A stretch of 64,000 bases of DNA from Kineococcus mangrovi (GTDB lineage: Bacteria; Actinomycetota; Actinomycetes; Actinomycetales; Kineococcaceae), in NCBI RefSeq assembly GCF_041320705.1, contig NZ_JBGGTQ010000009.1:1-64000 (forward strand). The letters run 5' to 3'. Each line of letters begins with the position of its first letter. Positions within the stretch are counted from its first letter, which is position 1. The notes beneath the pieces were generated by a model, which saw only the letters and a program-made list of their open reading frames with translations, was not told where the DNA came from and searched no databases. Positions 1 through 64,000 of the stretch are shown here, in pieces. The translations under genes and the position numbers were made by a program.

Positions 1-2
1 CC

Positions 3-1079
3 CCTCTCGAGAACGCCCGCCGCCGCAGCGCCGACCTCCTGGCCGAGGTCCACGCCGACCCCGGCCGGTTCCGCGTCGTCACCGGGGACCGCCCCACCGG
101 ACCCCTCCACCTCGGTCACCTGCTGGGAACCCTGGTGAACCGGGTCGCGCTGCAGCGCGACGGGGTCGAGGTGTTCGTCGTCATCGCCGACCACCAGGTC
201 ACCACCGACCGGGACGACCCGGGTGACGTCCGCGGGGCGGTGCGGGACCTGCTGCTCGACAACCTCGCCGCGGGCCTGGAACCGGGCCCGGCCGAGCGCG
301 GCGGGGCGGCGGTGTTCGTCCACAGCGCGGTCCCGGCGCTGCACCAGGTGTTCGTGCTGCTGCTCGGGCTCGTCACCGAGGCCGAGCTCCGGCGCAACCC
401 CACGGTCAAGGCCGAGGCGGCCGCCGCCCGCGCCCGCCCGGGGGGTCACCGGGCGGTCAGCGGTCTCCTGCTCACCTACCCCGTGCACCAGGCCGCCGAC
501 GTCCTGTCCTGCCGCGGCACGCTCGTCCCCGTCGGGCAGGACCAGCTGCCGCACCTGGAGATCGCGCGCACCGTCGCGCGGCGGTGCAACGAGCGGTTCG
601 GCGGCGGGGGGCCGGTGCTGGTCGAACCCGAGCCCCTGCTGTCGCCCGTCCCGCTCCTGGCCGGCACCGACGGGCGGAAGATGAGCAAGAGCGCGGGGAA
701 CTCGATCGCCCTGCGCGCGAGCGAGGACGAGACGGCGCGGCTGGTCCGCTCGGCGCGGACGGACGCCGAACGCCGGATCACGTTCGAGCCGGACCGCCGC
801 CCGGAGGTCGCCGCTCTGCTGGTCACGGCCGCCGCCTGCTCGGGCGCGACCCCGGAGGCCGTCGCCGAGGAGGTCGGCGACGGCGGTGCGGTGCGGCTCA
901 AGGCGGTGGTCACCGAGGCCGTCAACGAGCACCTGCGACCGCTGCGGCGGCGCCGCCGGGAACTGGAGGGAGCCGACGACCACCTCCGGTCGGTGCTGGC
1001 CGCCGGGGCGGAACGGGCGAACGAGGCGGCCGGGGGGACGGTGGCGCGGGTGCTGGAGGCGATGGGCCTGGGGGTGTGA
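3..1079 (+). CDS. trpS: Tryptophanyl-tRNA synthetase, 5' end outside window
   Basis: Class I aminoacyl-tRNA synthetase that charges tRNA-Trp using ATP in the cytoplasm. The reading frame is open from base 3 and continues upstream, so the N-terminus is missing; 358 residues are visible. The first ATP-binding signature reads HLGH (bases 108-119) within GDRPTGPLHLGH, and the second is a perfect KMSKS (678-692). The GDRPTG lead-in is the form seen in the TrpRS II subgroup (Deinococcus and Streptococcus-like enzymes) rather than the usual SGxQPSG. It ends in a charged helical tail typical of the anticodon-binding region. No downstream partner overlaps it; the next gene starts 113 bases later. Identity is secure; subgroup assignment is by motif only. 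Confidence 0.95.
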   Translation, partial: PLENARRRSADLLAEVHADPGRFRVVTGDRPTGPLHLGHLLGTLVNRVALQRDGVEVFVVIADHQVTTDRDDPGDVRGAVRDLLLDNLAAGLEPGPAERGGAAVFVHSAVPALHQVFVLLLGLVTEAELRRNPTVKAEAAAARARPGGHRAVSGLLLTYPVHQAADVLSCRGTLVPVGQDQLPHLEIARTVARRCNERFGGGGPVLVEPEPLLSPVPLLAGTDGRKMSKSAGNSIALRASEDETARLVRSARTDAERRITFEPDRRPEVAALLVTAAACSGATPEAVAEEVGDGGAVRLKAVVTEAVNEHLRPLRRRRRELEGADDHLRSVLAAGAERANEAAGGTVARVLEAMGLGV

Positions 1080-1192
1080 CTCCCGCACGACCCCCGGGTG
1101 GCTCCTCCTGGGGGCGCTGTCCACGACCGCGGGTCCCCCGGGCGGTCCCCGCGGCCCGAGGGCCCGGGGCGGTGCGCGACGATGCGCAGGAC

Positions 1193-2389
1193 ATGTCGAT
1201 CCCCCCTCCCGGTCCCGCCCCGGCCGTCGTCCCCCGCCGCACCGTCGTCCTCCTGCTCGCCGGGCTGCTGCTCGTGGCGTGCGCGATGCGCTCGCCGATC
1301 ACCGGGGTCGGGTCCGTGCTGCCGCTCGTCTCCGACGACCTGGGCCTGTCGGCGGCGGCGGCCGGGGCGCTGACCTCGCTGCCCCTGGTCGCCTTCGCGG
1401 CGAGCTCGCTCGTCGTCCCGAAGGTCGCGGCGCGGCTGGGCGCCCGGACCACGCTCGTGCTCGCGATGTTCCTGCTGACGGCCGGATCGGCCCTGCGCTG
1501 GGTGCCGGGCGTCGCCCCGCTGTTCGCCGGGACGGCGCTGCTCGGCATCGCCATCGCCGTGGCGAACGTCCTCATGCCCGCCCTCGTCCGCGCGGAGTTC
1601 CCCGGCCGCACCGCCCTCCTGACCAGTGGCTACGTCGTGCTCATGCAGGTCGTCGGCAGCCTCGCCTCCGGCGTCTCGGTCCCGGTGTCCCAGACCGTCG
1701 CCGGCGGGTGGCGGACCGCGCTCGTCGTGTGGGCGGCCCCCGCCCTCCTCGCGGCCCTGCTGTGGCTGCCGCTGGTCCGCGGTCGCCGGGGCGCCGGGGC
1801 GGTGCAGGCGCACGCGCGCACGCCCTGGCGCTCCCCGCTGGCCTGGGCGGTGACGGCGTTCATGGGGACGCAGTCGATGCTCTTCTACGTCCTGCTGTCC
1901 TGGCTCGCCACGATCGCGCGGGACCGCTCGGGGCTGGACGCGACGGCGTCCGGCGTCCTGCTGTCCGAGCTGCAGGTCGTCGGCGTCGTGGGCTCGCTGC
2001 TGGTCCCCGCGATCGCCGGCCGGTCCGTGCACCGGACGCGGTGGGTCGCCGTGGCGGCCACGCTGTGCTCGGCCACGGGGATCCTGCTGCTGCTGCTCGC
2101 GCCGGCGGCCGCGGTGGCCGCGGTCGGCCTCGTGGGGCTGGGCGGCGGCGGGTCGGTCGTGCTGGCCCTGGCCGCGATCTCCGCGCGGGCCGCGGACGCG
2201 CCCACCGCGGCGGCGCTGTCGGGCATGGCGCAGGCCGTCGGCTACCTCGCGGCCGCCGTCGGGCCGGTCGCCTTCGGCGCCCTGCACTCGGCGACGGGGG
2301 ACTGGACGGTGCCGCTGGCGGCGCTGGTCGCCGTCGCGCTCGTGCAGCTCGTCCCGGCCTGGACGGCCCACCGGGACGCCACGGTCTGA
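1193..2389 (+). CDS. MFS transporter, CynX/NimT-like
   Basis: A 398-residue major facilitator superfamily permease in the inner membrane, with about twelve hydrophobic segments. The N-terminal segment followed by CAMRSPITGVGSVLPL is typical of the CynX/NimT (cyanate or nitroimidazole-type) subfamily, where Arg-x-x-Ile/Leu-x-x-Val precedes the first loop. The ATG at 1193 is chosen because the hydrophobic first helix begins 18 residues later; upstream in-frame sequence is arginine-rich non-coding translation. No strong ribosome binding site is visible, and a GC-rich 113-base gap precedes it. The substrate cannot be told from sequence; export of a small organic acid or drug is the family-level expectation. 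Converges with the next gene, ending 5 bases from it. Confidence 0.85.
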   Translation: MSIPPPGPAPAVVPRRTVVLLLAGLLLVACAMRSPITGVGSVLPLVSDDLGLSAAAAGALTSLPLVAFAASSLVVPKVAARLGARTTLVLAMFLLTAGSALRWVPGVAPLFAGTALLGIAIAVANVLMPALVRAEFPGRTALLTSGYVVLMQVVGSLASGVSVPVSQTVAGGWRTALVVWAAPALLAALLWLPLVRGRRGAGAVQAHARTPWRSPLAWAVTAFMGTQSMLFYVLLSWLATIARDRSGLDATASGVLLSELQVVGVVGSLLVPAIAGRSVHRTRWVAVAATLCSATGILLLLLAPAAAVAAVGLVGLGGGGSVVLALAAISARAADAPTAAALSGMAQAVGYLAAAVGPVAFGALHSATGDWTVPLAALVAVALVQLVPAWTAHRDATV

Positions 2390-2394
2390 CCCGC

Positions 2395-2856
2395 TCAGTG
2401 CTGGACGGACTCGTCGGTCAGCTCGAACCACACCGTCTTGCCGAGGGGGCCCACCGCGAGGTCGGTGCCCCAGCGGGTCGAGAGCATCTCCACCATCGCC
2501 ATCCCGCGACCGCTCTCGGCGTCCGTCCGCTGCGCCCCGATGAGGGGCATCCCGCCGCCGTCGTCGGAGACCTCCACGCGCAGCGAGGTGCCGTCGACGC
2601 GGCGGACGGCGAGCTGGACCATGCCGTCGCCGTGCACGACGGCGTTCGTGACGACCTCGCTGGCCAGCAGCAGCGCGGCCTCGACGGTGTCCTCGCCGAG
2701 CTCGGAGGAGGCCACCCACGGTGCGCACCACTCGCTGATGAGCCAGCGCGCCACGCTGACGGAGCGGCGGCTGGGGGGGAGGACCACGTGGAACAACGGT
2801 CCTCGACCTCCCCGACTGCGATCCGTACACCGCGGCTCCTCCGCGGCGTGCACCAC
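2395..2856 (-). CDS. RsbW-like ATP-binding protein (anti-sigma kinase fold)
   Basis: Up to 153 residues, a stand-alone GHKL/HATPase_c domain like the anti-sigma factors RsbW and SpoIIAB. The N-box is seen in ASEVVTNAVVHG, the G1 box in VSDDGGGMP, and the G2 box in SGRGMAMVEMLS near the C-terminus. The family binds a sigma factor or phosphorylates a STAS anti-antagonist in partner-switching cascades. The annotated GTG has no clear ribosome binding site. A TTG 25 codons in, preceded by GGGAGG and GAGGA, would begin LFHVVLPPS and fits the family start better, so the N-terminus is uncertain. Two CACAGTCA copies 21 bp apart lie just upstream. It is the first of three such ATPases in the window; its sigma partner is not adjacent. 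Confidence 0.85.
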   Translation of the reverse strand: MVHAAEEPRCTDRSRGGRGPLFHVVLPPSRRSVSVARWLISEWCAPWVASSELGEDTVEAALLLASEVVTNAVVHGDGMVQLAVRRVDGTSLRVEVSDDGGGMPLIGAQRTDAESGRGMAMVEMLSTRWGTDLAVGPLGKTVWFELTDESVQH

Positions 2857-2869
2857 TCTCGCGTGTGAG

Positions 2870-2898
2870 CACAGTCATCGACGCGTGACTCACAGTCA
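2870..2898. promoter_or_regulatory. Direct repeat, possible operator
   Basis: CACAGTCA occurs at 2870-2877 and again at 2891-2898, exactly 21 bp apart (two helical turns), in the 108-base gap upstream of the RsbW-like gene. A GTGACTCAC near-palindrome lies between them. The spacing suggests a regulator binding the same DNA face; no consensus is recognised. Confidence 0.35.
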
Positions 2899-2964
2899 AT
2901 CACTCGGGTCGCCTCTTGTCCGCACGCAGGCGGATCCCGGCACCCGCCCCGCCCGTCCCAGAGG

Positions 2965-3582
2965 TCACACCGGCAGCTGCACCCCCGCCACCTCCAGCAC
3001 CGTCAGGACGGCCAGGACGGCGCACACGACACCGCCGACCCGGCTCACCGCGGCGACGCTGAGCCGGCGCACGATCGTGCCGCCGAGCGCCGCCGCCAGG
3101 CCGGCCACGACGAGCAGCGCCGCCCACGAGCCGGCGAACACCGAGACCGGGTCGTCGTAGCGCGCGGCCAGTCCGGCCGTGAACAGCTGCGACAGGTCGC
3201 CCCACTCGGCGAGGAAGACCACGCCGAAGCACGTCAGGACCCCGCGCCGGCCCGACCGGCCGCCGCCCACCTTCGCCTCGTACTCGCCGCGGGCCTCCCG
3301 CCCCGCCTGCTCCGCCTTCGCCGCCCCCCGGAACAGCGTCACCGCGCCCACCGCGAACAGCACGGCGGCCACGGCCGCGACCGGGCGTTCGGGCAGCTGG
3401 GCCAGCAGCCGGCCGGCCACGACGGCGATGAGGGACTGCACCGCGAAGGCCAGACCGACCCCCACCCAGGCGGTGAGGGGCTTGAAGCGGGTGGCGAGCA
3501 CCAGCGTGGCGACGAAGGTCTTGTCGGGCAGCTCCAGCAGCAGGATCGGCAGGAAGCTGGCGGCCAGGACGGCGAGGTCCAC
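2965..3582 (-). CDS. GDT1/TMEM165 family cation transporter
   Basis: A 205-residue six-helix membrane protein of the UPF0016 (GDT1/TMEM165, MneA) family, which moves Mn2+ or Ca2+ across membranes. The two family repeats carry the diagnostic acidic motifs: ELPDKTF near residue 17 and EWGDLSQ near residue 125, corresponding to the consensus E-x-G-D-[KR]-[ST]. A charged loop separates the two halves. The GTG at 3582 is chosen because GAAGGAG lies about 11 bases upstream; a longer frame to 3651 adds 23 non-family residues. It is divergent from the Fpg-like gene. I see no yybP-ykoY manganese riboswitch in the 155-base leader, although the leader holds nested inverted repeats. Manganese export or homeostasis is the family inference. 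Confidence 0.9.
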   Translation of the reverse strand: MDLAVLAASFLPILLLELPDKTFVATLVLATRFKPLTAWVGVGLAFAVQSLIAVVAGRLLAQLPERPVAAVAAVLFAVGAVTLFRGAAKAEQAGREARGEYEAKVGGGRSGRRGVLTCFGVVFLAEWGDLSQLFTAGLAARYDDPVSVFAGSWAALLVVAGLAAALGGTIVRRLSVAAVSRVGGVVCAVLAVLTVLEVAGVQLPV

Positions 3583-3648
3583 GGTGGGTGCGGCTCCTTC
3601 ACGGCGGGACGGGACGGGCGCGTCGGTGGGCCGCGGGCCATGCCAGCA

Positions 3649-3722
3649 CACCCGGTGCGGGCCGCGACAGCTCCAGCACTCGCCTTCGGCGGGCCGAACA
3701 CCTGGTTCGGCCGCACCGGGTG
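3649..3722. promoter_or_regulatory. Nested inverted repeats between divergent genes
   Basis: An outer perfect 12-bp inverted repeat pairs CACCCGGTGCGG (3649-3660) with CCGCACCGGGTG (3711-3722). Inside it a perfect 8-bp hairpin pairs GGCCGAAC (3692-3699) with GTTCGGCC (3705-3712) around a 5-base loop. The inner motif CGAAC-N5-GTTCG resembles an actinobacterial LexA box (CGAAC-N4-GTTCG) but is one base too long. The element lies just before the start of the glycosylase gene. Confidence 0.5.
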
Positions 3723-3737
3723 CCCCAGACTGGCCGC

Positions 3738-4625
3738 GTGCCGGAGCTGCCCGAGGTCGAAGCGCTCGCCGCCTTCCTGCGCGAGCGCACGGCAGGTCGC
3801 GTCGTCGCGGGGGTCGAGGTCGGGGCGGTCAGCGTGCTCAAGACGTACGACCCGCCGCCCACGGCGCTGCAGGGGCTGCTCGTCACCGGCGTGCAACGGC
3901 GCGGCAAGTGGCTCGACCTCGACGTCGACGGCCTGCACCTGGTGGTCCACCTGTCCCGCGCCGGGTGGTTGCGCTGGTCCGACGCCCTGCCGAAGGCCCC
4001 CCTGCGGCCCGGCGGGAAGAACCCCGTCGCCCTGCGCGTGCGGTTGGCGGCCGAGGACGACGAGGACCCGGACAGCCCACCCGGGTTCGACCTCACCGAG
4101 GCCGGCACCCGGAAGCGGCTCGCGGTCCACGTCGTCCGCGACGTCGCGCAGGTGCCCGGCATCGCCTCGCTCGGCCCGGACCCGCTCGACGACTCCTTCG
4201 ACCTCGACGCGTTCCGCGCCCTCCTGGCCGGGTCGCGCCAGCAGGTCAAGGGGCTGCTGCGGGAGCAGTCGACGCTCGCCGGGGTCGGGAACGCCTACTC
4301 CGACGAGGTGCTGCACGTCGCGAAGCTCTCGCCCTTCGCGCCGGCCGGGAAGCTGCCCGAGGAGGACGTCCGGCGGCTGTTCCAGGCGCTGCGCACGACC
4401 CTCACCGACGCGGTGGCGGCGGCGAGCGGGAAACCGGCCGGGGAGCTGAAGGACGCCGAGCGCGCGAGGATGCGCGTGCACGGGCGGACGGGGCAGCAGT
4501 GCCCCGTCTGCGGGGACGTCGTGCGGGAGGTCTCGTTCGCGGACCGCTCGATGCAGTACTGCGCCACGTGCCAGACGGGCGGGAAACCCCTCGCCGACCG
4601 GCGGTTGTCGCGCCTGCTGAGGTGA
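3738..4625 (+). CDS. Fpg/Nei family DNA glycosylase
   Basis: A 295-residue bifunctional DNA glycosylase/AP lyase for oxidised bases in base excision repair. The GTG start is fixed by the family: Pro2 and Glu3 in PELPEVE form the catalytic N-terminus. RRGKWLDL supplies the beta-hairpin lysine, and the helix-two-turn-helix region is seen as LAGVGNAYSDEVL. The C-terminus carries an intact zinc finger, CPVC then CATC about 16 residues later, followed by family-typical residues. There is no ribosome binding site at a normal distance, so the message may be nearly leaderless. The nested palindrome at 3649-3722 sits immediately upstream. Fpg versus Nei substrate choice cannot be settled from sequence alone. 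A strong terminator follows at 4663. Confidence 0.93.
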   Translation: MPELPEVEALAAFLRERTAGRVVAGVEVGAVSVLKTYDPPPTALQGLLVTGVQRRGKWLDLDVDGLHLVVHLSRAGWLRWSDALPKAPLRPGGKNPVALRVRLAAEDDEDPDSPPGFDLTEAGTRKRLAVHVVRDVAQVPGIASLGPDPLDDSFDLDAFRALLAGSRQQVKGLLREQSTLAGVGNAYSDEVLHVAKLSPFAPAGKLPEEDVRRLFQALRTTLTDAVAAASGKPAGELKDAERARMRVHGRTGQQCPVCGDVVREVSFADRSMQYCATCQTGGKPLADRRLSRLLR

Positions 4626-4662
4626 ACCGCCGGCGGGTGCGCCGCGTGAGGTCCGGGAGCAC

Positions 4663-4709
4663 GAACCGGCCCCGCGGCGGAACCGACGTTCCGCCGCGGG
4701 GCCGGGTTC
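4663..4709. terminator. Bidirectional hairpin terminator
   Basis: A stem of about 20 bp runs from GAACCGGCCCCG (starting 4663) through CGGCGGAA to TTCCGCCGCGG and GGCCGGGTTC (ending 4709), with a 6-base loop and one bulged G. It lies between two convergent genes. No T-tract, as usual in very GC-rich actinobacteria. Confidence 0.8.
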
Positions 4710-4718
4710 ACCCCTGGA

Positions 4719-5744
4719 TCACTGCACCAGGGCGGTGGCGGCGTCCACGGCCGCCTGCGGGACCGAGGGCGGGCCACCGAAGATCCAGCCCGTGCCCGAA
4801 GTGGTGTAGTTCGCCTTGTGGGCGACGAGGTACGCCGACGTGCTGTCGCCGAGGGAACCGTCGAACCCGGTGAACAGCAGCGGGACACCCTGGCTGCCGG
4901 CCACGGGCGCCGCCGAGAGGGCGTCGGCCGCGGTGCCGTCGGTGCCGCCCACGAGCGCCACGCTCTGGGTGTCGAAGTGCTCGTTCGCGATGGCGTCGTC
5001 GGCGATCTTCGCCGCCGTCTCCTGGCGGTTGGCCCCCGCCAGGCGTTCGGTGCCGCCGGCCTGGCCGTAGACGGCGTCCGAGACGGAGGCGGAACTGCCC
5101 AGGACGACCCGGTTCGTCGTGCCGAGCTCGTCGAGCGCGTCCTGCGTGGCCTCCGGCAGGGACCCCGCCTCGGTCAGCAGGATCGGGTAGTTCCGCGCCC
5201 AGGCGACGGGGCCGGCGGCCAGGGCGTCGGCCGTGCTGGTGCCGCTGGCGATGAACACCTGCTCCGGGGCGAGACCGGAGTCGTCGGCCTCGGCGACCAG
5301 GGCCGCGGTCTCGTACCGGTCGGCTCCCGCGAGGCGGTGCACGGTCTTGCCCGCCGCCTTCCAGGCGTCCTCCTGGGCCTGGGACACGCGGTTGGTGCCA
5401 CCGACGATCCAGACGTCCTCGGCCCCGAGCCGCTGCAGTTCGGCGGCGGTGACCGCCGGGACGGAGTTCGTGTCGGTGTAGAGGATCGGGGCCGACTTCA
5501 GGCCCGCGAGGTAGGAGGCCGTCAGACCGTCGACGGTGGCGTACCCGTTGACGACCACCACGTCGGTGGCCGACCCGTCGACGGGTTCGAGCAGCTTGGA
5601 CGCGGCGACGGCCGTGGCGAACCGGTCCGGGCCCGAGATGCGGTCGTCGAAGGCGAACCCGGCGGCCGCCTGCGCGGGCACCGCGCTCCCCAGGCCGACG
5701 AGCAGGGCGACACCGGCGGCGGTGACGAGGGACTTCTTCTTCAT
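4719..5744 (-). CDS. Secreted cell wall-binding repeat 2 (CWB2) protein
   Basis: A 341-residue exported protein made of CWB2 (PF04122) repeats. The start MKKKSLVTAAG gives a classical Sec signal peptide with cleavage near AQA-A (about residue 27). The repeat signature is visible three times: RISGPDRFATAVAAS, HRLAGADRYETAALVAE and ERLAGANRQETAAKIAD, each followed by VVVVNGYATVDGL- or VFIASG-like strands and an LPILYTD/LLTEAG-like segment. In clostridia three such repeats anchor S-layer proteins non-covalently to wall polymers. Here no extra functional domain is fused, so the protein is essentially all anchor. It sits 25 bases from the ferritin-like gene on the same strand, so co-transcription is likely. 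The function beyond wall binding is unknown. Confidence 0.88.
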   Translation of the reverse strand: MKKKSLVTAAGVALLVGLGSAVPAQAAAGFAFDDRISGPDRFATAVAASKLLEPVDGSATDVVVVNGYATVDGLTASYLAGLKSAPILYTDTNSVPAVTAAELQRLGAEDVWIVGGTNRVSQAQEDAWKAAGKTVHRLAGADRYETAALVAEADDSGLAPEQVFIASGTSTADALAAGPVAWARNYPILLTEAGSLPEATQDALDELGTTNRVVLGSSASVSDAVYGQAGGTERLAGANRQETAAKIADDAIANEHFDTQSVALVGGTDGTAADALSAAPVAGSQGVPLLFTGFDGSLGDSTSAYLVAHKANYTTSGTGWIFGGPPSVPQAAVDAATALVQ

Positions 5745-5769
5745 CGTGTTCTCCTGTGGTTCGCGGGGG

Positions 5770-6702
5770 TCAGCTGGTGGCGATCTCGCCGTTGAGGCCG
5801 GCGGGGTAGAACCCGCCCCTGGTGACCCCGGAACCCGGCGTCAGGTACACGATGTTGAGGACCTCCTGCGGGGTCCGGCTGAACGCGATGCTGTCCCCGT
5901 TCGTCGGGACGAGGTTCGCCCGTCCACCGGAACCGACCGTGATGCCCTGGTCCTTGTCCGCACCCGAGCCGTCGAGGGCGTCGCGGGCGTCGGAGATGAG
6001 GTTGGTGGGGGCGCTCAAGCCGTTCTCGTACAGCAGGGTCCGGACGATCCCGGAGTGGTACGCCTCGACGGCGAGGATCCCCGCCGCCGCCTCCAAGTAG
6101 GCGGGGGTCGAGATGAGCGGGGCCGCGCCCTTGTAGGCGGTGACGCCGACGTCCTCGAAGAGGAACGCGCCGAGCAGGAAGAACGCCTCGGAGGAGAACG
6201 GGTCGAACGTCTCCCCCTGCTCGATGACACCCGCTGCGACGGCCGCCGCGGTGAAGGAGTCCTGCAGGTTGATGGCCGGGCGGGAGACGGCGGCCGAGCC
6301 CAGAGCGGTGCGCAGGAACTTGACGTGGGCGATCTCGTCGTTGGCGATCTCCTCGGCGTAGTACCGCATCGCCTTGGACTTGAACGGCACGCGGTGCCCG
6401 CCGGTGACCCCGCCCTGGGTCCCCGTGCCGGTCGCCATGGCGTCGGCCAGACCGTGGCCGTAGGCGGCGTAGCAGTAGAACTCGGCTTCGAGGTACTCGA
6501 GGTTCAGGGCGAAGTTGAGGACGCTGCCCTCGCTGGGGGCGGCGGTGGCGGCCTCGGCGGACCCGGTCACGGCTGTCCCCACCAGACCGGCACCCACGGT
6601 GCCGGCGGACAGCAGACCCATGCCGCGCAGGAAGTTCCTGCGGTCGGCGGGGGTCTCGGAACTGCGGTTGATCATGTCGACGAGAAGAGACTTCTTGAAC
6701 AT
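5770..6702 (-). CDS. Tat-exported ferritin-like domain protein
   Basis: A 310-residue protein with a twin-arginine leader (DRRNFLRGMGLLSAGTVG, about residues 20-37), followed by an Ala-rich cleavage region. The mature part is a ferritin-like four-helix bundle (PF13668 type). Candidate metal ligands are E in LEYLEAEFY, the ExxH of NDEIAH (near residue 126), an E-rich helix with FLFEDVG, and the ExxxH-like VEAYHSG. The family is widespread in actinobacteria and fungi (Rds1-like) with no settled role; iron binding or oxidative protection outside the membrane is inference. AAGG lies 8 bases before the ATG. It precedes the CWB2 gene by 25 bases on the same strand. About 190 bases upstream contain no gene. 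Confidence 0.85.
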   Translation of the reverse strand: MFKKSLLVDMINRSSETPADRRNFLRGMGLLSAGTVGAGLVGTAVTGSAEAATAAPSEGSVLNFALNLEYLEAEFYCYAAYGHGLADAMATGTGTQGGVTGGHRVPFKSKAMRYYAEEIANDEIAHVKFLRTALGSAAVSRPAINLQDSFTAAAVAAGVIEQGETFDPFSSEAFFLLGAFLFEDVGVTAYKGAAPLISTPAYLEAAAGILAVEAYHSGIVRTLLYENGLSAPTNLISDARDALDGSGADKDQGITVGSGGRANLVPTNGDSIAFSRTPQEVLNIVYLTPGSGVTRGGFYPAGLNGEIATS

Positions 6703-6894
6703 GGGCAGCCTTCGGTGTCTGGGCGCCAGGTGTCGACGCCGGTGCTCGACGCGGCAACTGTCACGTCGTCGTGCTCGGACTCCCGGTGTTCGGAGCGGTG
6801 CTCCCCTTGGATGGGGCGTTTCTGTGGCTCCTGGGGCGAACGGGACCAGCCTGCCGTGACGATCACGTTTCGTCTACCCGTAGTGCGTTGGTGG

Positions 6895-7461
6895 TCACTC
6901 GGCGTCATGGCTCGGTGAGGCCGACGGGAGCCGGCGGAGCTGCCGCAGCACGGGCTCGCGCAGGACGACCGGCAGCCGCGCCAGCAGGACCACCCGGCGC
7001 GGGTGGGCGCGCAGCGCCTCGGCCAGCACGTCCGCGAGCACGTCCAGGTGCAGGGCGTCGGCGTAGACGACGCAGCCGCGTTCCCGGCCCGCCTCGTCGT
7101 CGAGCGCGAGGGCGTCCTGCACCAGCGTGAGCCACGGATCGGCGCTCGGCGGGAGCTCGTCGCCCCACAGGTCCCCGAGCAGACCCCGGATCCACAGGGC
7201 ACGGCTGGCGGGGGGCCCGTCCGGCGACGACCGGTCGGGCCCGCGCGGACCCACCCGCACGACGCGCGTGGCCGTGGCGGCGTCGCGGGCCACGCGCGCC
7301 TGCTCACCGGCGTCGCGAACGGCGCGCGCCTGCTCACGGACCAGGCGTGCCCGTTCCCGCGCCCGCGCGGCCGCGGTGCGCGCCCCCACCCGCAGCCGGG
7401 GAGCCGGGTGTGCCCGGTCGCCGTCCTGGTCCTCGGACTGCTCGTCGATCTGGTGCGTCAT
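6895..7461 (-). CDS. Orphan protein with LWGDE module
   Basis: A 188-residue cytoplasmic protein with no membrane segment. Residues 25-75 are Arg/Ala-rich and probably one long helix (RARERARLVREQARAVRD). Residues about 92-165 form a compact domain starting LLGDLWGDELPPSADPW, then LVQDALALDDEAGRERG. The same pattern (DLWGDE-x-PP, DP, LV-x-x-L-x-LDD, GR) occurs at the N-terminus of the PAS protein at 30486-31172, so the module is shared. I recognise no named family. Context is signalling-rich, and the homologous copy is fused to a sensor domain, so a regulatory or protein-interaction role is possible. The ATG start is ordinary, with no strong ribosome binding site visible. Confidence 0.7.
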   Translation of the reverse strand: MTHQIDEQSEDQDGDRAHPAPRLRVGARTAAARARERARLVREQARAVRDAGEQARVARDAATATRVVRVGPRGPDRSSPDGPPASRALWIRGLLGDLWGDELPPSADPWLTLVQDALALDDEAGRERGCVVYADALHLDVLADVLAEALRAHPRRVVLLARLPVVLREPVLRQLRRLPSASPSHDAE

Positions 7462-7627
7462 GCCGATCCCGTGTCGTCCGCCACCGAGGTCGTCCGCCCC
7501 GGTGCGGTCGACGGCGTGACGCGGACCCGGGTGGACGACGAGGCCCTGCTTTGGACCGGGAGGTGCTACCTCGTCTCTACCGCCTCACCCCGTTCCCCGG
7601 CAAGCGCGGGCGCGTGCCCGCCGGGGT

Positions 7628-9211
7628 TCACTGGTAGGAGACGAAGACCGGCGGCGGTTCCAGGGCCGCCGTCTGCTGCGGGGTGAAGGTCGGGGTGTCC
7701 TCGTCGAGGAAGTTCTTCCACCCCCACAGCAGACCCGCCGGCCCCTGCCGCGTCAGCGCCCGGTAGGTGGCCTCCTTGTTGCCGGGGGTCCCGTGCCCGT
7801 CCGCGTGGACGACCGTGACGAGTTCGTCGTGCCCCACGTCCAGTTCCTCCCGGTCCCGGACCATCGACGTCCGGAACTGGTGCAGCAGGAACACCTTCTG
7901 CGGCAGCGTGCGGTCGCGGACGAAACCGGCCAGCCAGTCGGCGACCGCGTTGACCTCGGCCACGTCGACGGAACCGATCTGCTGCAGGGGCCGCTGGTCG
8001 GGGCCCAGGCGCCACTCGGGGTCCAGGGCCAGCCCGACGTGCGGGTAGCGCAGCAGCTGCTCGTAGCGCCGCGCCTGGGTGAGGAAGTCGCTGCGGCCGG
8101 ACTGCAGGTCCAGCACCACCGCGACACCCTCGCGGCCGGCCCGGTCGACCCAGGGTTCGAGGTCGTCGGGGTCGAGTTCGGTGGAGTAGTCGCCGTCGGA
8201 GCCGGGCGACCCGGCCGCGACCGTGGTGATGATCTCCAGGGTGGGCACGGCGGGGAGCCCCCCCAGCCCGTCGTAGCGGGCCGCGAGCGCCCGTGCGCGG
8301 TCGAGCGTCTGCGGCAGCGACTGCTCCCCGAGGACGCCCAGGCTCGGGGTGCCCGGGGTGCCGTACAGGGCGACGGCGCGTCGCCCGGCCAGGGGCAGCT
8401 GCCCCCCGCCGGGGACGTGGATCCCGGTGGAGGCCACGGCCGTGCGGCTCGCGAACACCTCGGGGGGGCCGAAGGCGCTGCCCAGCCCGACGACGTGCCG
8501 GCCCGCCCCCGACCCGGTGCGCCCGGCGCCGGCGTGCAGGGCGTCGACGGTCGTGGCCCCGGCCCGGGGGTCGGCGCCCGGGACGGTGAGGACCTGCACT
8601 CCGAGCGCGCGGGCGGTGGCGGCGGCGGCCGCCTCCCAGCCGGCCCCGGTCACCAGGAGAGTGGTCCCGCCGTCCTCGCCCGGGTCCGGTGCCGCGACGG
8701 GGCCGGAGGTCTCGTGCGCCCGCACCGGCGGGTCGTCGGGACCGGTGAAGGTCTGCTCCGCCCACGTCGTGGCCCTCGCCCCGACGGTCAGGACCTCCCC
8801 GGCCCCGAGCCGGCGCACCTCCGCCGTCGTCGAGGGCGCGGGGAGGAGGAGCGGGACCCCATCGGTGGCGGCCAGGGCCGCGGCGAGGTCCAGGGTCGCG
8901 GGGTCCTCCTCGCCGATGACCACCGAGGGGCTGCTGGCGAGGAGGTGGGCGCTCAGCGCGGCGGCGGCGTCGGCGGGGGAGTCGACCGGGAGGACGGTCG
9001 TGGGCGTGTCCTGGGCCCGCAGGACCGCGCGGACGCGGCCGTCGCCGCCGTCCTCACCGCCCTCGGGCGGGGACGCCTGCTCGTCGTCGGAAGCGCCCGT
9101 GCAGGCGGCCAGGAGGGACAGGCCCGTGACGAGGGCGAGGCCGTGGGCGGTGCGGCGGCGGATCGGGATCCCCTCCTGCGGACGTCGTGGTCTGGTGCCC
9201 CACCGTCCCAC
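7628..9211 (-). CDS. Large lipoprotein with CWB2-like N-terminal region
   Basis: About 527 residues, exported as a lipoprotein: a basic stretch, a hydrophobic core and the lipobox LLAAC at about residue 40. After an acidic linker, the first half resembles CWB2 modules in pattern (VVIGEEDPATLDLAAAL, then PLLLPAPST and LGAGEVLTVG). The second half contains ALYGTPGTPSLGVLGEQ, then LEIITTVA, HVGLALDPEW and FLLHQFR, a strand-helix rhythm suggesting a TIM-barrel. GLLWGWKNF is near the C-terminus. No catalytic residues can be assigned. The start is uncertain: the GTG at 9211 has no ribosome binding site, whereas AGGAGG lies just before the region encoding GIPIRRR, where no standard start codon exists. 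Function unknown. Confidence 0.72.
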   Translation of the reverse strand: MGRWGTRPRRPQEGIPIRRRTAHGLALVTGLSLLAACTGASDDEQASPPEGGEDGGDGRVRAVLRAQDTPTTVLPVDSPADAAAALSAHLLASSPSVVIGEEDPATLDLAAALAATDGVPLLLPAPSTTAEVRRLGAGEVLTVGARATTWAEQTFTGPDDPPVRAHETSGPVAAPDPGEDGGTTLLVTGAGWEAAAAATARALGVQVLTVPGADPRAGATTVDALHAGAGRTGSGAGRHVVGLGSAFGPPEVFASRTAVASTGIHVPGGGQLPLAGRRAVALYGTPGTPSLGVLGEQSLPQTLDRARALAARYDGLGGLPAVPTLEIITTVAAGSPGSDGDYSTELDPDDLEPWVDRAGREGVAVVLDLQSGRSDFLTQARRYEQLLRYPHVGLALDPEWRLGPDQRPLQQIGSVDVAEVNAVADWLAGFVRDRTLPQKVFLLHQFRTSMVRDREELDVGHDELVTVVHADGHGTPGNKEATYRALTRQGPAGLLWGWKNFLDEDTPTFTPQQTAALEPPPVFVSYQ

Positions 9212-9266
9212 GCGACCGGCGGCGGTGCGGCTGCGCCCCCGGGCGCGCGTCGGGACGTGTCCGTGG

Positions 9267-9563
9267 TCAGGTGCCCGGCCAGTCCCGCACCTCCACCGGG
9301 ACGGCCGCCTCCGAGGCGTGCTCGAGCGCGCGCTGCAGGTGCCGCCTGCCCCCGGCGGTGCAGTCCACGACGCCGCCCAGGTCGAGGACCAGCGGCGAGG
9401 GCCCGGGGTCCGCGCGCTGCGGCAGGGTGCCGTCGAGCACCCCGACCACGAGGTCACCGGTGGTCGCCGTGAGCCGGCCGGTGACCCGGATGACGGCCCG
9501 GTCCCCGTCGGACCGCACGTCCAGGGACAGCCACTCCTCGGCCGCCCCGGGCACCGGGCTCAC
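9267..9563 (-). CDS. STAS domain protein (anti-sigma antagonist-like)
   Basis: A 98-residue single STAS domain. Strand-helix elements VIRVTGRLTATTGDLV, LVLDLGGVVDCTAGGRRHL and VPVEVRDW match the SpoIIAA/RsbV fold. In the classical family a Ser or Thr at the start of helix 2, after the D-x-S motif, is phosphorylated by an RsbW-like kinase. Here that site reads LGGVVDCTAGGRR, with Thr following Cys, so Thr is the candidate. Neighbours are a lipoprotein and the sugar permease, so it is not linked to its kinase. Three RsbW-like ATPases and two SpoIIE-type phosphatases elsewhere in the window are candidate partners. Assignment of fold is fairly firm, role inferred. Confidence 0.75.
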   Translation of the reverse strand: MSPVPGAAEEWLSLDVRSDGDRAVIRVTGRLTATTGDLVVGVLDGTLPQRADPGPSPLVLDLGGVVDCTAGGRRHLQRALEHASEAAVPVEVRDWPGT

Positions 9564-9591
9564 GCGTCCGCGGGGCCGAGCGGGGGGACGC

Positions 9592-10431
9592 TCACTTGAC
9601 GGCCCCCGCGGTCAGGCCCTGCACCAGGTAGCGCTGCAGGAGCAGGAAGCCGACGACGACCGGGATGCTGACGACGAGCGAGGCGGCCATCACCTCGTTC
9701 CAGTAGACGTTGACCTGCGTCGAGTACTCCCGCAGTCCGACCGCCAGCGTCCGCGACTGCGCGGTCGTCATGACGGAGGCGAAGAGGGTCTCGCCCCAGG
9801 CGGTCATGAAGCTGTAGATGCTCACCGCGGCGATGCCGGGAGCCGCGCTCGGCAGGACGACGCGGACGAGCGCCCCGACCGGTCCGGACCCGTCCACGAG
9901 GGCGGCCTCGTCGAGCTGGCGCGGGATCGAGTCGAAGTAGCCGACGAGCATCCAGATCGCGAACGGCAGCGAGAACGTCAGGTAGGTGATGACCAGCCCC
10001 AGCCGGCTGCCCTGCAGGGCGAAACCCGTCGCCTGCCCGATGTTGACGAAGATGAGGAACAGCGGCAGCAGGAACAGGATGCCGGGGAACATCTGGGTCG
10101 ACAGCACCGTCACGCGGAAGAGACCCCGCCCGCGGAACCGGTAGCGGCTGATCGCGTAGGCCGCGGAGATCGCCAGCAGCACCGAGCAGAGCGTGGCGAG
10201 CAGGGACACCACGAGGCTGTTGACGAAGTACCGGCCCAGCGGGACGGTCGACCACATGTCGATGAAGGGCTGGACCGTGACGGTCGTCGGGATCCAGGTG
10301 AACCGGCCCTGGACGTCGCCCAGGGGTTTGACGCTGCTGACGACCATCACGTAGAGCGGGGCCAGCACGAACAGGGTCAGCAGCACCAGGCCGACGACCC
10401 GCAGGACCCGGAAGGAGACGGGTTCACGCAT
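9592..10431 (-). CDS. Carbohydrate ABC transporter permease, MalG type
   Basis: A 279-residue inner-membrane permease with six predicted helices. The cytoplasmic EAA loop, which docks the ATPase, reads EAALVDGSGPVGALVRVVLP followed by SAAPG. The N-terminal helix is VVGLVLLTLFVLAPLYVMVVS. It overlaps the upstream MalF-type gene by 8 bases, so translation is probably coupled. It forms a heterodimeric sugar channel with that protein, fed by the lipoprotein encoded at 11399-12724. No ATPase gene is present in the cluster. In actinobacteria such importers commonly share the MsmK/MsiK ATPase, which is the likely case here. The sugar cannot be inferred. Confidence 0.93.
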   Translation of the reverse strand: MREPVSFRVLRVVGLVLLTLFVLAPLYVMVVSSVKPLGDVQGRFTWIPTTVTVQPFIDMWSTVPLGRYFVNSLVVSLLATLCSVLLAISAAYAISRYRFRGRGLFRVTVLSTQMFPGILFLLPLFLIFVNIGQATGFALQGSRLGLVITYLTFSLPFAIWMLVGYFDSIPRQLDEAALVDGSGPVGALVRVVLPSAAPGIAAVSIYSFMTAWGETLFASVMTTAQSRTLAVGLREYSTQVNVYWNEVMAASLVVSIPVVVGFLLLQRYLVQGLTAGAVK

Positions 10432-11392
10432 CGCGCACCCTCCTGTTCGTGAGCGGCAGGTAGACGGCGGTGATGACCAGGAGGACCAGCAGGAGCAGGA
10501 CGCTCATGGCCGATCCGACACCGAAGTTCCAGGTGATGAACGACGACTGGTAGACGTGGATGGACAGCAGGTCCGCCGAACGCGGGACCGACTGGCCGAA
10601 CAGGATGTACGGCACGTTGAAGTCGTTGAACGTCCAGAGGAACAGGACGAGCAGCAGCACCTGGTTGACCGGGGCCAGCATCGGCAGGGTCAGGCTGCGG
10701 AACTGCCGCCACAACCCGGCGCCGTCGACCGACGCGGCCTCGTAGACGTCGTCCGGCACCGACTGCAGGCCGGCGGTCAGGGTGAGGAAGGCGAAGGGCC
10801 ACAACCGCCAGACCGCCACCACCACGGTCGACCAGAAGGCCTGGTCACCCAGGAGCCAGAAGGTGTCGCCCTCGCCGATCCCGAGCTGGGCCAGCAGGGT
10901 GTTCACCATGCCGTTGTCGCGGCCCAGCATGAACTTCCACACGATGACCCCGGCGTAGACCGGGATCGCGTAGGGGATGAGGAACAGGGTCCGGATGAGC
11001 CCGCGGCCCCGGAAGGGCCGCTGCAGCATGACGGCGGCGAACATGCCCATCGTCCAGGACACGGCCAGCACCGCCAGGGTGAAGGCGAAGGTCACGACGA
11101 AGGAGTTGAGCAGCGCCTCGCCCACGGCACCGTCGAAGTTCAGCGCGACGCGGTAGTTGTCCAGCCCGGCGCTGGGGGCGTCCAGCCAGCGGCGGATGAA
11201 GAACTGGTTCAGCTGCAGTCCGCTGATCCAGATGCCGGTGAGCATCGGGACGATGTGCACCAGCAGCTCGAACACCAGTGCGGGCAGCAGCAGCAGGTAG
11301 GGCAGCCAGCGGGGGGCCACGGACCGGTGCCGCCGTGGGCGGTCGCCGCCGCCGGCCGTGTTCAGCCCGGCCCGGGAGGTGGTGGTCGACAC
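10424..11392 (-). CDS. Carbohydrate ABC transporter permease, MalF type
   Basis: A 322-residue permease, the partner of the MalG-type protein. After a polar N-terminus, the first helix is LPYLLLLPALVFELLVHIVP. A periplasmic-side loop mentions the usual NYRVALNFDG segment, and the EAA loop reads EAASVDGAGLWRQFRSLTLP. The GTG start lies 6 bases downstream of the binding-protein stop codon, giving operon order binding protein, MalF, MalG. No local regulator of the LacI or ROK type flanks the operon, which is unusual for a sugar uptake locus. Confidence 0.93.
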   Translation of the reverse strand: MSTTTSRAGLNTAGGGDRPRRHRSVAPRWLPYLLLLPALVFELLVHIVPMLTGIWISGLQLNQFFIRRWLDAPSAGLDNYRVALNFDGAVGEALLNSFVVTFAFTLAVLAVSWTMGMFAAVMLQRPFRGRGLIRTLFLIPYAIPVYAGVIVWKFMLGRDNGMVNTLLAQLGIGEGDTFWLLGDQAFWSTVVVAVWRLWPFAFLTLTAGLQSVPDDVYEAASVDGAGLWRQFRSLTLPMLAPVNQVLLLVLFLWTFNDFNVPYILFGQSVPRSADLLSIHVYQSSFITWNFGVGSAMSVLLLLVLLVITAVYLPLTNRRVRDA

Positions 11393-11398
11393 GGTGCC

Positions 11399-12724
11399 TC
11401 AGATCCCGGCCATCTGCTGCTGGGCCTGGCGCAGGGCGCCGGCCACGTCGGCGTCACCCACCGTCTGGCCCGTGGCGATCCGCCCGAACAGGTCACGCAT
11501 CGCCTGACCGACGGTGGTCTCGAACTGGCTCTCGTTCGGGATCATCGGCAGCGGGGCCGCGGTCTCGGCCAGGACCTCCGTGAAGACCTGGAGGTTGGGG
11601 GTCTGGAACGCCTCGTCGTCGGCGGCCTCGGCCACCACGGGCAGGGACCCGAACTGCTGGTTGAGGATCACCTGCTCCTCGGGGCTGGTGAGGAACTCGA
11701 TGAACTGCAGCGCCCCGTCGGTGTTCGAGCTCGCGCCGAAGACGCTGATGTTGATGCCGGCGACGTGGCTGGTGATCTCCTGGCCCCCGTCCGGCAGGGG
11801 CTGCAGGACCGGGATGGGGACGACGCCGTACTGCTCGGTGGTCATCCCGTTCGCCAGGATCGTCGCCTCGGAGTTGTTCTGGCCCATGAACATGGCGGCG
11901 TTCCCCGAGGTGAAGTCGGCGATCATGTCGTTGGTCGTGGGGTGCTCGGCGGCGGACGGGCTGACGACGCGGTGGGTGGACATGAGCTCCAGGTACTGCT
12001 GCAGACCGGCGACGTTCGCGGCGTCGTCGAAGACGGGGTTGCCGTCGTCGTCGAAGAACTCGGCTCCGTTCTGCCGGCCGAAGATGAAGGCGAAGTGGGC
12101 GTTCTCGGTGTAGCTGGCGCCGGCGACCGTCATGCCCCAGCGGTTCGCGGCGGGGTCGGTCAGCGTCGTCGCCACCCGCACGAGGTCGTCCCAGGTGGCG
12201 GGGGGCTCGGAGATGCCGGCGTCGGCGAACGCCTGGCGGTTGTAGAACAGCCCGTACGCCAGGCCGTAGAGGGGGACGGAGGCCGGCGGCTGTCCCGGCG
12301 CACCGGTGGACTGCAAGCTGGACTCCAGGAACTTGTCCTGCCCCCCGATGGCGTCGTACTGGTCGTCCTCGAAGGCGAGGAAGGCCCCGGTCGCCTGCAG
12401 AGACGCCGACCAGGTGTTGCCGATGTTCAGGACGTCCGGGCCCTGGCCCGACACGGTGGCCGACAGGATGCGGTCCAGCAGGTTGTCCCAGCTGATGACC
12501 TCCAGGTCGACGTGGATCCCGGTCTCGTCCTCGAACTTCTGCAGTTCCGGGGTGAGGGTGTCGACGTCGTCCTGCAGGCTGGTGCCCTGGTTGCTGGCCC
12601 AGTACGTCAGCGTCGTCCCACCGCCGCCTGCGCCGCTGTCGTCGTCGCTGCAGGCGGCGGCGCCCAGGCCGAGACCCGCCACGGTCGTGGCGAGCGCGGC
12701 GCGGGTGAAGGTGCGTCGTTGCAT
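11399..12724 (-). CDS. Sugar ABC transporter substrate-binding lipoprotein
   Basis: A 441-residue extracellular solute-binding protein family 1 lipoprotein. The ATG at 12724 is supported by GAGGAGGAA 5 bases upstream. The signal peptide MQRRTFTRAALATTVAGLGLG ends in a lipobox with Cys at about residue 25 (GAAACSDDD), so the protein is lipid-anchored. The mature part shows TLTYWASNQG, then VISWDNLLDRILSATVSGQGPDVLNIG and MFMGQNNSEATI, as in maltose/multiple-sugar binding proteins. Later come AGINISVFGASSN and FIEFLTSPEEQ, the typical C-lobe hinge. It heads the importer operon. The 248 bases upstream contain no gene and no operator I can recognise. Confidence 0.93.
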   Translation of the reverse strand: MQRRTFTRAALATTVAGLGLGAAACSDDDSGAGGGGTTLTYWASNQGTSLQDDVDTLTPELQKFEDETGIHVDLEVISWDNLLDRILSATVSGQGPDVLNIGNTWSASLQATGAFLAFEDDQYDAIGGQDKFLESSLQSTGAPGQPPASVPLYGLAYGLFYNRQAFADAGISEPPATWDDLVRVATTLTDPAANRWGMTVAGASYTENAHFAFIFGRQNGAEFFDDDGNPVFDDAANVAGLQQYLELMSTHRVVSPSAAEHPTTNDMIADFTSGNAAMFMGQNNSEATILANGMTTEQYGVVPIPVLQPLPDGGQEITSHVAGINISVFGASSNTDGALQFIEFLTSPEEQVILNQQFGSLPVVAEAADDEAFQTPNLQVFTEVLAETAAPLPMIPNESQFETTVGQAMRDLFGRIATGQTVGDADVAGALRQAQQQMAGI

Positions 12725-12972
12725 GGGGGTTCCTCCTCGCTGGTCGCAGGAACACCCCGGCCGGTCCGGGCGCGGCGGCGCGCGCCGGCACGGGGACTGC
12801 CCGGGGGTGTTGCTGCGGTCGCACCGTCGCGCGCACCCAGCGGTGCGCTCTCGTGGACGGCATCTCGGGAGCCGCACGGAGCTGTACGGCGTCGTCGCCA
12901 CCGGGGAGTTCCAGCGGCGATCCTCGCGTCACCTTACGGTTCCCCCGCCCGGGTGCCAACCGTCGTCCGCGA

Positions 12973-13506
12973 TCAGCGCGACGGACCGCCCGCGTCGTCC
13001 GTGCCGGGCAGGGCCGAGCGGGAACCCGCCTGGGCCGCCGGGACGACGCTGATCGCGCCGTTCGTCTCGAGCACGGCGGCGGCGACCAGTTCCAGGCCAC
13101 CGATCCCCTCGCTGCGGACGGCGGCGTGCAGGCTGTCGAGGCTGACCCGTTGCCGCCGCAGGGCGTCGTGGAGGGGGACGCCGTCGCGCAGCAGGACGGT
13201 GGGGCGGGACGTGGCGGCCGCCCGCGCGGCGCGGCTGCGCGTCGTCGCCCAGGCCGCGAGCAGTTGCAGGACCGCCAGCAGGACCAGTGCCAGCGCACCC
13301 TCCGCGAGAGCGACCGATCCCGAGAGCAGCACGGTCGCGAGCGTGGAACCCAGGGCGACGGTGACGATGAAGTCGAAGGCGTTCAGCTGGCTCAGCGTGC
13401 GTTTGCCCGTGATGCGCAGGACGACGACGAGCCAGAGGTAGGCCGCCGTCCCCACCAGCAGCACGCGGAGCAGGCCGGTCCACCCGCCGAAGAACATCCC
13501 GTCCAC
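12973..13506 (-). CDS. DUF421 (YetF-like) membrane protein
   Basis: A 177-residue membrane protein of the DUF421/YetF family. The N-terminal part has three hydrophobic helices, with the family signature RITGKRTLSQLNAFDFIVTV about residue 35. The cytoplasmic C-terminal YetF-type domain is visible in TVLLRDGVPLHDALRRQRVS and LELVAAAVLETNGAISVVP. The GTG at 13506 is preferred because GGGAGG lies 6 bases upstream; an ATG three codons later is the alternative. In Bacillus the related YetF/YdfS/YkjA proteins affect spore germination and membrane stress. In actinobacteria the function is unknown. It is divergent from the cation/proton antiporter, with a 124-base gap. Confidence 0.87.
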   Translation of the reverse strand: MDGMFFGGWTGLLRVLLVGTAAYLWLVVVLRITGKRTLSQLNAFDFIVTVALGSTLATVLLSGSVALAEGALALVLLAVLQLLAAWATTRSRAARAAATSRPTVLLRDGVPLHDALRRQRVSLDSLHAAVRSEGIGGLELVAAAVLETNGAISVVPAAQAGSRSALPGTDDAGGPSR

Positions 13507-13630
13507 GTCCGTCCTCCCTCTCCCGCCGAACCCGGTGACCGCTCGCCCCACCGTCTCACCGCGGCGGGGAGCGCGCCCGGGGCCGGGCCTGGCTGGTGGG
13601 TCCGTCCACCCGGGGCGACCATCGCTGCTC

Positions 13631-15190
13631 GTGGACGTCGTCGCTCTGCTCGCCCTGCTGGTCCTCGGCATCGTGGTGCTCACGCCCCTGGCGGCGCGCC
13701 TGGGGGTTCCCCAGCCGGTGGTGCTCACGGTCTACGGTCTGCTCCTCGCGCTGGTCCCCGCCGTCCCCGCACCGCGCATCCCCCCGGACGTGATCCTGCC
13801 GATCGTCCTGCCGCCGCTGCTGTTCGCCACCACGCAACGGGGTTCCCTGCGCGACCTGCGCCGCGACGCGCCCGCTGTCCTGACGCTGGCTGTGGGGTTG
13901 ACCGCGGCGAGCGCCGCCGTGGTGGCGGTGGTGGCGCACCTGCTGGGGCTGCCCTGGGCGGTCGCCGTCGTGCTGGGCGCGATCGTCGCCCCGCCGGACC
14001 CCGTCGCGGCCACCGCCGTCGCGCGCAAGCTCCGGCTGCCCCCGCGCCTGGTGACGGTGCTGGAGGGGGAGGGGCAGTTCAACGACGCGACCGCCCTGAC
14101 GCTGTACCAGGTCGCCCTCATCGCGGTGACCGCCGGTGGCATCGGCGTCGTCGAGGTCGGGTGGCGGTTGCTGCTGGAGGTGGCCGGGGGCGTGCTCATC
14201 GGCCTGGCGGGCGGGATCGCCGCGCGCTGGGCCCTGGCCCGGCTGCACGACGCGTCCGTCGAGACGACCGTCACCCTGGCGCTGCCGTTCGCGGTCTACC
14301 TGGCGGCCGACGAGGTGGAGGCGTCCGGGGTGCTCGCGGTGCTGGCCGCCGGGCTGTTCCTGCGGGCGCAGGGGCACAGCGCGACGACGTCGTCGGGGTG
14401 GCTGCTGGGCCGGGCGGTGTGGCGGTACGTGGACTTCGCCGTCACGGGTCTGCTGTTCGGCTTCCTGGGCCTGGAGCTGACGAACGCGCTGGAGGCCAGT
14501 TCCCGCCTCAGCAGCGGGCACTCGCTGGGCGTGGCGGCCGCGGTGGTGGGCTCGCTCGTCGTGGTGCGGTTCGCGGTGGTCCACGCCGCCTCCGCGGTGG
14601 CCGGACGACGGGCGCGTCGGCGCGGGTCGGCCACCCCGGCCGGGTGGCGGGAGGCGACGGTGGCGTCGTGGGCCGGCATGCGGGGCGTGGTCACCGTGGC
14701 GACGGCGCTGGCCCTGCCGTTCACGGCGCAGGGCGGGGACTTCCCCTACCGGGCGGAGGTGATCCTCGTCGCGCTGGTCGTCGTCATCGCCACGCTCGTG
14801 CTGCAGGGGCTCACGCTGGCCCCGCTCGTCCGGCGCCTCGGCGTCGCCCGGCCCGGCGACGCGGCCGCAGACGTCCGCGGCCTGCGGCGTGACGCGACCC
14901 GGGCCGCGCTGCGGGCCCTCGAAGGTGCCGGTGGGGTGTCGGCGCGGGCGCGGGAGACGGCGCTGGGGCGCTACCGGGCGCGCCTGGAGCACCAGAGCGC
15001 CCTGGTCGACCTCTTCGACGAGGGGGAGGACGACCCGGGAGCCGTCGACGAGGTGGGGCGCCTGTTCCTCGTCGGGGTCGACGCGGAGCGCGACACCGTC
15101 CTGGAGGCCCGGCGGACCGGTCGCGTCAGCCCCGACGCCGCCGACGAGGTCCTGCTCGACGTCGAGGCGCGGGCGGCCCGGTTCGAGTGA
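13631..15190 (+). CDS. Na+/H+ antiporter, CPA1 (NhaP-like) family
   Basis: A 519-residue sodium or potassium/proton exchanger. Around twelve transmembrane helices run through to about residue 410, then a charged cytoplasmic tail of about 100 residues with helices such as RALEGAGGVSARARETALGR. Core motifs are GAIVAPPDPVAATAVARKL (the conserved DP-A region) and LEGEGQFNDATALTLYQ, equivalent to the EGESxxND ion-binding motif. The GTG at 13631 begins VDVVALLALLVLG, directly entering the first helix. Upstream in-frame sequence is arginine/proline-rich and has no ribosome binding site either. The enzyme exchanges monovalent cations for protons to control pH and salt. Specificity cannot be inferred. 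Confidence 0.92.
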   Translation: MDVVALLALLVLGIVVLTPLAARLGVPQPVVLTVYGLLLALVPAVPAPRIPPDVILPIVLPPLLFATTQRGSLRDLRRDAPAVLTLAVGLTAASAAVVAVVAHLLGLPWAVAVVLGAIVAPPDPVAATAVARKLRLPPRLVTVLEGEGQFNDATALTLYQVALIAVTAGGIGVVEVGWRLLLEVAGGVLIGLAGGIAARWALARLHDASVETTVTLALPFAVYLAADEVEASGVLAVLAAGLFLRAQGHSATTSSGWLLGRAVWRYVDFAVTGLLFGFLGLELTNALEASSRLSSGHSLGVAAAVVGSLVVVRFAVVHAASAVAGRRARRRGSATPAGWREATVASWAGMRGVVTVATALALPFTAQGGDFPYRAEVILVALVVVIATLVLQGLTLAPLVRRLGVARPGDAAADVRGLRRDATRAALRALEGAGGVSARARETALGRYRARLEHQSALVDLFDEGEDDPGAVDEVGRLFLVGVDAERDTVLEARRTGRVSPDAADEVLLDVEARAARFE

Positions 15191-15275
15191 TGCGCGGGGG
15201 GCCGGTCCCGCGGGTGGGCGCCCGACCCGCCCTCGTCCGCGGTGCGACCTCCTCGACCCCGGTGCACCCTGGGGC

Positions 15276-15863
15276 GTGCCCGCTCCCCGACACCGGTTCC
15301 CCGCCCGCCCGTCCACCTCCTCGCGCCGGCGGTGCCTGGCGGTGGCGCTCGTCCTCACCGCCGGGCTGTCGTCCGGGTGCTCGTTCACGGTCCGGGGCGA
15401 CGACCCCGCACCGCGCCCGGCGACCGGCGCGTCCTCCGCCCCGGCCGGCACCACGACGGTCGACCTGCAGGTCCTGCAGCAGGGGTCGGCGACCCTGGCC
15501 CTCGTCCCCGTGACCATCGGGGGCGAGGGGCCGTTCCCGTTCGTCCTGGACACCGGGGCCTCGAGCTCGGCGGTCAACTCCGACCTCGCCCGGCAGCTCG
15601 GCCTGGAACCCACCGGTGGCAGCGCCGACGTCAGCGGGGTGACCGGCACCCAGCAGGTGCAGCTGGTCACCGTTCCGAGCTGGGCGGTGGGGGACGCGTC
15701 GCTGCCCGCGAGACCGGTCGGCGCCATCGACTTCCCCACCCCCGGAGGGGACGAGGGGGGCGGGACGTCCGAGATCGCCGGTCTCCTGGGGTCCGACGTG
15801 CTGAGCACCTTCGGCAGCATCACCGTGGACTACGCCGCGGGAGAGCTCCGCTTCACCCAGTGA
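15276..15863 (+). CDS. Retropepsin-like aspartic protease lipoprotein
   Basis: A 195-residue exported protein. The leader SRRRCLAVALVLTAGLSSGC gives a lipobox with Cys at about residue 35. After a Pro/Ala-rich linker comes a single retropepsin-like fold: VPVTIGGEGPFPFVLDTGAS holds the catalytic D-T-G-A, followed by SSAVNSDLARQLGL. IAGLLGSDVLSTFGSITVDY is the second conserved GxD/hydrophobic segment. Such single-domain proteins (PF13650/PF13975 type) dimerise to form the active site with two Asp residues. The role may be envelope protein processing, but this is inference. The start is the GTG at 15276; no ribosome binding site is clear, and a short triplet repeat follows its stop codon. Confidence 0.8.
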   Translation: MPAPRHRFPARPSTSSRRRCLAVALVLTAGLSSGCSFTVRGDDPAPRPATGASSAPAGTTTVDLQVLQQGSATLALVPVTIGGEGPFPFVLDTGASSSAVNSDLARQLGLEPTGGSADVSGVTGTQQVQLVTVPSWAVGDASLPARPVGAIDFPTPGGDEGGGTSEIAGLLGSDVLSTFGSITVDYAAGELRFTQ

Positions 15864-15867
15864 AACC

Positions 15868-15891
15868 GTGGACCCGTGGACCCGTGGACCC
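15868..15891. repeat. Three tandem 8-bp repeats
   Basis: GTGGACCC is repeated three times exactly, beginning four bases after the stop codon of the retropepsin-like gene. It may be a slippage-prone microsatellite. No further function can be seen. Confidence 0.8.
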
Positions 15892-16068
15892 GGTGCGCTG
15901 CGGCCGTGGTGCAGCGCCGGGGCCGGGCGCGTAGGGTCCGGCCCACGGCGTCGAACAGCGCAGCGCCGACGTTCCCGGGCGCGGGAGTTCCCGGTGGCCC
16001 CGACGTCCGTGCCGCCGCGGTGCCGGGAACACCGGTGGACCGCAGGAACACCGATCGGAGGAGAGCTG

Positions 16069-16563
16069 ATGACCGACCAGCCGACCACCCTCGTCCGCCT
16101 GGACGACACCGGACGCACCGTCGCCGACCCCGCGGCGGACGTCCGCGGTCGCACCGTGCTCAACGCCGAGGGGGAGGACCTCGGGAAGGTCGACGACCTC
16201 CTCGTCGACCTCGAAGGGGGCTTCGCGGAGGGCCGGGAGACCGCGCAGGAGACCGCGCAGGACGACCCGCAGGACGACCCGCAGGACGGTGACGGGCCCG
16301 ACGTGCAGGTCCGGATGCTGCGCGTCAAGCACGGCGGGCTCCTCGGCATCGGCGCGGAGGTGTTCTTCATCCCCGTCGACGCGGTCACCTCCGTCGACGA
16401 GGACGCGGTCCACGTCGACCTGACGCGCGAACGCGTCGAAGGTGCGCCGCAGTACGACCCCGAGATCGTCGACCAGTCCGCGTACTACCAGTCCCTGTAC
16501 GGGTACTACGGCGTCACCCCGTGGGAACCGGGCTACGTGCGGCCGACCTGGCCCGTCCTGTGA
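16069..16563 (+). CDS. PRC-barrel domain protein
   Basis: A 164-residue soluble acidic protein. The ATG follows GGAGGAGAGCTG, an excellent ribosome binding site. A PRC-barrel fold begins DVRGRTVLNAEGEDLGKVDDLLVDL (split strands, about residues 23-47). It continues after an acidic, repetitive insert with ETAQETAQDDPQDDPQDGD, then RMLRVKHGGLLGIGAEVFFI and PVDAVTSVDEDAVHVDL. The last third is Tyr-rich (YDPEIVDQSAYYQSLYGYYG). Actinobacterial PRC-barrel proteins of this form are stress-associated and of unknown partner. The ETAQ and DPQD tandem units are a lineage-specific insertion inside the barrel loop. The gene stands alone, 90 bases before the next pair. Confidence 0.83.
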   Translation: MTDQPTTLVRLDDTGRTVADPAADVRGRTVLNAEGEDLGKVDDLLVDLEGGFAEGRETAQETAQDDPQDDPQDGDGPDVQVRMLRVKHGGLLGIGAEVFFIPVDAVTSVDEDAVHVDLTRERVEGAPQYDPEIVDQSAYYQSLYGYYGVTPWEPGYVRPTWPVL

Positions 16564-16654
16564 GGACCCCGGTGCGCGGCGGGTCCCGGCGACGGTTCCC
16601 CCGCGAGGGGGTCGCGTCCTGCGGTCAGGGGTAGGGGAGGCCCGCGGGTACCCC

Positions 16655-16930
16655 GTGGCCGTCCACGAGGTGCTGCCCTCCTCGACCCCCTGCGACCTGC
16701 TGGCCGGCAACGGCGTCTCGCGGCACGACCTGGCGGCCGAGGCGGTGCCTCGTGCGGCGGAGAACGGGTGGGACGGGCCCGCGGACCGGTTGCGGGAGGA
16801 GTTCGCGCAGGAGCGCGACGGCACCCGCGAACGGCCGCGGCGCGACGGGGAGGACCCCGAGGGGATCACCGGCTGGCGGTGGTCCTCGGAGCGTGAGCCC
16901 GTTCCGGGCGGGACGGCGGCCGCGACGTGA
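16655..16930 (+). CDS. Small acidic hypothetical protein
   Basis: A 91-residue hydrophilic protein with no recognised family: a short N-terminus VAVHEVLPSS followed by charged helices around RLREEFAQERDGTRERPRR and GITGWRWSSERE near the C-terminus. The GTG start is chosen because GGGGAGG lies about 14 bases upstream, a little far. Its stop overlaps the start of the following gene in a GTGA arrangement, which supports both being translated. It may be a cytoplasmic partner of that small membrane protein, but nothing in the sequence proves it. Confidence 0.55.
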   Translation: MAVHEVLPSSTPCDLLAGNGVSRHDLAAEAVPRAAENGWDGPADRLREEFAQERDGTRERPRRDGEDPEGITGWRWSSEREPVPGGTAAAT

Positions 16931-17184
16931 ACCAGGACGATCCCGGCCAGCCGCGCGGCCGGACCGGCTCCGAGGCCCGGACCGCGCGGTCCCCGCTGCG
17001 GTTGCGGCTCGTGCTCGCCGCGTTCGGCCTGGTCGTGTGCACCGCCTTCGCCGTCGTCTGGTTCACGGCCGACGAGCCGCCGGGCGGGAGCCGGGCACCG
17101 GGCTGGTTCCTCGCCGCCCTCGCCGTCCTGGCCGTCGTCGACCTCGTCGTCGTCGGGGTGAGGGTGCGACGACGCCACCGGTGA
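16927..17184 (+). CDS. Small two-helix membrane protein
   Basis: An 85-residue protein with a polar Arg-rich N-terminus, one helix at LRLVLAAFGLVVCTAFAVVW, a short loop with EPPGGSRAPG, and a second helix FLAALAVLAVVDLVVVGVRV ending in RRRHR. Both ends are therefore probably cytoplasmic. Its GTG start shares bases with the TGA of the preceding gene (GTGA), implying translational coupling. No family is recognised. It ends 45 bases from the convergent SpoIIE-type phosphatase. Confidence 0.65.
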   Translation: MNQDDPGQPRGRTGSEARTARSPLRLRLVLAAFGLVVCTAFAVVWFTADEPPGGSRAPGWFLAALAVLAVVDLVVVGVRVRRRHR

Positions 17185-17229
17185 CACCCCCGGTGAGGCC
17201 GGTGGCGCAGGGCGGCGCGGGCGACGTCG

Positions 17230-19296
17230 TCAGCGGTCCTGCGGGTGGGCGCGGACGGCCAGGACGGCGCAGTCGTCGTCGGGTTCGGTCCCGACGAGTT
17301 CGCGGACCAGGTGGTCCAGCAGGTCCTCCAGGGTGACCGCGCCGCCGGCGTGGCCGGCGTTCAGGACCCGCTGGAGGTCCTCCAGCCCGTCGGTCAGCGA
17401 CCGGCCGCGGTGCTCGATGAGCCCGTCGGTGTACAGCAGCAGCGTCGAGCCCGGTGGCAGCGCGGTCTCGTGGTCGCTGCGCGGGGTGCTCGCCAGCAAC
17501 CCGATGAGCAGCTCGGGGGTGGAGTCCAGCACCCGGGTGCTGCCGTCGGCCAGGAGCAGCACCGGGGGCGGGTGCCCGGCGTTGGTCCACCGCAACCGGC
17601 GCAGACCGGCCTCGGCGTCGGCGTCGGTCTGCTCGATGCGGGCCAGGACGAGCGTGGCCAGGGTGTCCACGCCCAGACCCGTCACGGCGCGGTCCAGGCG
17701 GCTCACCAGGGCGCCCGGCGCCTCGTCGCGGTCGTAGGTGAACGCTCGCAGCAGCCCGCGGACCTGCCCCATGCCGGCGGCGGCGGTCATGTCGTGGCCG
17801 GTGACGTCCCCGATGACGAGGGTGGTGGCCCCGTCGGGGGTGACGACGGCGTCGTACCAGTCGCCCCCGACCCTCTCGCCGCTGGCGGCGGGGACGTACC
17901 GGGCACGGACCTCCAGGCTGTCGGGTTCGGGCAGCCGGGTCAGCATCGAGCGCTGCAGCGTCTCGGCGCTGGAGCGCAGCCGGGCGGCGTACTGCACCCG
18001 GGCCAGGGTCTGGGCGGTGTAGTCGGCCAGGGACAGCCACAGCGCCCGGTCGGCCTGGTCGGCGGTGTCGCGGGGGTCCGGCCAGACCAGGACGAGGGCC
18101 CCGGAGGTCTCCCGGTGCGGCCCCGGGGTGCCGGACAGCAGCGGCAGGATCACGACGGCGCCGGGGAAGTCCCAGGCGCCCTGGCTGGTCAGGTGCGGGT
18201 CGGTGGCGAGCACGGCGTCGCGGTCGTCGCAGAAGAAGGCCGTCCCCTCGGCCACGGCGCGGGCGGCGGGGGCGGTGGGGGCGCGCAGGTCGAAGGACTC
18301 CCAGGCCGGGTCGGTGCCCGGGGGGAAGGTGGACATGTCCACGTACCGGGCCCGGTGGTGCTCCACCTCGTGCAGCAGCAACCCGAAGTGGTCCACGCCC
18401 AGCTGCCGGCGCAGCAGGTCGGCGAGGATGTCGGAGACGTCCTGGACGGTCTCGGCGCGGGACAGGCCGCGGGACAGGCTCAGCAGCAGCCGGCTGCGGT
18501 TCTGCACGGCGCGGGTGGCGGCCAGGGTCACGGCCATCTGCTGCTCGGCCGAGACCGCGCGGCTGGTCAGGACCCGGGAGCGCAGCTCGGCGGCCGCCGC
18601 CGCAGCCAGGTCGGTGACCAGTTCACGGTCGCGCTCGTCCCAGTGCCGGGCGTCGGTGTCCAGGACGCACAGGACGCCCCACACCACCGTCGGTCCCCCG
18701 TCCCCGGGCGCCCGTCCGCCGCGGGGGGCGCCGCGGTCCGGGGCGGGGCCGGTGAGGTCGTGGATCTCCGGCAGGTCCAGCACGACCTGCACGTCCCGCA
18801 GGACCGCGTCCTCCCCGGCCCCCGGGTCGGCGGGGTCGGCGGTGTCGGCGGGGCCCTCGTCGAACAGGCGCGTGAAGTCGTGCGTGAAGCGCAGCGGGGC
18901 GGCGATCCAGGACCGCACCCCGAACGCCTCGACGGCCTGGGCGTACTGCGGGGCGCGGGGGTCGTCGGCGACGTCGTCGACGACGACGAGACCGGTGCCG
19001 TCGTCACCGTCAGCGCCGCCGGTGGCGAAGCGGCACAGGGACTCACCCCACCGCATCGTCCGCTCGCGCTGCCACGGGTCCGGCATCCCGGCGGCCCCGG
19101 GCAGGACGACCCGGTCCGTCTCGTCCAGCAGGGACAGCACCGCCATCGGCGCGCGCAGGGTGCGGGCGGCCAGGGAGGCGAAGCGGTCCAGCAGCGCATC
19201 GGGTTCGGGCGGCAGCATCACCGCGGCCGGCCACCTCACGAACGGTCCCCCCGACTCCGGGTGCCTGCACCGGGTGTCCAGGTCGCCAGGCGCCAT
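17230..19296 (-). CDS. GAF-GAF-SpoIIE type serine phosphatase
   Basis: A protein of up to 688 residues with two N-terminal GAF sensor domains (about 30-240 and 255-430) and a C-terminal PP2C/SpoIIE phosphatase domain (about 460-685). Metal-binding and structural motifs are complete: ERVGGDWYDAV, VIGDVTGHDMTAAAGMGQ, WTNAGHPPPVLL, LLLYTDGLIEHRG and EPDDDCAVLAVRA. Such proteins dephosphorylate STAS anti-antagonists and so release a sigma factor. The first GAF carries inserted acidic loops. The true start is uncertain: the ATG at 19296 has no ribosome binding site, and a GTG at VRWPAAVML, preceded by a G-rich run, may be used instead. It is soluble, with no membrane segment. A second such phosphatase is at 25337. 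Confidence 0.9.
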   Translation of the reverse strand: MAPGDLDTRCRHPESGGPFVRWPAAVMLPPEPDALLDRFASLAARTLRAPMAVLSLLDETDRVVLPGAAGMPDPWQRERTMRWGESLCRFATGGADGDDGTGLVVVDDVADDPRAPQYAQAVEAFGVRSWIAAPLRFTHDFTRLFDEGPADTADPADPGAGEDAVLRDVQVVLDLPEIHDLTGPAPDRGAPRGGRAPGDGGPTVVWGVLCVLDTDARHWDERDRELVTDLAAAAAAELRSRVLTSRAVSAEQQMAVTLAATRAVQNRSRLLLSLSRGLSRAETVQDVSDILADLLRRQLGVDHFGLLLHEVEHHRARYVDMSTFPPGTDPAWESFDLRAPTAPAARAVAEGTAFFCDDRDAVLATDPHLTSQGAWDFPGAVVILPLLSGTPGPHRETSGALVLVWPDPRDTADQADRALWLSLADYTAQTLARVQYAARLRSSAETLQRSMLTRLPEPDSLEVRARYVPAASGERVGGDWYDAVVTPDGATTLVIGDVTGHDMTAAAGMGQVRGLLRAFTYDRDEAPGALVSRLDRAVTGLGVDTLATLVLARIEQTDADAEAGLRRLRWTNAGHPPPVLLLADGSTRVLDSTPELLIGLLASTPRSDHETALPPGSTLLLYTDGLIEHRGRSLTDGLEDLQRVLNAGHAGGAVTLEDLLDHLVRELVGTEPDDDCAVLAVRAHPQDR

Positions 19297-19335
19297 GATG
19301 CACGACCGCGCGCCCCGCGAGGGGGACGGGGAACC

Positions 19336-19872
19336 TCAGGAGGCGCCGCGGCTGCGCGCGCTCACCTCGGTCCCCGGCTGCAGGAGCGGGGCGAGCCGGT
19401 CCCAGCGCGCGATCTGGCAGCCGTCGTTGCGCGCGTACCGCGCCTGCACCTGCTCACCGCCCCACGTGCCGGTCACCGTGGCGGTCTGGGCGCCGCCGTA
19501 GATCTGGGTGCACGCCATGTCCTTCGGGACGGGCGCCCAGGGGGCCTTGGCCGCGGCGACGGCCTCGCACGCGTTCTGCGCGTCGGGGTGGTCCCCGCCG
19601 GCCGTGCCGTCGGCCGAGCACGTCAGGGTCCACGTGCGCTGGTTCCCCGCCCCGTCGTCGACGACGACCGTCAGCTCACCCCCGGACGTCGCCGGGACGT
19701 CGCCGGTGGGGGTGGTGCCGGAGGGGGTGCTGCTGCTGGACGTGGGGCTGCTGCTCGTCACGGGCGCTCCTGCCTGCTGCTCACCGCAGCCCGCGAGCAG
19801 ACCGAACCCCACCGCCAGGAAGGCGGCGGCGCCGGTGCGGGCGCTGCGCTGGACGGTCCTGCGTACGGTCAC
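19336..19872 (-). CDS. Lipoprotein with subtilisin-inhibitor-like (SSI) domain
   Basis: A 178-residue lipoprotein: signal AAAFLAVGFGLLAGC, lipobox Cys at about residue 29, then a Ser/Thr/Pro linker. Residues about 75-165 match the Streptomyces subtilisin inhibitor fold: LTCSADGTAGGDHPDAQNAC, then DMACTQIYGGAQTATV, GTWGGEQVQARYARNDGC and a final hydrophobic strand. Four cysteines fit the two SSI disulfides. In SSI the reactive P1 residue follows the third Cys region (CPMVYDP); here CTQIYGG would put Gln at P1, unlike the usual Met or Lys. Membrane-anchored SSI domains are unusual. Protease inhibition at the cell surface is plausible but not shown. The start is the GTG; a possibly leaderless transcript. 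Confidence 0.72.
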   Translation of the reverse strand: MTVRRTVQRSARTGAAAFLAVGFGLLAGCGEQQAGAPVTSSSPTSSSSTPSGTTPTGDVPATSGGELTVVVDDGAGNQRTWTLTCSADGTAGGDHPDAQNACEAVAAAKAPWAPVPKDMACTQIYGGAQTATVTGTWGGEQVQARYARNDGCQIARWDRLAPLLQPGTEVSARSRGAS

Positions 19873-20086
19873 AGGAGTACGACGCCGCCGGCCGCGCGAC
19901 GGTTCCCGCCGGCTCGACGCGGGACGGGTGACAGGGCGACTGACCTCGCGTTACGGTGGAGATTTCTCTCGAGGCGAGTTCTCCCCGTGCCACCACGGAC
20001 ATCGTCCCGCGACGCCCTCCGTGATCGCAACGTTGTTGTCGTGCAGCGGTTCCGGCAGAATCGACGGTCGATCCGATGGAGGAACC

Positions 20087-22144
20087 GTGTCCGAGCACGC
20101 CCCGGACGAGGTGCTGACCGCCGAGCAGCGGCACCTCGACCACGCCCGCGCCGAACTCGCCCGCATGCGGGCCCACACCCTGTCCCTCGTCGACTCCCTG
20201 GCCCCCGGTCACGCCGGGGACGCCGGCGCCGACGAGGCCCTCGGCTGGACGCTGCACCGCCGCGCCGCCAGCCTCGTCGACGACCCGTCCACCACGTTGT
20301 TCTTCGGCCGCACCGACCACGACGACGGCCAGAGCCTGCACATCGGCCGCCGCCACGTCACCGACTCCGCCGGGGACCCGGTCGTCGTCGACTGGCGCGC
20401 GGACGTCTCCCGCGGGTTCTACCGCGCGACCCGCGAGGACCGCGACGGGGTGCGGTTGCGCCGCCGCTTCGGGGTGGAGCGGGGACGCCTGACGGCCTAC
20501 GAGGACGAGCACCTCACGGACGCCGGCGGAGCGGACACCTCCTCGGCCATCCTGGCCCGGGAGATCGAACGTCCGCGCTCGGGTCCCATGCGCGACATCG
20601 TCGCCACCATCCAGCCCGAGCAGGACGCCCTCGTGCGGGCCGACGCCCGGACCACCGTCTGCGTCCAGGGCGCCCCGGGCACCGGGAAGACGGCCGTCGG
20701 CCTGCACCGCGCCGCCTGGCTGCTGTACGCGCACCGGGAACGCCTGACCCGGCAGGGGGTCCTCGTCATCGGCCCCAACCGCGCCTTCCTGCAGCACATC
20801 TCGGCGGTGCTGCCGGCCCTCGGCGAGGTCGAGGTCGAGCAGCGCACGGTCGACGAGCTCCTCACCGCGGCCGTCGAGGGGCGCGGGGAGGTCCGTGTCC
20901 GCGGCGTCGAACCGCCGGAGGTGGCGACCCTCAAGGGCGACGGGCGGATGGCCGAGGTCGTCCGCCGTGCCGTGTGGGCGGCGGTCGGGGACCCGGCGCA
21001 GGTGCTGGACTCGGGCGCCGTCGTCGTCACGCGGGGTTCGCGGCGCTGGCGCGTCCCCGGATACCTCGTCCGCGACCTCCTCGAGGAGCTGACCACGCGC
21101 GGGATCCGCTACGAGGCGGCCCGGAACCTGCTGCCGCAGCGCCTCGCGCACGCCGTCCTGCAACTGCTGGAGGCGTCCGGGGACTCCCCGGACGACGTCG
21201 TGCAGGACGCCGTCGCCCGCAGCGCCGAGGTCCGCCGGGCGGTCAAGGCGCTCATGCCCGCGCAGGACCCGGCGAAGGTGCTGCACCGGTTGCTGTCCGA
21301 CGCCGGGTTCCTGCGCGGTTGTTCCGAGGGGGTCCTCACCGCCGCCGAACGCGAACTGCTGGTCTGGCCCGCACCGCCGCGCACCGCGGGGTCGGCGCGG
21401 TGGAGCGCGGCCGACGCGGTGCTGCTCGACGAGGTCCGCGACCAGTTGCAGCGCACGCCCTCGCGTGCGCACGTCGTCCTCGACGAGGCGCAGGACCTGT
21501 CCGCCCTGCAGCTGCGGGCGGTCGGCCGGCGGTGCAGCACGGGGGCCGCCACGGTGCTCGGGGACATCGCGCAGGGGACGACGCCGTGGTCGGCGCGCAG
21601 CTGGGACGACGTCCTGGCCCACCTCGGCAAACCCGACGGGGAGATCGAGGTCCTCGACCGGGGTTTCCGCGTCCCGGCGGCCGTCATCGACTACGCGGCG
21701 AGGTTGCTGCCCAGCATCGCCCCGCAGCTCACCGTCCCGCGGTCCGTGCGGACCGATCCCGGTCTGCTGCAGGTGCTGCGCGTCGAGGACCCCGTCGCCC
21801 GCGCGGCGCGGACGGCGCGTGAGCTCGCGGAGCTCGAGGGTTCCGTCGGGATCGTGGTCGCGACCGCCTCGGTCGAGGACGCCGCCCGGGAACTGTCGGC
21901 GCAGGGGGTGGAGTTCTCCCGGCTCGACGACCCCGAACCCGACCAGCAGCGGGTCTCCCTCGTGCCCGCCGGGCTGGTCAAGGGGCTGGAGTTCGACCGG
22001 GTCGTCGTCGTGGAACCCGCGGCTGTCGTCGCCGGGGAACCCGACGAGCGCACGGGGTTGCGTCGGCTCTACGTCAGCCTGACCCGCGCGGTGAGCGCGA
22101 TGGTCGTGCTGCACCGCGAGGACCTGCCCGCCGAACTGGTGTGA
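20087..22144 (+). CDS. helR: HelR/HelD-like RNA polymerase recycling ATPase
   Basis: A 685-residue superfamily 1 helicase-like ATPase. GGAGGAACC lies directly before the GTG. The N-terminal region has the coiled-coil that enters RNA polymerase (LTAEQRHLDHARAELARMRA). Walker A is GAPGTGKTAVGLHRAAWLLY, Walker B HVVLDEAQDLSALQLRAVGR, and motif VI lies near LRRLYVSLTRAVSAMVVLH. The short insert between them and the order of motifs fit HelR, which in Streptomyces displaces rifampicin-stalled RNA polymerase, rather than UvrD/PcrA DNA helicases. In Streptomyces helR has a rifampicin-associated element upstream. I do not see a clear one in the 214-base divergent gap here. The class assignment is good, the rifamycin role inferred. 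Confidence 0.78.
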   Translation: MSEHAPDEVLTAEQRHLDHARAELARMRAHTLSLVDSLAPGHAGDAGADEALGWTLHRRAASLVDDPSTTLFFGRTDHDDGQSLHIGRRHVTDSAGDPVVVDWRADVSRGFYRATREDRDGVRLRRRFGVERGRLTAYEDEHLTDAGGADTSSAILAREIERPRSGPMRDIVATIQPEQDALVRADARTTVCVQGAPGTGKTAVGLHRAAWLLYAHRERLTRQGVLVIGPNRAFLQHISAVLPALGEVEVEQRTVDELLTAAVEGRGEVRVRGVEPPEVATLKGDGRMAEVVRRAVWAAVGDPAQVLDSGAVVVTRGSRRWRVPGYLVRDLLEELTTRGIRYEAARNLLPQRLAHAVLQLLEASGDSPDDVVQDAVARSAEVRRAVKALMPAQDPAKVLHRLLSDAGFLRGCSEGVLTAAERELLVWPAPPRTAGSARWSAADAVLLDEVRDQLQRTPSRAHVVLDEAQDLSALQLRAVGRRCSTGAATVLGDIAQGTTPWSARSWDDVLAHLGKPDGEIEVLDRGFRVPAAVIDYAARLLPSIAPQLTVPRSVRTDPGLLQVLRVEDPVARAARTARELAELEGSVGIVVATASVEDAARELSAQGVEFSRLDDPEPDQQRVSLVPAGLVKGLEFDRVVVVEPAAVVAGEPDERTGLRRLYVSLTRAVSAMVVLHREDLPAELV

Positions 22145-22150
22145 GGGGGT

Positions 22151-23101
22151 TCAGTGCTCGAACAGGGCGCTGACCGACTCCCCCTCGTGGATGCGCCGGA
22201 TCGCGGCCGCGAGCGCCGGGGCGACGGAGATGACGGACAACCCCTCGCGCGGTCCGCCGCGCAGGGGGACGGTGTCGGTGCAGACGACCTCGTCGATGTC
22301 GGGGTGGGCCAGCAGCCGGTCGAGGGCGTCTCCGGCGAAGATCCCGTGGGTGCAGACGACGCGGACGCTGCGGGCCCGCAGTTCGCGCAACCGGTCGGTG
22401 AGCTCGAACACGGTGCTGCCCTTGGCGATCTCGTCGTCGAGCACGATGACGTCCTTGCCGGTGACGTCGCCGATGACGTTCGCGATGACGACCCGGTCGT
22501 CGGGGAACCGCTGCTTGGCGCCGGTGGCGATGCCGCAGCCGAGCATCCGCGCGAACGCGGCGGCGGGTTTGGCGTTGCCGAGGTCGGGGGAGACGACGAC
22601 GGCGTCGGACAGGTCCTCGCCCTCGAAGTGCGTCGCGAGCTGCTTGAGGGCGTGCAGGTGGTCGACGGGGACGCGGAAGAACCCGTGCACCTGCGGGGAG
22701 TGCAGCGTCATGACGAGGACGTGGTCGGCGCCGGCGGTCTCGAGGAGGTCGGCGACGAGGCGGCCGCCGATGGAGATGCGGCCGGTGTCCTTCTTGTCCG
22801 AGCGCGCGTAGGAGTAGTGCGGCACGACGGCGGTCACGCGCGCGGCGGAGGCGTGCTTGGCGGCGTCGAGCATGAGCAGGAGCTCGACGAGCGCCTCCTG
22901 CACGGGCGGGACGAGGGGCTGGACGACGTAGACGTCGCGCTGGCGGCAGTTGGCCTGCAACTGCACCTCGAGGCAGTCGTTGGAGAAGCGGCTGACGCGG
23001 GTGGGGGACAGCTCGACCCCCATCTCCGCGGCGACCGCGGCGGCCAGGTCGGGGTGGGCGGATCCGCTGAACACGGCAATCTCTCGCGGGGTGGCTGGCA
23101 C
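22151..23101 (-). CDS. prs: Ribose-phosphate pyrophosphokinase
   Basis: A 316-residue enzyme making PRPP from ribose-5-phosphate and ATP for nucleotide, His and Trp synthesis. Recognisable are FSGSAHPDLAAAVAAEMGVE, SRFSNDCLEVQLQANCRQRD, VPHYSYARSDKKDTGRISIG, MTLHSPQVHGFF and the catalytic flexible loop region. The PRPP-binding motif reads VIVLDDEIAKGSTV, differing from the canonical VVDDMIDTGGT, so this is the divergent actinobacterial Prs lineage. It may be a second copy beside a housekeeping one; only one is in this window. ATG start, ordinary context. Converges with helR, 6 bases apart. Confidence 0.9.
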   Translation of the reverse strand: MPATPREIAVFSGSAHPDLAAAVAAEMGVELSPTRVSRFSNDCLEVQLQANCRQRDVYVVQPLVPPVQEALVELLLMLDAAKHASAARVTAVVPHYSYARSDKKDTGRISIGGRLVADLLETAGADHVLVMTLHSPQVHGFFRVPVDHLHALKQLATHFEGEDLSDAVVVSPDLGNAKPAAAFARMLGCGIATGAKQRFPDDRVVIANVIGDVTGKDVIVLDDEIAKGSTVFELTDRLRELRARSVRVVCTHGIFAGDALDRLLAHPDIDEVVCTDTVPLRGGPREGLSVISVAPALAAAIRRIHEGESVSALFEH

Positions 23102-23154
23102 GGGGCGCCACGCTAGCGGGACGGGTCGCCGGTGCGGGTCGTACGCTCGGTGCC

Positions 23155-23502
23155 ATGAGCGAGTCCCGGACCTTCGACGTCGACGGCGTGCCCACGACCG
23201 CGGTGGCCGACCTGCCCGGGGACGCGACGGTGCTCGACGTCCGCGAGGACGACGAGTGGGCCGCCGGCCACATCGACGGCGCCGTGCACGTCCCGATGGG
23301 GCAGGTGCCCCAGCGCCTGGAGGAGTTGCCGCAGGGGCGGCTGCACGTCGTGTGCCGTGCCGGGGGCCGGTCGCAGCGCACGGCGGAGTGGCTGCAGCGC
23401 AACGGTTACGACGTGGTGAACGTCGAGGGTGGGATGACGGCGTGGGCCGAGGCGGGCCGGGGGATGGTCTCGGAGTCCGGCCAGGAGCCGTTCGTCCGCT
23501 GA
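23155..23502 (+). CDS. Rhodanese-like domain protein
   Basis: A 115-residue single rhodanese domain. The fold is complete: VLDVREDDEWAAGHIDGAVH with the usual DVRxxxE, then VPMGQVPQRLEEL, and the active-site loop HVVCRAGGRSQRTAEW with Cys as the nucleophile and Arg at the end of the CxxxxR loop. It could transfer sulfur or act as a redox-sensitive partner; the substrate is not predictable. It is divergent from prs with a 53-base gap, and converges with gpgS. Confidence 0.88.
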   Translation: MSESRTFDVDGVPTTAVADLPGDATVLDVREDDEWAAGHIDGAVHVPMGQVPQRLEELPQGRLHVVCRAGGRSQRTAEWLQRNGYDVVNVEGGMTAWAEAGRGMVSESGQEPFVR

Positions 23503-23530
23503 GTCCGGGCCCGGCGCCCGGCCCGCACCG

Positions 23531-24496
23531 TCAGGACACCTTCGCCGGGCGGGCCCGGTACCCCTCCACGGTGAGCATGGGGGGCCGCTCGTCGAGGGTG
23601 AGGACGTGGGTGACGGGGGCGTAGTGCCCGTACCCGTCCCGGGCGAACTGCGTCATCGCGGGGGGCCGGCCCAGGGTCTCGCCGGCGGCGCGCTGGTGCA
23701 CGACGTGCGTGATCTCCGCGGCCATCCGCCCCAGCGCCGCGGTGTCCTGGTGGCTGTGCCCGCGCCGGCCGAGGTCGACCTGGGCGATGGCCTGCAGGCC
23801 CTTCAGCTCCAGGGTGTCGATGAGCATGGCGATCTCCACGCCGTACCCGCCGCAGAACGGGATCGCCTCCAGCAGCCGGCGGCGGGCGGCGTACTCCCCG
23901 GCCAGCGGTTGCACGAGCCCGGCGAGGTCGGGGTAGAAGCGGCTGATGAGGGGCCGCGCGACGAGCTCGGTGACGCGCCCGCCCGAGGCGTTGCCGGCGC
24001 CCTGCAGCGGCCGGTCGTAGCAGCCCTTGACGAGCTCGACGCCGGGGTCGGTGAGCAGGGGACCGAGCAGGCCCGTCACGAGCTGCGGCTGGGGGTCGAC
24101 GAGGTCGGCGTCGACGAAGACGACGACGTCGCCGGTGGTGACCGCCAGCGACTTCCACAGCACCTCGCCCTTGCCCGGCCGGGACCCCGTCTCGGGCAGG
24201 ACGTCGTCGCGGTGGTGGACGGTGGCGCCGGCGGCGGCGGCGACCCGGGCGGTGCCGTCGGTGGAGCCGGAGTCCATGACGACGACCTCGTCGACGAGGC
24301 CGGTGGCGTCGGCCAGGCGCCGGACCATGGTCACGACCCCGCCGACCGTGGCCTCCTCGTCGAGGGCGGGCAGGACGACGCTGACCCGGGTCCCGGCCTT
24401 CTGGCGGCGCAGCCGCTCCAGGGGCCAGTCCCGCGCGCGGGACGTGGACCTGCCGAACCAGGCCTGCACGGGCAGCTTCACGGGGTCCTCCGTCAC
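23531..24496 (-). CDS. gpgS: Glucosyl-3-phosphoglycerate synthase
   Basis: A 321-residue retaining GT81 glycosyltransferase making glucosyl-3-phosphoglycerate, the first step to glucosylglycerate or methylglucose lipopolysaccharide. Sequence features are VSVVLPALDEEATVG, VVVMDSGSTDGTARVAAAAG, KGEVLWKSLAVTTGDVVVFV followed by DADLVDP (the metal-binding DxD), PLAGEYAARRRLLEAIPFCG and GYGVEIAML. A helical tail contains GHSHQDTAALGRMAAEI with the family His and the RDGYGHYAPVTHV end. Length matches the mycobacterial enzyme. The phosphatase partner GpgP is not adjacent. Likely roles are compatible-solute production under nitrogen limitation or salt. Good ATG start. Confidence 0.92.
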   Translation of the reverse strand: MTEDPVKLPVQAWFGRSTSRARDWPLERLRRQKAGTRVSVVLPALDEEATVGGVVTMVRRLADATGLVDEVVVMDSGSTDGTARVAAAAGATVHHRDDVLPETGSRPGKGEVLWKSLAVTTGDVVVFVDADLVDPQPQLVTGLLGPLLTDPGVELVKGCYDRPLQGAGNASGGRVTELVARPLISRFYPDLAGLVQPLAGEYAARRRLLEAIPFCGGYGVEIAMLIDTLELKGLQAIAQVDLGRRGHSHQDTAALGRMAAEITHVVHQRAAGETLGRPPAMTQFARDGYGHYAPVTHVLTLDERPPMLTVEGYRARPAKVS

Positions 24497-24679
24497 CTCG
24501 ACACCGGCTCGGTCCTCGGCTCACCGTGGCACGGCCCGGCCGGCGCGGACCACCGCTGGCGGCAGAGTTCACGCCAGCGCAACACGGGACCGGTCCGGGC
24601 CCGGCCAGGTTTCGGGGACGTTGCGGTCCGTTGTCCGGCGCGTCTCGCGCCCACGCGGGTGACGTGGTGGTCGCGGCAG

Positions 24680-24705
24680 GTTTGACCCCCGGCAGGTTCG
24701 GGTAC
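24680..24705 (+). promoter_or_regulatory. SigB-type promoter
   Basis: GTTT (24680-24683), a 16-base spacer, then GGGTAC (24700-24705) match the actinobacterial SigB/SigF/SigH general-stress promoter (GTTT-N14-16-GGGTAT/C). It lies 37 bases before the ATG of the RsbW-like ATPase gene and points toward it. No other copy this good was found in the window. Confidence 0.7.
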
Positions 24706-24742
24706 CCACCGTCCGGTCGATCCGCAGGAGGAGTGGAGGAAC

Positions 24743-25192
24743 ATGCCGACGGGAGCACGGCCGGTACCGGCCACCCACTGGGCGACCTTCGCCCACGACG
24801 CGGCGTCCGTCCCCCGGGCGCGGCACGTGGTGCGCATGGTGCTGGACGGCGCGGGTCTGGACGAGATGACGACGGCGGAGATCGAGATCGTGCTGTCGGA
24901 GATCGTCGGCAACGCCATCCGGCACGCGCGTCCCCTCCTGGGCGGGGACATCCACGTGCAGTGCGAGGTCGTCCCGGACGACTCCCCGCACGTGGAGATC
25001 GCGGTCACCGACGGCGGGTCGCCGGGGTCGGTGCTGAGCCCGCGGGCCGCCGCTGACTCCGACGTCAGCGGCCGCGGCCTGTTCATCGTGGACGGTCTGG
25101 CGCACGAGTGGGGTGTCGTGGAGAACCTGGACGACCTCAGCCGCACGGTCTGGGCCTCCTTCGGCGGGCCCACCCGGCACCACCCGCACTGA
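24743..25192 (+). CDS. RsbW-like ATP-binding protein (second copy)
   Basis: A 149-residue stand-alone HATPase_c domain. The ATG at 24743 is preceded by GGAGGAGTGGAGGAAC. The N-box is IVLSEIVGNAIRHARP, the G1 box VTDGGSPGS, and the G2 box SGRGLFIVDGLAHEWGV; the last strand is TVWASF. It is a probable anti-sigma kinase. A SigB-type promoter sits 37 bases upstream, as expected for a stress regulon that controls its own regulator. The next gene on the same strand, 144 bases downstream, is a PAS/GAF SpoIIE phosphatase that could act on its STAS partner. The partner sigma factor is not in the window, or is a non-adjacent paralogue. Confidence 0.88.
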   Translation: MPTGARPVPATHWATFAHDAASVPRARHVVRMVLDGAGLDEMTTAEIEIVLSEIVGNAIRHARPLLGGDIHVQCEVVPDDSPHVEIAVTDGGSPGSVLSPRAAADSDVSGRGLFIVDGLAHEWGVVENLDDLSRTVWASFGGPTRHHPH

Positions 25193-25336
25193 CCAGCCCC
25201 CCGGTCCGACCGGGCCACCCGTCCTCACCCGTTCGGGTCACCAGGACGCCGAGGGCCAGCACAGGCCGCTCTCAGTCGGCTACGGTCTGCACACGGTGTC
25301 GCGCGGTGCGGACCGGTGACCGGCGGGAGGCGCAAC

Positions 25337-27517
25337 GTGGAGTCGCCCACGGCGCCCCTCTCCCTGGAACTGCTGCACCGCACGGCCGCCGAGCTGGCCG
25401 CGGCCCTCGACGTCCGTGACGCCGTCACCTCGGTGCTCCTCGCGGGCCGTCAGGTCGTGGGCACCAACACGTGCGGCGTGGCCCTGCTCGACGAGACCGG
25501 CACCGTCCTCGTCCCCACCACCCCCCGCGACGGCGGCGACCTCACCGGGCTCGGCACGGGCCTGCCCGTCCCCCTGGACTCCGCCACCCCCAGCGCCGAG
25601 GCCGCCCGCACCCTGCGCCCCGTCCTGCTGCGCGACCGCGCCGAGCTGGCCGCCCGGTTCGGCACCGGCCCGGGCCGCGGGCTCAACGACACCGTCCTGG
25701 CCCTCGGGGAGCACTCCTGGGCCATGTACCCGCTCGTCGCCCGCGGCCGGCTCGTCGGCGTCCTGCGCTTCGGGCTCCTGCGCGAGGGGTCGCTGGACAC
25801 CGACGAGCAGCTGTTCGCCGCCACCCTGGCCGACCAGTGCGCGCTCGCCCTCGAGCGGGCGCGGCTGCTGCGCGAGGCCCGCCGCAGCGCCCTGCGGTAC
25901 CGCACCCTGGCCGAGGCCGGTTCCCTCGACGTCTTCACCGCCCGCCCCGGGGAGGGCATGACGTCGGACCTGCCGGGGTGGAGCGCCCTCACCGGCCGCA
26001 CCGACCCCCGCGGGAAGGCGTGGCAGGCCGACGTCCACCCCGAGGACCTGCCGGGGGTGCTCGAACGGTTCGACGCGTCCGTCCGCGAGCGCTCCACCGC
26101 CCGCTTCCGGCTGCGCGTGCGCGCCCTGACCGGCTGGCGGACCGTCGCCGCCGTCGCCGTGCCCGTCCTGGCCGACCCCACCGACCCGGCGTCCGAGATC
26201 GTCGAGTGGGTCGGTTCCCTCGACGACGTCACCGACCGCGTCCGCACCCGCCGGCAGACGCGCATCCTGCACGCCCTCACCGCGGCCCTGGCCAGCGCCG
26301 GCGGCTACGAGCAGGTCCTCGACGCCGTCCTGGGCGCCTGCCTCGAGGGCGCCGGTGCCGCGCGGGGCGTCCTGGTCGTCGCCGCGGGGCAGGGCGAGCA
26401 GGGACTGGTCGCCCACCGGACGGGGCCGGACCGGCGGCGCACGACGGCCGTGCTGCCCGAGCTGACCCTCGAGGACCTCGCGGCGCTGGCCGGGGACCGC
26501 GGCGTCTTCCCCGTCGGCGAGGCCGGGGTCCGGGACCTGCCCGCCGGGGTCCGCCCCTACTTCGAGGCGGCCGCGCTCTCGGGGGAGAGCGCGTGGGCGG
26601 TGCTGCCGCTGGCCTCGCGGACCCGCCGCCTGGGCACCCTCGTCCTGGGGTTCACCGACGGCGACCCGGCCGACGGGACCGACCCCGGCCCGCAGGACGA
26701 GGACCGCGAGTTCCTGCTCACCTTCGCCCGGCAGGCCGCGACCGCCCTGGACCGGATGCAGCTGCTGGAGCAGCAGCGCGACACCGCGACCGTGCTCGCC
26801 GAGGCCCTGCGCCCCGGCCCGCTGCCCGCGGTGGACTGGCTCGCGACGCACCGGGTCGCGCAGACCAGCGCCGGCGTCGAGGTCGGCGGGGACTGGGCCG
26901 AGCTCATCCCGCTGCCCGCCCCGCACGGGGCGGACGGTGCCGCGGGCGCCGCGGGCGAGGACCGGGTGGCGGTCGTGCTCGGGGACGTCATGGGCCGCGG
27001 GGCCCGGGCCGCCACCGTCATGGGCGAGGTCCGCACCCAGGTCCGCACCCTCGCCCACGTCGACCCGCACCCGAGCGCCGTCCTGCGCGGCCTCGACGCC
27101 CTGGCCCGCGCCGGCGGCGGGGAGGACCTGGTGACCATCTTCTACGCGGTCCTGGGGCGGGACGGGCGCCTGCTCGCCGCGAGCGCCGGTCACCTGCCGC
27201 CGCTGACGTGCAGCACCGGCCCGCACTACCTCGACGTCCCGCCCGGGGTGCCCGTCGGCGTCGAGGGCGACCCGCGCACCGACGTGCTCGACGTGCGGCT
27301 GGACCCCGGCAGCGCTCTCGTCGTGTTCTCCGACGGCCTCGTCGAGACGCGGACGCGATCGCTCGACGAGGGGCTGGCGCAGGTGCTGGAGCACTTCCGC
27401 GAGACCGCCTACGGGACGCCGGCCGACATCGTCGCCACCCTGGTGGACCGGATGGTCGGGGCCGGCGGGCAGGTCGTGGACGACGACGTCACGGTCCTGG
27501 CGCTGCGCCTGCGCTAG
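25337..27517 (+). CDS. GAF-PAS-GAF-SpoIIE type serine phosphatase
   Basis: A 726-residue soluble phosphatase. GAF 1 covers about residues 10-180 (LLHRTAAELAAALDVRDAV through FAATLADQCALALERA), a PAS-like fold about 190-290 (HPEDLPGVLERFDASV, then RFRLRVRAL), GAF 2 about 310-480, and a PP2C/SpoIIE domain 490-720 with VEVGGDWAELIPL, VVLGDVMGRGARAATVMGE, ASAGHLPPLT, VVFSDGLVETRTRSLDEG and DDDVTVLALRLR. The GTG at 25337 is chosen because GGGAGG stands 6 bases upstream. It probably dephosphorylates a STAS protein to release a sigma factor. The GT2 gene starts 9 bases after its stop, so the phosphatase heads a three-gene operon with two membrane-glycan genes, an unusual pairing. Confidence 0.9.
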   Translation: MESPTAPLSLELLHRTAAELAAALDVRDAVTSVLLAGRQVVGTNTCGVALLDETGTVLVPTTPRDGGDLTGLGTGLPVPLDSATPSAEAARTLRPVLLRDRAELAARFGTGPGRGLNDTVLALGEHSWAMYPLVARGRLVGVLRFGLLREGSLDTDEQLFAATLADQCALALERARLLREARRSALRYRTLAEAGSLDVFTARPGEGMTSDLPGWSALTGRTDPRGKAWQADVHPEDLPGVLERFDASVRERSTARFRLRVRALTGWRTVAAVAVPVLADPTDPASEIVEWVGSLDDVTDRVRTRRQTRILHALTAALASAGGYEQVLDAVLGACLEGAGAARGVLVVAAGQGEQGLVAHRTGPDRRRTTAVLPELTLEDLAALAGDRGVFPVGEAGVRDLPAGVRPYFEAAALSGESAWAVLPLASRTRRLGTLVLGFTDGDPADGTDPGPQDEDREFLLTFARQAATALDRMQLLEQQRDTATVLAEALRPGPLPAVDWLATHRVAQTSAGVEVGGDWAELIPLPAPHGADGAAGAAGEDRVAVVLGDVMGRGARAATVMGEVRTQVRTLAHVDPHPSAVLRGLDALARAGGGEDLVTIFYAVLGRDGRLLAASAGHLPPLTCSTGPHYLDVPPGVPVGVEGDPRTDVLDVRLDPGSALVVFSDGLVETRTRSLDEGLAQVLEHFRETAYGTPADIVATLVDRMVGAGGQVVDDDVTVLALRLR

Positions 27518-27526
27518 CGTCGCGGC

Positions 27527-28276
27527 GTGCCTGCGCTGCATCCGTCCTCGACCGTCGCGGTCGTCATCCCGGCCAAGGACGAGCAGGACCGGATCGCCGA
27601 GACCGTGCGTGCCGTCGCCGGGCTGGCCGTCGTCGACGTCGTCGTGGTCGTCGACGACGGCTCGACCGACCTGACCTCCAAAGCCGCCCGGGACGCCGGC
27701 GCCGTCGTCGTCGCCCACCGCCGCAACCGGGGCAAGGCCGCCGCGATGCGGACCGGGGCTCGCGCGGTCGCGGACTGGGAGAGCGCCCGGCCCCGGCCCG
27801 GCGTGCGGCCCCGGCCGCTGCTGCTCGTCGACGCCGACCTGGCCGCCAGCGCCGTCGAGACGGCCCCCCTCACCGTGCCCGTCCTGGCCGGTGAGGCCGA
27901 CATGACGATCGCCGTCCTGCCCCGGCAGGCCACCGCCGGTGGCGGTCGCGGGTTCGTGGTGGGCCTGTCCCGGCGCGGCACGGTCGCCGCGACGGGCTGG
28001 TCGCCCGAGCAGCCGCTGTCGGGGATGCGCTGCCTGACGCGCGCGGCCTTCGAGGCCGCGCTGCCGCTGGCGCCCGGGTGGGGCGTCGAGACGGCGCTGA
28101 CGATCGACCTGCTGCGCGCCGGGTTCCGGGTCCGGGAGGTGCCGTGCGACCTGCACCACCGCGTCTCGGGCAGGGACCTGCGCGGCCAGCTGCACCGGGC
28201 CGCGCAGTTCCGCGACGTCGCCCGCGCGCTCGGCCGGCGCCGCGTGCAGGACGTCCTGCGCCGCTCCACCCGCTGA
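27527..28276 (+). CDS. Family 2 glycosyltransferase, polyprenyl-phosphate type
   Basis: A 249-residue inverting GT-A enzyme. The GTG start lies 9 bases after the phosphatase stop. It contains VAVVIPAKDEQDRIAETVRA, VVVVDDGSTDLTSKAARDAG, GKAAAMRTGARAV and the metal-binding LLLVDADLAAS, with acceptor-side sequence QPLSGMRCLTRAAFE and GWGVETALTIDLLRAGFRV. This resembles DPM1/Ppm1-type enzymes that move Man or Glc to polyprenyl phosphate, but lacks a membrane tail. With the MptB-like gene starting three bases after its stop, it may make the lipid-linked donor that MptB uses. The sugar is inferred only. Confidence 0.82.
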   Translation: MPALHPSSTVAVVIPAKDEQDRIAETVRAVAGLAVVDVVVVVDDGSTDLTSKAARDAGAVVVAHRRNRGKAAAMRTGARAVADWESARPRPGVRPRPLLLVDADLAASAVETAPLTVPVLAGEADMTIAVLPRQATAGGGRGFVVGLSRRGTVAATGWSPEQPLSGMRCLTRAAFEAALPLAPGWGVETALTIDLLRAGFRVREVPCDLHHRVSGRDLRGQLHRAAQFRDVARALGRRRVQDVLRRSTR

Positions 28277-28279
28277 CCC

Positions 28280-29755
28280 GTGGGCGCCGCCTCCCCGGTC
28301 CCAGGTCCCGCCCGACCGGACCGGCCGGTCCGCTGGGCCGTGGCCGGGACGGTCGGCTGCCTCCTCGGCTGGCTCGTCGTGGCCGTCCTGGGTCCCTCGG
28401 CCGCCGCGCCCGCGCTCGGGCCGGGGCCCGTGCCGTTCGACCTCGGCCGGCACCCGTCGTCGGCGACGGTCAGCGTCCTCATGGCCCTCTCGGTCCTGGC
28501 CGGGGGGGTCGGTCTGGGTGGCGGGGCGCTCGCCGTCGCCCGGGGGTGGCGGCCCCGGCGGTTCCTGGTCCTGGCCGGTGCCGGCGCGCTGCTGCTCGTC
28601 CTCGTCCCGCCCGTCGGCTCGGCCGACCACCTCAGCTACGCCGCCTACGGCCGCATCGCCGCCCTCGGCGGTGACCCGTACGGCCAGCCCCCGGACGCCT
28701 TCGCCGCCGGCACCGATCCCGTCGTCTCCGCCGTGCGGGACCCGTGGCGCTCGACGACGTCGGTGTACGGGCCGGTCGGCGGTCTGCTCATGGCGCTGTG
28801 CTCGGTGCTGGGCCAGGACTCGGTCCGCGCGACCGTGTGGGTCTGGCAGGTGCTGCTCCTGGCGGGGTGGGCCCTCGCGGCGCTCGTCGGGCACCGGGTG
28901 CTGGGCGGCGGGGGAGACGGTTCGGGGGACGGTTCGGCGCGGCGGGCCTGGTTCGCGGTCCTGTTCACGGCCAACCCCCTGCTGCTGACCGTCGGCCTGG
29001 GCGGGGCGCACGCCGACGTCCTCGCCGGGGCGGCCGCCGTCCTGGCCCTGCTGCTCGCGCCGCGGGCCCCGGTCGCCGCCGGCCTCGCGCTCGCCGTCGC
29101 CGCCGGCACCAAGGCGCCCTACGGCGTGGTCGCCGTCGGGATCGTCGTGGCCGCCGTCGCCGCCGGGCGCCTGAGCGCGGGCTGGCTGCTGCGCGGGGTC
29201 CTGGCCGCCCTGCTCGTCCTCGTCCCGGCGCACCTGTGGGCCGGCGCCCACGTCTACGACCAGACGCGCACCGCGAGCCGCTACGTCTCCCTCGCCACCG
29301 TGTGGCGGCCGCTGGTCGAGGCGGGGCTGCCGCGGGGGCTGCTCCTGCCCGGGACCGCTCTCGTCGTGGCCCTCGTCACCGTCCTGTGGTGGCCGGCCCT
29401 CGTGCGCGGCGGGCGGCTCGAACGCTCGGCGGGGGTCAGCGCCGTGCTCGCCACCGGGTACCTGCTGGGTGCCGCCTACGAGCTGCCCTGGTACGACCTG
29501 CTGCTGTGGGGGCCGCTGGCGCTCGCGGTGGCGGCCGGGGCGCCGGCGGCCCGGCTGCTGGTGGCGGTGCTGGCGGCGCGGCTGACGCTGCTGGCGCTGG
29601 CGTACGTGCCCGGTCTCGTCGACGGCATGAGCCCCCTCGTGCAGGCCGTGACCCTCGGCTACCGCCGGGAGGTGGGGCCGTGGGTGGCCTGGGCCGCGTT
29701 GGTCGTCGTCGTCACGGTCGGTGTCCGAGCGCGACGCTCGGTCGCGCGGACGTGA
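28280..29755 (+). CDS. mptB: MptB-like alpha-1,6-mannosyltransferase
   Basis: A 491-residue membrane protein with about a dozen helices, fitting the GT-C family member MptB, which extends alpha-1,6-mannan (lipomannan core) using polyprenyl-phosphate mannose. The first extracellular loop holds DHLSYAAYGRIAALGGDPYG, with the Asp and Tyr typical of GT-C sugar-transferases, and TTSVYGPVGGLLMALCSVLG. Helix-rich ends include GGAHADVLAGAAAVLALLL and AAGTKAPYGVVAVGIVV. The GTG start is 3 bases downstream of the GT2 stop, so the genes are co-translated or coupled. A related DUF2029-type (GT87) assignment cannot be ruled out. No gene follows for 247 bases. Confidence 0.72.
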   Translation: MGAASPVPGPARPDRPVRWAVAGTVGCLLGWLVVAVLGPSAAAPALGPGPVPFDLGRHPSSATVSVLMALSVLAGGVGLGGGALAVARGWRPRRFLVLAGAGALLLVLVPPVGSADHLSYAAYGRIAALGGDPYGQPPDAFAAGTDPVVSAVRDPWRSTTSVYGPVGGLLMALCSVLGQDSVRATVWVWQVLLLAGWALAALVGHRVLGGGGDGSGDGSARRAWFAVLFTANPLLLTVGLGGAHADVLAGAAAVLALLLAPRAPVAAGLALAVAAGTKAPYGVVAVGIVVAAVAAGRLSAGWLLRGVLAALLVLVPAHLWAGAHVYDQTRTASRYVSLATVWRPLVEAGLPRGLLLPGTALVVALVTVLWWPALVRGGRLERSAGVSAVLATGYLLGAAYELPWYDLLLWGPLALAVAAGAPAARLLVAVLAARLTLLALAYVPGLVDGMSPLVQAVTLGYRREVGPWVAWAALVVVVTVGVRARRSVART

Positions 29756-30002
29756 CGGTGTGGCATGCTCGGGTGAGGGCTCAACCAGAACCGGCGGGTG
29801 CCGGTCGCCGGCGGGGCCCGTGTCTGGACGATGGGCCCAGAACGTCGGGTGATACCCGGTCTTGAACGGTTCATCCGGTCGGGTGGTTGTTCTGGTGGAA
29901 CGGTCAAGCAGCACCAGCGACCCCCCGAACCAGTCCGGGAAGGCGGGACACCGGTTCCGCGCGCGGAACACGTCGAGCAGCGGCTGAGAGGTCTGAGCGC
30001 AC

Positions 30003-30389
30003 ATGGGGCACAACGTGGCGGTCGTGGACGGCAACAGGGTCCAGGTCCCCGAGGACTGGTGGTCGGACGTCCTGCGCACCGTCACCGAGGGTGACCGGCC
30101 GATGATCGTCGAGGACGCCACCGGCAACCGCTTCGTGCTGGTCTCCGAGGCTCGCTACCGCGCCCTGGAGAACCAGGGCCCGACCCGTCCCGGGGTGACG
30201 CTCACCGCCCGCGAGCAGGAGATCCTGCAGATGATCGCCGACGGCTGCCCCGGCTCCGTCGTCGCCGAGCGCCTCGGCCTCGCACCGAACACGGTCGCCC
30301 AGCACCTGGCCTCGGTCCGCCGCAAGTACGGCGTGCGCTCCTCCGCCGCGGCCGCCGCCGTCGCCCGCCAGGACGGTCTCGTCTCCTGA
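30003..30389 (+). CDS. LuxR-type HTH regulator with Phd-like N-terminus
   Basis: A 128-residue regulator. Residues about 66-125 are a LuxR/GerE helix-turn-helix: LTAREQEILQMIADGCPGSV, VAERLGLAPNTVAQHLASVR and RKYGVRSSAAAAA. The N-terminal 55 residues are not a receiver: VTEGDRPMIVEDATGNRFVL then VSEARYRALEN resemble the Phd/YefM antitoxin repression-domain pattern (DRPxxI, then xVSExxYxAL). So it may be a LuxR-type DNA-binding protein fused to a Phd-like dimer or operator-binding part. ATG start, GAGAGG about 12 bases upstream. A long 247-base upstream gap is suited to a regulated leader. A strong terminator at 30408 follows. Confidence 0.78.
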   Translation: MGHNVAVVDGNRVQVPEDWWSDVLRTVTEGDRPMIVEDATGNRFVLVSEARYRALENQGPTRPGVTLTAREQEILQMIADGCPGSVVAERLGLAPNTVAQHLASVRRKYGVRSSAAAAAVARQDGLVS

Positions 30390-30407
30390 CCTCCCCCGCA
30401 CCGCGAC

Positions 30408-30436
30408 GGGCCCTCGGAACGCTGCTCCGGGGGCCC
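30408..30436. terminator. Bidirectional hairpin terminator
   Basis: GGGCCCTCGGA (30408-30418), a 7-base loop, then TCCGGGGGCCC (30426-30436): an 11-bp stem with one G-T type mismatch, between convergent genes ending at 30389 and 30486. Confidence 0.75.
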
Positions 30437-30485
30437 TCGCCGTGCCCGGCGCCCGTCCACGGGTGAGCGGGCCGGTCCGCCGACG

Positions 30486-31172
30486 TCACGGGCTGGGCAT
30501 CGTGAACCCGACGACCTGCTCGGTCCCCCCGTCCTCCCCGGTGAGGGCGTGACCGACGGTCGACAGCCACCGGACGGTCCCGTCGGGGTGCACCACGCGG
30601 AAGCGCAGGCTCAGCGAGGACGCCTTCGTGAAGGCGTCCCGGGTCGTCTTCGAGACGCGCTCCTGGTCGTCGGGGTGGACGCACCGCAGCGTCTCGGTCC
30701 ACGGCAGCCGGTGCTGGCGCGAGGGGAAGCCGAGGAGCCCGCTGACGCGCTCGTCGAGGTCGACGACCTCGGGCGAGGCGTGCATGGCGAACGCGCCCGA
30801 GGGCGTCTGCGGCAGACCCCGGGCCTCGATCCAGGCGCGGAAGCCGACGGGGTCGAGCGTGGAGGCGGCCAGGTCGACGCGGACGCGGACGGGCGCGGGG
30901 AGGTCGGACAGGACGGCCTGCCCGACGGGGCTGGTCAGCAGCAGCCGGACGAGCACGTGGAAGGGGACGGCGTCGCCCTGCACGAGCAGGCCGAGCCGGC
31001 GTCCGTGGTCGTCGTCGAGGGAGAGGCTGTCCACCAGCGAGGTCATCGCGGGGTCCGGACCGGGGGGCGGTTCGTCCCCCCACAGGTCGGCCACGTCCGC
31101 CCGCACCTGCTCGGCACGTCGCCGGACGTGGTGCTCGCGCGACAGGCTGTCGTCCTCGTCGATCGGACCCAC
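30486..31172 (-). CDS. LWGDE-module PAS domain protein
   Basis: About 228 residues. The N-terminal half begins REHHVRRRAEQVRADVADLW and continues GDEPPPGPDPAMTSLVDSL then SLDDDHGRRLG, the same LWGDE module found in the orphan protein at 6895-7461. The C-terminal half is a PAS_3 fold: VDLDERVSGLLGFPS, CVHPDDQERV, LSLRFRVVHPDGTVRWLS and QVVGFTMP. It may be a light, redox or ligand sensor acting through the novel module, but no output enzyme or HTH is present. The start codon is a GTG (VGPIDED) with no clear ribosome binding site, so the N-terminus is provisional. Divergent from the helicase with 165 bases between. Confidence 0.75.
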   Translation of the reverse strand: MGPIDEDDSLSREHHVRRRAEQVRADVADLWGDEPPPGPDPAMTSLVDSLSLDDDHGRRLGLLVQGDAVPFHVLVRLLLTSPVGQAVLSDLPAPVRVRVDLAASTLDPVGFRAWIEARGLPQTPSGAFAMHASPEVVDLDERVSGLLGFPSRQHRLPWTETLRCVHPDDQERVSKTTRDAFTKASSLSLRFRVVHPDGTVRWLSTVGHALTGEDGGTEQVVGFTMPSP

Positions 31173-31337
31173 CCCCGGGAAGCTCTGACCAGGCGCACAG
31201 GATGACGCAGGGAGCGCTCCCGCACCACGGGTGATCCTCACGACTTCGGCGGTCCCGGAGGGCCGGTCCAGCCGCGGGGGACGAGCGCCGGGTCGCCGGC
31301 GGGCCCGGACGGCTCCCGGTGGGACCATGGGAGGGCC

Positions 31338-33911
31338 ATGACGACCCTCGCGCCCACGCTCCCCGAGCTCCTGCCCACCCCTCCCACCGGTCCGGCCGAC
31401 GGCCCCGCCGACCCCGACGCCGTCCTCGCGGCGTTCACGGAGTGGGTCACCGGGCGCGGCATCACCCTCTACCCCGCGCAGGAGGAGGCCCTGCTCGAGG
31501 TCGTCTCCGGGTCGAACGTCGTGCTCGCCACCCCGACCGGCTCCGGCAAGTCGCTCGTCGCGGCCGGTGCCCACGCCGCGGCGCTCGCCACGGGGACCCG
31601 GTCCTTCTACACCGCCCCGCTGAAGGCGCTCGTCAGCGAGAAGTTCTTCGCCCTCATCGAGGTCTTCGGTGCGCAGAACGTCGGGATGATGACCGGCGAC
31701 GCGTCCGTGAACCCCGGCGCCCCCGTCGTGTGCTGCACCGCCGAGGTCCTGGCGAACCTCGCACTGCGTTCGGGCGCCTTCGCCGACGTCGGCCAGGTCG
31801 TCATGGACGAGTTCCACTTCTACGCCGACCCCGACCGCGGCTGGGCCTGGCAGGTCCCGCTCGTCGAGCTGCCGCAGGCGCAGTTCCTGCTGATGTCCGC
31901 GACCCTCGGCGACGTCACCGCGCTGCGTGACGACCTGACCCGCCGCACCGGACGGGCGACCGCGCTCGTCACGTCCGTGGAGCGGCCCGTCCCGCTGCAC
32001 TACTCCTACGCGACGACGCCGCTGCAGGAGACCGTCGAGGAACTCCTGCAGACCGACCGCGCCCCCGTCTACGTCGTGCACGCCACCCAGGCCGCCGCCG
32101 TCGAGCAGGCCCAGGCCCTCACCAGCGCGAAGATCGCGACCCGCGAGCAGCGCGACGCGATCGCCGAGGCCATCGGCGGGTTCCGGTTCGCCGCCGGGTT
32201 CGGGAAGGTGCTGTCCCGGTTGCTGCGGATGGGCGTCGGCGTCCACCACGCCGGGATGCTGCCGAAGTACCGCCGGCTCGTGGAGACGCTCGCGCAGGCC
32301 GGGCTGCTGAAGGTGATCTGCGGCACCGACACCCTCGGCGTCGGCATCAACGTCCCCATCCGCACCGTGCTGTTCGGCGGGCTCACGAAGTTCGACGGCC
32401 GCCGCAACCGGCACTACCGCGTCCGGGAGTTCCACCAGATCGCCGGCCGCGCCGGCCGCGCCGGGTTCGACACCGCGGGCACCGTCGTCGTGCAGGCCCC
32501 CGAGCACGAGGTCGAGAACGCGCGCCGCGTCGCCAAGGCCGGTGACGACCCGAAGAAGCAGAAACGCGTCCAGCGGGTCAAGGCCCCGGAGGGTTTCGTC
32601 TCCTGGTCGCAGCAGACGATGGACAAGCTCGTCACGGGTGAACCCGAGCAGCTCACGTCCCACTTCCGGGTGACCACGTCGATGCTGCTGAACGTCCTGC
32701 AGCGGCCCGGGAACCCCGTGGAGGCGATGCGGCACCTGCTGCTGGAGAACCACGAACCCCGCAAGAACCAGCTCAAGCACGTCCGCCGCGCGGTCGAGCT
32801 GTTCCGCGCCCTGCTCGACGCCGGGATCGTGGAGACGCTGCCCGAACCGCTGTCCGACGGCCGCCAGGTGCGGCTCGTCACCGACCTGCAGCTCGACTTC
32901 GCCCTCAACCAGCCGCTGTCGCCGTTCGCGCTCGCCGTCGTCGACGACCTGCTCGACCCCGCCTCCCCGACGTACGCGCTCGACGTCGTGTCCGTCATCG
33001 AGGCCACCCTCGACGAACCGATGAAGGTGCTGCTGGCGCAGAAGTCGAAGGCCAAGGGCGAAGCGGTGCAGCGGATGAAGGCCGACGGCATCGAGTACGA
33101 GGAACGCATGGAACTCCTCGAGGACGTCGAGTGGCCGCAGCCGCTGGCCGAGGAGCTGCGCGCCGCGTACAAGACGTACCGGTCCGGGAACCCGTGGGTC
33201 GGCGACTACGAGGTGCGGCCCAAGTCCGTCGTCCGCGACATGTACGAGCGGGCCATGACGTTCGGCGACTACGTGGCGTACTACCAGCTCGCCCGGTCCG
33301 AGGGCCTGGTGCTGCGGTACCTGTCCGACGCCTACAAGGCGCTCAAGCAGACCGTCCCCGACGACGCCCGCACCGAGGAGCTCACCGACTTCGTCGAGTG
33401 GCTCGGGGAAGTGGTGCGCCAGACCGACTCCTCGCTGCTCGCCGAGTGGGAGGCGCTGCGCGACGGCGTCGACGCCGCCGACGTGGAGGACGTCGTCGCG
33501 CCGCAGGAGGACGAGGCCCCGCCGGTCACCGCGAACACCCGCGCGTTCCGCGTCCTCGTGCGCAACGCGGTGTTCCGGTTCGTCGAGCTGTGCGCCCTCG
33601 ACCGCCCCGCCGCCCTCGCCGCGCTCAACGGGTCCCCCGACGAGGACACGTGGGCCGACCAGCTCGACGCGTACTACTCCGAGCACGACACGATCGGGAC
33701 CGGGCCCGACGCCCGCGGCCCGCACCTGCTGCAGGTCGACGACGGCTCCGGCCCCGAACCGAAGGGTTCGCCCCGGAACTGGTACGTGCGGCAGGTGCTC
33801 GAGGACCCCGCCGGCGACCGCGACTGGGGGGTCGTCGCGGAGGTCGACCTCGACGCCTCCGACGAGGCGGGGACCGCCGTCCTGCGCGTCGCGGGCCTGT
33901 TGCGCTTGTGA
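31338..33911 (+). CDS. DEAD/DEAH-box helicase with DUF3516 domain
   Basis: An 857-residue superfamily 2 RNA/DNA helicase. Walker A is ATPTGSGKSLVAAGAHAAA, the DExH box reads VVMDEFHFY, motif III MSATLGDV and motif VI FHQIAGRAGRAGFDTAG. The C-terminal half is the long actinobacterial DUF3516 region, with FVSWSQQTMDKLVTGEPEQL and the conserved helices up to the terminal RVAGLLRL. Related proteins resemble Ski2/Mtr4-like RNA helicases and may act in RNA decay or ribosome rescue; the precise substrate is unknown. Good ATG start. No close operon partner; the aldo-keto reductase starts 57 bases on. Confidence 0.92.
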   Translation: MTTLAPTLPELLPTPPTGPADGPADPDAVLAAFTEWVTGRGITLYPAQEEALLEVVSGSNVVLATPTGSGKSLVAAGAHAAALATGTRSFYTAPLKALVSEKFFALIEVFGAQNVGMMTGDASVNPGAPVVCCTAEVLANLALRSGAFADVGQVVMDEFHFYADPDRGWAWQVPLVELPQAQFLLMSATLGDVTALRDDLTRRTGRATALVTSVERPVPLHYSYATTPLQETVEELLQTDRAPVYVVHATQAAAVEQAQALTSAKIATREQRDAIAEAIGGFRFAAGFGKVLSRLLRMGVGVHHAGMLPKYRRLVETLAQAGLLKVICGTDTLGVGINVPIRTVLFGGLTKFDGRRNRHYRVREFHQIAGRAGRAGFDTAGTVVVQAPEHEVENARRVAKAGDDPKKQKRVQRVKAPEGFVSWSQQTMDKLVTGEPEQLTSHFRVTTSMLLNVLQRPGNPVEAMRHLLLENHEPRKNQLKHVRRAVELFRALLDAGIVETLPEPLSDGRQVRLVTDLQLDFALNQPLSPFALAVVDDLLDPASPTYALDVVSVIEATLDEPMKVLLAQKSKAKGEAVQRMKADGIEYEERMELLEDVEWPQPLAEELRAAYKTYRSGNPWVGDYEVRPKSVVRDMYERAMTFGDYVAYYQLARSEGLVLRYLSDAYKALKQTVPDDARTEELTDFVEWLGEVVRQTDSSLLAEWEALRDGVDAADVEDVVAPQEDEAPPVTANTRAFRVLVRNAVFRFVELCALDRPAALAALNGSPDEDTWADQLDAYYSEHDTIGTGPDARGPHLLQVDDGSGPEPKGSPRNWYVRQVLEDPAGDRDWGVVAEVDLDASDEAGTAVLRVAGLLRL

Positions 33912-33968
33912 CCCCGCCCCGGCGCAGTGGTCGCGCGACCCGGCGTGAGCCCTCGTAAGGTCGAACCC

Positions 33969-34949
33969 GTGCAGACGAGGACACTGGGCAGGACGGGCCG
34001 CGACGTCGGCGTCGTCGGGATGGGCTGCTGGCAGATCGGCGGCAGCTGGGGGACGGTCGACGAGGACGCCGCGCTGGGGACGCTGCAGGCCGCCGCGCAG
34101 GCCGGGGTGACGTTCTTCGACACCGCCGACGTCTACGGCGACGGCCGCAGCGAGCAGCTCCTGGGGCGTTTCCTGCCGACGGCACCGGAGGGGGTCGTCG
34201 TCGCGACGAAGATGGGCCGCCGGGCGGACCCGCACGTCGCGCAGGCGTACGCGCTCGACGCGTTCCGCGCGTGGAACGACCGCAGCCGCGAGAACCTGGG
34301 CGTCGACACGCTCGACCTCGTCCAGCTGCACTGCCCGCCGAGCGACGTGCTGCACACCGACGCGGTGTTCGACGCGCTCGACACCCTCGTGCAGGAGGGG
34401 CGGACCCGCGCCTACGGCGTGTCGGTGGAGACGGTCGCCGAGGGCCTGGCCGCCGTGGCGCGCCCGAACGTCGCGAGCGTGCAGGTCATCCTCAACCCGT
34501 TGCGGCTCAAGCCGGTCACCGAGTTCCTGCCCGCGGCCGCCGAGGCCGGTGTCGGCGTCGTCGTCCGGGTGCCGCTCGCCTCGGGGCTGCTGACGGGCCG
34601 CATCGACGAGTCGACGACGTTCCCCGCCGACGACCACCGCAACTTCAACCGCAACGGCGAGAGCTTCGACGTGGGGGAGACGTTCGCGGGGGTCCCGCTG
34701 CGCGCCGGGGTGGCTGCGGCGAAGCGGCTCGCCGAGGTCGCCGCGGACACCCCGCTGGCCGCCTTCACCCTGCGCTGGATCGTCGAGCAACCGGGCGTGA
34801 GCGTCGTCATCCCCGGTGCCCGTTCCGCCGAGCAGGCGAGGGGCAATGCCGCCGCGGCCGACCTCCCGGCGCCCACCGCGGCGCAGCTCGACGCGGTCGA
34901 GGAGGTCTACCGCGACCTTGTCGCCGAGCACGTGCACGACCGCTGGTGA
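33969..34949 (+). CDS. Aldo-keto reductase
   Basis: A 326-residue NADPH-dependent (beta/alpha)8 oxidoreductase. The tetrad is Asp and Tyr in FFDTADVYGDGRSE, Lys in VVVATKMGRRA and His in LVQLHCPPSD. GVSVETVAEGLAA and the C-terminal ISVVIPGARSAEQARGNA (approximately) suit the YakC/Tas-like subfamily. The GTG at 33969 is preceded by TAAGG and a 8-base spacer. It probably reduces small aldehydes or sugars; the substrate is unknown. A perfect 13-bp terminator stem follows two bases after the stop codon. Confidence 0.92.
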   Translation: MQTRTLGRTGRDVGVVGMGCWQIGGSWGTVDEDAALGTLQAAAQAGVTFFDTADVYGDGRSEQLLGRFLPTAPEGVVVATKMGRRADPHVAQAYALDAFRAWNDRSRENLGVDTLDLVQLHCPPSDVLHTDAVFDALDTLVQEGRTRAYGVSVETVAEGLAAVARPNVASVQVILNPLRLKPVTEFLPAAAEAGVGVVVRVPLASGLLTGRIDESTTFPADDHRNFNRNGESFDVGETFAGVPLRAGVAAAKRLAEVAADTPLAAFTLRWIVEQPGVSVVIPGARSAEQARGNAAAADLPAPTAAQLDAVEEVYRDLVAEHVHDRW

Positions 34950-34950
34950 C

Positions 34951-34991
34951 CGCGGCGGGCGGGTGGTGCCGATCGGGCCCCGCCCGCCGCG
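34951..34991. terminator. Bidirectional hairpin terminator
   Basis: CGCGGCGGGCGGG (34951-34963) pairs perfectly with CCCGCCCGCCGCG (34979-34991), loop about 15 bases, between two convergent genes. This supports the small minus-strand gene being real. Confidence 0.8.
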
Positions 34992-35201
34992 TCAGTCGGC
35001 CGACCGAAATACCGGCTCGGTGCCCCAGAGGTCCATCCGCGGTTCCTCCGCCGGGTCCGTGAGGTGGTGCTCCACCCGGCACCCCCACACCTCGCCCTCG
35101 GGGCAGGGGTGGACGTCGAACCGCAGACCCTGCGCCCGGGCCGGCAGGTCCGTGGAGATCACCAGCCCACGAGGGTTCTCCCGAGACCGGATGGGGAGCA
35201 C
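34992..35201 (-). CDS. Small hypothetical protein
   Basis: A predicted 69-residue protein starting VLPIRSRENPRGLVISTDLP, with LRFDVHPCPEGEVWGC and a terminal EPRMDLWGTEPVF. No family is recognised. It ends exactly at the edge of the 34951-34991 terminator. Its GTG is only 9 bases from the ATG of the divergent gene at 35211, so one of the two starts may be wrong, or the messages are leaderless. A second GTG 14 codons in is an alternative start. Confidence 0.4.
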   Translation of the reverse strand: MLPIRSRENPRGLVISTDLPARAQGLRFDVHPCPEGEVWGCRVEHHLTDPAEEPRMDLWGTEPVFRSAD

Positions 35202-35210
35202 CCTGGACGG

Positions 35211-35558
35211 ATGGAGCCGCTGACCGCCGCCGCCTCCGTACGGGCCGTCCGCGCGGTGCTGCGGGTTCAGGGTGTCGTGGGGGAGGAGTCGTGGCGGACC
35301 ACCGTCGCGCCCGCCGACGGCGGGACGTGGACGGTGCGGACGTGGATCGGCGTCGGCTCGCCGGGACCGCCCGACCACGTGCACCGCGTCCACCCGCCGT
35401 CGGGTGCCGGCGAGGCCCCGCGCGTCGAGCAGGTCTTCCCGGTGCGGGCGCCGCGCCGGACGAGGGTGTCCCGGCACCTCGACTACTTCGCCCCCGGGAC
35501 GCTCCACGACCCCCCGCCGTGGCCGGCGCGCGAGGACCTGCCACCACGGTCTGACTGA
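35211..35558 (+). CDS. Small hypothetical protein
   Basis: A predicted 115-residue basic, proline-rich protein: MEPLTAAASVRAVRAVLRV, then WRTTVAPADGGTWTVRTWIG and VSRHLDYFAPGTLHDP. It has a beta-rich look, with no signal peptide or membrane helix. No family is recognised and the ribosome binding site is weak. It converges with the MOSC gene, 10 bases apart. Confidence 0.45.
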   Translation: MEPLTAAASVRAVRAVLRVQGVVGEESWRTTVAPADGGTWTVRTWIGVGSPGPPDHVHRVHPPSGAGEAPRVEQVFPVRAPRRTRVSRHLDYFAPGTLHDPPPWPAREDLPPRSD

Positions 35559-35568
35559 GGCGGGCCCG

Positions 35569-36219
35569 TCAGAGGCGGTCCAGCCGCCGTCGCACCGCCT
35601 CGGAGTCCTCGCGCGGCAGTTCCGGGACGTCGCGCAGCAGCGGCAGGAGTGCGGGTTCGGTGGTGAGGGCGGCGAACGCCGTCGCCACCGTCACGCCGTG
35701 CGCCGGGACGTCGGTGACCTGGACGGTGGCCCCGGCGGTGAGCGTCCCCGGGGTCAGGACCCGCAGGTACGCGCCGGGCACCCGGGCGCGGGTGAACCGC
35801 GGCAACCACTGCCGCTCCCCGACCCACACCGCGAACGTCACGCACGGGATCCGCGGGCAGGACACCTGCAGGACGACGTCACCGATCTCCCACCGCTCCC
35901 CGATGACCGCACCGCTGACGTCCACGCCGCAGGTCGTCAGGTTCTCCCCGAAGACGCCGTTCGCCAGGGGTCGACCCAGCTCCCGCTCCCACGCGTCGAG
36001 GTCCTCCCGCGCGTAGGCGTAGGCCGCCTGGTCGTCGCCGCCGTGGTGGGCGGTGTCGCTGATGTGGTCCCCGACGAGCCCGCTGCCGCCGACCCCCTTG
36101 GGGCCGGGGGCCTGCACCGCCACCGGCCCCGGCGCCGGTCGCTTGTCGATGCCGCTGGTGCCCGACTTCGCCGCGACGGCCCGGCGGTCGCCGACGTTGA
36201 CGCTGAGGATGCTCGCCAC
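35569..36219 (-). CDS. MOSC domain protein (YiiM-like)
   Basis: A 216-residue beta-barrel protein of the MOSC family, which binds molybdenum cofactor and handles N-hydroxylated substrates. Visible are GDHISDTAHHGGDDQAAYAY, ANGVFGENLTTCGVDVSGAV and IGDVVLQVSCPRIPCVTFAV, the last with the catalytic Cys. It is followed by a helical YiiM-type tail (LLRDVPELPREDSEAVRRRL). YiiM reduces hydroxylaminopurines in E. coli; that role is inference here. ATG start in a short, plain upstream region. Confidence 0.88.
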   Translation of the reverse strand: MASILSVNVGDRRAVAAKSGTSGIDKRPAPGPVAVQAPGPKGVGGSGLVGDHISDTAHHGGDDQAAYAYAREDLDAWERELGRPLANGVFGENLTTCGVDVSGAVIGERWEIGDVVLQVSCPRIPCVTFAVWVGERQWLPRFTRARVPGAYLRVLTPGTLTAGATVQVTDVPAHGVTVATAFAALTTEPALLPLLRDVPELPREDSEAVRRRLDRL

Positions 36220-36278
36220 CCCGTCAGCCTAGGAACTCCCCCGCGGGTCCGACAGCGGTTTCCCGGTGCCTGCGGGCC

Positions 36279-36692
36279 TCAGCGCGGCAGGTCGAACCAG
36301 ATGGTCTTGCCGCGACCGTCCGGCCGCACGCCCCAGTCCTCGGCGAGGCCGTCGACGATCGCCATGCCCCGGCCGTGGACGGCGGAGGAGTCGGGGCTCC
36401 GGACGGCGGGCAGGGCGGCGTTCTGGTCACCCACCTCGACGTGCACGAGACGGGCGCTGACGGCGACGGCCAGGCGGACGCGGCTGCGGGCGTGCTCGAC
36501 GGCGTTGGTCACGAGCTCGCTGACGAGCAGCACGGCCGTGTCGCAGACGGTCTCCGCGACCTGGGACTGGGCGCAGTGGTCCCGCACGAACGCGCGGGCC
36601 CGGGCGACGGCCCGGCGGTCGCGTTCCAGGTCCAGCGACGTGGGCACCGACGGGGGCACCGACCGGGTGATCACGGCACGATGGTGGACCAT
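36279..36692 (-). CDS. RsbW-like ATP-binding protein (third copy)
   Basis: A 137-residue HATPase_c domain: VLLVSELVTNAVEHARS (N-box), VHVEVGDQNAALPAV (a degraded G1 box, with D-x-N in place of D-x-G-x-G), and HGRGMAIVDGLAEDWGV (G2). The last strand is GKTIWFDLP. It starts at an ATG sharing its A with the DUF2200 stop codon (TGATG), so the two are translationally coupled. It is a probable anti-sigma kinase. The altered G1 box may mean reduced ATP turnover, so this copy could be a non-catalytic regulator. Confidence 0.83.
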   Translation of the reverse strand: MVHHRAVITRSVPPSVPTSLDLERDRRAVARARAFVRDHCAQSQVAETVCDTAVLLVSELVTNAVEHARSRVRLAVAVSARLVHVEVGDQNAALPAVRSPDSSAVHGRGMAIVDGLAEDWGVRPDGRGKTIWFDLPR

Positions 36693-37081
36693 CAACCGCC
36701 GCCCCGCGCGGGTGGGGCGGTCGTGGGCGCGCCCCCGCGCAGGATCGACGACATGCGCTTGCCGCGGGCCACCTCGTCGACGAGCTTGTCCATCCAGCGG
36801 ATCTGCTGCAGCAGGGGGTCCTCGATCTCCTCGACGCGGTGGCCGCAGACGACCCCCGTGATGAGCGAGGCGTCCGGGTTCATCCGCGGTGCCTGCGCGA
36901 AGAAGGTCTCCAGGTCCAGGCCCGCGTCGACCGCCCGGCGCAGGCCGTCCGTGTCGTACCCGGTGAGCCAGGTGATGACCCGGTCGACGTCCTGGGGATC
37001 ACGCCCCTTGCGCTGCACCTTCGTGACGTAGAGGGGGTGGATGTCGGCGAACGGGACGCCGAAGATCCGCTGTCGCGCCAC
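36692..37081 (-). CDS. DUF2200 family protein
   Basis: A 129-residue soluble protein matching DUF2200: RQRIFGVPFADIHPLYVTKV, RKGRDPQDVDRVITWLTGY and NPDASLITGVVCGHRVEEI. The GTG is preceded by AGGAGGGAGGGCACC. The family is common in bacteria and structurally HTH-like or YdeI-like, with no assigned reaction. The coupled RsbW-like gene follows directly (TGATG). The last residues are GAPTTAPPARGGG, a disordered tail. The pairing with an anti-sigma-like gene is notable but unexplained. Confidence 0.85.
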   Translation of the reverse strand: MARQRIFGVPFADIHPLYVTKVQRKGRDPQDVDRVITWLTGYDTDGLRRAVDAGLDLETFFAQAPRMNPDASLITGVVCGHRVEEIEDPLLQQIRWMDKLVDEVARGKRMSSILRGGAPTTAPPARGGG

Positions 37082-37186
37082 GGTGCCCTCCCTCCTGTGG
37101 ACGTGGGCCCAGTGTGGGTCACCGCGGCGCGTGCTGACCAGGTCCGCACCGCTCAAGGCGGACGCCGCGACGTTCGATGGGAGGGG

Positions 37187-37556
37187 GTGGATCCCGTCGC
37201 GTCCGCCCCGGACTGCCCGCAGTGCGGTCGCGTGCTGCGCCCGGAGGCCGCGTGGTGCTCCCTCTGCTTCACCCCCGCCCCGTCCCGGGCGTTCAGCGGG
37301 CCCCTGGTGACGCGCCGCTGCGACGACCCGGCCCCCGTCGAGCGGGTGCAGCACCGGACGTCGCGGTGGGCGGGCAGCAGCGTCAGCTTCGGTCCCGTCG
37401 GCCGGGTGCTGATGACCGCGCTGCTCCTGTGCGTCGGCCCCGCTCTGCTGGTGGGGGGGGGGTGCGGGCAGCGTGGTGGCCGGGATCGTGTGGATCGCCG
37501 TCGTGCTGCCGTGGGCGTTGCGCGACGTCTGGCGCGAGGTGCGGGTCCGGCGCTGA
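37187..37556 (+). pseudogene. Zinc-ribbon membrane protein, frameshifted at a G10 tract
   Basis: The first part, from the GTG at 37187, encodes DPVASAPDCPQCGRVLRPEA then AWCSLC, a CxxC-x10-CxxC zinc ribbon, followed by a hydrophobic helix LMTALLLCVGPALLVGGG. At 37453-37462 there are ten G residues. Read straight through, the frame turns to Arg-rich non-membrane sequence fused into the next gene. One G fewer gives a second helix, AGSVVAGIVWIAVVLPWALR, and a stop at 37554-37556, for 122 residues. So the gene is intact but for one extra G. It may be a true mutation, a phase-variable tract, or a sequencing or assembly error in a homopolymer. Confidence 0.75.
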
Positions 37557-37579
37557 GGGCCCACGCTGGCCCGGTGACG

Positions 37580-37942
37580 ATGCTCCGGCTGACCGCGACC
37601 GTCCTCGACACCCCCGATCCGCCGGCCCTGGCGCGGTTCTACCGCCACCTGCTCGGCTTCGAGACGGTGTCGGAGGACCCGGACTGGGTGGTCCTGCGGG
37701 GCTCGGAGGGGCAGGGGCTGTCGTTCCAGCGCGAGTCCCGGTACGCCCGGCCGGCCTGGCCGGCGGCGCAGGGTGAGCAGCAGGTGCAGGACCACCTCGA
37801 CATCGCGGTGGACGACCTGGAAGCGGCTGTGGCGCACGCCGTCTCGGGCGGGGCTGAGGTGGAGGAGTTCCAGCCGCAGGAGGCGGTGCGCGTCCTGCGC
37901 GACCCGCACGGGCACCTGTTCTGCCTCTACCTGCCGGACTGA
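37580..37942 (+). CDS. VOC/glyoxalase-fold protein
   Basis: A 120-residue vicinal-oxygen-chelate protein: RLTATVLDTPDPPALARFYR, LLGFETVSEDPDWVVL, then HLDIAVDDLEAAVAHAVSGG and VLRDPHGHLFCLYLP. The His and Glu metal ligands of the glyoxalase fold are partly present (H in HLDIAV). The ATG at 37580 is chosen; a GTG two codons earlier is possible. It lies 23 bases after the frameshifted zinc-ribbon gene and may be co-transcribed. Function unknown. Confidence 0.85.
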   Translation: MLRLTATVLDTPDPPALARFYRHLLGFETVSEDPDWVVLRGSEGQGLSFQRESRYARPAWPAAQGEQQVQDHLDIAVDDLEAAVAHAVSGGAEVEEFQPQEAVRVLRDPHGHLFCLYLPD

Positions 37943-37983
37943 CCGGGAGAGGCTGACACGTCGGAAGGGGTTGCCTGGTGGCC

Positions 37984-38191
37984 GACCCCCCGGCCACCAG
38001 GCTGTCACCCCTACGCCCGCGAGTCCGATGCGTCCTGTCCGACCCCCCGGTCGGGACGCACCCCCCGGACTCCCGGGTTCGACCGTCCGGCTGTCGACCC
38101 CCCGACCGCCGGACTCAGGCCTTGCGCACTGCGTTCCCCCCGAGTCCGTCGCGCCGCCAGGCCCCCCGACCAGGACACGCCCCCCGGACTC
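37984..38191. repeat. Cluster of seven C6 motifs with GGACTC
   Basis: Within 208 bases, runs of at least six C occur seven times (near 37986, 38043, 38061, 38098, 38135, 38162, 38179), often as GACCCCCCG or CCCCCCGGACTC. GGACTC or its complement GAGTCC recurs at about 38020, 38067, 38111, 38141 and 38186. It fills the gap between two convergent genes that has no open gene of its own. No known family is recognised; it may be degenerate repeats or G-quadruplex-forming on the minus strand. Confidence 0.6.
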
Positions 38192-38222
38192 ACCCGCGAC
38201 ATCGCTGCGGCCGACGTGAGCG

Positions 38223-38795
38223 TTACACCCGTTCGGGCGTGTCCTGGGTCACACGCGGGAACGTCCCGACCGTGGGGTCGAAGCCGGGCCAGCGACCGCT
38301 CGCCCAGTCGGCCCAGGTCTGCCCGGCGGGAGGTGCGGGGACCGGCCCGCCGGCGAGCTCGGACTCGTCGGGCGCCTCGAAGGAGGCCCGCCACTCGACG
38401 AGCTCGTCGTCGGAGATGGGGAAGGTGTCCTGCGGCCGTTCCCGCCACCGGCGCGCCACGCGCCCGCGCTGGACGTCGGCCTCGACGACCAGGTGCTCGA
38501 CGACGCAGGAGACCCCTGCGGCACCGAAGACGTGCCGCAGGGCGTCGCGCTCGTCGCGCGACCAGAACCCGAAGTCGAGGACCACGTCGACGCCGAGCGC
38601 GGCGGCCCGCAGACCCGTGGTGAGCAGCAACCCCTCGACGACGTCGCGTTCCGGCGCGGGGTTCGCCCCGCCGAACAGCCGCAGGACCCAGGCGTCGGTG
38701 GTCAGGCGCAGCGCGGGGCGCTCTCGCTCCAGGACGCGGGCGCGGCTCGTCTTCCCCGCGGCGGGGAGCCCGACGAGGAGGAACGCGGTGGCCAC
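38223..38795 (-). CDS. AAA-family ATP-binding protein, kinase-like
   Basis: A 190-residue P-loop protein of the predicted kinase/zeta-toxin-like group. Walker A is FLLVGLPAAGKTSRARVLE, a core LRLTTDAWVLRLFGG with the Asp equivalent to the catalytic Asp, and VVLDFGFWSRDERDALRHVF. A helical insert ends in ISDDELVEWRASFEAPDE. The true start is the GTG (VATAFLLVG) at 38795. The substrate (nucleotide, sugar or UDP-sugar) is unknown; no antitoxin gene is adjacent, so a toxin role is not supported. It lies downstream of a 15-bp perfect hairpin. Confidence 0.8.
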   Translation of the reverse strand: MATAFLLVGLPAAGKTSRARVLERERPALRLTTDAWVLRLFGGANPAPERDVVEGLLLTTGLRAAALGVDVVLDFGFWSRDERDALRHVFGAAGVSCVVEHLVVEADVQRGRVARRWRERPQDTFPISDDELVEWRASFEAPDESELAGGPVPAPPAGQTWADWASGRWPGFDPTVGTFPRVTQDTPERV

Positions 38796-38859
38796 GAGCC
38801 CACCCTGCCCCGCCCGGGTCACCAGCGCGACGGGGTTCCGCGCCGGCGCGCCGTGGTCG

Positions 38860-38904
38860 TCGTCGCCTCCACGGGGTCGATCATCGACACCGTGGAGGCG
38901 ACGA
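38860..38904. terminator. Hairpin terminator of alkaline phosphatase gene
   Basis: TCGTCGCCTCCACGG (38860-38874) pairs perfectly with CCGTGGAGGCGACGA (38890-38904) around a 15-base loop, just downstream of the alkaline phosphatase stop at 38935 on the minus strand. Confidence 0.8.
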
Positions 38905-38934
38905 GGCCTCCTCCCGCGGGCGGGTGGGGGTGCG

Positions 38935-40980
38935 TCAGCTGACGAGCGCGCCCGTCGTCGCGGCGGGAGCCGACGCCGGGGCGGCGGTGGCGGCCACCTC
39001 GGTCTCGGCGAGCCTGCCGGCGGTGCCCTTCAGCGAGTACGTCGGGATCTGCAGCCCGATCGCGGCGCAGATGGCGTGGAACACCTCGGTGTTGTCCAGC
39101 AGCGTGGCGAAACCCTGCGAACCGGGACCCGAGGCACCGATGAAGACGTCCTCGACGGTGTGCACGCAGTTCGTCTCCTCCAGCGGCAGGTTGCCGATCT
39201 GGACGACGGAACCGGGGTCGCGGGCGGGGTTCGGGTAGGCCCGCTCGGTCACCGGGTCCTCCAGGGCCGGCTGCGCCAGGACGGCGTTGTGGGCGAAGTC
39301 GTCCGGGTGGTCCGGGTGGTTGGACCAGCCGAAGAACAGCTGCACGTCCGGGTTCGGGTCGTCGGGGAACCCGTCGCCGTCGGAGTCGACGTAGGTCGGG
39401 AACCCGGCGTCGGCGTACACGCCGTTCTGCTGTCGCGCGGGTGAACCCTCCTTGGAGAGGGTGTGCGTCCCGGCGATGCTCATGGCGTGGTTGTGGTCGG
39501 CGGTGATGACGACGAGGGTGTCGTCGCGGTCCTTCGCCCACTCCTTCGCGGCGGCCAGGGCCTGGTCCAGCTCGATCGTGTCGTAGACCGCGCGCGGTCC
39601 GTCGAGGGGGTGCTCGGACTTGTCGATGGAGGCGCCCTCCACCATGAGGAAGAACCCCTCGTCGTTCTTCTCCAGCACCTTCAGCGCGGCCTTGGTCATC
39701 TCCACCAGACCGGGCTGGTCGGGGAAGTCGCCGAGCACCTTCGGGTCCGGGGTGACCTGGCGGTCGAGGTAGACGTTGAGGTGGCCGAGGGTGAAGGTGC
39801 CCAGCAGCTTGTCCGGGGTCCCGGCGGCCATGACGGCGGCGAGCTCGGTGCGGGTCCCCGCGTAGGCGAAACCCTTGTCCTTGAACTCCTCGATGAGGTT
39901 GCGGTCGTCCTTGCGCCGGGACCCCTTCTCCGACTGCGGGAGGAAGGTGGCCCGGCCGCCGCCCATGAACACGTCGGGCATCTGACCGGGTTCGAGGGCC
40001 TGGTCCATGATGCTGACGTACTCGGATCGGCGGCGCGTGTGCGCGAACACCGCGGCCGGGGTGGCGTCCTGGACCTCGGCGGTGGTGACGATGCCGATGG
40101 ACATGCCGCGGGCCCGCTTGAGGACCTCGGCCATCGTCTCGACGTGGGGACTGGCCGCCGGGTCCTCGGAGTTCCCGGGGTAGACGCCCATCGCGTTGAC
40201 GGCCGACTTGTGGCCGGTCATGTAGGCCGACATCGAGTTCGCCGAGTCGGTCGCGATGGAGTCCATGCCCGAGGTGGTGACGTTCCCGCGGTGCTCCATC
40301 GTGTCCATCTCGAGCAGGGCGGAGTACTTGCCCTGCACGATGCCCTTGGACAGGATCCGGGCGCCGGTGATGGCGGCCTGGCCCATGCCGTCGCCGAGGA
40401 AGAAGATGACGTTCTTGGCCTTCTCGCCCTTCGCCTCGGACAGGACGACCTCGTGCACGACCTCCTGGGCGGCCGACCCGTTCAGGGAGGTGACGGCCGC
40501 GGCGATGCGGTAGGTGCCGGCGGCGGGGTAGAGGAGGTTCTTGAACGTGACCTCCACCGAGTCCGGCGCCGAGCTGGTGCGGACGGGGGCGGGGCTGAGC
40601 AGCGGGGCCGGACCCTGGCCGTCGCTGACCTTGACGACGACCTTCGTCGTCTCGGGGTCGACCCCGGTGGCCTCGACGCGCAGGTCGAAGGTGGCGCCGA
40701 CCTGGAACTTCGCGCGGTCGATGGGCAGGATCCGCACGGCGCTGCCGGTGGTGGCGGCCCGGGTGATGCGGCGGACCGTGGTGCCGAAGTGCGCGTCTTT
40801 GACGTGGAGCTGGGCCGGGACGTAGGCCGGGGCGGCGGACGCCGAGGAGGCGTCGACCAGACCCTTGCCGAAGACGACGGCGGTCGCCAGACCGCCCGTG
40901 CCGAGCAGGCCGCGGCGGGTGAAGAACCCGCGCCGTTCCTGCGGGGCGTCCTCGTTCGGGGTGTTCTGCGTGTCGGACAC
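38935..40980 (-). CDS. Tat-secreted alkaline phosphatase, PhoA superfamily
   Basis: A 681-residue exported phosphomonoesterase. GAGAGGACCCCC precedes the GTG. The N-terminus has a Tat motif (FFTRRGLLGTGGLATAVVFG) and A-x-A cleavage. A beta-rich N-terminal extension of about 160 residues follows, then the catalytic core: VIFFLGDGMGQAA, the nucleophile Ser in IATDSANSMSAYMTGHKSA, later EGFFLMVEGASIDKSEH and VVITADHNHAMS. Metal-site Asp and His residues are all present. It releases phosphate from extracellular esters. A three-unit PHO-box lies upstream at 41050-41082 and a strong terminator follows. Confidence 0.93.
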   Translation of the reverse strand: MSDTQNTPNEDAPQERRGFFTRRGLLGTGGLATAVVFGKGLVDASSASAAPAYVPAQLHVKDAHFGTTVRRITRAATTGSAVRILPIDRAKFQVGATFDLRVEATGVDPETTKVVVKVSDGQGPAPLLSPAPVRTSSAPDSVEVTFKNLLYPAAGTYRIAAAVTSLNGSAAQEVVHEVVLSEAKGEKAKNVIFFLGDGMGQAAITGARILSKGIVQGKYSALLEMDTMEHRGNVTTSGMDSIATDSANSMSAYMTGHKSAVNAMGVYPGNSEDPAASPHVETMAEVLKRARGMSIGIVTTAEVQDATPAAVFAHTRRRSEYVSIMDQALEPGQMPDVFMGGGRATFLPQSEKGSRRKDDRNLIEEFKDKGFAYAGTRTELAAVMAAGTPDKLLGTFTLGHLNVYLDRQVTPDPKVLGDFPDQPGLVEMTKAALKVLEKNDEGFFLMVEGASIDKSEHPLDGPRAVYDTIELDQALAAAKEWAKDRDDTLVVITADHNHAMSIAGTHTLSKEGSPARQQNGVYADAGFPTYVDSDGDGFPDDPNPDVQLFFGWSNHPDHPDDFAHNAVLAQPALEDPVTERAYPNPARDPGSVVQIGNLPLEETNCVHTVEDVFIGASGPGSQGFATLLDNTEVFHAICAAIGLQIPTYSLKGTAGRLAETEVAATAAPASAPAATTGALVS

Positions 40981-41049
40981 GGGGGTCCTCTCGTCGGGGG
41001 TTCCTCCGGCGCTGGGCGCCGGCTCCGGGGGCAGGCACAAGCTGGCAGG

Positions 41050-41082
41050 GCCCGGGGAACCGCGGGCGAACTCACCGCGAAC
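41050..41082 (-). promoter_or_regulatory. PHO box upstream of alkaline phosphatase
   Basis: Read on the minus strand, three 11-bp direct units follow each other without gap: GTTCGCGGTGA, GTTCGCCCGCG, GTTCCCCGGGC. Each begins GTTC, with the register of the Streptomyces PhoP box (GTTCACC-N4). It ends about 70 bases before the start codon of the alkaline phosphatase gene. Binding by a PhoP-type response regulator is inferred. Confidence 0.7.
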
Positions 41083-41129
41083 GTCGCGTGCATGGTGGGT
41101 GCCCCGAGCAACACGCTCCGACGGCGCAC

Positions 41130-41585
41130 TCAGGCGAGCAGGTGGTCCATCCGGTACCCCAGGAGCTCACGCAGCACGATGGACGTCGAGGTCCGCCGGA
41201 TGCCGCGGCAGCGCATGATCCGCTGGGTGATGTCGTAGACGTGGTCGGCGTCGCGGGCCGCGATCTGGATCATGAGGTCGGAGTCGCCGGAGATCCCCAG
41301 GCACTCGACCACCTCGGGGATGCGCGCGATGTCCTCGACGAGCCCGGTGAACTCGCTCTGCTCGACACCCGCTGTCACCACCGCCCGCATCGGCAGCCCC
41401 ACCCGTCCGGGGTCCAGGCGGGTCGAGTTCGCTCGCAGCGTCCGTTCGGCGCCCAGGCGTTCCAGTCGGCTGTGGACGGTGCCGCGGGCCAGTCCCAGGG
41501 TCAGCGCGAGCTGGGCCACGGTCGCCCGCGGGTCGCGGTCCAGCGCGAGGAGGATGCGCCGGTCCGTGTCGTCGAGAGTGGTCAC
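41130..41585 (-). CDS. Lrp/AsnC family transcriptional regulator
   Basis: A 151-residue regulator: an N-terminal winged HTH (LDDTDRRILLALDRDPRATV, LALTLGLARGTVHSRLERL) and a RAM/ACT-like ligand-binding domain (RAVVTAGVEQSEFTGLVEDI, LGISGDSDLMIQIAARDADH). It likely binds a branched-chain or aromatic amino acid. It is divergent from the keto-acid decarboxylase gene, 102 bases apart, with a 6-bp-arm perfect palindrome between them. Repression or activation of that enzyme by an amino acid is therefore the simplest reading. Confidence 0.9.
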   Translation of the reverse strand: MTTLDDTDRRILLALDRDPRATVAQLALTLGLARGTVHSRLERLGAERTLRANSTRLDPGRVGLPMRAVVTAGVEQSEFTGLVEDIARIPEVVECLGISGDSDLMIQIAARDADHVYDITQRIMRCRGIRRTSTSIVLRELLGYRMDHLLA

Positions 41586-41620
41586 GTCGACCAGCCTATG
41601 CGCGTGATCCGCGACCGGAC

Positions 41621-41635
41621 TGGTCGGATCGACCA
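41621..41635. promoter_or_regulatory. Palindromic operator for the Lrp-type regulator
   Basis: TGGTCG-GAT-CGACCA is a perfect 6-bp inverted repeat with a 3-base centre, halfway between the divergent regulator and decarboxylase genes. Its size fits an Lrp/AsnC half-site pair. Role inferred. Confidence 0.6.
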
Positions 41636-41687
41636 ACGTGGCGCGTGTCTCTTGTACGTTCCGACCGGGTGCCGTGTCATCGGTCCC

Positions 41688-43364
41688 ATGACCCCCACCG
41701 TCACCGTCGGCACCTACCTCGCCCGCCGCCTGGAGCAGCTCGGACTGCGCCACCTGTTCGGCCTGCCCGGGGACTTCAACCTCGGGCTGCTCGACGAGAT
41801 GCTCGGCGGCTCGGGGCTGCGGTGGGTCGGGTCGAGCAACGAGCTGAACGCCGGCTACGCCGCCGACGGTCACGCTCGGTTGCGACGCGGGCCGGCCGCC
41901 TTCGTCACGACCTTCGGCGTGGGGGAGCTGTCCGCCGTCAACGCCACGGCCGGCAGCCGCGCCGAGGACGTCCCCGTCGTGCACGTCGTGGGCCTGCCCG
42001 CCACGCGCGCGATGGCCGACGGGGCCCTGCTGCACCACTCCCTCGCCGACGGCGACTTCGGCCACTTCGTGCGGATCGCCGCGGAGGTCAGCGCGTCGGC
42101 CGTCGTCGTGCGCGCGCAGAACGCGTGCACCGCGATCGACCGGGCCCTGCTCACCGCGGTCGGGTCCTCCCAGCCCGTCTACCTCGGGATCCCCGCCGAC
42201 GTCGCCGTGGCGCAGGTCTCGGCCGCCCCGCTGGCGCGGCCGCTGCGCGTCCTGCGCAGCGACCCCGCCGTCGCCGAGGAGTTCCGCGAGGCCCTCACCG
42301 AGTTCCTCGGCGGGGCCGGGGAGGTCACCGTCCTGGCCGGGCCGCGGCTGCACCGCCGCCACCTGGAGGACCGCGTGCGCGCGCTGGCCGCGCAGAACGG
42401 CGTCCGCATCGCGACGCAGTCGGCGTCCAAGGCGATGCTCGACGAGTCGCACCCGGCGAACCTCGGCGTCTACGCCGGCACCTTCACCCGCGACCCCGAG
42501 ACCCGCCGGCGCGTCGACGGGGCCCGGCCGCTGGTCCTGGCGGGCGTGGTCATGACCGACTTCCTCACGGGGTCCTTCACCCACGGCTTCGAGCCCGACG
42601 CCGCGGTCGACCTGCACCTGGACCACGCCCGGATCGCCGGGGCCGCGTTCTACGGGTTGTTCCTGGAGGAGTCGCTGCGCATCCTCGAGGAGGTGCTCGA
42701 GGCCCGGTCCCCGCGGCCCGCGCCGCTGCCGCGCCGCGCCGTCGCACCGGTGGCCGAGCACGTCCCCGCCGACCCCGACGGACCGCTCACCCACGCCGAC
42801 CTGTGGCCGCTGCTGCAGGGGTGGCTGGCCCCCGGGACCCTCGTCGTCGCCGAGGCCGGGACGTCGTTCTACGGCGCGCTCGAACTCACGCTGCCCGACG
42901 GGTGCGACCTGCTGGGGCAGCCGGTGTGGAGCTCGATCGGCTACACCCTGCCGGCCACCCTGGGCGCGATGCTCGCCGCACCGGATCGGGAGACGGTCCT
43001 CGTCATCGGGGACGGGTCGGCCCAGCTCACGATCCAGGAACTCGGACGGTTGCTGACGCTCGGGCTGACCCCGACGGTGCTGCTCGTGAACAACTCCGGC
43101 TACACCGTCGAACGCGCCATCCGCAGCCCCGAGGCGCCGTACCAGGACGTCGTGGAGTGGGACTGGACGCGGCTGCCCGCGGCCCTCGGCGCCCCCGGGA
43201 CGCCCGTGTTCCGGGCCCGCACGCCCGCCGACCTCGTCGAGGTCCTCGCCAAGGTCCGCGCCGACCGGGAGTCCGGCGGCGGGCACGCGCACTTCGTGGA
43301 ACTGCTCCTGCCGCGCGACGACGCCCCGGACTCCCTCGTGCAGCTCGCGCGGTCGGTGCGCTGA
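41688..43364 (+). CDS. Thiamine-diphosphate alpha-keto-acid decarboxylase
   Basis: A 558-residue enzyme of the pyruvate/indolepyruvate/branched-chain keto-acid decarboxylase family. The N-terminus reads RLEQLGLRHLFGLPGDFNLG and GSSNELNAGYAADGHARL, with the catalytic Glu. The active-site HH pair is present in GALLHHSLADGDF. The ThDP motif is VIGDGSAQLTIQELGRL followed by NNSGYTVERAI. Ehrlich-pathway or auxin-type decarboxylation of aromatic or branched keto acids is the family-level inference, matching the divergent Lrp regulator. True pyruvate decarboxylase cannot be excluded. ATG start at 41688. Confidence 0.92.
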   Translation: MTPTVTVGTYLARRLEQLGLRHLFGLPGDFNLGLLDEMLGGSGLRWVGSSNELNAGYAADGHARLRRGPAAFVTTFGVGELSAVNATAGSRAEDVPVVHVVGLPATRAMADGALLHHSLADGDFGHFVRIAAEVSASAVVVRAQNACTAIDRALLTAVGSSQPVYLGIPADVAVAQVSAAPLARPLRVLRSDPAVAEEFREALTEFLGGAGEVTVLAGPRLHRRHLEDRVRALAAQNGVRIATQSASKAMLDESHPANLGVYAGTFTRDPETRRRVDGARPLVLAGVVMTDFLTGSFTHGFEPDAAVDLHLDHARIAGAAFYGLFLEESLRILEEVLEARSPRPAPLPRRAVAPVAEHVPADPDGPLTHADLWPLLQGWLAPGTLVVAEAGTSFYGALELTLPDGCDLLGQPVWSSIGYTLPATLGAMLAAPDRETVLVIGDGSAQLTIQELGRLLTLGLTPTVLLVNNSGYTVERAIRSPEAPYQDVVEWDWTRLPAALGAPGTPVFRARTPADLVEVLAKVRADRESGGGHAHFVELLLPRDDAPDSLVQLARSVR

Positions 43365-43453
43365 GCACCCGCCCGCGCGCCGCGCGCCGACCCGGCCGGT
43401 TTGACCCGGCCGTCGCCGCGGGAGAACCTGGACCCAGCGCCGGTGACCGGCGA

Positions 43454-43494
43454 CCGGACGAGTCCGCCGTACCCGGTCCGCGACAAGACGGTGG
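43454..43494 (+). promoter_or_regulatory. Guanidine-III riboswitch
   Basis: CCGGACGAG (43454-43462), CCGCCGTACCCGGTC (43464-43478) and GACAAGACGG (43482-43491) match the class III guanidine riboswitch consensus closely. CCGG at the start can pair with the CCGG in ACCCGG. CCGCCGT (43464-43470) pairs with ACGGTGG (43488-43494), forming the class III pseudoknot. The last strand abuts the ribosome binding site GGGGGAGG. It precedes the SMR exporter gene by about 15 bases. Confidence 0.85.
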
Positions 43495-43508
43495 GGGAGG
43501 AACCCGTC

Positions 43509-43823
43509 GTGTCCTGGATCGTCCTCGTCGTCTCCGGTGTGCTGGAAGCCGTCTGGGCCAGCGCCCTCGGCAGGTCGGAGGGTTTCAGCCGCCCCTGGCC
43601 GACCGCGGTGTTCGCCGTCTCCGTCGTCCTCAGCATGGCGGGCCTCGCGTTCGCCATGCGCTCCATCCCGACCGGGACCGCGTACGCGGTGTGGGTCGGG
43701 ATCGGCGCGGCGCTGACCGTCGGCTACGCGATGGCGACGGGGGTCGAAGCCGTGTCGCTGGTGAAGGTCCTGCTGATCCTCGGGTTGGTGGGCTGCGTCG
43801 TGGGGCTCAAGCTGGTGAACTGA
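43509..43823 (+). CDS. gdx: SMR guanidinium exporter
   Basis: A 104-residue four-helix small multidrug resistance protein. The GTG is preceded by GGGGGAGG. The first helix has WIVLVVSGVLEAVWASALGR with the essential Glu, and the Trp spacing (EAVWAxxL) of the Gdx/SugE subtype rather than EmrE. Later helices include FAMRSIPTGTAYAVWVGIGA. Gdx exports guanidinium ions for protons as an antiparallel dimer. The riboswitch upstream makes this specific function very likely. It converges with an SRPBCC gene 15 bases away. Confidence 0.9.
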   Translation: MSWIVLVVSGVLEAVWASALGRSEGFSRPWPTAVFAVSVVLSMAGLAFAMRSIPTGTAYAVWVGIGAALTVGYAMATGVEAVSLVKVLLILGLVGCVVGLKLVN

Positions 43824-43838
43824 GCGCCGGGCGGGGTG

Positions 43839-44375
43839 TCAGCCCCCGAGGCCCGGCAGGTGGGCGGCGTAGGCCGCCCGCAGTTCCCGCAGCCGCAGGT
43901 TCGTCGCCGTCCCCCAGGCGCTCCAGTCCACCGACCCGCCCTCGAGGGCGACCTCGAGCTGGTCGAGGTGCAGGTGCCAGGCGGCGAGGGACATGGGGAC
44001 CCACGCGTCCTCGCCCTCGAGGTCGTTCGTCAGCCGCAGCCGGGTGCGGGCGCGCAGGGCGCCGACGTCGAGGGGTTCGAGTTCCCACCGGAGCAGACCG
44101 TGCTCGGAGTTCGTGTGCTCCAGCAGCCGGGGCGGGTCGAACGCCGTGATCTGCCCGGACCACCACTCCAGTTCCCCCGGCGGCCCGGTGAGCCACTCCA
44201 GGGAGAACTCGCCACCGGGGCGGAGGTCGGCGCGCAGGTCGGCCCACCACAGGCGGGTCAGGGCCGGGTCGGTCAACGCCGTCCACAGCGTCGCGACGGA
44301 GTGCGGGTACTCGCGCGCCAGCCGCAGGGTCGCGCGTTCCCCGCCGTGCAGGACGGCGTTCCCGAGGAGTTCCAC
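43839..44375 (-). CDS. SRPBCC/AHSA1 domain protein
   Basis: A 178-residue helix-grip protein of the Bet v 1/AHSA1 group. TLRLAREYPHSVATLWTALT, LTRLWWADLRADLRPGGEFS and ITAFDPPRLLEHTNSEHGL follow the usual first half, then WVPMSLAAWHLHLDQLEVAL. Such proteins bind hydrophobic ligands; no target is predictable. It converges with the SMR gene and lies 31 bases after the MFS gene on the same strand. Confidence 0.85.
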   Translation of the reverse strand: MELLGNAVLHGGERATLRLAREYPHSVATLWTALTDPALTRLWWADLRADLRPGGEFSLEWLTGPPGELEWWSGQITAFDPPRLLEHTNSEHGLLRWELEPLDVGALRARTRLRLTNDLEGEDAWVPMSLAAWHLHLDQLEVALEGGSVDWSAWGTATNLRLRELRAAYAAHLPGLGG

Positions 44376-44405
44376 GTGCCCATCCTCCCCGACGCCCCGG
44401 GGTGC

Positions 44406-45593
44406 TCAGGCGTGGGCGTCGCGGCGGGGGACCAGGGGCAGCGCCACCAGCGGGGCCAGGGCGACGAGGGCGACCGCGCCGCCGAACCCGACGAGCGGGA
44501 CGAGCGCACCGATCCCGGGACCGACCGCGGAGGCGGCGAGGAACTGGCCGGTGTTCTGCACGCCCAGCGCCCGCCCGGACCAGCGCGACCCGGCCGCCTC
44601 GGCGACCGACGTGAACGCCAGTCCGTTGTCCGCGACCGAGACGGCCGTCGCGAGGACGAGCACGGCCCCCGTGAGCAGCCGAACGTGGCTGGTGCCGCTG
44701 AGCGCCAGCGCGACGAGCGCGATCACCCCGCCGACCGCGACCCAGCGCAGCACCCGCACCCGGCTGCCGACGCGGTCGCTGAGCGCGCCGACGGCGATGC
44801 GGCCCACGGCGCCGACGAACTGCGCCGCCCCGACGAGGATCCCGGCCGGGGTGGCGCCCCAGCCGAGGCCGACGGTCAGCCAGACGAGGCCGAACGTCGA
44901 CAGCGTGAACTGCGGGACCACCAGCAGCAGCGAGACGGCGTGGACGCGCCAGAGGAACCCGTCGCGGCGGTAGGGGTTCGGCGTCGGGGCCGCCCGCGTG
45001 CGGGTGGCCCGCGGCGGGTTGCGGACGCCCACCGCGCACGCGACGGCGAGGACGAGCAGCCCCGCGCCGGCCAGGAGGAGCGGAGCCCCGGTGCCGTGGC
45101 GCGCGGCGAGCGGGGGGACGACGACGGCGGCCATCGCCACCCCGAGGGGCTGGGAGACCTGCCGGACGCCCATCGCCAGTCCGCGCCGCCGTGCCGGGAA
45201 CCAGCCCACGACGACCCGCCCGCTGGCGGCGTTCGTGCTCGCCGAGGCGGCTCCGGCCACGGCGAGCAGGACGCCGAGCAGCACGAGGTCGCCGACCGGG
45301 GCGGCGACCAGGGCGGGCACCGCGGTGAGCGCGAGCCCGCCGGCGATGACCCAGCGCTCCCCGAACCGGTCGGCCAGCGCGCCCCAGGCCACGAGCGTCA
45401 GGACCATGCCGAAGGTCGGGGCGGCGGCCAGGGTCCCGGCGCGGGACAGGGACAGGCCGTCGCGCTCGTGCAGGAGCGGGATGAGGTACACCGGCGTGCT
45501 CACGAGGAAGGTCCCGGCGGCCTGCGCGGCGACGCCGAGACCGAGCACCCGCCACGCGGCCCGCGGGACGGCGACGTCGGTGTAGGTTGGCAC
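44406..45593 (-). CDS. MFS transporter, OFA/NarK-like
   Basis: About 395 residues, twelve transmembrane helices. Conserved motifs include WGALADRFGERWVIAGGLAL between helices 2 and 3 and LSDRVGSRVRVLRWVAVGGV in the symmetric half. Substrate unknown. The start is placed at the GTG encoding VPTYTDVAV (45593); an in-frame GTG six codons upstream would overlap the operator completely. The divergent GntR-type regulator gene starts just beyond, so the pair is a classical regulator/transporter module. Two TTGG-N4-CCA boxes lie between them. Confidence 0.87.
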   Translation of the reverse strand: MPTYTDVAVPRAAWRVLGLGVAAQAAGTFLVSTPVYLIPLLHERDGLSLSRAGTLAAAPTFGMVLTLVAWGALADRFGERWVIAGGLALTAVPALVAAPVGDLVLLGVLLAVAGAASASTNAASGRVVVGWFPARRRGLAMGVRQVSQPLGVAMAAVVVPPLAARHGTGAPLLLAGAGLLVLAVACAVGVRNPPRATRTRAAPTPNPYRRDGFLWRVHAVSLLLVVPQFTLSTFGLVWLTVGLGWGATPAGILVGAAQFVGAVGRIAVGALSDRVGSRVRVLRWVAVGGVIALVALALSGTSHVRLLTGAVLVLATAVSVADNGLAFTSVAEAAGSRWSGRALGVQNTGQFLAASAVGPGIGALVPLVGFGGAVALVALAPLVALPLVPRRDAHA

Positions 45594-45611
45594 ACCAACT
45601 TGGTATACCAC
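45586..45611. promoter_or_regulatory. Operator pair for GntR-type regulator
   Basis: GTTGG-CACA-CCAAC (45586-45599) and TGGTATACCA (45601-45610) are two palindromes of the form TTGG-N4-CCA, 13 bp apart, between the divergent MFS and GntR genes. The FadR/FCD type operator TTGTATACAA-like sequence fits. They overlap the MFS start. Confidence 0.7.
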
Positions 45612-45624
45612 TCGGGGGACTCAC

Positions 45625-46290
45625 GTGGGCGACGCGTACGAGCTGATCCGGCGGGCCGTGCTGACGATGGAGCTGCTGCCCGGTCAGCCGCTCAGCGAAC
45701 GCGGGCTGGAGACCCTCGCCGGCGCATCGCGGACGCCCGTCCGCGCCGCCCTGGTGCAGCTCGCCCACGACGGGCTCACCGTGCGGGACGGCCGCGGCTG
45801 GCGCGTGGCCCCGCTGGACCTCGACGAGGTGCGCGCGGTCGTGGAGCACCGCGAGGTCGTCGAGCGCGGAGCCGTCGCGCTCGCCGTCGAGCGCGCCACC
45901 GACGCCGAGCTGGACGCGGTGCAGGTGCTCGCGCAGTCGCCCGCCGAGGACGCCGTGACCGGGCTGCGCGACGGCGCGCAGTTCCACGTCGCCCTGGCTC
46001 GTCTGTCCCGCAACGACTTCCTCGCCGGTGCCGTCGACGGGACGCTCACCCGGCTCGCCCGCACCAGGTGGCTGGAGGTGCGCTCGGGCGCCTCGCGCGA
46101 GCAGGCCCGCGCCGAGCACCTCGCGATCCTCACCGCCGTCCGCGACCGCGACGCCGACCGTGCCGCGACCCTCGTCCGCGAGCACGCCCGGGGCACCCGT
46201 GACCGGCTCCTGGCCCACCTCGAGGCCGACCGCCTCGGCCTGCGCAGCCGCGGCGTCGCCGTCGTCGGGGTGCGTGCGGGGACCGGGTGA
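45625..46290 (+). CDS. GntR family regulator, FCD subtype
   Basis: A 221-residue regulator: N-terminal winged HTH (LIRRAVLTMELLPGQPLSER, LETLAGASRTPVRAALVQLA) and a helical FCD ligand-binding domain (EVVERGAVALAVERATDAEL, GAQFHVALARLSRNDFLAGA, AEHLAILTAVRDRDADRAAT). The His and Asp of the metal site are present in FHVALARL and the HLAIL region. GTG start. It probably represses the divergent MFS gene and itself through the TTGG-N4-CCA boxes. A small carboxylate effector is expected for FCD proteins. Confidence 0.9.
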   Translation: MGDAYELIRRAVLTMELLPGQPLSERGLETLAGASRTPVRAALVQLAHDGLTVRDGRGWRVAPLDLDEVRAVVEHREVVERGAVALAVERATDAELDAVQVLAQSPAEDAVTGLRDGAQFHVALARLSRNDFLAGAVDGTLTRLARTRWLEVRSGASREQARAEHLAILTAVRDRDADRAATLVREHARGTRDRLLAHLEADRLGLRSRGVAVVGVRAGTG

Positions 46291-46414
46291 ACCGGGCGCA
46301 CCGGCGGGCCGGGCCGTTCGTCGTTCTCGGACCGGTCCTCGGCGAACGCGCTGCACCACCCGTGCTGCGCCACGTCCAGCGCGACCTCCCGGCGCCGCTG
46401 CCCGACCGCGCGGT

Positions 46415-48274
46415 TCACCGCTCGTCCGGTCTCGTCGCCCACCAGGCGGCCGGCAGCACCGTGGCGGCGGTGAGCAGCACCACGACGGCCAGCAGCCCGC
46501 CCGTCAGCGGCAGGTCGAACCGTGGCACGGGCTCGCCCAGCAGCCCCTGCGCCGCGCTGACCAGGCCGGGCAGCACGGCAGCCGTGCCGACGACGATCGC
46601 CGCCCCCGCGACGAAGACCGCCTCGATCGCGGCCGTCCGCAGCAGCTGCCCACGGGTCGAGCCGATCCGGGCGAGCAGGAGGAACTCCCGCCGCCGGGCG
46701 GCGGTGGCGGTGACCAGCCCGACCGCCGCGGCGACCGCGACCAGCGCGAGCAGGGCGAGCAGCAGGACGACGGACAGCCGCTGCTCCGCGTCGGCGGGGG
46801 CGGTCGCCGACCGGACGTGCTCGGCCGTGCCGACCACCTCGTACCCGAGGTCCGCGGCGGTGCGGCGCACGTCGTCGGCGCGTCCGTCAGCCGTCTGCAG
46901 CAGCACCGCGGTCGTCCGCGCGCCGGGCGCGTCGCCGAGCAGCAGGTCTCCGACGCCGAGGCCGCGGGAGTAGACGGCGATCACGCGCCGCTCCTCCTCC
47001 CGGTCGCCGGCGAACCGCACCCGGATGCGGTCCCCGACGCCGGTGCCGCTGAACGCGAGGAGGTCCCGGCTCACGGCGACGGTGCCCGGTTCTCGCAGGT
47101 CCGCGAGGGACCCGGTGAGCACGCCGGGGTCGAGCAGCGCTGCGCCGGAGGGCAGCGCGGTCGCTGCGGCCCGCTCCCAGTCGAGGCCGTCCGCGGCCGG
47201 CAGGTCCGGGTCGGGCGCCGAGACGTTCACCGAGACCGCGACGGCCGCTCCGGGTGTCGCGGCCATCACCCCGGCCACGGCCGCGAGCCGGTCGGGCGCC
47301 GCGGCACCGCTGCCGGTCGGCGTGGCGACGAGGTCCCCCCGGACGGCGGCGGTCAGCTGTTGCCGGGCGGCGGCGGCGAGCGTCGCGTTCGCACCGGACT
47401 GCACGACGCCGAGTCCGAGCAGGAGCGCCAACGGGATCACCGCGGCGGACAGCCGCGCGGCGGCGCCGCGGGCGTTCAGGAGGGCGAGGGCGCTGGCGGC
47501 GCCGCGGGCGCCGCGGGCGCGCACGGCCTGTGCGGCGAGGGCGTGCACGACGGCCGGACCGGCGAGCGCTGCGGCGGTGATCAGCAGGATCGTGCAACCG
47601 GCGCCCGCCGCCGCACCCGCGACTCCCGGGACGACGGCGGGCGTCCCGGCGGCCCCGAGGCCGGCGACCGCCACGACGCCGGCGGCGATCAGCCGCCCGC
47701 GCGAGACGGGCCGGGTCGCGTCTTGCACGTCGCTGCGCAGCGCCTCCACGGGGCTGAGCCGCAGCACGCGCCGGGTCGCGAGCCGGCCGGCGACGATGCC
47801 GGTGGGCAGCAGCAGGACGAGCGCACCGAGCACGGGCAGCGGAGACAGGGGCGGTTCCCAGCCGGCGGGCGCGAGCCCGCCGGCGACGACGAGCGGCACG
47901 GCGAGCACGGCGAGGCCGAGCCCGGCGACCGCGCCCGGCACGGCACTGGTGAGGACCACGAGCACCGCCTCGGCGGTCAGGGAGCGCCGCAACTGCCGCG
48001 CGGTGGCGCCGACGGCGCGCAGCAGGGCCAGGTCGGTCCGGCGCCGGCTGACGGCACCGCCGAAGACGCCGGCGACGACGAGCGCCGCGATGACGACGAG
48101 GGTCCCGGCGAACGAGCCGGCGACGGTCGCGAGGTCGTCGAGCCCGGGGGCGGCGCCGGCCTGGAGCCAGCTGCCGGTCCCCGTGAGCAGGGCGGCGGCG
48201 AGGCCGGCGACGAGGGCCGTGCCGACCATGTCGGCACGGTGCGTGACGAAGACGGAGCGCAGCAGAGCCCGCAC
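46415..48274 (-). CDS. ABC transporter permease, FtsX/MacB type
   Basis: A 619-residue permease with two FtsX-like halves. The first helices begin FVTHRADMVGTALVAGLAAA; the cytoplasmic region VSRRRTDLALLRAVGATARQ with QLRRSLTAEAVL is the classic first FtsX helix pair. The second set is VTATAARRREFLLLARIGST and RGQLLRTAAIEAVF. A large extracellular loop of about 200 residues lies between. The GTG start is two bases after the ATPase stop codon. Together they would export a peptide, lipid or drug; no substrate clue exists locally. Confidence 0.9.
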   Translation of the reverse strand: MRALLRSVFVTHRADMVGTALVAGLAAALLTGTGSWLQAGAAPGLDDLATVAGSFAGTLVVIAALVVAGVFGGAVSRRRTDLALLRAVGATARQLRRSLTAEAVLVVLTSAVPGAVAGLGLAVLAVPLVVAGGLAPAGWEPPLSPLPVLGALVLLLPTGIVAGRLATRRVLRLSPVEALRSDVQDATRPVSRGRLIAAGVVAVAGLGAAGTPAVVPGVAGAAAGAGCTILLITAAALAGPAVVHALAAQAVRARGARGAASALALLNARGAAARLSAAVIPLALLLGLGVVQSGANATLAAAARQQLTAAVRGDLVATPTGSGAAAPDRLAAVAGVMAATPGAAVAVSVNVSAPDPDLPAADGLDWERAAATALPSGAALLDPGVLTGSLADLREPGTVAVSRDLLAFSGTGVGDRIRVRFAGDREEERRVIAVYSRGLGVGDLLLGDAPGARTTAVLLQTADGRADDVRRTAADLGYEVVGTAEHVRSATAPADAEQRLSVVLLLALLALVAVAAAVGLVTATAARRREFLLLARIGSTRGQLLRTAAIEAVFVAGAAIVVGTAAVLPGLVSAAQGLLGEPVPRFDLPLTGGLLAVVVLLTAATVLPAAWWATRPDER

Positions 48275-48276
48275 GG

Positions 48277-49047
48277 TCAGCGCGCCAGCTCGAGCAGGCG
48301 GGCGGCGATCCGCCCGGCGGTGGCGCCCTCGAGTTCCCCGCGGAAGCGGCCGTCGGCGAGGAACAGGGTGCGGTCGGCGGCTGCGGCGGCGGCCGGGTCG
48401 TGCGTGACGAGCACCACGGTCTGCCCGAGCCCGTCCGCGACGTGGCGCAGCAGCGCCAGCGTCCGCTCCGAGGTGGCCCGGTCGAGCGCACCGGTCGGTT
48501 CGTCCGCGAACAGCACGTCGGGCTGCGACACGAGGGCGCGGGCGATGGCGACGCGCTGTGCCTGCCCGCCGGACAGCTCCGCCGGCAGGCGGTCCTCGGT
48601 GCCGGGCAGGCCGACCGACTCGAGCAGCTCGGCGACCCGCGTGGGCTCGGCGCGGCGGCCGGCGAGGGTCAGGGGCAGCCCGATGTTCTCGGCGACGGTC
48701 AAGTGGCGGACCAGGTCGTACCCCTGGAACACGAAGCCGACGTGGTCCCGGCGGAAGCGGGTGGCGGCGTCCGGCGACAGGCGGTCGATCTCGGTGCCGC
48801 CGACGACGACGCGCCCGGCGGTCGGGGTGTCGAGCCCCGAGGCGACGTGCAGCAGTGTCGACTTGCCGGATCCGGACGGGCCCATCACGGCGGTGAACGA
48901 GCCCCGGTCGACGGCGAGCGACACGCCCTGCAGCGCGTGGACCGGCACGGGGCCGGGATAGGTCCTGGTGACGCCTTCGAGCAGCAAGGCGGTGCCCGTC
49001 GTGCTGGGGACCGTCGTGCTGCGGACCGGTGTGCTGGGGACGGTCAT
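48277..49047 (-). CDS. ABC transporter ATP-binding protein, MacB/LolD type
   Basis: A 256-residue ATPase: Walker A AVMGPSGSGKSTLLHVA, signature LSGGQAQRVAIARALVSQP, Walker B DVLFADEPTGALDRATSE and switch His in VVLVTHDPAAAA. It is the partner of the FtsX-like permease, which starts two bases downstream. The first 17 residues are low-complexity (VPSTPVRSTTVPSTTGT) encoded by imperfect 15-base DNA repeats, so the true start may be internal. Confidence 0.92.
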   Translation of the reverse strand: MTVPSTPVRSTTVPSTTGTALLLEGVTRTYPGPVPVHALQGVSLAVDRGSFTAVMGPSGSGKSTLLHVASGLDTPTAGRVVVGGTEIDRLSPDAATRFRRDHVGFVFQGYDLVRHLTVAENIGLPLTLAGRRAEPTRVAELLESVGLPGTEDRLPAELSGGQAQRVAIARALVSQPDVLFADEPTGALDRATSERTLALLRHVADGLGQTVVLVTHDPAAAAAADRTLFLADGRFRGELEGATAGRIAARLLELAR

Positions 49048-49622
49048 GGGATCTCCTGGCTGAGTGGGAGGTGCGGGGGGTGGGGGAACTCGCAGCGGCG
49101 GCGCTCACCGGTGACCGGTCAGTGCGCGGCCGCCGACCCCGGCGTGCAGCAGCACCACGAGCGGGACGCTCTGCCGGTCCGGTCGAACCCCCACGTCGTG
49201 ACGAGGTTCACCGGCACGCTGGGGGCGGGTGAGCGAGTCGGGCACGTCGAAGACCTCCGCGAGATCGGGAGCCGCTGGGACGACGTCCAGTCCAGCGGGC
49301 GGCGGAGATCCGGTCACTCCTGCAGGGGAGAGACCCGAGGTAGCGTCAGCGCTACCCCCGGACGCCCACCCACCGAGACCGCGAGAGGACGGCGCGCCGC
49401 GCCGACCCCGGCGTCGAGTCCGTCACCGGATCCCGCACACCCGGCGGAACACCCGCCCGGTCCGGCCGAACCGCACGGCTCCTCGATGAACCGTCGACCG
49501 GTGCTGCCCCTGCCTCACCGCCCGTCCCGACGCGGTGCCCCGTCTCGCCGACGATGCGCCGCGCGACGGCAGCAGCTGCGGACGTCGTGCGTCCAGACCC
49601 CGAGCTGAACGCCGTCGCAGCG
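49048..49622. other. 575-base region without a confident gene
   Basis: No frame here has both a plausible start and a recognisable protein. One 70-codon frame exists on the minus strand (49317 to 49105) beginning near GCAGGA, but its product is unfamiliar and low-complexity. The clear signal is the palindrome at 49339-49356 described separately. The imperfect repeats from the ABC gene's 5' end run to about 49047. The region could be a regulator remnant or a long untranslated leader. Confidence 0.5.
49339..49356. promoter_or_regulatory. Perfect palindrome GGTAGCG-TCAG-CGCTACC
   Basis: A 7-bp-arm inverted repeat with a 4-base centre, 292 bases upstream of the ABC ATPase start. Its form fits a TetR-type operator for ABC exporter operons, yet no TetR gene is near. 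A terminator role is less likely since no gene ends upstream on the plus strand. Confidence 0.5.
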
Positions 49623-51401
49623 TCAGGGGACGCACCGGCTCGCAGGAACCGTCGCGGGGGTCCGGGCGAAGACGACGTCCGCCGGCGCGGGGCGGGCGAT
49701 GTGGAAGCCCTGCAGGCTCTCCACACCCAGCCGGCGCAGCTCCCGGGCCTGCTCGGCCGTCTCGACGCCCTCCGCGGTGACGCGCAGGCCGAGGCCCGCC
49801 CCGAGGTTCGTCAGCAGTTCGACGACGGCGCGGTCGCCGTCCCGCGTGAGCATCCCGGCGACGAACGAGCGGTCGATCTTCAGGCCCTGCACGGGGAACA
49901 CCGACAGGTGCCGCAGGCTGGACGCCCCGGCACCCATGTCGTCGACGACGAGGGCGACACCGGCCCGCGCGAGGCGGTGCAACCGGGGGGCCGCGGCCTG
50001 GACGGCGCTCAGGGACGCCGTCTCGGGCAGCTCCAGCCGGAGGTGGTCGGCGGGGACGGCGTGCCGGTGCAGCAGCCGCAGCAGGTCCTCGTCGAAGGTC
50101 GGCGACTCCAGGGTCGCGGTCGAGACGTTGACGTTGACGAGGTCCGGGGTGCCGGGGTGGTCCCGCCGGCGCGCGTGCTCGGCCAGCGCCAGGTCCAGGA
50201 CGTGCAGGTCGAGGGCGACCGAGAGCCCTTCCTCCTGGGCCGCGCGCAGGACCCGGTCGGCCCCGAGCAGCCCGGCCCGGGGGTGCTGCCAGCGGACGAG
50301 GGCCTCCGTGCTCAGCACCCGGCCGTCGACGGCGCTGACGATCGGTTGGTGGTGCAGCACCACCTCCCCGGCCTCCAGCGCCCGCGCCAGACCGCCGTCC
50401 GGGGCGGTCCCGGGTTCGACGCGTTGCACCGGGCCGACGCGGTCGCCCCCGGCCTGCTTCGCGGCGTACATCGCGACGTCGGCCTCGCGCACGAGCGCGT
50501 CGACCTGGACGTCATCGAGCCGGGGACCGGACAGGGCGGCGCCGATGCTCGCCGTGCTGCGGGCACCCACCGCCAGGTCGTCGTCGACGAGGCGCACCGC
50601 GTCCAGGTGCCGGCGGGCGAGGGCCTGCAGCACCCGCGCGGCCGCTCCCGGTGACGTCTCCGGCAACCGGCAGGCCACGGCGAACTCGTCCCCGCCGAGG
50701 CGGGCGACGAGGTCGTCGGGTCGGGAGGCCGCTCGCAGCCGGCGGGCCACGGACCGCAGGAGGCGGTCGCCGGCGTCGTGGCCGTGGGTGTCGTTGACGG
50801 CCTTGAGGCGGTCCAGGTCGATGAACACGACACCGACGCGCACGTCCCCCTCGTTCGCGGCGGCGAGGACCAGGTGCTGCAGGTGGCTGAAGAACGCGCC
50901 GCGGTTGGCCAGGCCGGTGAGCGCGTCGCGGCTGGCGTGCCACGCCATCCGCGACGCCGCCGCCTCCAGGACCGACGTGACGGGCAGGCACCGCCACTCG
51001 TCCCCGTCCCGCAGGAGGAGGTCGTCGTAGCGGCGGTCCGCCGGCCGTCCGAAGACGGCGGCCAGGGCCTCGCCCAGCGAGGCGGTGGCCGGCAGGACCG
51101 CGCCGTCGACGTCCGCGACCGCGGTGACGGGCCGGTGCGTGAGCAGGGCCCGGCCGAACCCGTAGGGCCCGCTCATGGCCTGTTCGAAGCGCCCGCGCTG
51201 GACGGAACCCACCCGCTGCGACCCCGGGCCGGCGACCACGACGCTGGAGGAGTCGGCCGGTCGGCCGGCGCGGAAGCGGGCGTCGAGCTGCCCGCACGTC
51301 ATCGCCGCGGGCACCACCCACGCGGGGGTCGACAACTCCCACAACGAGGTCGCGGACCGGGCGGGCAGCGAACTCAGCGCCACTGCGTCGATGATCGTCA
51401 C
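49623..51401 (-). CDS. GGDEF-EAL protein with CBS-like N-terminus
   Basis: A 592-residue cyclic-di-GMP enzyme. The N-terminal 165 residues look like a pair of CBS domains (STPAWVVPAAMTCGQLDARF, AVLPATASLGEALAAVFG). The GGDEF domain has an intact A-site (VARLGGDEFAVACRL) and RSVARRLRAASR. The EAL domain has STEALVRWQHP, VNVNVSTATLE, VDDMGAGASSLRH, LKIDRSFV and TAEGVET. The Glu and Asp metal ligands appear intact, though LELPETASL replaces the usual E-x-T-E-S at loop 6. So it may be bifunctional or a phosphodiesterase controlled by CBS ligand. The GTG start follows a weak AGGA. Confidence 0.88.
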   Translation of the reverse strand: MTIIDAVALSSLPARSATSLWELSTPAWVVPAAMTCGQLDARFRAGRPADSSSVVVAGPGSQRVGSVQRGRFEQAMSGPYGFGRALLTHRPVTAVADVDGAVLPATASLGEALAAVFGRPADRRYDDLLLRDGDEWRCLPVTSVLEAAASRMAWHASRDALTGLANRGAFFSHLQHLVLAAANEGDVRVGVVFIDLDRLKAVNDTHGHDAGDRLLRSVARRLRAASRPDDLVARLGGDEFAVACRLPETSPGAAARVLQALARRHLDAVRLVDDDLAVGARSTASIGAALSGPRLDDVQVDALVREADVAMYAAKQAGGDRVGPVQRVEPGTAPDGGLARALEAGEVVLHHQPIVSAVDGRVLSTEALVRWQHPRAGLLGADRVLRAAQEEGLSVALDLHVLDLALAEHARRRDHPGTPDLVNVNVSTATLESPTFDEDLLRLLHRHAVPADHLRLELPETASLSAVQAAAPRLHRLARAGVALVVDDMGAGASSLRHLSVFPVQGLKIDRSFVAGMLTRDGDRAVVELLTNLGAGLGLRVTAEGVETAEQARELRRLGVESLQGFHIARPAPADVVFARTPATVPASRCVP

Positions 51402-51572
51402 GTCCTCGCGTTCGGCGTCCGCGCCGTCCGGCGCGAGCTTCGTCGACGGGTGTTCACCTGGGGGCACGTTCAACCACCTGTTCGGGCGAGCAGCACACGG
51501 TGTCGTGTGGACGCTACCGGGAGTGCCCGGAGGCGGCTGCTCCAGGACCGGACGGGAGCCGTCACCGGACGT

Positions 51573-51605
51573 GTTCGCCGCGCGTTCACCCCCGGTCCAC
51601 CCGCA
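51573..51605 (+). promoter_or_regulatory. PHO box upstream of ppk2
   Basis: Three head-to-tail 11-bp units, GTTCGCCGCGC, GTTCACCCCCG and GTCCACCCGCA, begin at 51573, 51584 and 51595, exactly in register. The middle unit has the consensus GTTCACC. It points toward the polyphosphate kinase gene, about 65 bases upstream of the ATG. Confidence 0.75.
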
Positions 51606-51669
51606 GTACCTCCCCCGAGGCCCGTCCGGGTGTTCCGTGCCAGCCGTGCGACTCACCCCTGACCTGGGC

Positions 51670-52536
51670 ATGTCCGTCCGGGACGACGAGGACGAACCGG
51701 AACTCCTGCTCGCCGACGGCCATGTCGTCGACACCTGGCGGGAGGACTACCCCTACGAGGCCCGGCTCGGCCGGGCCGAGTACGAGCGCGACAAGCGGCT
51801 GCTGCAGATCGAGCTGCTGAAGCTCCAGCGGTGGCTGAAGGAGTCGGGGGAGCGGGTCGTCGTCCTGTGCGAGGGGCGTGACGCCGCCGGCAAGGGCGGG
51901 ACCATCAAGCGGTTCACGGAGCACCTGAACCCGCGCGGTGCCCGGGTCGTGGCCCTGGAGAAGCCCAGCGAGCGCGAGGCCACCCAGTGGTACTTCCAGC
52001 GCTACGTCCAGCACCTCCCGGCCGCCGGGGAGTTCGTCCTGTTCGACCGCTCCTGGTACAACCGTGCCGGGGTCGAACGCGTCATGGGGTTCGCGACGCC
52101 GCAGGAGTACGACCGCTTCACCGCGCAGGTCCCGCTGTTCGAGCGGATGCTCGTCGACGACGGCATCCACCTCGTGAAGTTCTGGTTCTCGGTGACGCGC
52201 GCCGAGCAGCGCACCCGGTTCCTCATCCGGCAGATCGACCCGGTGCGGCAGTGGAAGCTGTCCCCGATGGACCTCGCGAGCCTGGACCGCTGGGACGACT
52301 ACACGGCGGCCAAGGAGGCGATGTTCGAACGCACCGACACCGACGTCGCGCCGTGGACCGTCGTCAAGACGAACGACAAGAAACGAGCCCGGCTCGCCGC
52401 CATGCGGCACGTCCTGGCGCGTTTCGACTACACGGACAAGGACGCCGGTGTCGTCGGGCAGCCCGACCCGCTGCTCGTCGTGCACGCCCGCACCATCCTC
52501 GAGGCCGACCGGCGCCCGGAGGTCCCGGCCCGTTGA
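51670..52536 (+). CDS. ppk2: Polyphosphate kinase 2
   Basis: A 288-residue PPK2 class I enzyme using polyphosphate and nucleoside diphosphates. P-loop VVVLCEGRDAAGKGGTIKRF, then EKPSEREATQWYFQRYVQHL with lid residues, and Walker B region EFVLFDRSWYNRAGVERVM. The C-terminal part has VKFWFSVTRAEQRTRFLIRQ and MDLASLDRWDDYTAAKEAM. Starts at an ATG without a strong ribosome binding site; a GTG at 51637 in the same frame is the alternative. Together with the PHO-box it would move phosphate into or out of polyphosphate. The Pit gene follows 120 bases later. Confidence 0.93.
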   Translation: MSVRDDEDEPELLLADGHVVDTWREDYPYEARLGRAEYERDKRLLQIELLKLQRWLKESGERVVVLCEGRDAAGKGGTIKRFTEHLNPRGARVVALEKPSEREATQWYFQRYVQHLPAAGEFVLFDRSWYNRAGVERVMGFATPQEYDRFTAQVPLFERMLVDDGIHLVKFWFSVTRAEQRTRFLIRQIDPVRQWKLSPMDLASLDRWDDYTAAKEAMFERTDTDVAPWTVVKTNDKKRARLAAMRHVLARFDYTDKDAGVVGQPDPLLVVHARTILEADRRPEVPAR

Positions 52537-52553
52537 CCCCCGCTCGGCCCGGT

Positions 52554-52595
52554 GTTCACCAGGAGTTCCCGGGATCGGGTGAACTCGCGGTGAAC
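52554..52595. promoter_or_regulatory. Head-to-head PHO boxes upstream of pit
   Basis: On the plus strand GTTCACCAGGA (52554-52564) is followed by GTTCCCGGGAT (52565-52575). On the minus strand GTTCACCGCGA (52595-52585) is followed by GTTCACCCGAT (52584-52574). Each pair is in perfect 11-bp register and the two converge, overlapping by two bases. It lies between ppk2 and the Pit gene. Confidence 0.75.
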
Positions 52596-52656
52596 TCTCC
52601 GGGGCGGGCCCGTTCCCGGGTTCCCGGATCGACCTGAGGGGTGCAACGTCTCACCC

Positions 52657-53874
52657 GTGGAGACCGCAACCGTCATCCTCGTGCTGGTCGTGGTGGTCGC
52701 TCTGTCCTTCGACTTCACCAACGGCTTCCACGACACCGCCAACGCGATGGCCACGTCCATCGCCACCGGAGCGCTCAAGCCCAAGACGGCTGTCGCTCTC
52801 TCCGGGATCCTCAACCTCGTCGGCGCGTTCCTGTCGGTCGAGGTCGCCCTCACCGTCACCAACGCCGTCGTGAAGATCCAGGACTCCGACGGGTCACCGA
52901 AACCCGAACTCCTGCAGGGCGGGGGGTCCGCCCTCCTGCTCATCGTCCTGGCCGGCCTCGTCGGCGCCATCGCCTGGAACCTGCTGACGTGGTTGCTGGG
53001 CCTGCCCTCGAGCTCCTCGCACGCCCTGTTCGGCGGGCTCATCGGCGCGACCGTGGCCGGCCTCGGCTGGGCGGGCGTGAACTGGAACGGCGACGGCACC
53101 AAGATCGACGGCGTCGTCGGGAAGGTCATCGTCCCGGCGATCGCGTCCCCGGTGCTGGCCTGCGTCGTGGCGACCGTCGGCACCTGGCTCGTCCACCGCG
53201 TTGTCTCCGGCGTCGCGCAGCGATTCACCGACCAGGGTTTCCGCTGGGGCCAGATCGGCTCGGCCTCCCTGGTCTCCCTGGCCCACGGCACCAACGACGC
53301 GCAGAAGACCATGGGCGTCATCACCCTCGCGCTCATCGCCTCCGGGCACTGGAGCGACACCGGGTCCGTGCCGTTCTGGGTCAAGGGGGCCTGCGCCCTC
53401 GCGATCGCCTCCGGGACCTACCTCGGCGGCTGGCGCATCATCCGCACCCTCGGCAAGGGCCTCATCGAGATCACCCCGCCGCAGGGCATGTCCGCCGAGG
53501 CGTCGTCGGGTGCGGTCATCCTCATCTCCAGCCACCTGGGTTTCGCGCTGTCGACGACCCACGTGACGACCGGTTCCGTCCTGGGCGCGGGCCTCGGCAA
53601 ACCCGGCGCCACCGTCCGGTGGCGGGTCGCCGGGCGCATGGTCGTCGCCTGGGTCATCACCCTCCCGGCCGCCGGTCTCGTCGGCGCCCTCACCTGGTGG
53701 ATCGGGCACGCGCTCGGCGGCGGCGTCGCCGGGGCGCTGGTCATCAGCCTGCTGCTGCTCGCCTTCGCGAGTGCCGTCGTCCGGCACTCGCGCGAGAGCC
53801 CGGTCCACGCGGACAACGTCAACGACGAGTGGGACGCGACCGCGGGTGCCGAGCGCGCCCCGGCCGCCGTCTGA
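52657..53874 (+). CDS. pit: Low-affinity inorganic phosphate transporter, Pit family
   Basis: A 405-residue proton/metal-phosphate symporter with about ten helices. Both family signature repeats are present: FDFTNGFHDTANAMATSIA near residue 15 and SLAHGTNDAQKTMGVITLAL near residue 210. GTG start, without a clear ribosome binding site. It is the first gene of a three-gene set with a small membrane protein and a DUF3349 protein, the same order as pitA-Rv0544c-Rv0543c in Mycobacterium tuberculosis. The inverted PHO-box pair upstream suggests phosphate control, unusual for a low-affinity carrier. Confidence 0.94.
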   Translation: METATVILVLVVVVALSFDFTNGFHDTANAMATSIATGALKPKTAVALSGILNLVGAFLSVEVALTVTNAVVKIQDSDGSPKPELLQGGGSALLLIVLAGLVGAIAWNLLTWLLGLPSSSSHALFGGLIGATVAGLGWAGVNWNGDGTKIDGVVGKVIVPAIASPVLACVVATVGTWLVHRVVSGVAQRFTDQGFRWGQIGSASLVSLAHGTNDAQKTMGVITLALIASGHWSDTGSVPFWVKGACALAIASGTYLGGWRIIRTLGKGLIEITPPQGMSAEASSGAVILISSHLGFALSTTHVTTGSVLGAGLGKPGATVRWRVAGRMVVAWVITLPAAGLVGALTWWIGHALGGGVAGALVISLLLLAFASAVVRHSRESPVHADNVNDEWDATAGAERAPAAV

Positions 53875-53895
53875 CCCCGAACGGGAGGAGAACGC

Positions 53896-54195
53896 GTGAC
53901 GCAGAACCTCGTCCTCGTCGGGGACGCCCTCTGGAAGATCCTGCTGGTCGCCCTGGTGCTCGGCGCCGGTCTGCCGGTCCTGTTCTCGGCCGGCGTGCGC
54001 GCGATGGCCCACGGTGCCGGCGGCGACGCCGAGACGGACCACGCACCCGGCCACCCGGTCGGCAAGGTCCTCGCCGTCGTGTGCTTCGCCGTGGTGGTGG
54101 CGGTGGTGGTCCTCGGCATCACGTTCATCGTCGCCGGCGGCTTCGGCAAGGTGCTGAGCTTCGAGCACGTCTACCCGACCGTCGTCGACGGGTGA
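53896..54195 (+). CDS. Small membrane protein of the pit operon
   Basis: A 99-residue protein with two hydrophobic helices: ILLVALVLGAGLPVLFSAGV then, after a His-rich polar linker (HAPGHPVGK), VLAVVCFAVVVAVVVLGITF. GTG start with GGGAGGAGAACGC upstream. It corresponds in position and architecture to mycobacterial Rv0544c, between the Pit gene and DUF3349. It may be a transporter partner; no direct evidence. Confidence 0.78.
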   Translation: MTQNLVLVGDALWKILLVALVLGAGLPVLFSAGVRAMAHGAGGDAETDHAPGHPVGKVLAVVCFAVVVAVVVLGITFIVAGGFGKVLSFEHVYPTVVDG

Positions 54196-54208
54196 GGGGA
54201 GTCCACCC

Positions 54209-54514
54209 GTGACCTCCACGACCCTCGCCGGTCGCGTCCTGGAGTGGTTGCGCGCCGGCTACCCCAGCGGCGTCCCGCAGCAGGACTACGTCGTGCTGCT
54301 CGGTCTGCTGCGGCGCAGGCTCACCGACACCGAGGTCCGCGAGATCGCGGCCGAGATCGTCGGGCTGGCCCGGCAGGGCGAGGTGACGACGGTCGCCGAC
54401 GTCGAACGCCTCGTCAACGCCGCGACCCTCGACGAGCCGTCCGAGGCCGACGTCGCGCGCGTCTCCTCCCACCTCGCCGCCGGGGGCTGGCCGCTGGCCG
54501 ACCGCCCGTTCTGA
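54209..54514 (+). CDS. DUF3349 family protein
   Basis: A 101-residue helical protein: VLEWLRAGYPSGVPQQDYVV, LLRRRLTDTEVREIAAEIVG and LDEPSEADVARVSSHLAAGG, matching DUF3349. Same operon position as Rv0543c, behind the Pit and small membrane genes. Function unknown; it may adjust phosphate uptake. A terminator follows 35 bases after its stop. Confidence 0.9.
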   Translation: MTSTTLAGRVLEWLRAGYPSGVPQQDYVVLLGLLRRRLTDTEVREIAAEIVGLARQGEVTTVADVERLVNAATLDEPSEADVARVSSHLAAGGWPLADRPF

Positions 54515-54549
54515 CGGGGTTCGTCCCGGCGCTCGCGGGCTGCAGCTCC

Positions 54550-54578
54550 CCGGGACGCCGGTGCGAGCGGCGTCCCGG
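54550..54578. terminator. Hairpin terminator of the pit operon
   Basis: CCGGGACGCC (54550-54559) pairs perfectly with GGCGTCCCGG (54569-54578), 9-base loop, downstream of the DUF3349 gene and facing the convergent carbonic anhydrase gene. Confidence 0.75.
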
Positions 54579-54654
54579 TGCGCGGCGGCCCCCGGTGGTC
54601 CCTGCTCCACCGTGCCCGCCCGAGCCCTGACCGGTGGCCGGCCGGAGGCGGGGG

Positions 54655-55413
54655 CTACGGGGTGGGGACGAGGGGGGACGCGGGAGCCTCCTCGCGGGTG
54701 CCGACCAGACCCGCGGCCCGGGTGTCCGCCGCCGCGGGCCGGGTTCCGACGGGGACCACCAGGCCGCTGCCCAGTTCGTAGGTGGCGGCCCGGACGGCGA
54801 CCTGGCCGTGGAAGACGGCTTCGCGCAGCACGCTGGAGCGCTGCTGGAGCAGGTCCGCCGTGGCGCCGGCGTGCCAGCGGGAGAGGTCCAGGTTCTCGTG
54901 CACGCCGGCGTGGTGGGCGGCGCCGACGTGCAGGCTGAGGCGTTCGACGATGCCGCGGACGTACCCGCCCGGCGCGTCGGCTCCCCGGACGGCCGCCGCG
55001 GTGGCGGCCACCGCGCCGCACCCCTCGTGGCCCAGGACCAGCACCAGGTCCACGCCCAGGACGGCGACGGCGTACTCCAGGGAACCCAGGACGGTGTCGT
55101 CGACGGCGTGACCGGCGGTGCGGACCACGAACAGGTCACCGAGGCCCTGGTCGAAGACTAGCTCGGCCGGGACCCGGGAATCCGCGCAGGACAGGATCAT
55201 GGCGAAGGGGGTCTGCCCGGCGACCAGGTCGGCGCGTCGTTGCGGGCTGCGAGCGTGGACGGCGTCGGTGCTGCCGCGAGCCCAGCGGCGGTTGCCGTCC
55301 TGCAGCTTGATCCAGGCGGCCGTGCGGGGGTCGTCGTTCGAGGGCACCGTGTCCGCCGCGGTCGTCGCGGGCGCGGCGCAGTTGGTGTCGGACGGGGCGA
55401 GTGGGGAGGTCAT
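54655..55413 (-). CDS. Beta-class carbonic anhydrase
   Basis: A 252-residue zinc enzyme. Zinc ligands are Cys and Asp in MILSCADSRV and His/Cys in LVLGHEGCGAVAAT, with RTAGHAVDDTVLGSLEYAV. N-terminal 30 residues are an unstructured extension. Interconverts CO2 and bicarbonate. GGAAG lies before the ATG. It converges with the pit operon and is divergent from the chemoreceptor gene. Confidence 0.92.
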   Translation of the reverse strand: MTSPLAPSDTNCAAPATTAADTVPSNDDPRTAAWIKLQDGNRRWARGSTDAVHARSPQRRADLVAGQTPFAMILSCADSRVPAELVFDQGLGDLFVVRTAGHAVDDTVLGSLEYAVAVLGVDLVLVLGHEGCGAVAATAAAVRGADAPGGYVRGIVERLSLHVGAAHHAGVHENLDLSRWHAGATADLLQQRSSVLREAVFHGQVAVRAATYELGSGLVVPVGTRPAAADTRAAGLVGTREEAPASPLVPTP

Positions 55414-55741
55414 GAGGCTTCTTCCGTCGGTGCGGACGCTTGTCTGACGGTGTTCGGCCGGCCCTGCGGGGTGGTTGAGGGCACGAGGACCGGGTCCGCC
55501 CGTTTGCCCTCGACCCGTGACCCGAACGGTCTCACCGGTGACCGCCGTCGTGGTCGGGTGGACGTCTCGTGCCGGGTGTCGTGCTCGACCGGCGGCCGGC
55601 TCCGCGGGGGACGACGGGGTGAGGGTTCCGCCGCGCGAGTGAACGGTTCACGAAGCGTTCAAGACGGCGCGCGTCAGCGCCGACCCGTTGAGCGATCCAC
55701 CAACCGGTGGGGCGCGTCACCCTGAGAGGAGCCGAGTACCT
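55414..55741. other. Divergent 328-base intergenic region
   Basis: Between carbonic anhydrase and the chemoreceptor. No gene-like frame. It contains a PHO-like repeat at 55646-55667 (separate entry) next to a TGAACGGTTCA palindrome, and otherwise GC-rich sequence. Confidence 0.5.
55646..55667 (+). promoter_or_regulatory. PHO-box-like direct repeat
   Basis: GTTCACGAAGC (55646-55656) and GTTCAAGACGG (55657-55667) are in 11-bp register, as in PHO boxes, but match the consensus less well than the other three. About 75 bases upstream of the chemoreceptor gene. Confidence 0.4.
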
Positions 55742-57409
55742 GTGTTCACCAACTCCACGGCCAGCACGTCGCAGCAGACGTCGCAGCAGACGTCGCGGAC
55801 CCCGCGCGGCGCGTCCGACCGGGCCCCCGGGGCGAGGCCGCGCACGAGGTTGCGCGGCAAGGCGGCGGTGATCGCCGACCTGACCCGGCACGCGGCCGAC
55901 AGCGACGCCGACGTCGCGGCGCTGGCCGACGTCGTCCGCGCCCTGGCGCAGGTCACCACCCCGGCCGACGCGGTGCGGATCGCGCTGGAGACGGTGCGGG
56001 ACCGGTTCGGCTGGGCCTACGGTTCGTACTGGACCTTGGACCCCACCGCCGAGCACGGGCGCGGTGCGCTGCGGTTCGCCCAGGAGTCCGGGACCGCGGG
56101 GGCGGAGTTCCGCGAGGTGACGCTCTCGGCGACCTTCGCCGAAGGTGTGGGGTTGTCCGGTCGCGCCTGGCGTTCGCGCGATCTGGTCTTCGTGCCCGAC
56201 CTGGCTCAGGTGACCGACTGCGTGCGCGCTCCGGCCGCTCAGCGGGCGGGGGTGAAGTCCGGCGTGTGCTTCCCGATCGTCGAGGGCGGCCGGGTGGTGG
56301 CCACGATGGACTTCTTCACCACCGAGGAACTGACCCCTTCCCAGGGGCGGCTGGACGCCCTGCGCGCTGTCGGCGTCCTGGTCTCCAACGCGCTGGAACG
56401 GGTCCACGAGAACGTGCGCCAGGAGAAGGCCGCCCAGGACGTGGACGCGGTGTCCACCGTCATCCGGGAACTCACCACCGCCGCCGACGAGCAGACCGCG
56501 CTGCGGACCGCCCTGGAGACGATCCGACGGGACTTCGACTGGCAGTACGGCTCCTTCTGGCGCCTGGACGAGGACGCGCAGGTGTTGCGGTTCGAGCTGG
56601 AGTCCGGTGACGCCGGGGAGGAGTTCCGCCGCGTGACGCTGTCGGCGTCCTTCGCCAAGGGCGTGGGCCTGTCGGGGCGGACGTGGGCCAAGCAGGACTT
56701 CGTGTTCGTCGAGGACCTGGGGGAGATGACCGACTGCGTGCGCGCCCCGGCGGCTCAGCGGGCGGGGGTGAAGTCCGGGGTGTGCCTGCCGGTGCTGGTC
56801 GGTGGGCGGGTCATCGGCACGATGGACTTCTTCGCCACCCGGACGCTGATCATGTCGGCCAGCCGCGAGAGCGCGTTGCGCAACACGGCGTTCCTGGTGG
56901 GGCAGGCGATGGAGCGTTTCGTGGCCGGGACCCGTCTGCACCGGGCCGGCGGTGACCTGCTGGCCTCGATCGCCGAGGTGGAGCGCAACGTGACCTCCGC
57001 CGCCGACGTGGCCGCGCAGGGCGAGTCGCTGGCGCAGGAGGCGAACGGCCAGGTCGCGGCGCTGGGGCAGGCCAGCACCGAGATCGACGACGTGGTCCGG
57101 GCCATCCAGTCCATCGCGGCCCAGACCAAGCTGCTCGCCCTGAACGCCACCATCGAGGCGGCCCGGGCCGGAGAAGCGGGCAAGGGGTTCGCGGTGGTGG
57201 CCGGGGAGGTCAAGGAGCTGTCGAGCCAGACCGAACGGGCCACGGACGACGTCAGCAGGAAGGTCGCCACGATCCAGGACCGGGTGCAGGCCGTGGTGAC
57301 GTCCCTGGCCGGCATCCACGCGGCGGTGGAGGAGATCAACCAGCGGCAGTCCCTCATCGCGGGGGTGCTGGCCGAGCAGGAGGCCACCACCCGCACCGTC
57401 CTGACGTGA
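55742..57409 (+). CDS. Soluble methyl-accepting chemotaxis protein with two GAF domains
   Basis: A 555-residue cytoplasmic chemoreceptor with no membrane helix or HAMP. Two consecutive GAF domains, about residues 55-230 and 235-405, are near duplicates: AGVKSGVCFPIVEGGRVVAT and AGVKSGVCLPVLVGGRVIGT, plus VTLSATFAEGVGLSGRAW and VTLSASFAKGVGLSGRTW. The DNA of these segments is also nearly identical, so the duplication is recent. The signalling domain follows with IQSIAAQTKLLALNATIEAA and EAGKGFAVVAGEVKELS, the standard CheA/CheW-binding hairpin. Ligand unknown. GTG start; GAGAGGAG upstream. Confidence 0.92.
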   Translation: MFTNSTASTSQQTSQQTSRTPRGASDRAPGARPRTRLRGKAAVIADLTRHAADSDADVAALADVVRALAQVTTPADAVRIALETVRDRFGWAYGSYWTLDPTAEHGRGALRFAQESGTAGAEFREVTLSATFAEGVGLSGRAWRSRDLVFVPDLAQVTDCVRAPAAQRAGVKSGVCFPIVEGGRVVATMDFFTTEELTPSQGRLDALRAVGVLVSNALERVHENVRQEKAAQDVDAVSTVIRELTTAADEQTALRTALETIRRDFDWQYGSFWRLDEDAQVLRFELESGDAGEEFRRVTLSASFAKGVGLSGRTWAKQDFVFVEDLGEMTDCVRAPAAQRAGVKSGVCLPVLVGGRVIGTMDFFATRTLIMSASRESALRNTAFLVGQAMERFVAGTRLHRAGGDLLASIAEVERNVTSAADVAAQGESLAQEANGQVAALGQASTEIDDVVRAIQSIAAQTKLLALNATIEAARAGEAGKGFAVVAGEVKELSSQTERATDDVSRKVATIQDRVQAVVTSLAGIHAAVEEINQRQSLIAGVLAEQEATTRTVLT

Positions 57410-57496
57410 CCCCGGGCGCGGGAGGTGCCTCGAGCGGGAGGAGCGGCGCCGCGGGGCGGGCACTCGACCTCGGACCTGGCCCGCGGTCTGACCGCA

Positions 57497-58732
57497 TCAG
57501 CGTCGAGGCGCCCCGCGCCCCCCGCCGGTCCGGGGCAGGACCACCGCTGCCGAGGCCAGGAGCGCTGCGGAGACCGTGAACGCGCCCGGTGCGCCGAGCG
57601 TGCCCGTCAGCGACCCGGTCAGCGGTGACCCGACGGCCTGCCCGGCGGTCAGGGCGATGAACAGGGTGGCTGTCGTCGCACCCGCCAGGTGCGGGCGGAG
57701 GGCACCGGCCCACGCGATGAGCGTTCCGCTCAGCGCGGTGTACGACCCGCCGAACACGGCGGCGGCCACCCCGGCGGCCACGGGGTCGGCGGCCACCGCG
57801 GCGAGTCCGCAGGTGCTCGCGGCCGACAGCGCGACGGTCAGCACCCAGGTCCGGCGCAGCCCCAGCACGCGCACGGCGTCGCCGCTGAGGGCCCCCAGGA
57901 CGGCGGTCGCGCCGAGCAGCACCCACAGCACCGCGGTGGTCCGTTCGGGCAGACCGCCGACGGTGGTGAGCAGATCGCGCCCGAACGTCCACACGGCGGC
58001 GCTGCCCAGGCCGGCGAGCGTGGCGGCCAGCACCGGGCGCAGCAGGGCTCGCCAGGTCCCACCCTCCTCAGCGGTCGTGCCGGTGGACGCGGCGCCGTCC
58101 GGTCGCGGCCAGTCCGTGCGCCGGTCCACGACCGCGGCCGTCACGACCGCGGCGACGGCCGCCGCGATCCACACCGGCCGCCACGCCGAGGGGGCGAACA
58201 GCGCCACCAGCCCCGCCGCGACGACCCCGGCGCCGGTGCCGGCGTTGACGACGGCCTGACGACGGTCGGCCGCCCGCGGGGGTGCGGTGGCCGAGACCGC
58301 GACGACCAGGGCCGGTGAGGCCGCTCCCGCCGCGCTGCCGGCGATCAGCACCCCCGCGGCGAGGGCCGCGGCCGTCCAGGCGACCGAGACGAGCAGGGCA
58401 CCTGCGACGGCCGAGGCCGTGGCCAGCCACAGCACCGTCCGCGCTCCGCGGTGAGCGGTGACCCGCCGGGCGGTCAGGGCGCTCACGCAGTAGGCGGCGA
58501 AGCTGCCGGAGGCGATCAGCCCGGAGAGCGTCGGGGTGAGGGAGAACTCGGCCGACAGCTGGGTCAGCTGCAGACCGAAGCCGAAGCGGACCACCCCGTA
58601 GGTCACGGCGATGAGGCCGGCTCCTGCGGCCACGACGGCGCGCCCCGTCCGCTGCCGGGCCGGGGGCGGTGGTGCGCCGGTGCGAGGTCGCGCGGCGGGA
58701 CGGGGCGCTGGGTAGAACGATCGTTTCACCAT
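57497..58732 (-). CDS. MFS transporter of a TetR-controlled pair
   Basis: About 411 residues with twelve hydrophobic helices, for example VVAAGAGLIAVTYGVVRFGF and GLIASGSFAAYCVSALTARR between helices 2 and 3. The N-terminal 35 residues are polar and proline-rich. The ATG at 58732 overlaps the operator; later starts cannot be excluded. Similar to the YbfB/aromatic or drug exporter group. It is divergent from a TetR gene and probably repressed by it. Confidence 0.85.
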   Translation of the reverse strand: MVKRSFYPAPRPAARPRTGAPPPPARQRTGRAVVAAGAGLIAVTYGVVRFGFGLQLTQLSAEFSLTPTLSGLIASGSFAAYCVSALTARRVTAHRGARTVLWLATASAVAGALLVSVAWTAAALAAGVLIAGSAAGAASPALVVAVSATAPPRAADRRQAVVNAGTGAGVVAAGLVALFAPSAWRPVWIAAAVAAVVTAAVVDRRTDWPRPDGAASTGTTAEEGGTWRALLRPVLAATLAGLGSAAVWTFGRDLLTTVGGLPERTTAVLWVLLGATAVLGALSGDAVRVLGLRRTWVLTVALSAASTCGLAAVAADPVAAGVAAAVFGGSYTALSGTLIAWAGALRPHLAGATTATLFIALTAGQAVGSPLTGSLTGTLGAPGAFTVSAALLASAAVVLPRTGGGRGAPRR

Positions 58733-58743
58733 AACGCTCGTTA
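58716..58743. promoter_or_regulatory. Paired TetR operators
   Basis: AACGATCGTT (58716-58725) and TAACGCTCGTTA (58732-58743) are two palindromes of the form AACG-N2-CGTT, 17 bp apart, lying over the MFS start and just before the TetR start. They are likely the autoregulatory operator of the pair. Confidence 0.7.
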
Positions 58744-58753
58744 CAGTAGACCC

Positions 58754-59398
58754 GTGGCGACGACTCCCGCGAGACCAGGACGAGGACGACCGCAGGAGGG
58801 CTCGGCGCGCACGCGGCTGCTCGACGCCGCGGAGGAGCTGTTCTACGCGCACGGGGTCGCCGCCACCGGGGTCGACGCCGTCCTGCGTCGCGCGCACGTC
58901 GCGCCGGCCACGCTCTACGCCCACTTCGGCGGCAAGGACGGCCTGGTCACCGCCTACCTGCAACGCCGCCACGAGCGGTGGCGGCAGGTCTGGGACGCGG
59001 CGCTGGAACGGGCCGGTGACGACCCCGTGGCGCGGCTGCTGTCGGTCTTCGACGCCCTCGAAGACCTCCAGGACGTCCAGGACGCGGCGCGCGGGTGCGC
59101 CTTCCTGGCGGCGGCGGTGGAGGTCGTGGAACCGGAGCACCCGGCGCACGAGTGGCTGGCGGCCGACACCGGACTGCTCACGGGCCGGCTGCACCGCTGC
59201 GCCGCCGAGGCCGGCGCCCGGGACCCGGCGGCGCTGGCGGCGGAACTGCTGGTCGTCTACGACGGCGCGCTGGCCGCACGTGCGCGGCGCGCCATCGCGC
59301 CGCGGGGAGCCGTCACGGCCACCGCCTCCCGGTCGGCGGCGCGGGCGCTGGCCGTCGGTGCGGTCACGCGCCACCTCGCCGGGCCCGCCGGGTCCTGA
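58754..59398 (+). CDS. TetR/AcrR family regulator
   Basis: A 214-residue repressor. N-terminal HTH: SARTRLLDAAEELFYAHGVA then TGVDAVLRRAHVAPATLYAH and FGGKDGLVTAYL. The C-terminal ligand domain has FDALEDLQDVQDAARGCAFL, which is typical of regulators of small organic ligands. GTG start. It controls the divergent MFS gene through AACG-N2-CGTT operators. Ligand unknown. Confidence 0.92.
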   Translation: MATTPARPGRGRPQEGSARTRLLDAAEELFYAHGVAATGVDAVLRRAHVAPATLYAHFGGKDGLVTAYLQRRHERWRQVWDAALERAGDDPVARLLSVFDALEDLQDVQDAARGCAFLAAAVEVVEPEHPAHEWLAADTGLLTGRLHRCAAEAGARDPAALAAELLVVYDGALAARARRAIAPRGAVTATASRSAARALAVGAVTRHLAGPAGS

Positions 59399-59474
59399 GC
59401 GGGGACCCCGCCCGCGGTGCCCTCGGTCCCACCTCGGTCCCACTCCGGTCCCCTCCCTGCGGGACAGTGGGCGC

Positions 59475-60011
59475 GTGGAGATCCTGCGCGTCCCCGACCC
59501 CGTCCCGACCGACGTCCTCGCCGGGTTGGTGGAGGTGCTGCGGGACGCCGTCCGGGACGGTGCCAGCGTCGGCTTCGTCCGCGTCCCCGCGGTCCCGGAC
59601 GCCGAGCAGTGGTGGCGCCGGTACCTGCCCGGCGGGTGGACGTGGGTCGCGACCGAGGACGTGCGGGGATCCGTCCGGGTCGTCGGGACCGTCAGCCTGC
59701 GGGTCGACCAGCCCGAGAACGCCCCCCACCGCGCGGAACTCACCAAACTGCTGGTCCACCGCGACTCCCGGGGTCGTGGGGTCGCCTCCCGCCTGGTGGC
59801 CGCGGCCGAGGGGGCGGCCGCGGTGGCCGGGCGGACCCTGCTGGTGCTGGACACCGAGACGGGCAGCCCGGCGGAGGGCGTCTACGAACGCTGGGGTTGG
59901 CACCGCGTCGGGACGATCGAGGGGTACGCGGTGAACCCCGCGGGGCACGTGGCGGGCACGACGGTGTTCAGCAAGGTCCTGCGCGCGTCGTCGGCAGCCG
60001 CCGGCGGCTGA
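59475..60011 (+). CDS. GNAT family N-acetyltransferase
   Basis: A 178-residue acetyltransferase. The acetyl-CoA loop is LLVHRDSRGRGVASRLVAAA (R-x-x-G-x-G/A motif), followed by LLVLDTETGSPAEGVYERWG and VGTIEGYAVNP. The first strands contain TVSLRVDQPENAPHRAEL. GTG start, no clear ribosome binding site. Substrate unknown. Not tightly linked to neighbours. Confidence 0.88.
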   Translation: MEILRVPDPVPTDVLAGLVEVLRDAVRDGASVGFVRVPAVPDAEQWWRRYLPGGWTWVATEDVRGSVRVVGTVSLRVDQPENAPHRAELTKLLVHRDSRGRGVASRLVAAAEGAAAVAGRTLLVLDTETGSPAEGVYERWGWHRVGTIEGYAVNPAGHVAGTTVFSKVLRASSAAAGG

Positions 60012-60062
60012 GACCGGGGCCGCGGACCGGCCGGGCACCTGTGGTCGGGCGCCTGTGGCAGG

Positions 60063-60476
60063 GTGACCCGCGTGAGGGCCCCGCACCGCGACCCGCGCCC
60101 GGTCGCGCTGGTCGCCGTCGGCGGCGCGGCGGGAACCCTGGTGCGCTGGGCCGTCTCCGCGGCCGTGCCCGCGCTGGACGGGTTCCCGGCCGCGACCCTG
60201 ACCGTCAACGTGGTGGGGTCGTTCCTGCTCGGCTGGTTGCTGGAGCACCTGGTCCGCCGCGGTCCCGAGACGCCCACCGCACTGCGCTGGCGGCTCGGGC
60301 TCGGCACCGGGTTCTGCGGCGGGTTGACGACGTGGTCGAGCTTCGCGGTCGAGGTGGACCGCCTCACCAGCACCGGCTCGGCGGGGACGGCCGCCGGGTA
60401 CGTCCTCGCCTCCCTCGCCGCGGGTCTGCTGGCCGTCGTGGCGGGCGTCGCGCTCGCCGGGCGGAGGGCGCGGTGA
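60063..60476 (+). CDS. crcB: Fluoride channel subunit, CrcB family (first)
   Basis: A 137-residue four-helix Fluc channel subunit. Motifs are GGAAGTLVRWAVS, NVVGSFLLGWLLEH and the central GTGFCGGLTTWSSFAVE with the Thr/Ser and Phe residues lining the fluoride path. The first 14 residues are Arg-rich, so a GTG three codons later could be the start. Two adjacent crcB genes usually encode a heterodimer. No fluoride riboswitch is visible in the 51 bases upstream. The next gene starts within its stop codon (GTGA). Confidence 0.9.
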   Translation: MTRVRAPHRDPRPVALVAVGGAAGTLVRWAVSAAVPALDGFPAATLTVNVVGSFLLGWLLEHLVRRGPETPTALRWRLGLGTGFCGGLTTWSSFAVEVDRLTSTGSAGTAAGYVLASLAAGLLAVVAGVALAGRRAR

Positions 60477-60835
60477 TCGCGCTGCTGGCGCTCGCCGGCG
60501 GGGCGGGGGCGGCGGCCCGCTTCGTCGTCGACGGTGCGGTCCGCACGCGGTGGCCCTCGCAGTTCCCCTGGGGGGTCCTCCTCGTCAACGTCCTGGGCTC
60601 CCTCCTGCTCGGCGTCCTCACGGGCCTCGTCCTCGAAGGGGCCGACGAGCGGTGGGGGCTCGTGCTCGGCGTGGGGTTCTGCGGGGGGTTCACGACGTTC
60701 AGCACCGCGATGACCGACACCGTGCGCCTCGCGCGGGACGGTTCGGTGCGCCTGGCCCTGGTGAACCTGCTCGGCACGCTCGCGGCGACGGTCACGGCGG
60801 CCGCTCTCGGGCTCGGGCTGGCCGTCCTGGGGTGA
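60473..60835 (+). CDS. crcB: Fluoride channel subunit, CrcB family (second)
   Basis: A 120-residue Fluc subunit: GGAGAAARFVVDGAVR, NVLGSLLLGVLTGLVL and GVGFCGGFTTFSTAMTDT. The Phe and Ser/Thr of the pore are present. GTGA overlap with the first crcB. Its stop again overlaps the sigma factor start (GTGA), tying fluoride channel and sigma genes in one operon. Confidence 0.9.
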   Translation: MIALLALAGGAGAAARFVVDGAVRTRWPSQFPWGVLLVNVLGSLLLGVLTGLVLEGADERWGLVLGVGFCGGFTTFSTAMTDTVRLARDGSVRLALVNLLGTLAATVTAAALGLGLAVLG

Positions 60836-61395
60836 GACGGCGCAGGTCCTCGCGCGCGGGAGGCAACCGGGGAGTCGCCCCCGTCGTCCTGGACGGCGTG
60901 GGAGAGGGGTTCGAGGAGTTCGTGGCCACCGGCAGCGACCGCCTGCTGCGGCTCGCGCTGCTGCTGACGGGCGACCGGAACCTCGCCGAGGACCTCCTGC
61001 AGGACGTGCTCGAGCGCATGTACGTCGGGTGGCGGCGCATCGAGGACCCGCACGCCTACGCCCGCACGGCCCTGGCCCGCCGGGTCACCGACCGCTGGCG
61101 GCAGAAGGGCCGTCGCCCGCGCGAGGTCGAGCTGGAGGACTGGCACGGCGAGGCCGTGGGCGACGGAGCGGCCGCGCGGGCCGAACGGTCGCGGGTGGTG
61201 GAGGTGCTGCGGGCGCTGCCGCCGCGGCAGCGCGCGGTCATCGTCCTGCGGTACTTCGAGGACTGGTCCGAGGAGCAGATCGCCGACCAGCTCGACGTGT
61301 CGCGCGGAACGGTCAAGAGCCAGGCGTCCAAGGGGCTGCGGACCCTGCGGACCCTCGTCGGGGAGGAGGTGGGTGCGCGGTGGACGAGCAGCTGA
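60832..61395 (+). CDS. SigE-family RNA polymerase sigma factor
   Basis: A 187-residue ECF-type sigma factor of the actinobacterial SigE-like subgroup. Region 2: LLRLALLLTGDRNLAEDLLQ and DVLERMYVGWRRIEDPHAYA. Region 4: VEVLRALPPRQRAVIVLRYF then DWSEEQIADQLDVSRGTVKS and QASKGLRTLR. The first 25 residues (VRRRRSSRAGGNR) are unusual; the start is taken at the GTGA overlap, though later GTGs exist. It overlaps the next gene by 16 bases, encoding a one-pass membrane protein, as sigma/anti-sigma pairs often do. Confidence 0.88.
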   Translation: MRRRRSSRAGGNRGVAPVVLDGVGEGFEEFVATGSDRLLRLALLLTGDRNLAEDLLQDVLERMYVGWRRIEDPHAYARTALARRVTDRWRQKGRRPREVELEDWHGEAVGDGAAARAERSRVVEVLRALPPRQRAVIVLRYFEDWSEEQIADQLDVSRGTVKSQASKGLRTLRTLVGEEVGARWTSS

Positions 61396-61856
61396 GCACC
61401 TGGGAGGAGCGGTTGCGCCGCGAGCTCGACGTCGCCGTGCGGGAGGTGCGGGCCCCCGGCGACCTCGTCGCCGCGGTGCGCGCCGGTGGGCGCCGCCGGC
61501 TGCGGCGTCGCCGTGCCCTGCTGGCCGTCCCGGCCGTCGTCGCGGTGGCCGGCGGGGCGGTGTGGGCCGCGGCGAGCGACCCGGCGGCGCGGCCGGTGCC
61601 ACCCGCCGCCAGCGGTCCGGCCGGTCCGCAGGCCCCCGCCCCCGTCGCGCCGGCGCCGGCCGTCCCCTCGCCGCCGGAGGACCCGCAGGTGGGGGAACCG
61701 GCCGACGAGGCGGCGGCCGCCGACCGGTTCCTCGAGCAGTACCGGTTCGCCGACGCGCAGCGGCTGGCCTCGGTGTGGAACGTGGACACCTGGGAGGCCA
61801 AGGTCGAGGGCGGCCGGAGGCTGCTGGCGGGCGAGTCGATCCCGGAACTGCCGTGA
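61380..61856 (+). CDS. One-pass membrane protein, candidate anti-sigma factor
   Basis: A 158-residue protein. A charged cytoplasmic part of about 45 residues (LSTWEERLRRELDVAVREVR) is followed by one helix (ALLAVPAVVAVAGGAVWAAA), a Pro/Ala-rich extracellular linker, then a C-terminal domain of about 46 residues: DRFLEQYRFADAQRLASVWN, VDTWEAKVEGGRRLLAGESI and PELP. This domain is the same as the repeats of the next gene. It lacks the ZAS zinc motif HxxxCxxC of many anti-sigma factors. Overlap with the sigma gene and topology still suggest control of that sigma. Confidence 0.75.
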   Translation: MDEQLSTWEERLRRELDVAVREVRAPGDLVAAVRAGGRRRLRRRRALLAVPAVVAVAGGAVWAAASDPAARPVPPAASGPAGPQAPAPVAPAPAVPSPPEDPQVGEPADEAAAADRFLEQYRFADAQRLASVWNVDTWEAKVEGGRRLLAGESIPELP

Positions 61857-61915
61857 CCACGAACCGCCGTGACCACCCGGGCAACCCCGCCGCGGGTTCC
61901 GGCGTCTGGACAGGC

Positions 61916-62647
61916 ATGAGCGGAACTCCGAACCGAACCCCTGCCCAGCGCCGCGCCGCCCGCGCCGTCACCGCGACCGTCGTCGCGGGTGGTCTGGCCC
62001 TGGCCGGCGGCAGTGCCTACGCCCAGTCCCGCGACGCCGGTGCGGAGCGACCCGTCCCGGTCGCGGCGGCCCCCGTCGCGGAACCCGTCGCGGTCCCCGC
62101 CGGGGAGCCCGTCGCCCGGGACGGCGCCGACGACGTCGCCCGGCAGACGTACTTCGCCGCGGGGTACACCTACGACGACGCCGTCGTCCTCGGTGCGCAG
62201 TGGAACCTCGACCCGTTCGAGGCCAAGGCCGAGGCCGGGCGGCGGCTGACCGACGGGCAGACGCTGCCCGTCGCCCCGGGGTCGAGTCCCGTGGCGGTCG
62301 ACGGGTCCGTGGCGGCGGTGGACGCCTTCTACGCCGCGGGGTACACCTACGACGACGCCGTCGTCCTCGGTGCGCAGTGGAACCTCGACTCGTTCGAGGC
62401 CAAGGCCGAGGCCGGACGGCGGCTGACCGCCGGGCAGACGCTGCCCGTCGCCCCGGGTTCCAGCCCCGTCGCGGACCCCGTGGCGGGCGACGGGTCCTCG
62501 GACGCAGTGGGCGCCTTCTTCGCGGCGGGGTACACCTACGACGACGCCGTCGCGCTGGCGGCCGTGTGGAGCGTGGAACCCTACGAGGCCAAGGTCGCCG
62601 CCGGGCAGCGGATCCTGGCCGGGGAAACCCTGCCGGTGGTCTCCTGA
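61916..62647 (+). CDS. Secreted protein with three AAGYTYDDA repeats
   Basis: A 243-residue exported protein: ARAVTATVVAGGLALAGGSA then YAQS cleavage site. After a Pro/Val-rich linker, three repeats of about 46 residues follow: FAAGYTYDDAVVLGAQWNLD plus PFEAKAEAGRRLTDGQTLPV; YAAGYTYDDAVVLGAQWNLD plus SFEAKAEAGRRLTAGQTLPV; FAAGYTYDDAVALAAVWSVE plus PYEAKVAAGQRILAGETLPV. The first two are almost identical in DNA. I recognise no named family. The same unit ends the membrane protein before it. It may be a secreted ligand or surface layer component for that sensor. Confidence 0.8.
   Translation: MSGTPNRTPAQRRAARAVTATVVAGGLALAGGSAYAQSRDAGAERPVPVAAAPVAEPVAVPAGEPVARDGADDVARQTYFAAGYTYDDAVVLGAQWNLDPFEAKAEAGRRLTDGQTLPVAPGSSPVAVDGSVAAVDAFYAAGYTYDDAVVLGAQWNLDSFEAKAEAGRRLTAGQTLPVAPGSSPVADPVAGDGSSDAVGAFFAAGYTYDDAVALAAVWSVEPYEAKVAAGQRILAGETLPVVS
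62152..62640 (+). repeat. Three in-frame repeats encoding the AAGYTYDDA domain
   Basis: Units begin at about 62152, 62329 and 62515 (spacing 177 then 186-189 bases). Units 1 and 2 share long identical DNA stretches around GTACACCTACGACGACGCCG and CGGCGGCTGACC, while unit 3 has diverged, so units 1 and 2 are the youngest duplication. Confidence 0.85.
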
Positions 62648-63609
62648 ACGGTCTGCCCCGCACGGGTTTCGAGGTCGAGCTGCTCGCCCCGCGGGGGGCG
62701 AGCCGGCTCGACCTCGCCGTCGAGGTCGCCCGCCGGTGCGCGGGGCGGGTGGTCCGGCGTTTCCACGTCGACACCGAGTCCTCGGCGGCACCGGGGGTGC
62801 GCACGTTCTGGCACCTGACCCCCGCGTTCGACGTCGTCGACGGCACCGGGCGGTTGCGCTGCTCGCTGGTGGACGACACCACGATCGTGGCCGACCTGGA
62901 CGCGGCCGCCCCACCGCGTCCGGGGTGGTTCCGCGTGCTGAGCGACGACCCCCGGTTGCTGCGGCTCGTGCAGCGGTACGCCGACCCGGCGGAGGGGATC
63001 GGGTCGGTGCTCGCGCCGGTCGCGGAGGTCTTCGGGTCGCGGGTCGTCGAGGTCGGTGGCGTGCACCGGCTCGACGACCCCGCCGGGGCCACGGTCGCCC
63101 TCGCGGCCCCGTTGCCGGGGGAGCGGGAACGTCCCTGCGAACTGGTCACCCCGCCCCTCACCGGTGACCACGCGGAACGCCTCGAAGAACTCCTCGCCCC
63201 CGCCCGGGACCTGGGTTTCTCGGTGCCGCTGGAGGCGGCCGTCCACGTGAACCTCGACGCCGGGCCGTTCCGGGACGTCGGGGGGTTCCGGCGCGTCGTG
63301 GAGTTCTTCGCCGGGCGCGAGGAACTGCACCGGAGGTTCGGCACGAACCCGAACTGCCGTCGGCTGGGACCGTTGCCCGCCGACCTCGTGGACCTCGTGC
63401 AGCGCCGCTGGCCGGACTGGGATTCGCTGCGGGCGGCGGCGGCGCGCACGGCGGTGACGAAGTACGCCGACGTCGACGTGACCCGCGTGCTGGGGGTCCG
63501 GCCCGGGCCGGACGTGCTGGAGGTCCGGCTGCTGCCGGGGTCGGCCGACGGGGTGGCCATCGCCCGGCAGGCCGCTCAGCTCTGGGGGTCCTTGCGTTCC
63601 ACGAGGTAG
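62644..63609 (+). CDS. Putative amidoligase
   Basis: About 321 residues, resembling the amidoligase family (PF12224), ATP-dependent enzymes that join amines or amino acids to carboxyl groups. Family-like residues are the N-terminal TGFEVELLAPRGASR, the VTPPLTG segment (ELVTPPL), EAAVHVNLDAGPFRDVGGFR with the H-x-N-x-D pattern, and the helical RRVVEFFAGREELHRRF. No ATG, GTG or TTG occurs near the expected start. The best choice is a CTG at 62644 overlapping the upstream TGA (CTGA). Last gene of the crcB-sigma operon. Substrate unknown; surface or peptide modification is an inference from context. Confidence 0.7.
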   Translation: MNGLPRTGFEVELLAPRGASRLDLAVEVARRCAGRVVRRFHVDTESSAAPGVRTFWHLTPAFDVVDGTGRLRCSLVDDTTIVADLDAAAPPRPGWFRVLSDDPRLLRLVQRYADPAEGIGSVLAPVAEVFGSRVVEVGGVHRLDDPAGATVALAAPLPGERERPCELVTPPLTGDHAERLEELLAPARDLGFSVPLEAAVHVNLDAGPFRDVGGFRRVVEFFAGREELHRRFGTNPNCRRLGPLPADLVDLVQRRWPDWDSLRAAAARTAVTKYADVDVTRVLGVRPGPDVLEVRLLPGSADGVAIARQAAQLWGSLRSTR

Positions 63610-63842
63610 GTGTGGCCGTTCCGGGTCACGCGTTCCCACTGCGCGTACCCGGCCCGCGCCTCGGCGTCGGTGCGCGGCCCGCGCTGCGGGCCCTCCTCGT
63701 GGGAGACCTGGGCGGGGCCGGTGAAGCTGAACACCGCGTCGAGGAACAGGTCGACGAGCTTGTTCCTCGACGTCGGCCGCCGCAGGCGGGCCGGGGTGCC
63801 GGTGTCGTTCCGGGGCGCCGGTCCGGGCGATCGTTCGTGCAT
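63576..63842 (-). CDS. Small conserved hypothetical protein
   Basis: An 88-residue soluble protein: a Pro/Arg-rich start, then NKLVDLFLDAVFSFTGPAQV and GYAQWERVTRNGHTYLVERK. Short beta-rich C-terminus, no family recognised. It overlaps the 3' end of the amidoligase gene by 34 bases, tail to tail. A TACACT -10-like box ends 9 bases before the ATG, so a leaderless transcript is likely. Nothing else is supported in the last 155 bases of the window. Confidence 0.6.
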   Translation of the reverse strand: MHERSPGPAPRNDTGTPARLRRPTSRNKLVDLFLDAVFSFTGPAQVSHEEGPQRGPRTDAEARAGYAQWERVTRNGHTYLVERKDPQS

Positions 63843-64000
63843 GAATCGTCAGTGTACGCGGGAGCGTCGGCCCCCTCCACGTGGGCCGGGTCACGCCCGC
63901 CCCACGTCGTCCGCGGCCTCCGGCGCCCGGTTCCGCGGGGTTCCCGGCCCGCGCTGGCACCGGACCGTTCACCGCTCCGTGGTAGGTGTGTGCCCATGCC

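Follow-up and report, generated by a model that had tools for sequence, protein, structure and literature searches.

Near the end of a 64,000-nucleotide stretch of Kineococcus mangrovi DNA (the window), two fluoride channel genes, a sigma factor gene and genes for a membrane protein, a secreted repeat protein and an amidoligase follow one another, which raises the question of whether they form one unit and of what such a unit might do. An earlier note on this DNA had read these six genes, all on the plus strand between 60063 and 63609, as a single operon, and all six are present there. We find that the grouping is a four-gene module standing behind two unrelated crcB genes. The account of the module that we favor, and that we hold with confidence evenly balanced by doubt, is an ECF sigma/anti-sigma switch that would control an exported repeat protein together with a cytoplasmic amide-bond-forming enzyme.

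Gene layout of the locus

The features of the locus are as follows.

60063-60476, plus strand: crcB1, fluoride channel family (CRCB, E 4e-27); a neighbor, outside the module
60473-60835, plus strand: crcB2 (CRCB, E 1e-24); a neighbor, outside the module
60862-60888, plus strand: P1, ECF-type promoter element GGCAACC-N16-CGTC, preceding the sigma-membrane pair
60898-61395, plus strand: SigE-family ECF sigma factor, 165 aa, with corrected GTG start (TIGR02983)
61380-61856, plus strand: one-pass membrane protein with Arg-rich N-terminus, TM segment, linker and one outside repeat
61880-61906, plus strand: P2, the same promoter element again, 9 nt upstream of the repeat-gene ATG
61916-62647, plus strand: secreted protein with a signal peptide and three 43-aa three-helix repeats
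62644-63609, plus strand: amidoligase (PF12224) with a GS-like fold and a probable CTG start overlapping the repeat-gene stop

The physical linkage that had been claimed for the six genes holds in part: crcB1 and crcB2 overlap at a GTGA, the sigma and membrane genes share 16 nt, and the repeat and amidoligase genes meet at a CTGA, but the "GTGA" that seemed to join crcB2 to the sigma gene at 60832 is, on present evidence, a wrong start. The membrane and repeat genes are separated by a 59-nt gap that contains P2 and do not overlap. The one-unit reading survives for the sigma, membrane, secreted repeat and amidoligase genes, which make up a conserved module, and not for the two crcB genes. On the minus strand a small gene (63576-63842), for which Pfam gave no match at E <= 0.001, faces the amidoligase and overlaps its end; frames resembling it occupy the corresponding position in loci L025, L028 and L029.

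GTG 60898 is most likely the start of the sigma gene, because of the position of the promoter, the comparison of upstream regions across loci and the equal score of the family model. This codon lies 62 nt after crcB2 and 9 nt downstream of P1; P1 falls inside the supposed N-terminus of the frame opened at 60832, GTG 60832 being no more than an early start codon of that frame. The TIGR02983 score is nearly unchanged by the choice, amounting to 160.5 bits for the shorter protein and 160.9 bits for the longer one (cut-off 141.55), and along with the Sigma70 r2 and r4 regions that Pfam finds in the protein, it bears out the SigE-family assignment made in the earlier note. Two other members score close to the cut-off, L079 passing narrowly at 141.8 and L101 falling just short at 139.1. 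In Actinoplanes-type loci (e.g., L101, L105 and L126) only about 8 nt separate the -10 element from the start codon of the sigma gene, whose messages may therefore be leaderless.

The crcB pair, by contrast with the sigma gene, was rejected as a member of the unit. Over the 93 loci compared (14 of a first set and 79 named loci, at least five places being in both sets), crcB adjoins the sigma gene at just two places, the window and L025; in L026 and L029 it lies several kilobases away. The six-gene grouping had implied a fluoride-response operon containing both crcB genes; for such an operon speaks the position of crcB1-crcB2 directly upstream of the module in these same two places, whereas the linkage is absent from the other loci compared, a promoter element separates crcB2 from the sigma gene and no Rfam match at E <= 1, and hence no fluoride riboswitch, was found within 58000-64000. 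We consequently give this reading next to no credence.

Conservation of the module

A profile built from 12 amidoligases gave 199 matches, the best 80 of which yielded 79 named loci; all counts over these loci therefore lean toward close relatives and include many congeners. Most belong to Cellulomonas, Promicromonospora, and Actinoplanes and its relatives, with Kineosporia, Kineococcus and others also represented. Within this best-80 sample, repeats occur in 78 of the 79 loci and a sigma gene in 66; the gene-order search thus runs counter to the prospect, raised in the earlier note as an objection to its own reading, that amidoligase and repeat genes occur without the sigma gene in most relatives. 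Repeats were not found at the cyanobacterial L137, they lie on the opposite strand in the alphaproteobacterial L134, and the region ahead of the first amidoligase in L076 showed none. No sigma gene was found in L062, L067, L069, L070, L074, L083, L109, L133, L134 and L137, nor in L063, L068 and L093, which are cut at contig edges.

Gene order varies between groups while the gene set stays together. In the window type, the sigma gene is followed by genes for a single-repeat TM protein, the secreted repeat protein and the amidoligase; the Actinoplanes type runs sigma, TM protein with two to three repeats, amidoligase; the Cellulomonas/Promicromonospora type begins with the secreted repeat protein and the amidoligase, followed by sigma and the TM repeat protein; and Kineosporia and others have a repeat protein and amidoligase with no sigma gene found. 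The Cellulomonas-type order is also seen in Kineococcus vitellinus (L078), which may mean horizontal transfer. When long reading frames were clustered across 81 loci (78 named and three of the first set), by position and with shadow frames included, the clusters present in at least 30 loci lay only over the sigma, repeat and amidoligase genes, the next cluster comprising 26 loci.

The repeat and the amidoligase form an almost obligate pair. Among 297 genomes of the order, 19 carry the amidoligase (E <= 1e-10; ten of them of the window's own genus, eight genera in all) and 20 carry the repeat (E <= 1e-6), these including all 19, and the repeat-only twentieth genome is 76% complete; G004, an assembly of 1060 contigs, yielded neither. 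Across the phylum set, both were found in the same two of 396 genomes, one being the window's own. Sigma and repeats occur without an adjacent amidoligase on contig C2 of the window's own genome and on C195 of G003. The former is a second sigma copy (L035; G000 contig 2, 304690-306281) with the same promoter element, followed by a TM two-repeat protein in whose last repeat a Q replaces the near-invariant K.

Promoter elements

On either strand of the window, the exact motif followed by 9 nt and an ATG or GTG occurs only at P1 and P2. In the first set (L025-L038), a sigma gene was found at 11 loci, and 10 of them (L025-L032, L035 and L036, two of the ten being from the window's own genome) carry the exact element a short distance before the conserved sigma start; the miss, L034, from another genus of the same family, has TGCACG, which differs by one base from the Actinoplanes-type element. 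The 9-nt spacing is not general, the start lying further from the element in L030-L032 and L035. An exact P2 is present in three (L025, L028 and L036) of the six first-set loci with separate membrane and repeat genes (L025-L029 and L036).

A wider pattern (GGCAACC, TGCACA, TCCACA or TCAACA, then 14-18 nt, then CGTC or CGTT) precedes the first gene in 52 of the 66 sigma loci among the best 80 of 199 matches. Since this pattern was derived from the very upstream regions in which it was counted, the loci without sigma and the reverse strand serve as meaningful controls. It was found in three of the 11 assessed loci lacking a sigma gene (L063, L068 and L093), in all of which the contig stops shortly after the amidoligase, so that a sigma gene may lie beyond its end, and in none of the other eight, five of which have full flanks, the contigs of L069, L074 and L083 being short. 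On the reverse strand it was found in none of 77 loci, L134 and L137 being excluded from the promoter count for want of plus-strand repeats, and its overall density is 0.028 per 330 nt of the loci, true sites included. Several of the 14 sigma loci without an exact match show a one-base variant (e.g., L061, L088 and L130); among the 14, L078 and L100 begin at the very end of their contigs, and L076 and L100 were wrongly assigned by the script.

The earlier note had held that separate promoters splitting the cluster would count against it, and internal elements are indeed present at P1 and P2. As both are copies of one sigma-type promoter, however, they would tie the sigma-membrane and repeat-amidoligase pairs together in regulation. 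The regulatory half of our explanation has good support at the level of sequence.

The exact motif occurs 22 times in the window's own genome, versus three times for the pattern read backwards, an excess much of which may come from Gly-Asn codons. Two of the 22 fall within the window, a third belongs to the second sigma locus (C2:304690), and the remaining 19 are separate stretches. In three of these (L173, L174 and L179) a GTG lies exactly 9 nt downstream; all three candidates sit inside coding-looking frames, and we make no claim of a wider regulon. Ten other genomes gave 146 or so motif matches, among the matches listed, of which L187 was examined.

Membrane protein and repeat family

ECF systems commonly have an overlapping downstream gene for an N-in/C-out membrane anti-sigma factor and a CGTC-type promoter element before the operon. 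The membrane protein of the window occupies that position, and its C-terminus consists of a further copy of the secreted protein's repeat, which agrees with the kinship between the two proteins that had been proposed for the locus. Among the 66 named sigma loci (from the best 80 of 199 matches), a TM-repeat protein directly follows sigma in 65, the exception, L129, ending at a contig edge. Its N-terminal segment, between the sigma stop and the TM, is short (29-89 residues) and Arg-rich. In proteins following sigma, Arg and Lys together average 4.7 per 15 residues before the TM and 0.45 after it; the same bias (4.1 and 0.6) is seen in repeat proteins not beside a sigma gene, as expected for signal peptides, and therefore supports topology only. 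The one-pass topology with a cytoplasmic N-terminus is accordingly read only from charge bias and hydropathy. From the placement of the membrane protein it is plausible that it acts as an anti-sigma factor and restrains the sigma factor.

The repeat is a 43-residue, three-helix unit with Trp in 297 of 297 copies and Lys in 294, the copies having been collected by a profile built from them and about five places being counted twice. Two of the three Lys exceptions lie in L133, which has an amidoligase, and this near-invariant Lys could be structural. AlphaFold2 gives the secreted protein a pLDDT of mostly 90-97 inside the repeats and low values in the linkers. No Pfam family matched the repeat protein above cut-off, and whereas the sigma and enzyme families are of known kinds, the repeat domain is to that extent undescribed.

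The amidoligase

The amidoligase of the window scores 42.9 against PF12224 (gathering threshold 22), and all 30 members searched match this family at E <= 0.01. Its fold is GS/GCS-like, the motifs GxExE, RER..E, K and ExR are invariant, and 48 of 50 listed matches in a second look were glutamine synthetases, GmaS, YbdK, Dop or PafA. The enzyme is thus predicted to form amide bonds, and no export signal was seen on it. An apparent CTG start overlapping the repeat-gene TGA is seen in seven of nine first-set loci of the genus (the window at 62644-62647, L025, L026, L027, L030, L032 and L033); L028 and L029 have a GTG start shortly downstream, and many Actinoplanes-type loci have GTG at the place of the CTG.

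Proposed mechanism and alternatives

Given the layout and the promoter elements, ECF control with a membrane anti-sigma factor is the natural reading. The SigE-family factor would transcribe its own gene and that of the membrane protein from P1, and the repeat and amidoligase genes from P2, or in other genera from one shared operon promoter. The cytoplasmic N-terminus of the membrane protein would hold the sigma factor until the outside repeats sense the state of the envelope. The pairing of repeat and amidoligase, also seen where no sigma gene was found, is the strongest hint that the two act on each other, and the repeat protein may thus be the substrate of the enzyme, amidated or conjugated before export; with an exported substrate and a cytoplasmic enzyme, modification would have to precede export. 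The near-invariant Lys of each repeat would be the best candidate site, and secreted repeats, once modified, might in turn act back on those of the membrane sensor. In its most specific form, whereby the GS-fold ligase conjugates something to the repeat Lys and the anti-sigma repeats read this modification and set the circuit's sigma factor, the proposal would amount to a novel type of protein-modification circuit, and we consider it unlikely.

An enzyme-substrate relation is our first choice and a receptor-product relation our second, the data not separating them. According to the latter, the amidoligase would produce a small peptide or a compound linked to the wall, for which the repeats, membrane-bound and secreted alike, would serve as receptors or carriers and not be substrates, and the switch would sense its own product. 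Operon-linked peptide ligases, including COOH-NH2 ligases, often serve the making of peptide-derived metabolites and peptidoglycan according to PMC4431377, and the apparent lack of an export signal on the enzyme would likewise suit a small product. The cyanobacterial amidoligase relative at L137 (6971-10172), where no repeats were found, has a PGA_cap (capsule synthesis) gene alongside, which also points in this direction; no further family, such as a transporter or a second ligase of the sort a pathway could require, recurs in most of the 81 loci, however, and we regard a small product as a tentative possibility, to be taken seriously but falling well short of even chances.

Doubt may also be cast on the switch itself. 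The membrane protein matches no Pfam family at E <= 1, and so has no known anti-sigma domain; it might hence not be an anti-sigma factor at all, the sigma factor being governed by its own promoter or by another partner and the four genes being merely co-regulated envelope genes. The persistence of the TM-repeat protein behind sigma in all but one of the sigma loci of the best-80 sample, whether sigma stands before or after the amidoligase, argues against this, and we judge it improbable.

Relation to known systems

A title- and abstract-level search of the openly accessible literature found no account of the combination of sigma factor, repeat and amidoligase. The module places an uncharacterised subfamily of amidoligases, and a repeat domain to which no Pfam model could be matched, in a genetic setting; it is present in Kineococcus, in Actinoplanes and its relatives, in Cellulomonas and Promicromonospora, and elsewhere. 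Should the repeats be modified, actinobacteria would possess a hitherto unrecognised way of modifying proteins, linked to export and controlled by an ECF factor.

GS/GCS-like carboxylate-amine ligases (Amidoligase_2) are reportedly the subject of work by Iyer et al. from 2009, which may describe part of the combination. The enzyme resembles that family (PF12224) in scoring above the gathering threshold, in its GS-like fold and in its conserved acidic and basic residues, and differs in that the subfamily found here is accompanied by a single repeat protein and in most cases by a sigma factor. The Pup ligase PafA and the depupylase Dop, with Pup, offer an analogy only, as the partner in the module is exported and predicted to be folded. 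With ECF sigma factors paired to one-pass anti-sigma factors the module shares a sigma factor of regions 2 and 4, an overlapping downstream membrane gene and a CGTC-type element; unlike them, its membrane protein is without a known anti-sigma domain, and the outer repeat of that protein is also secreted on its own and accompanies an amidoligase.
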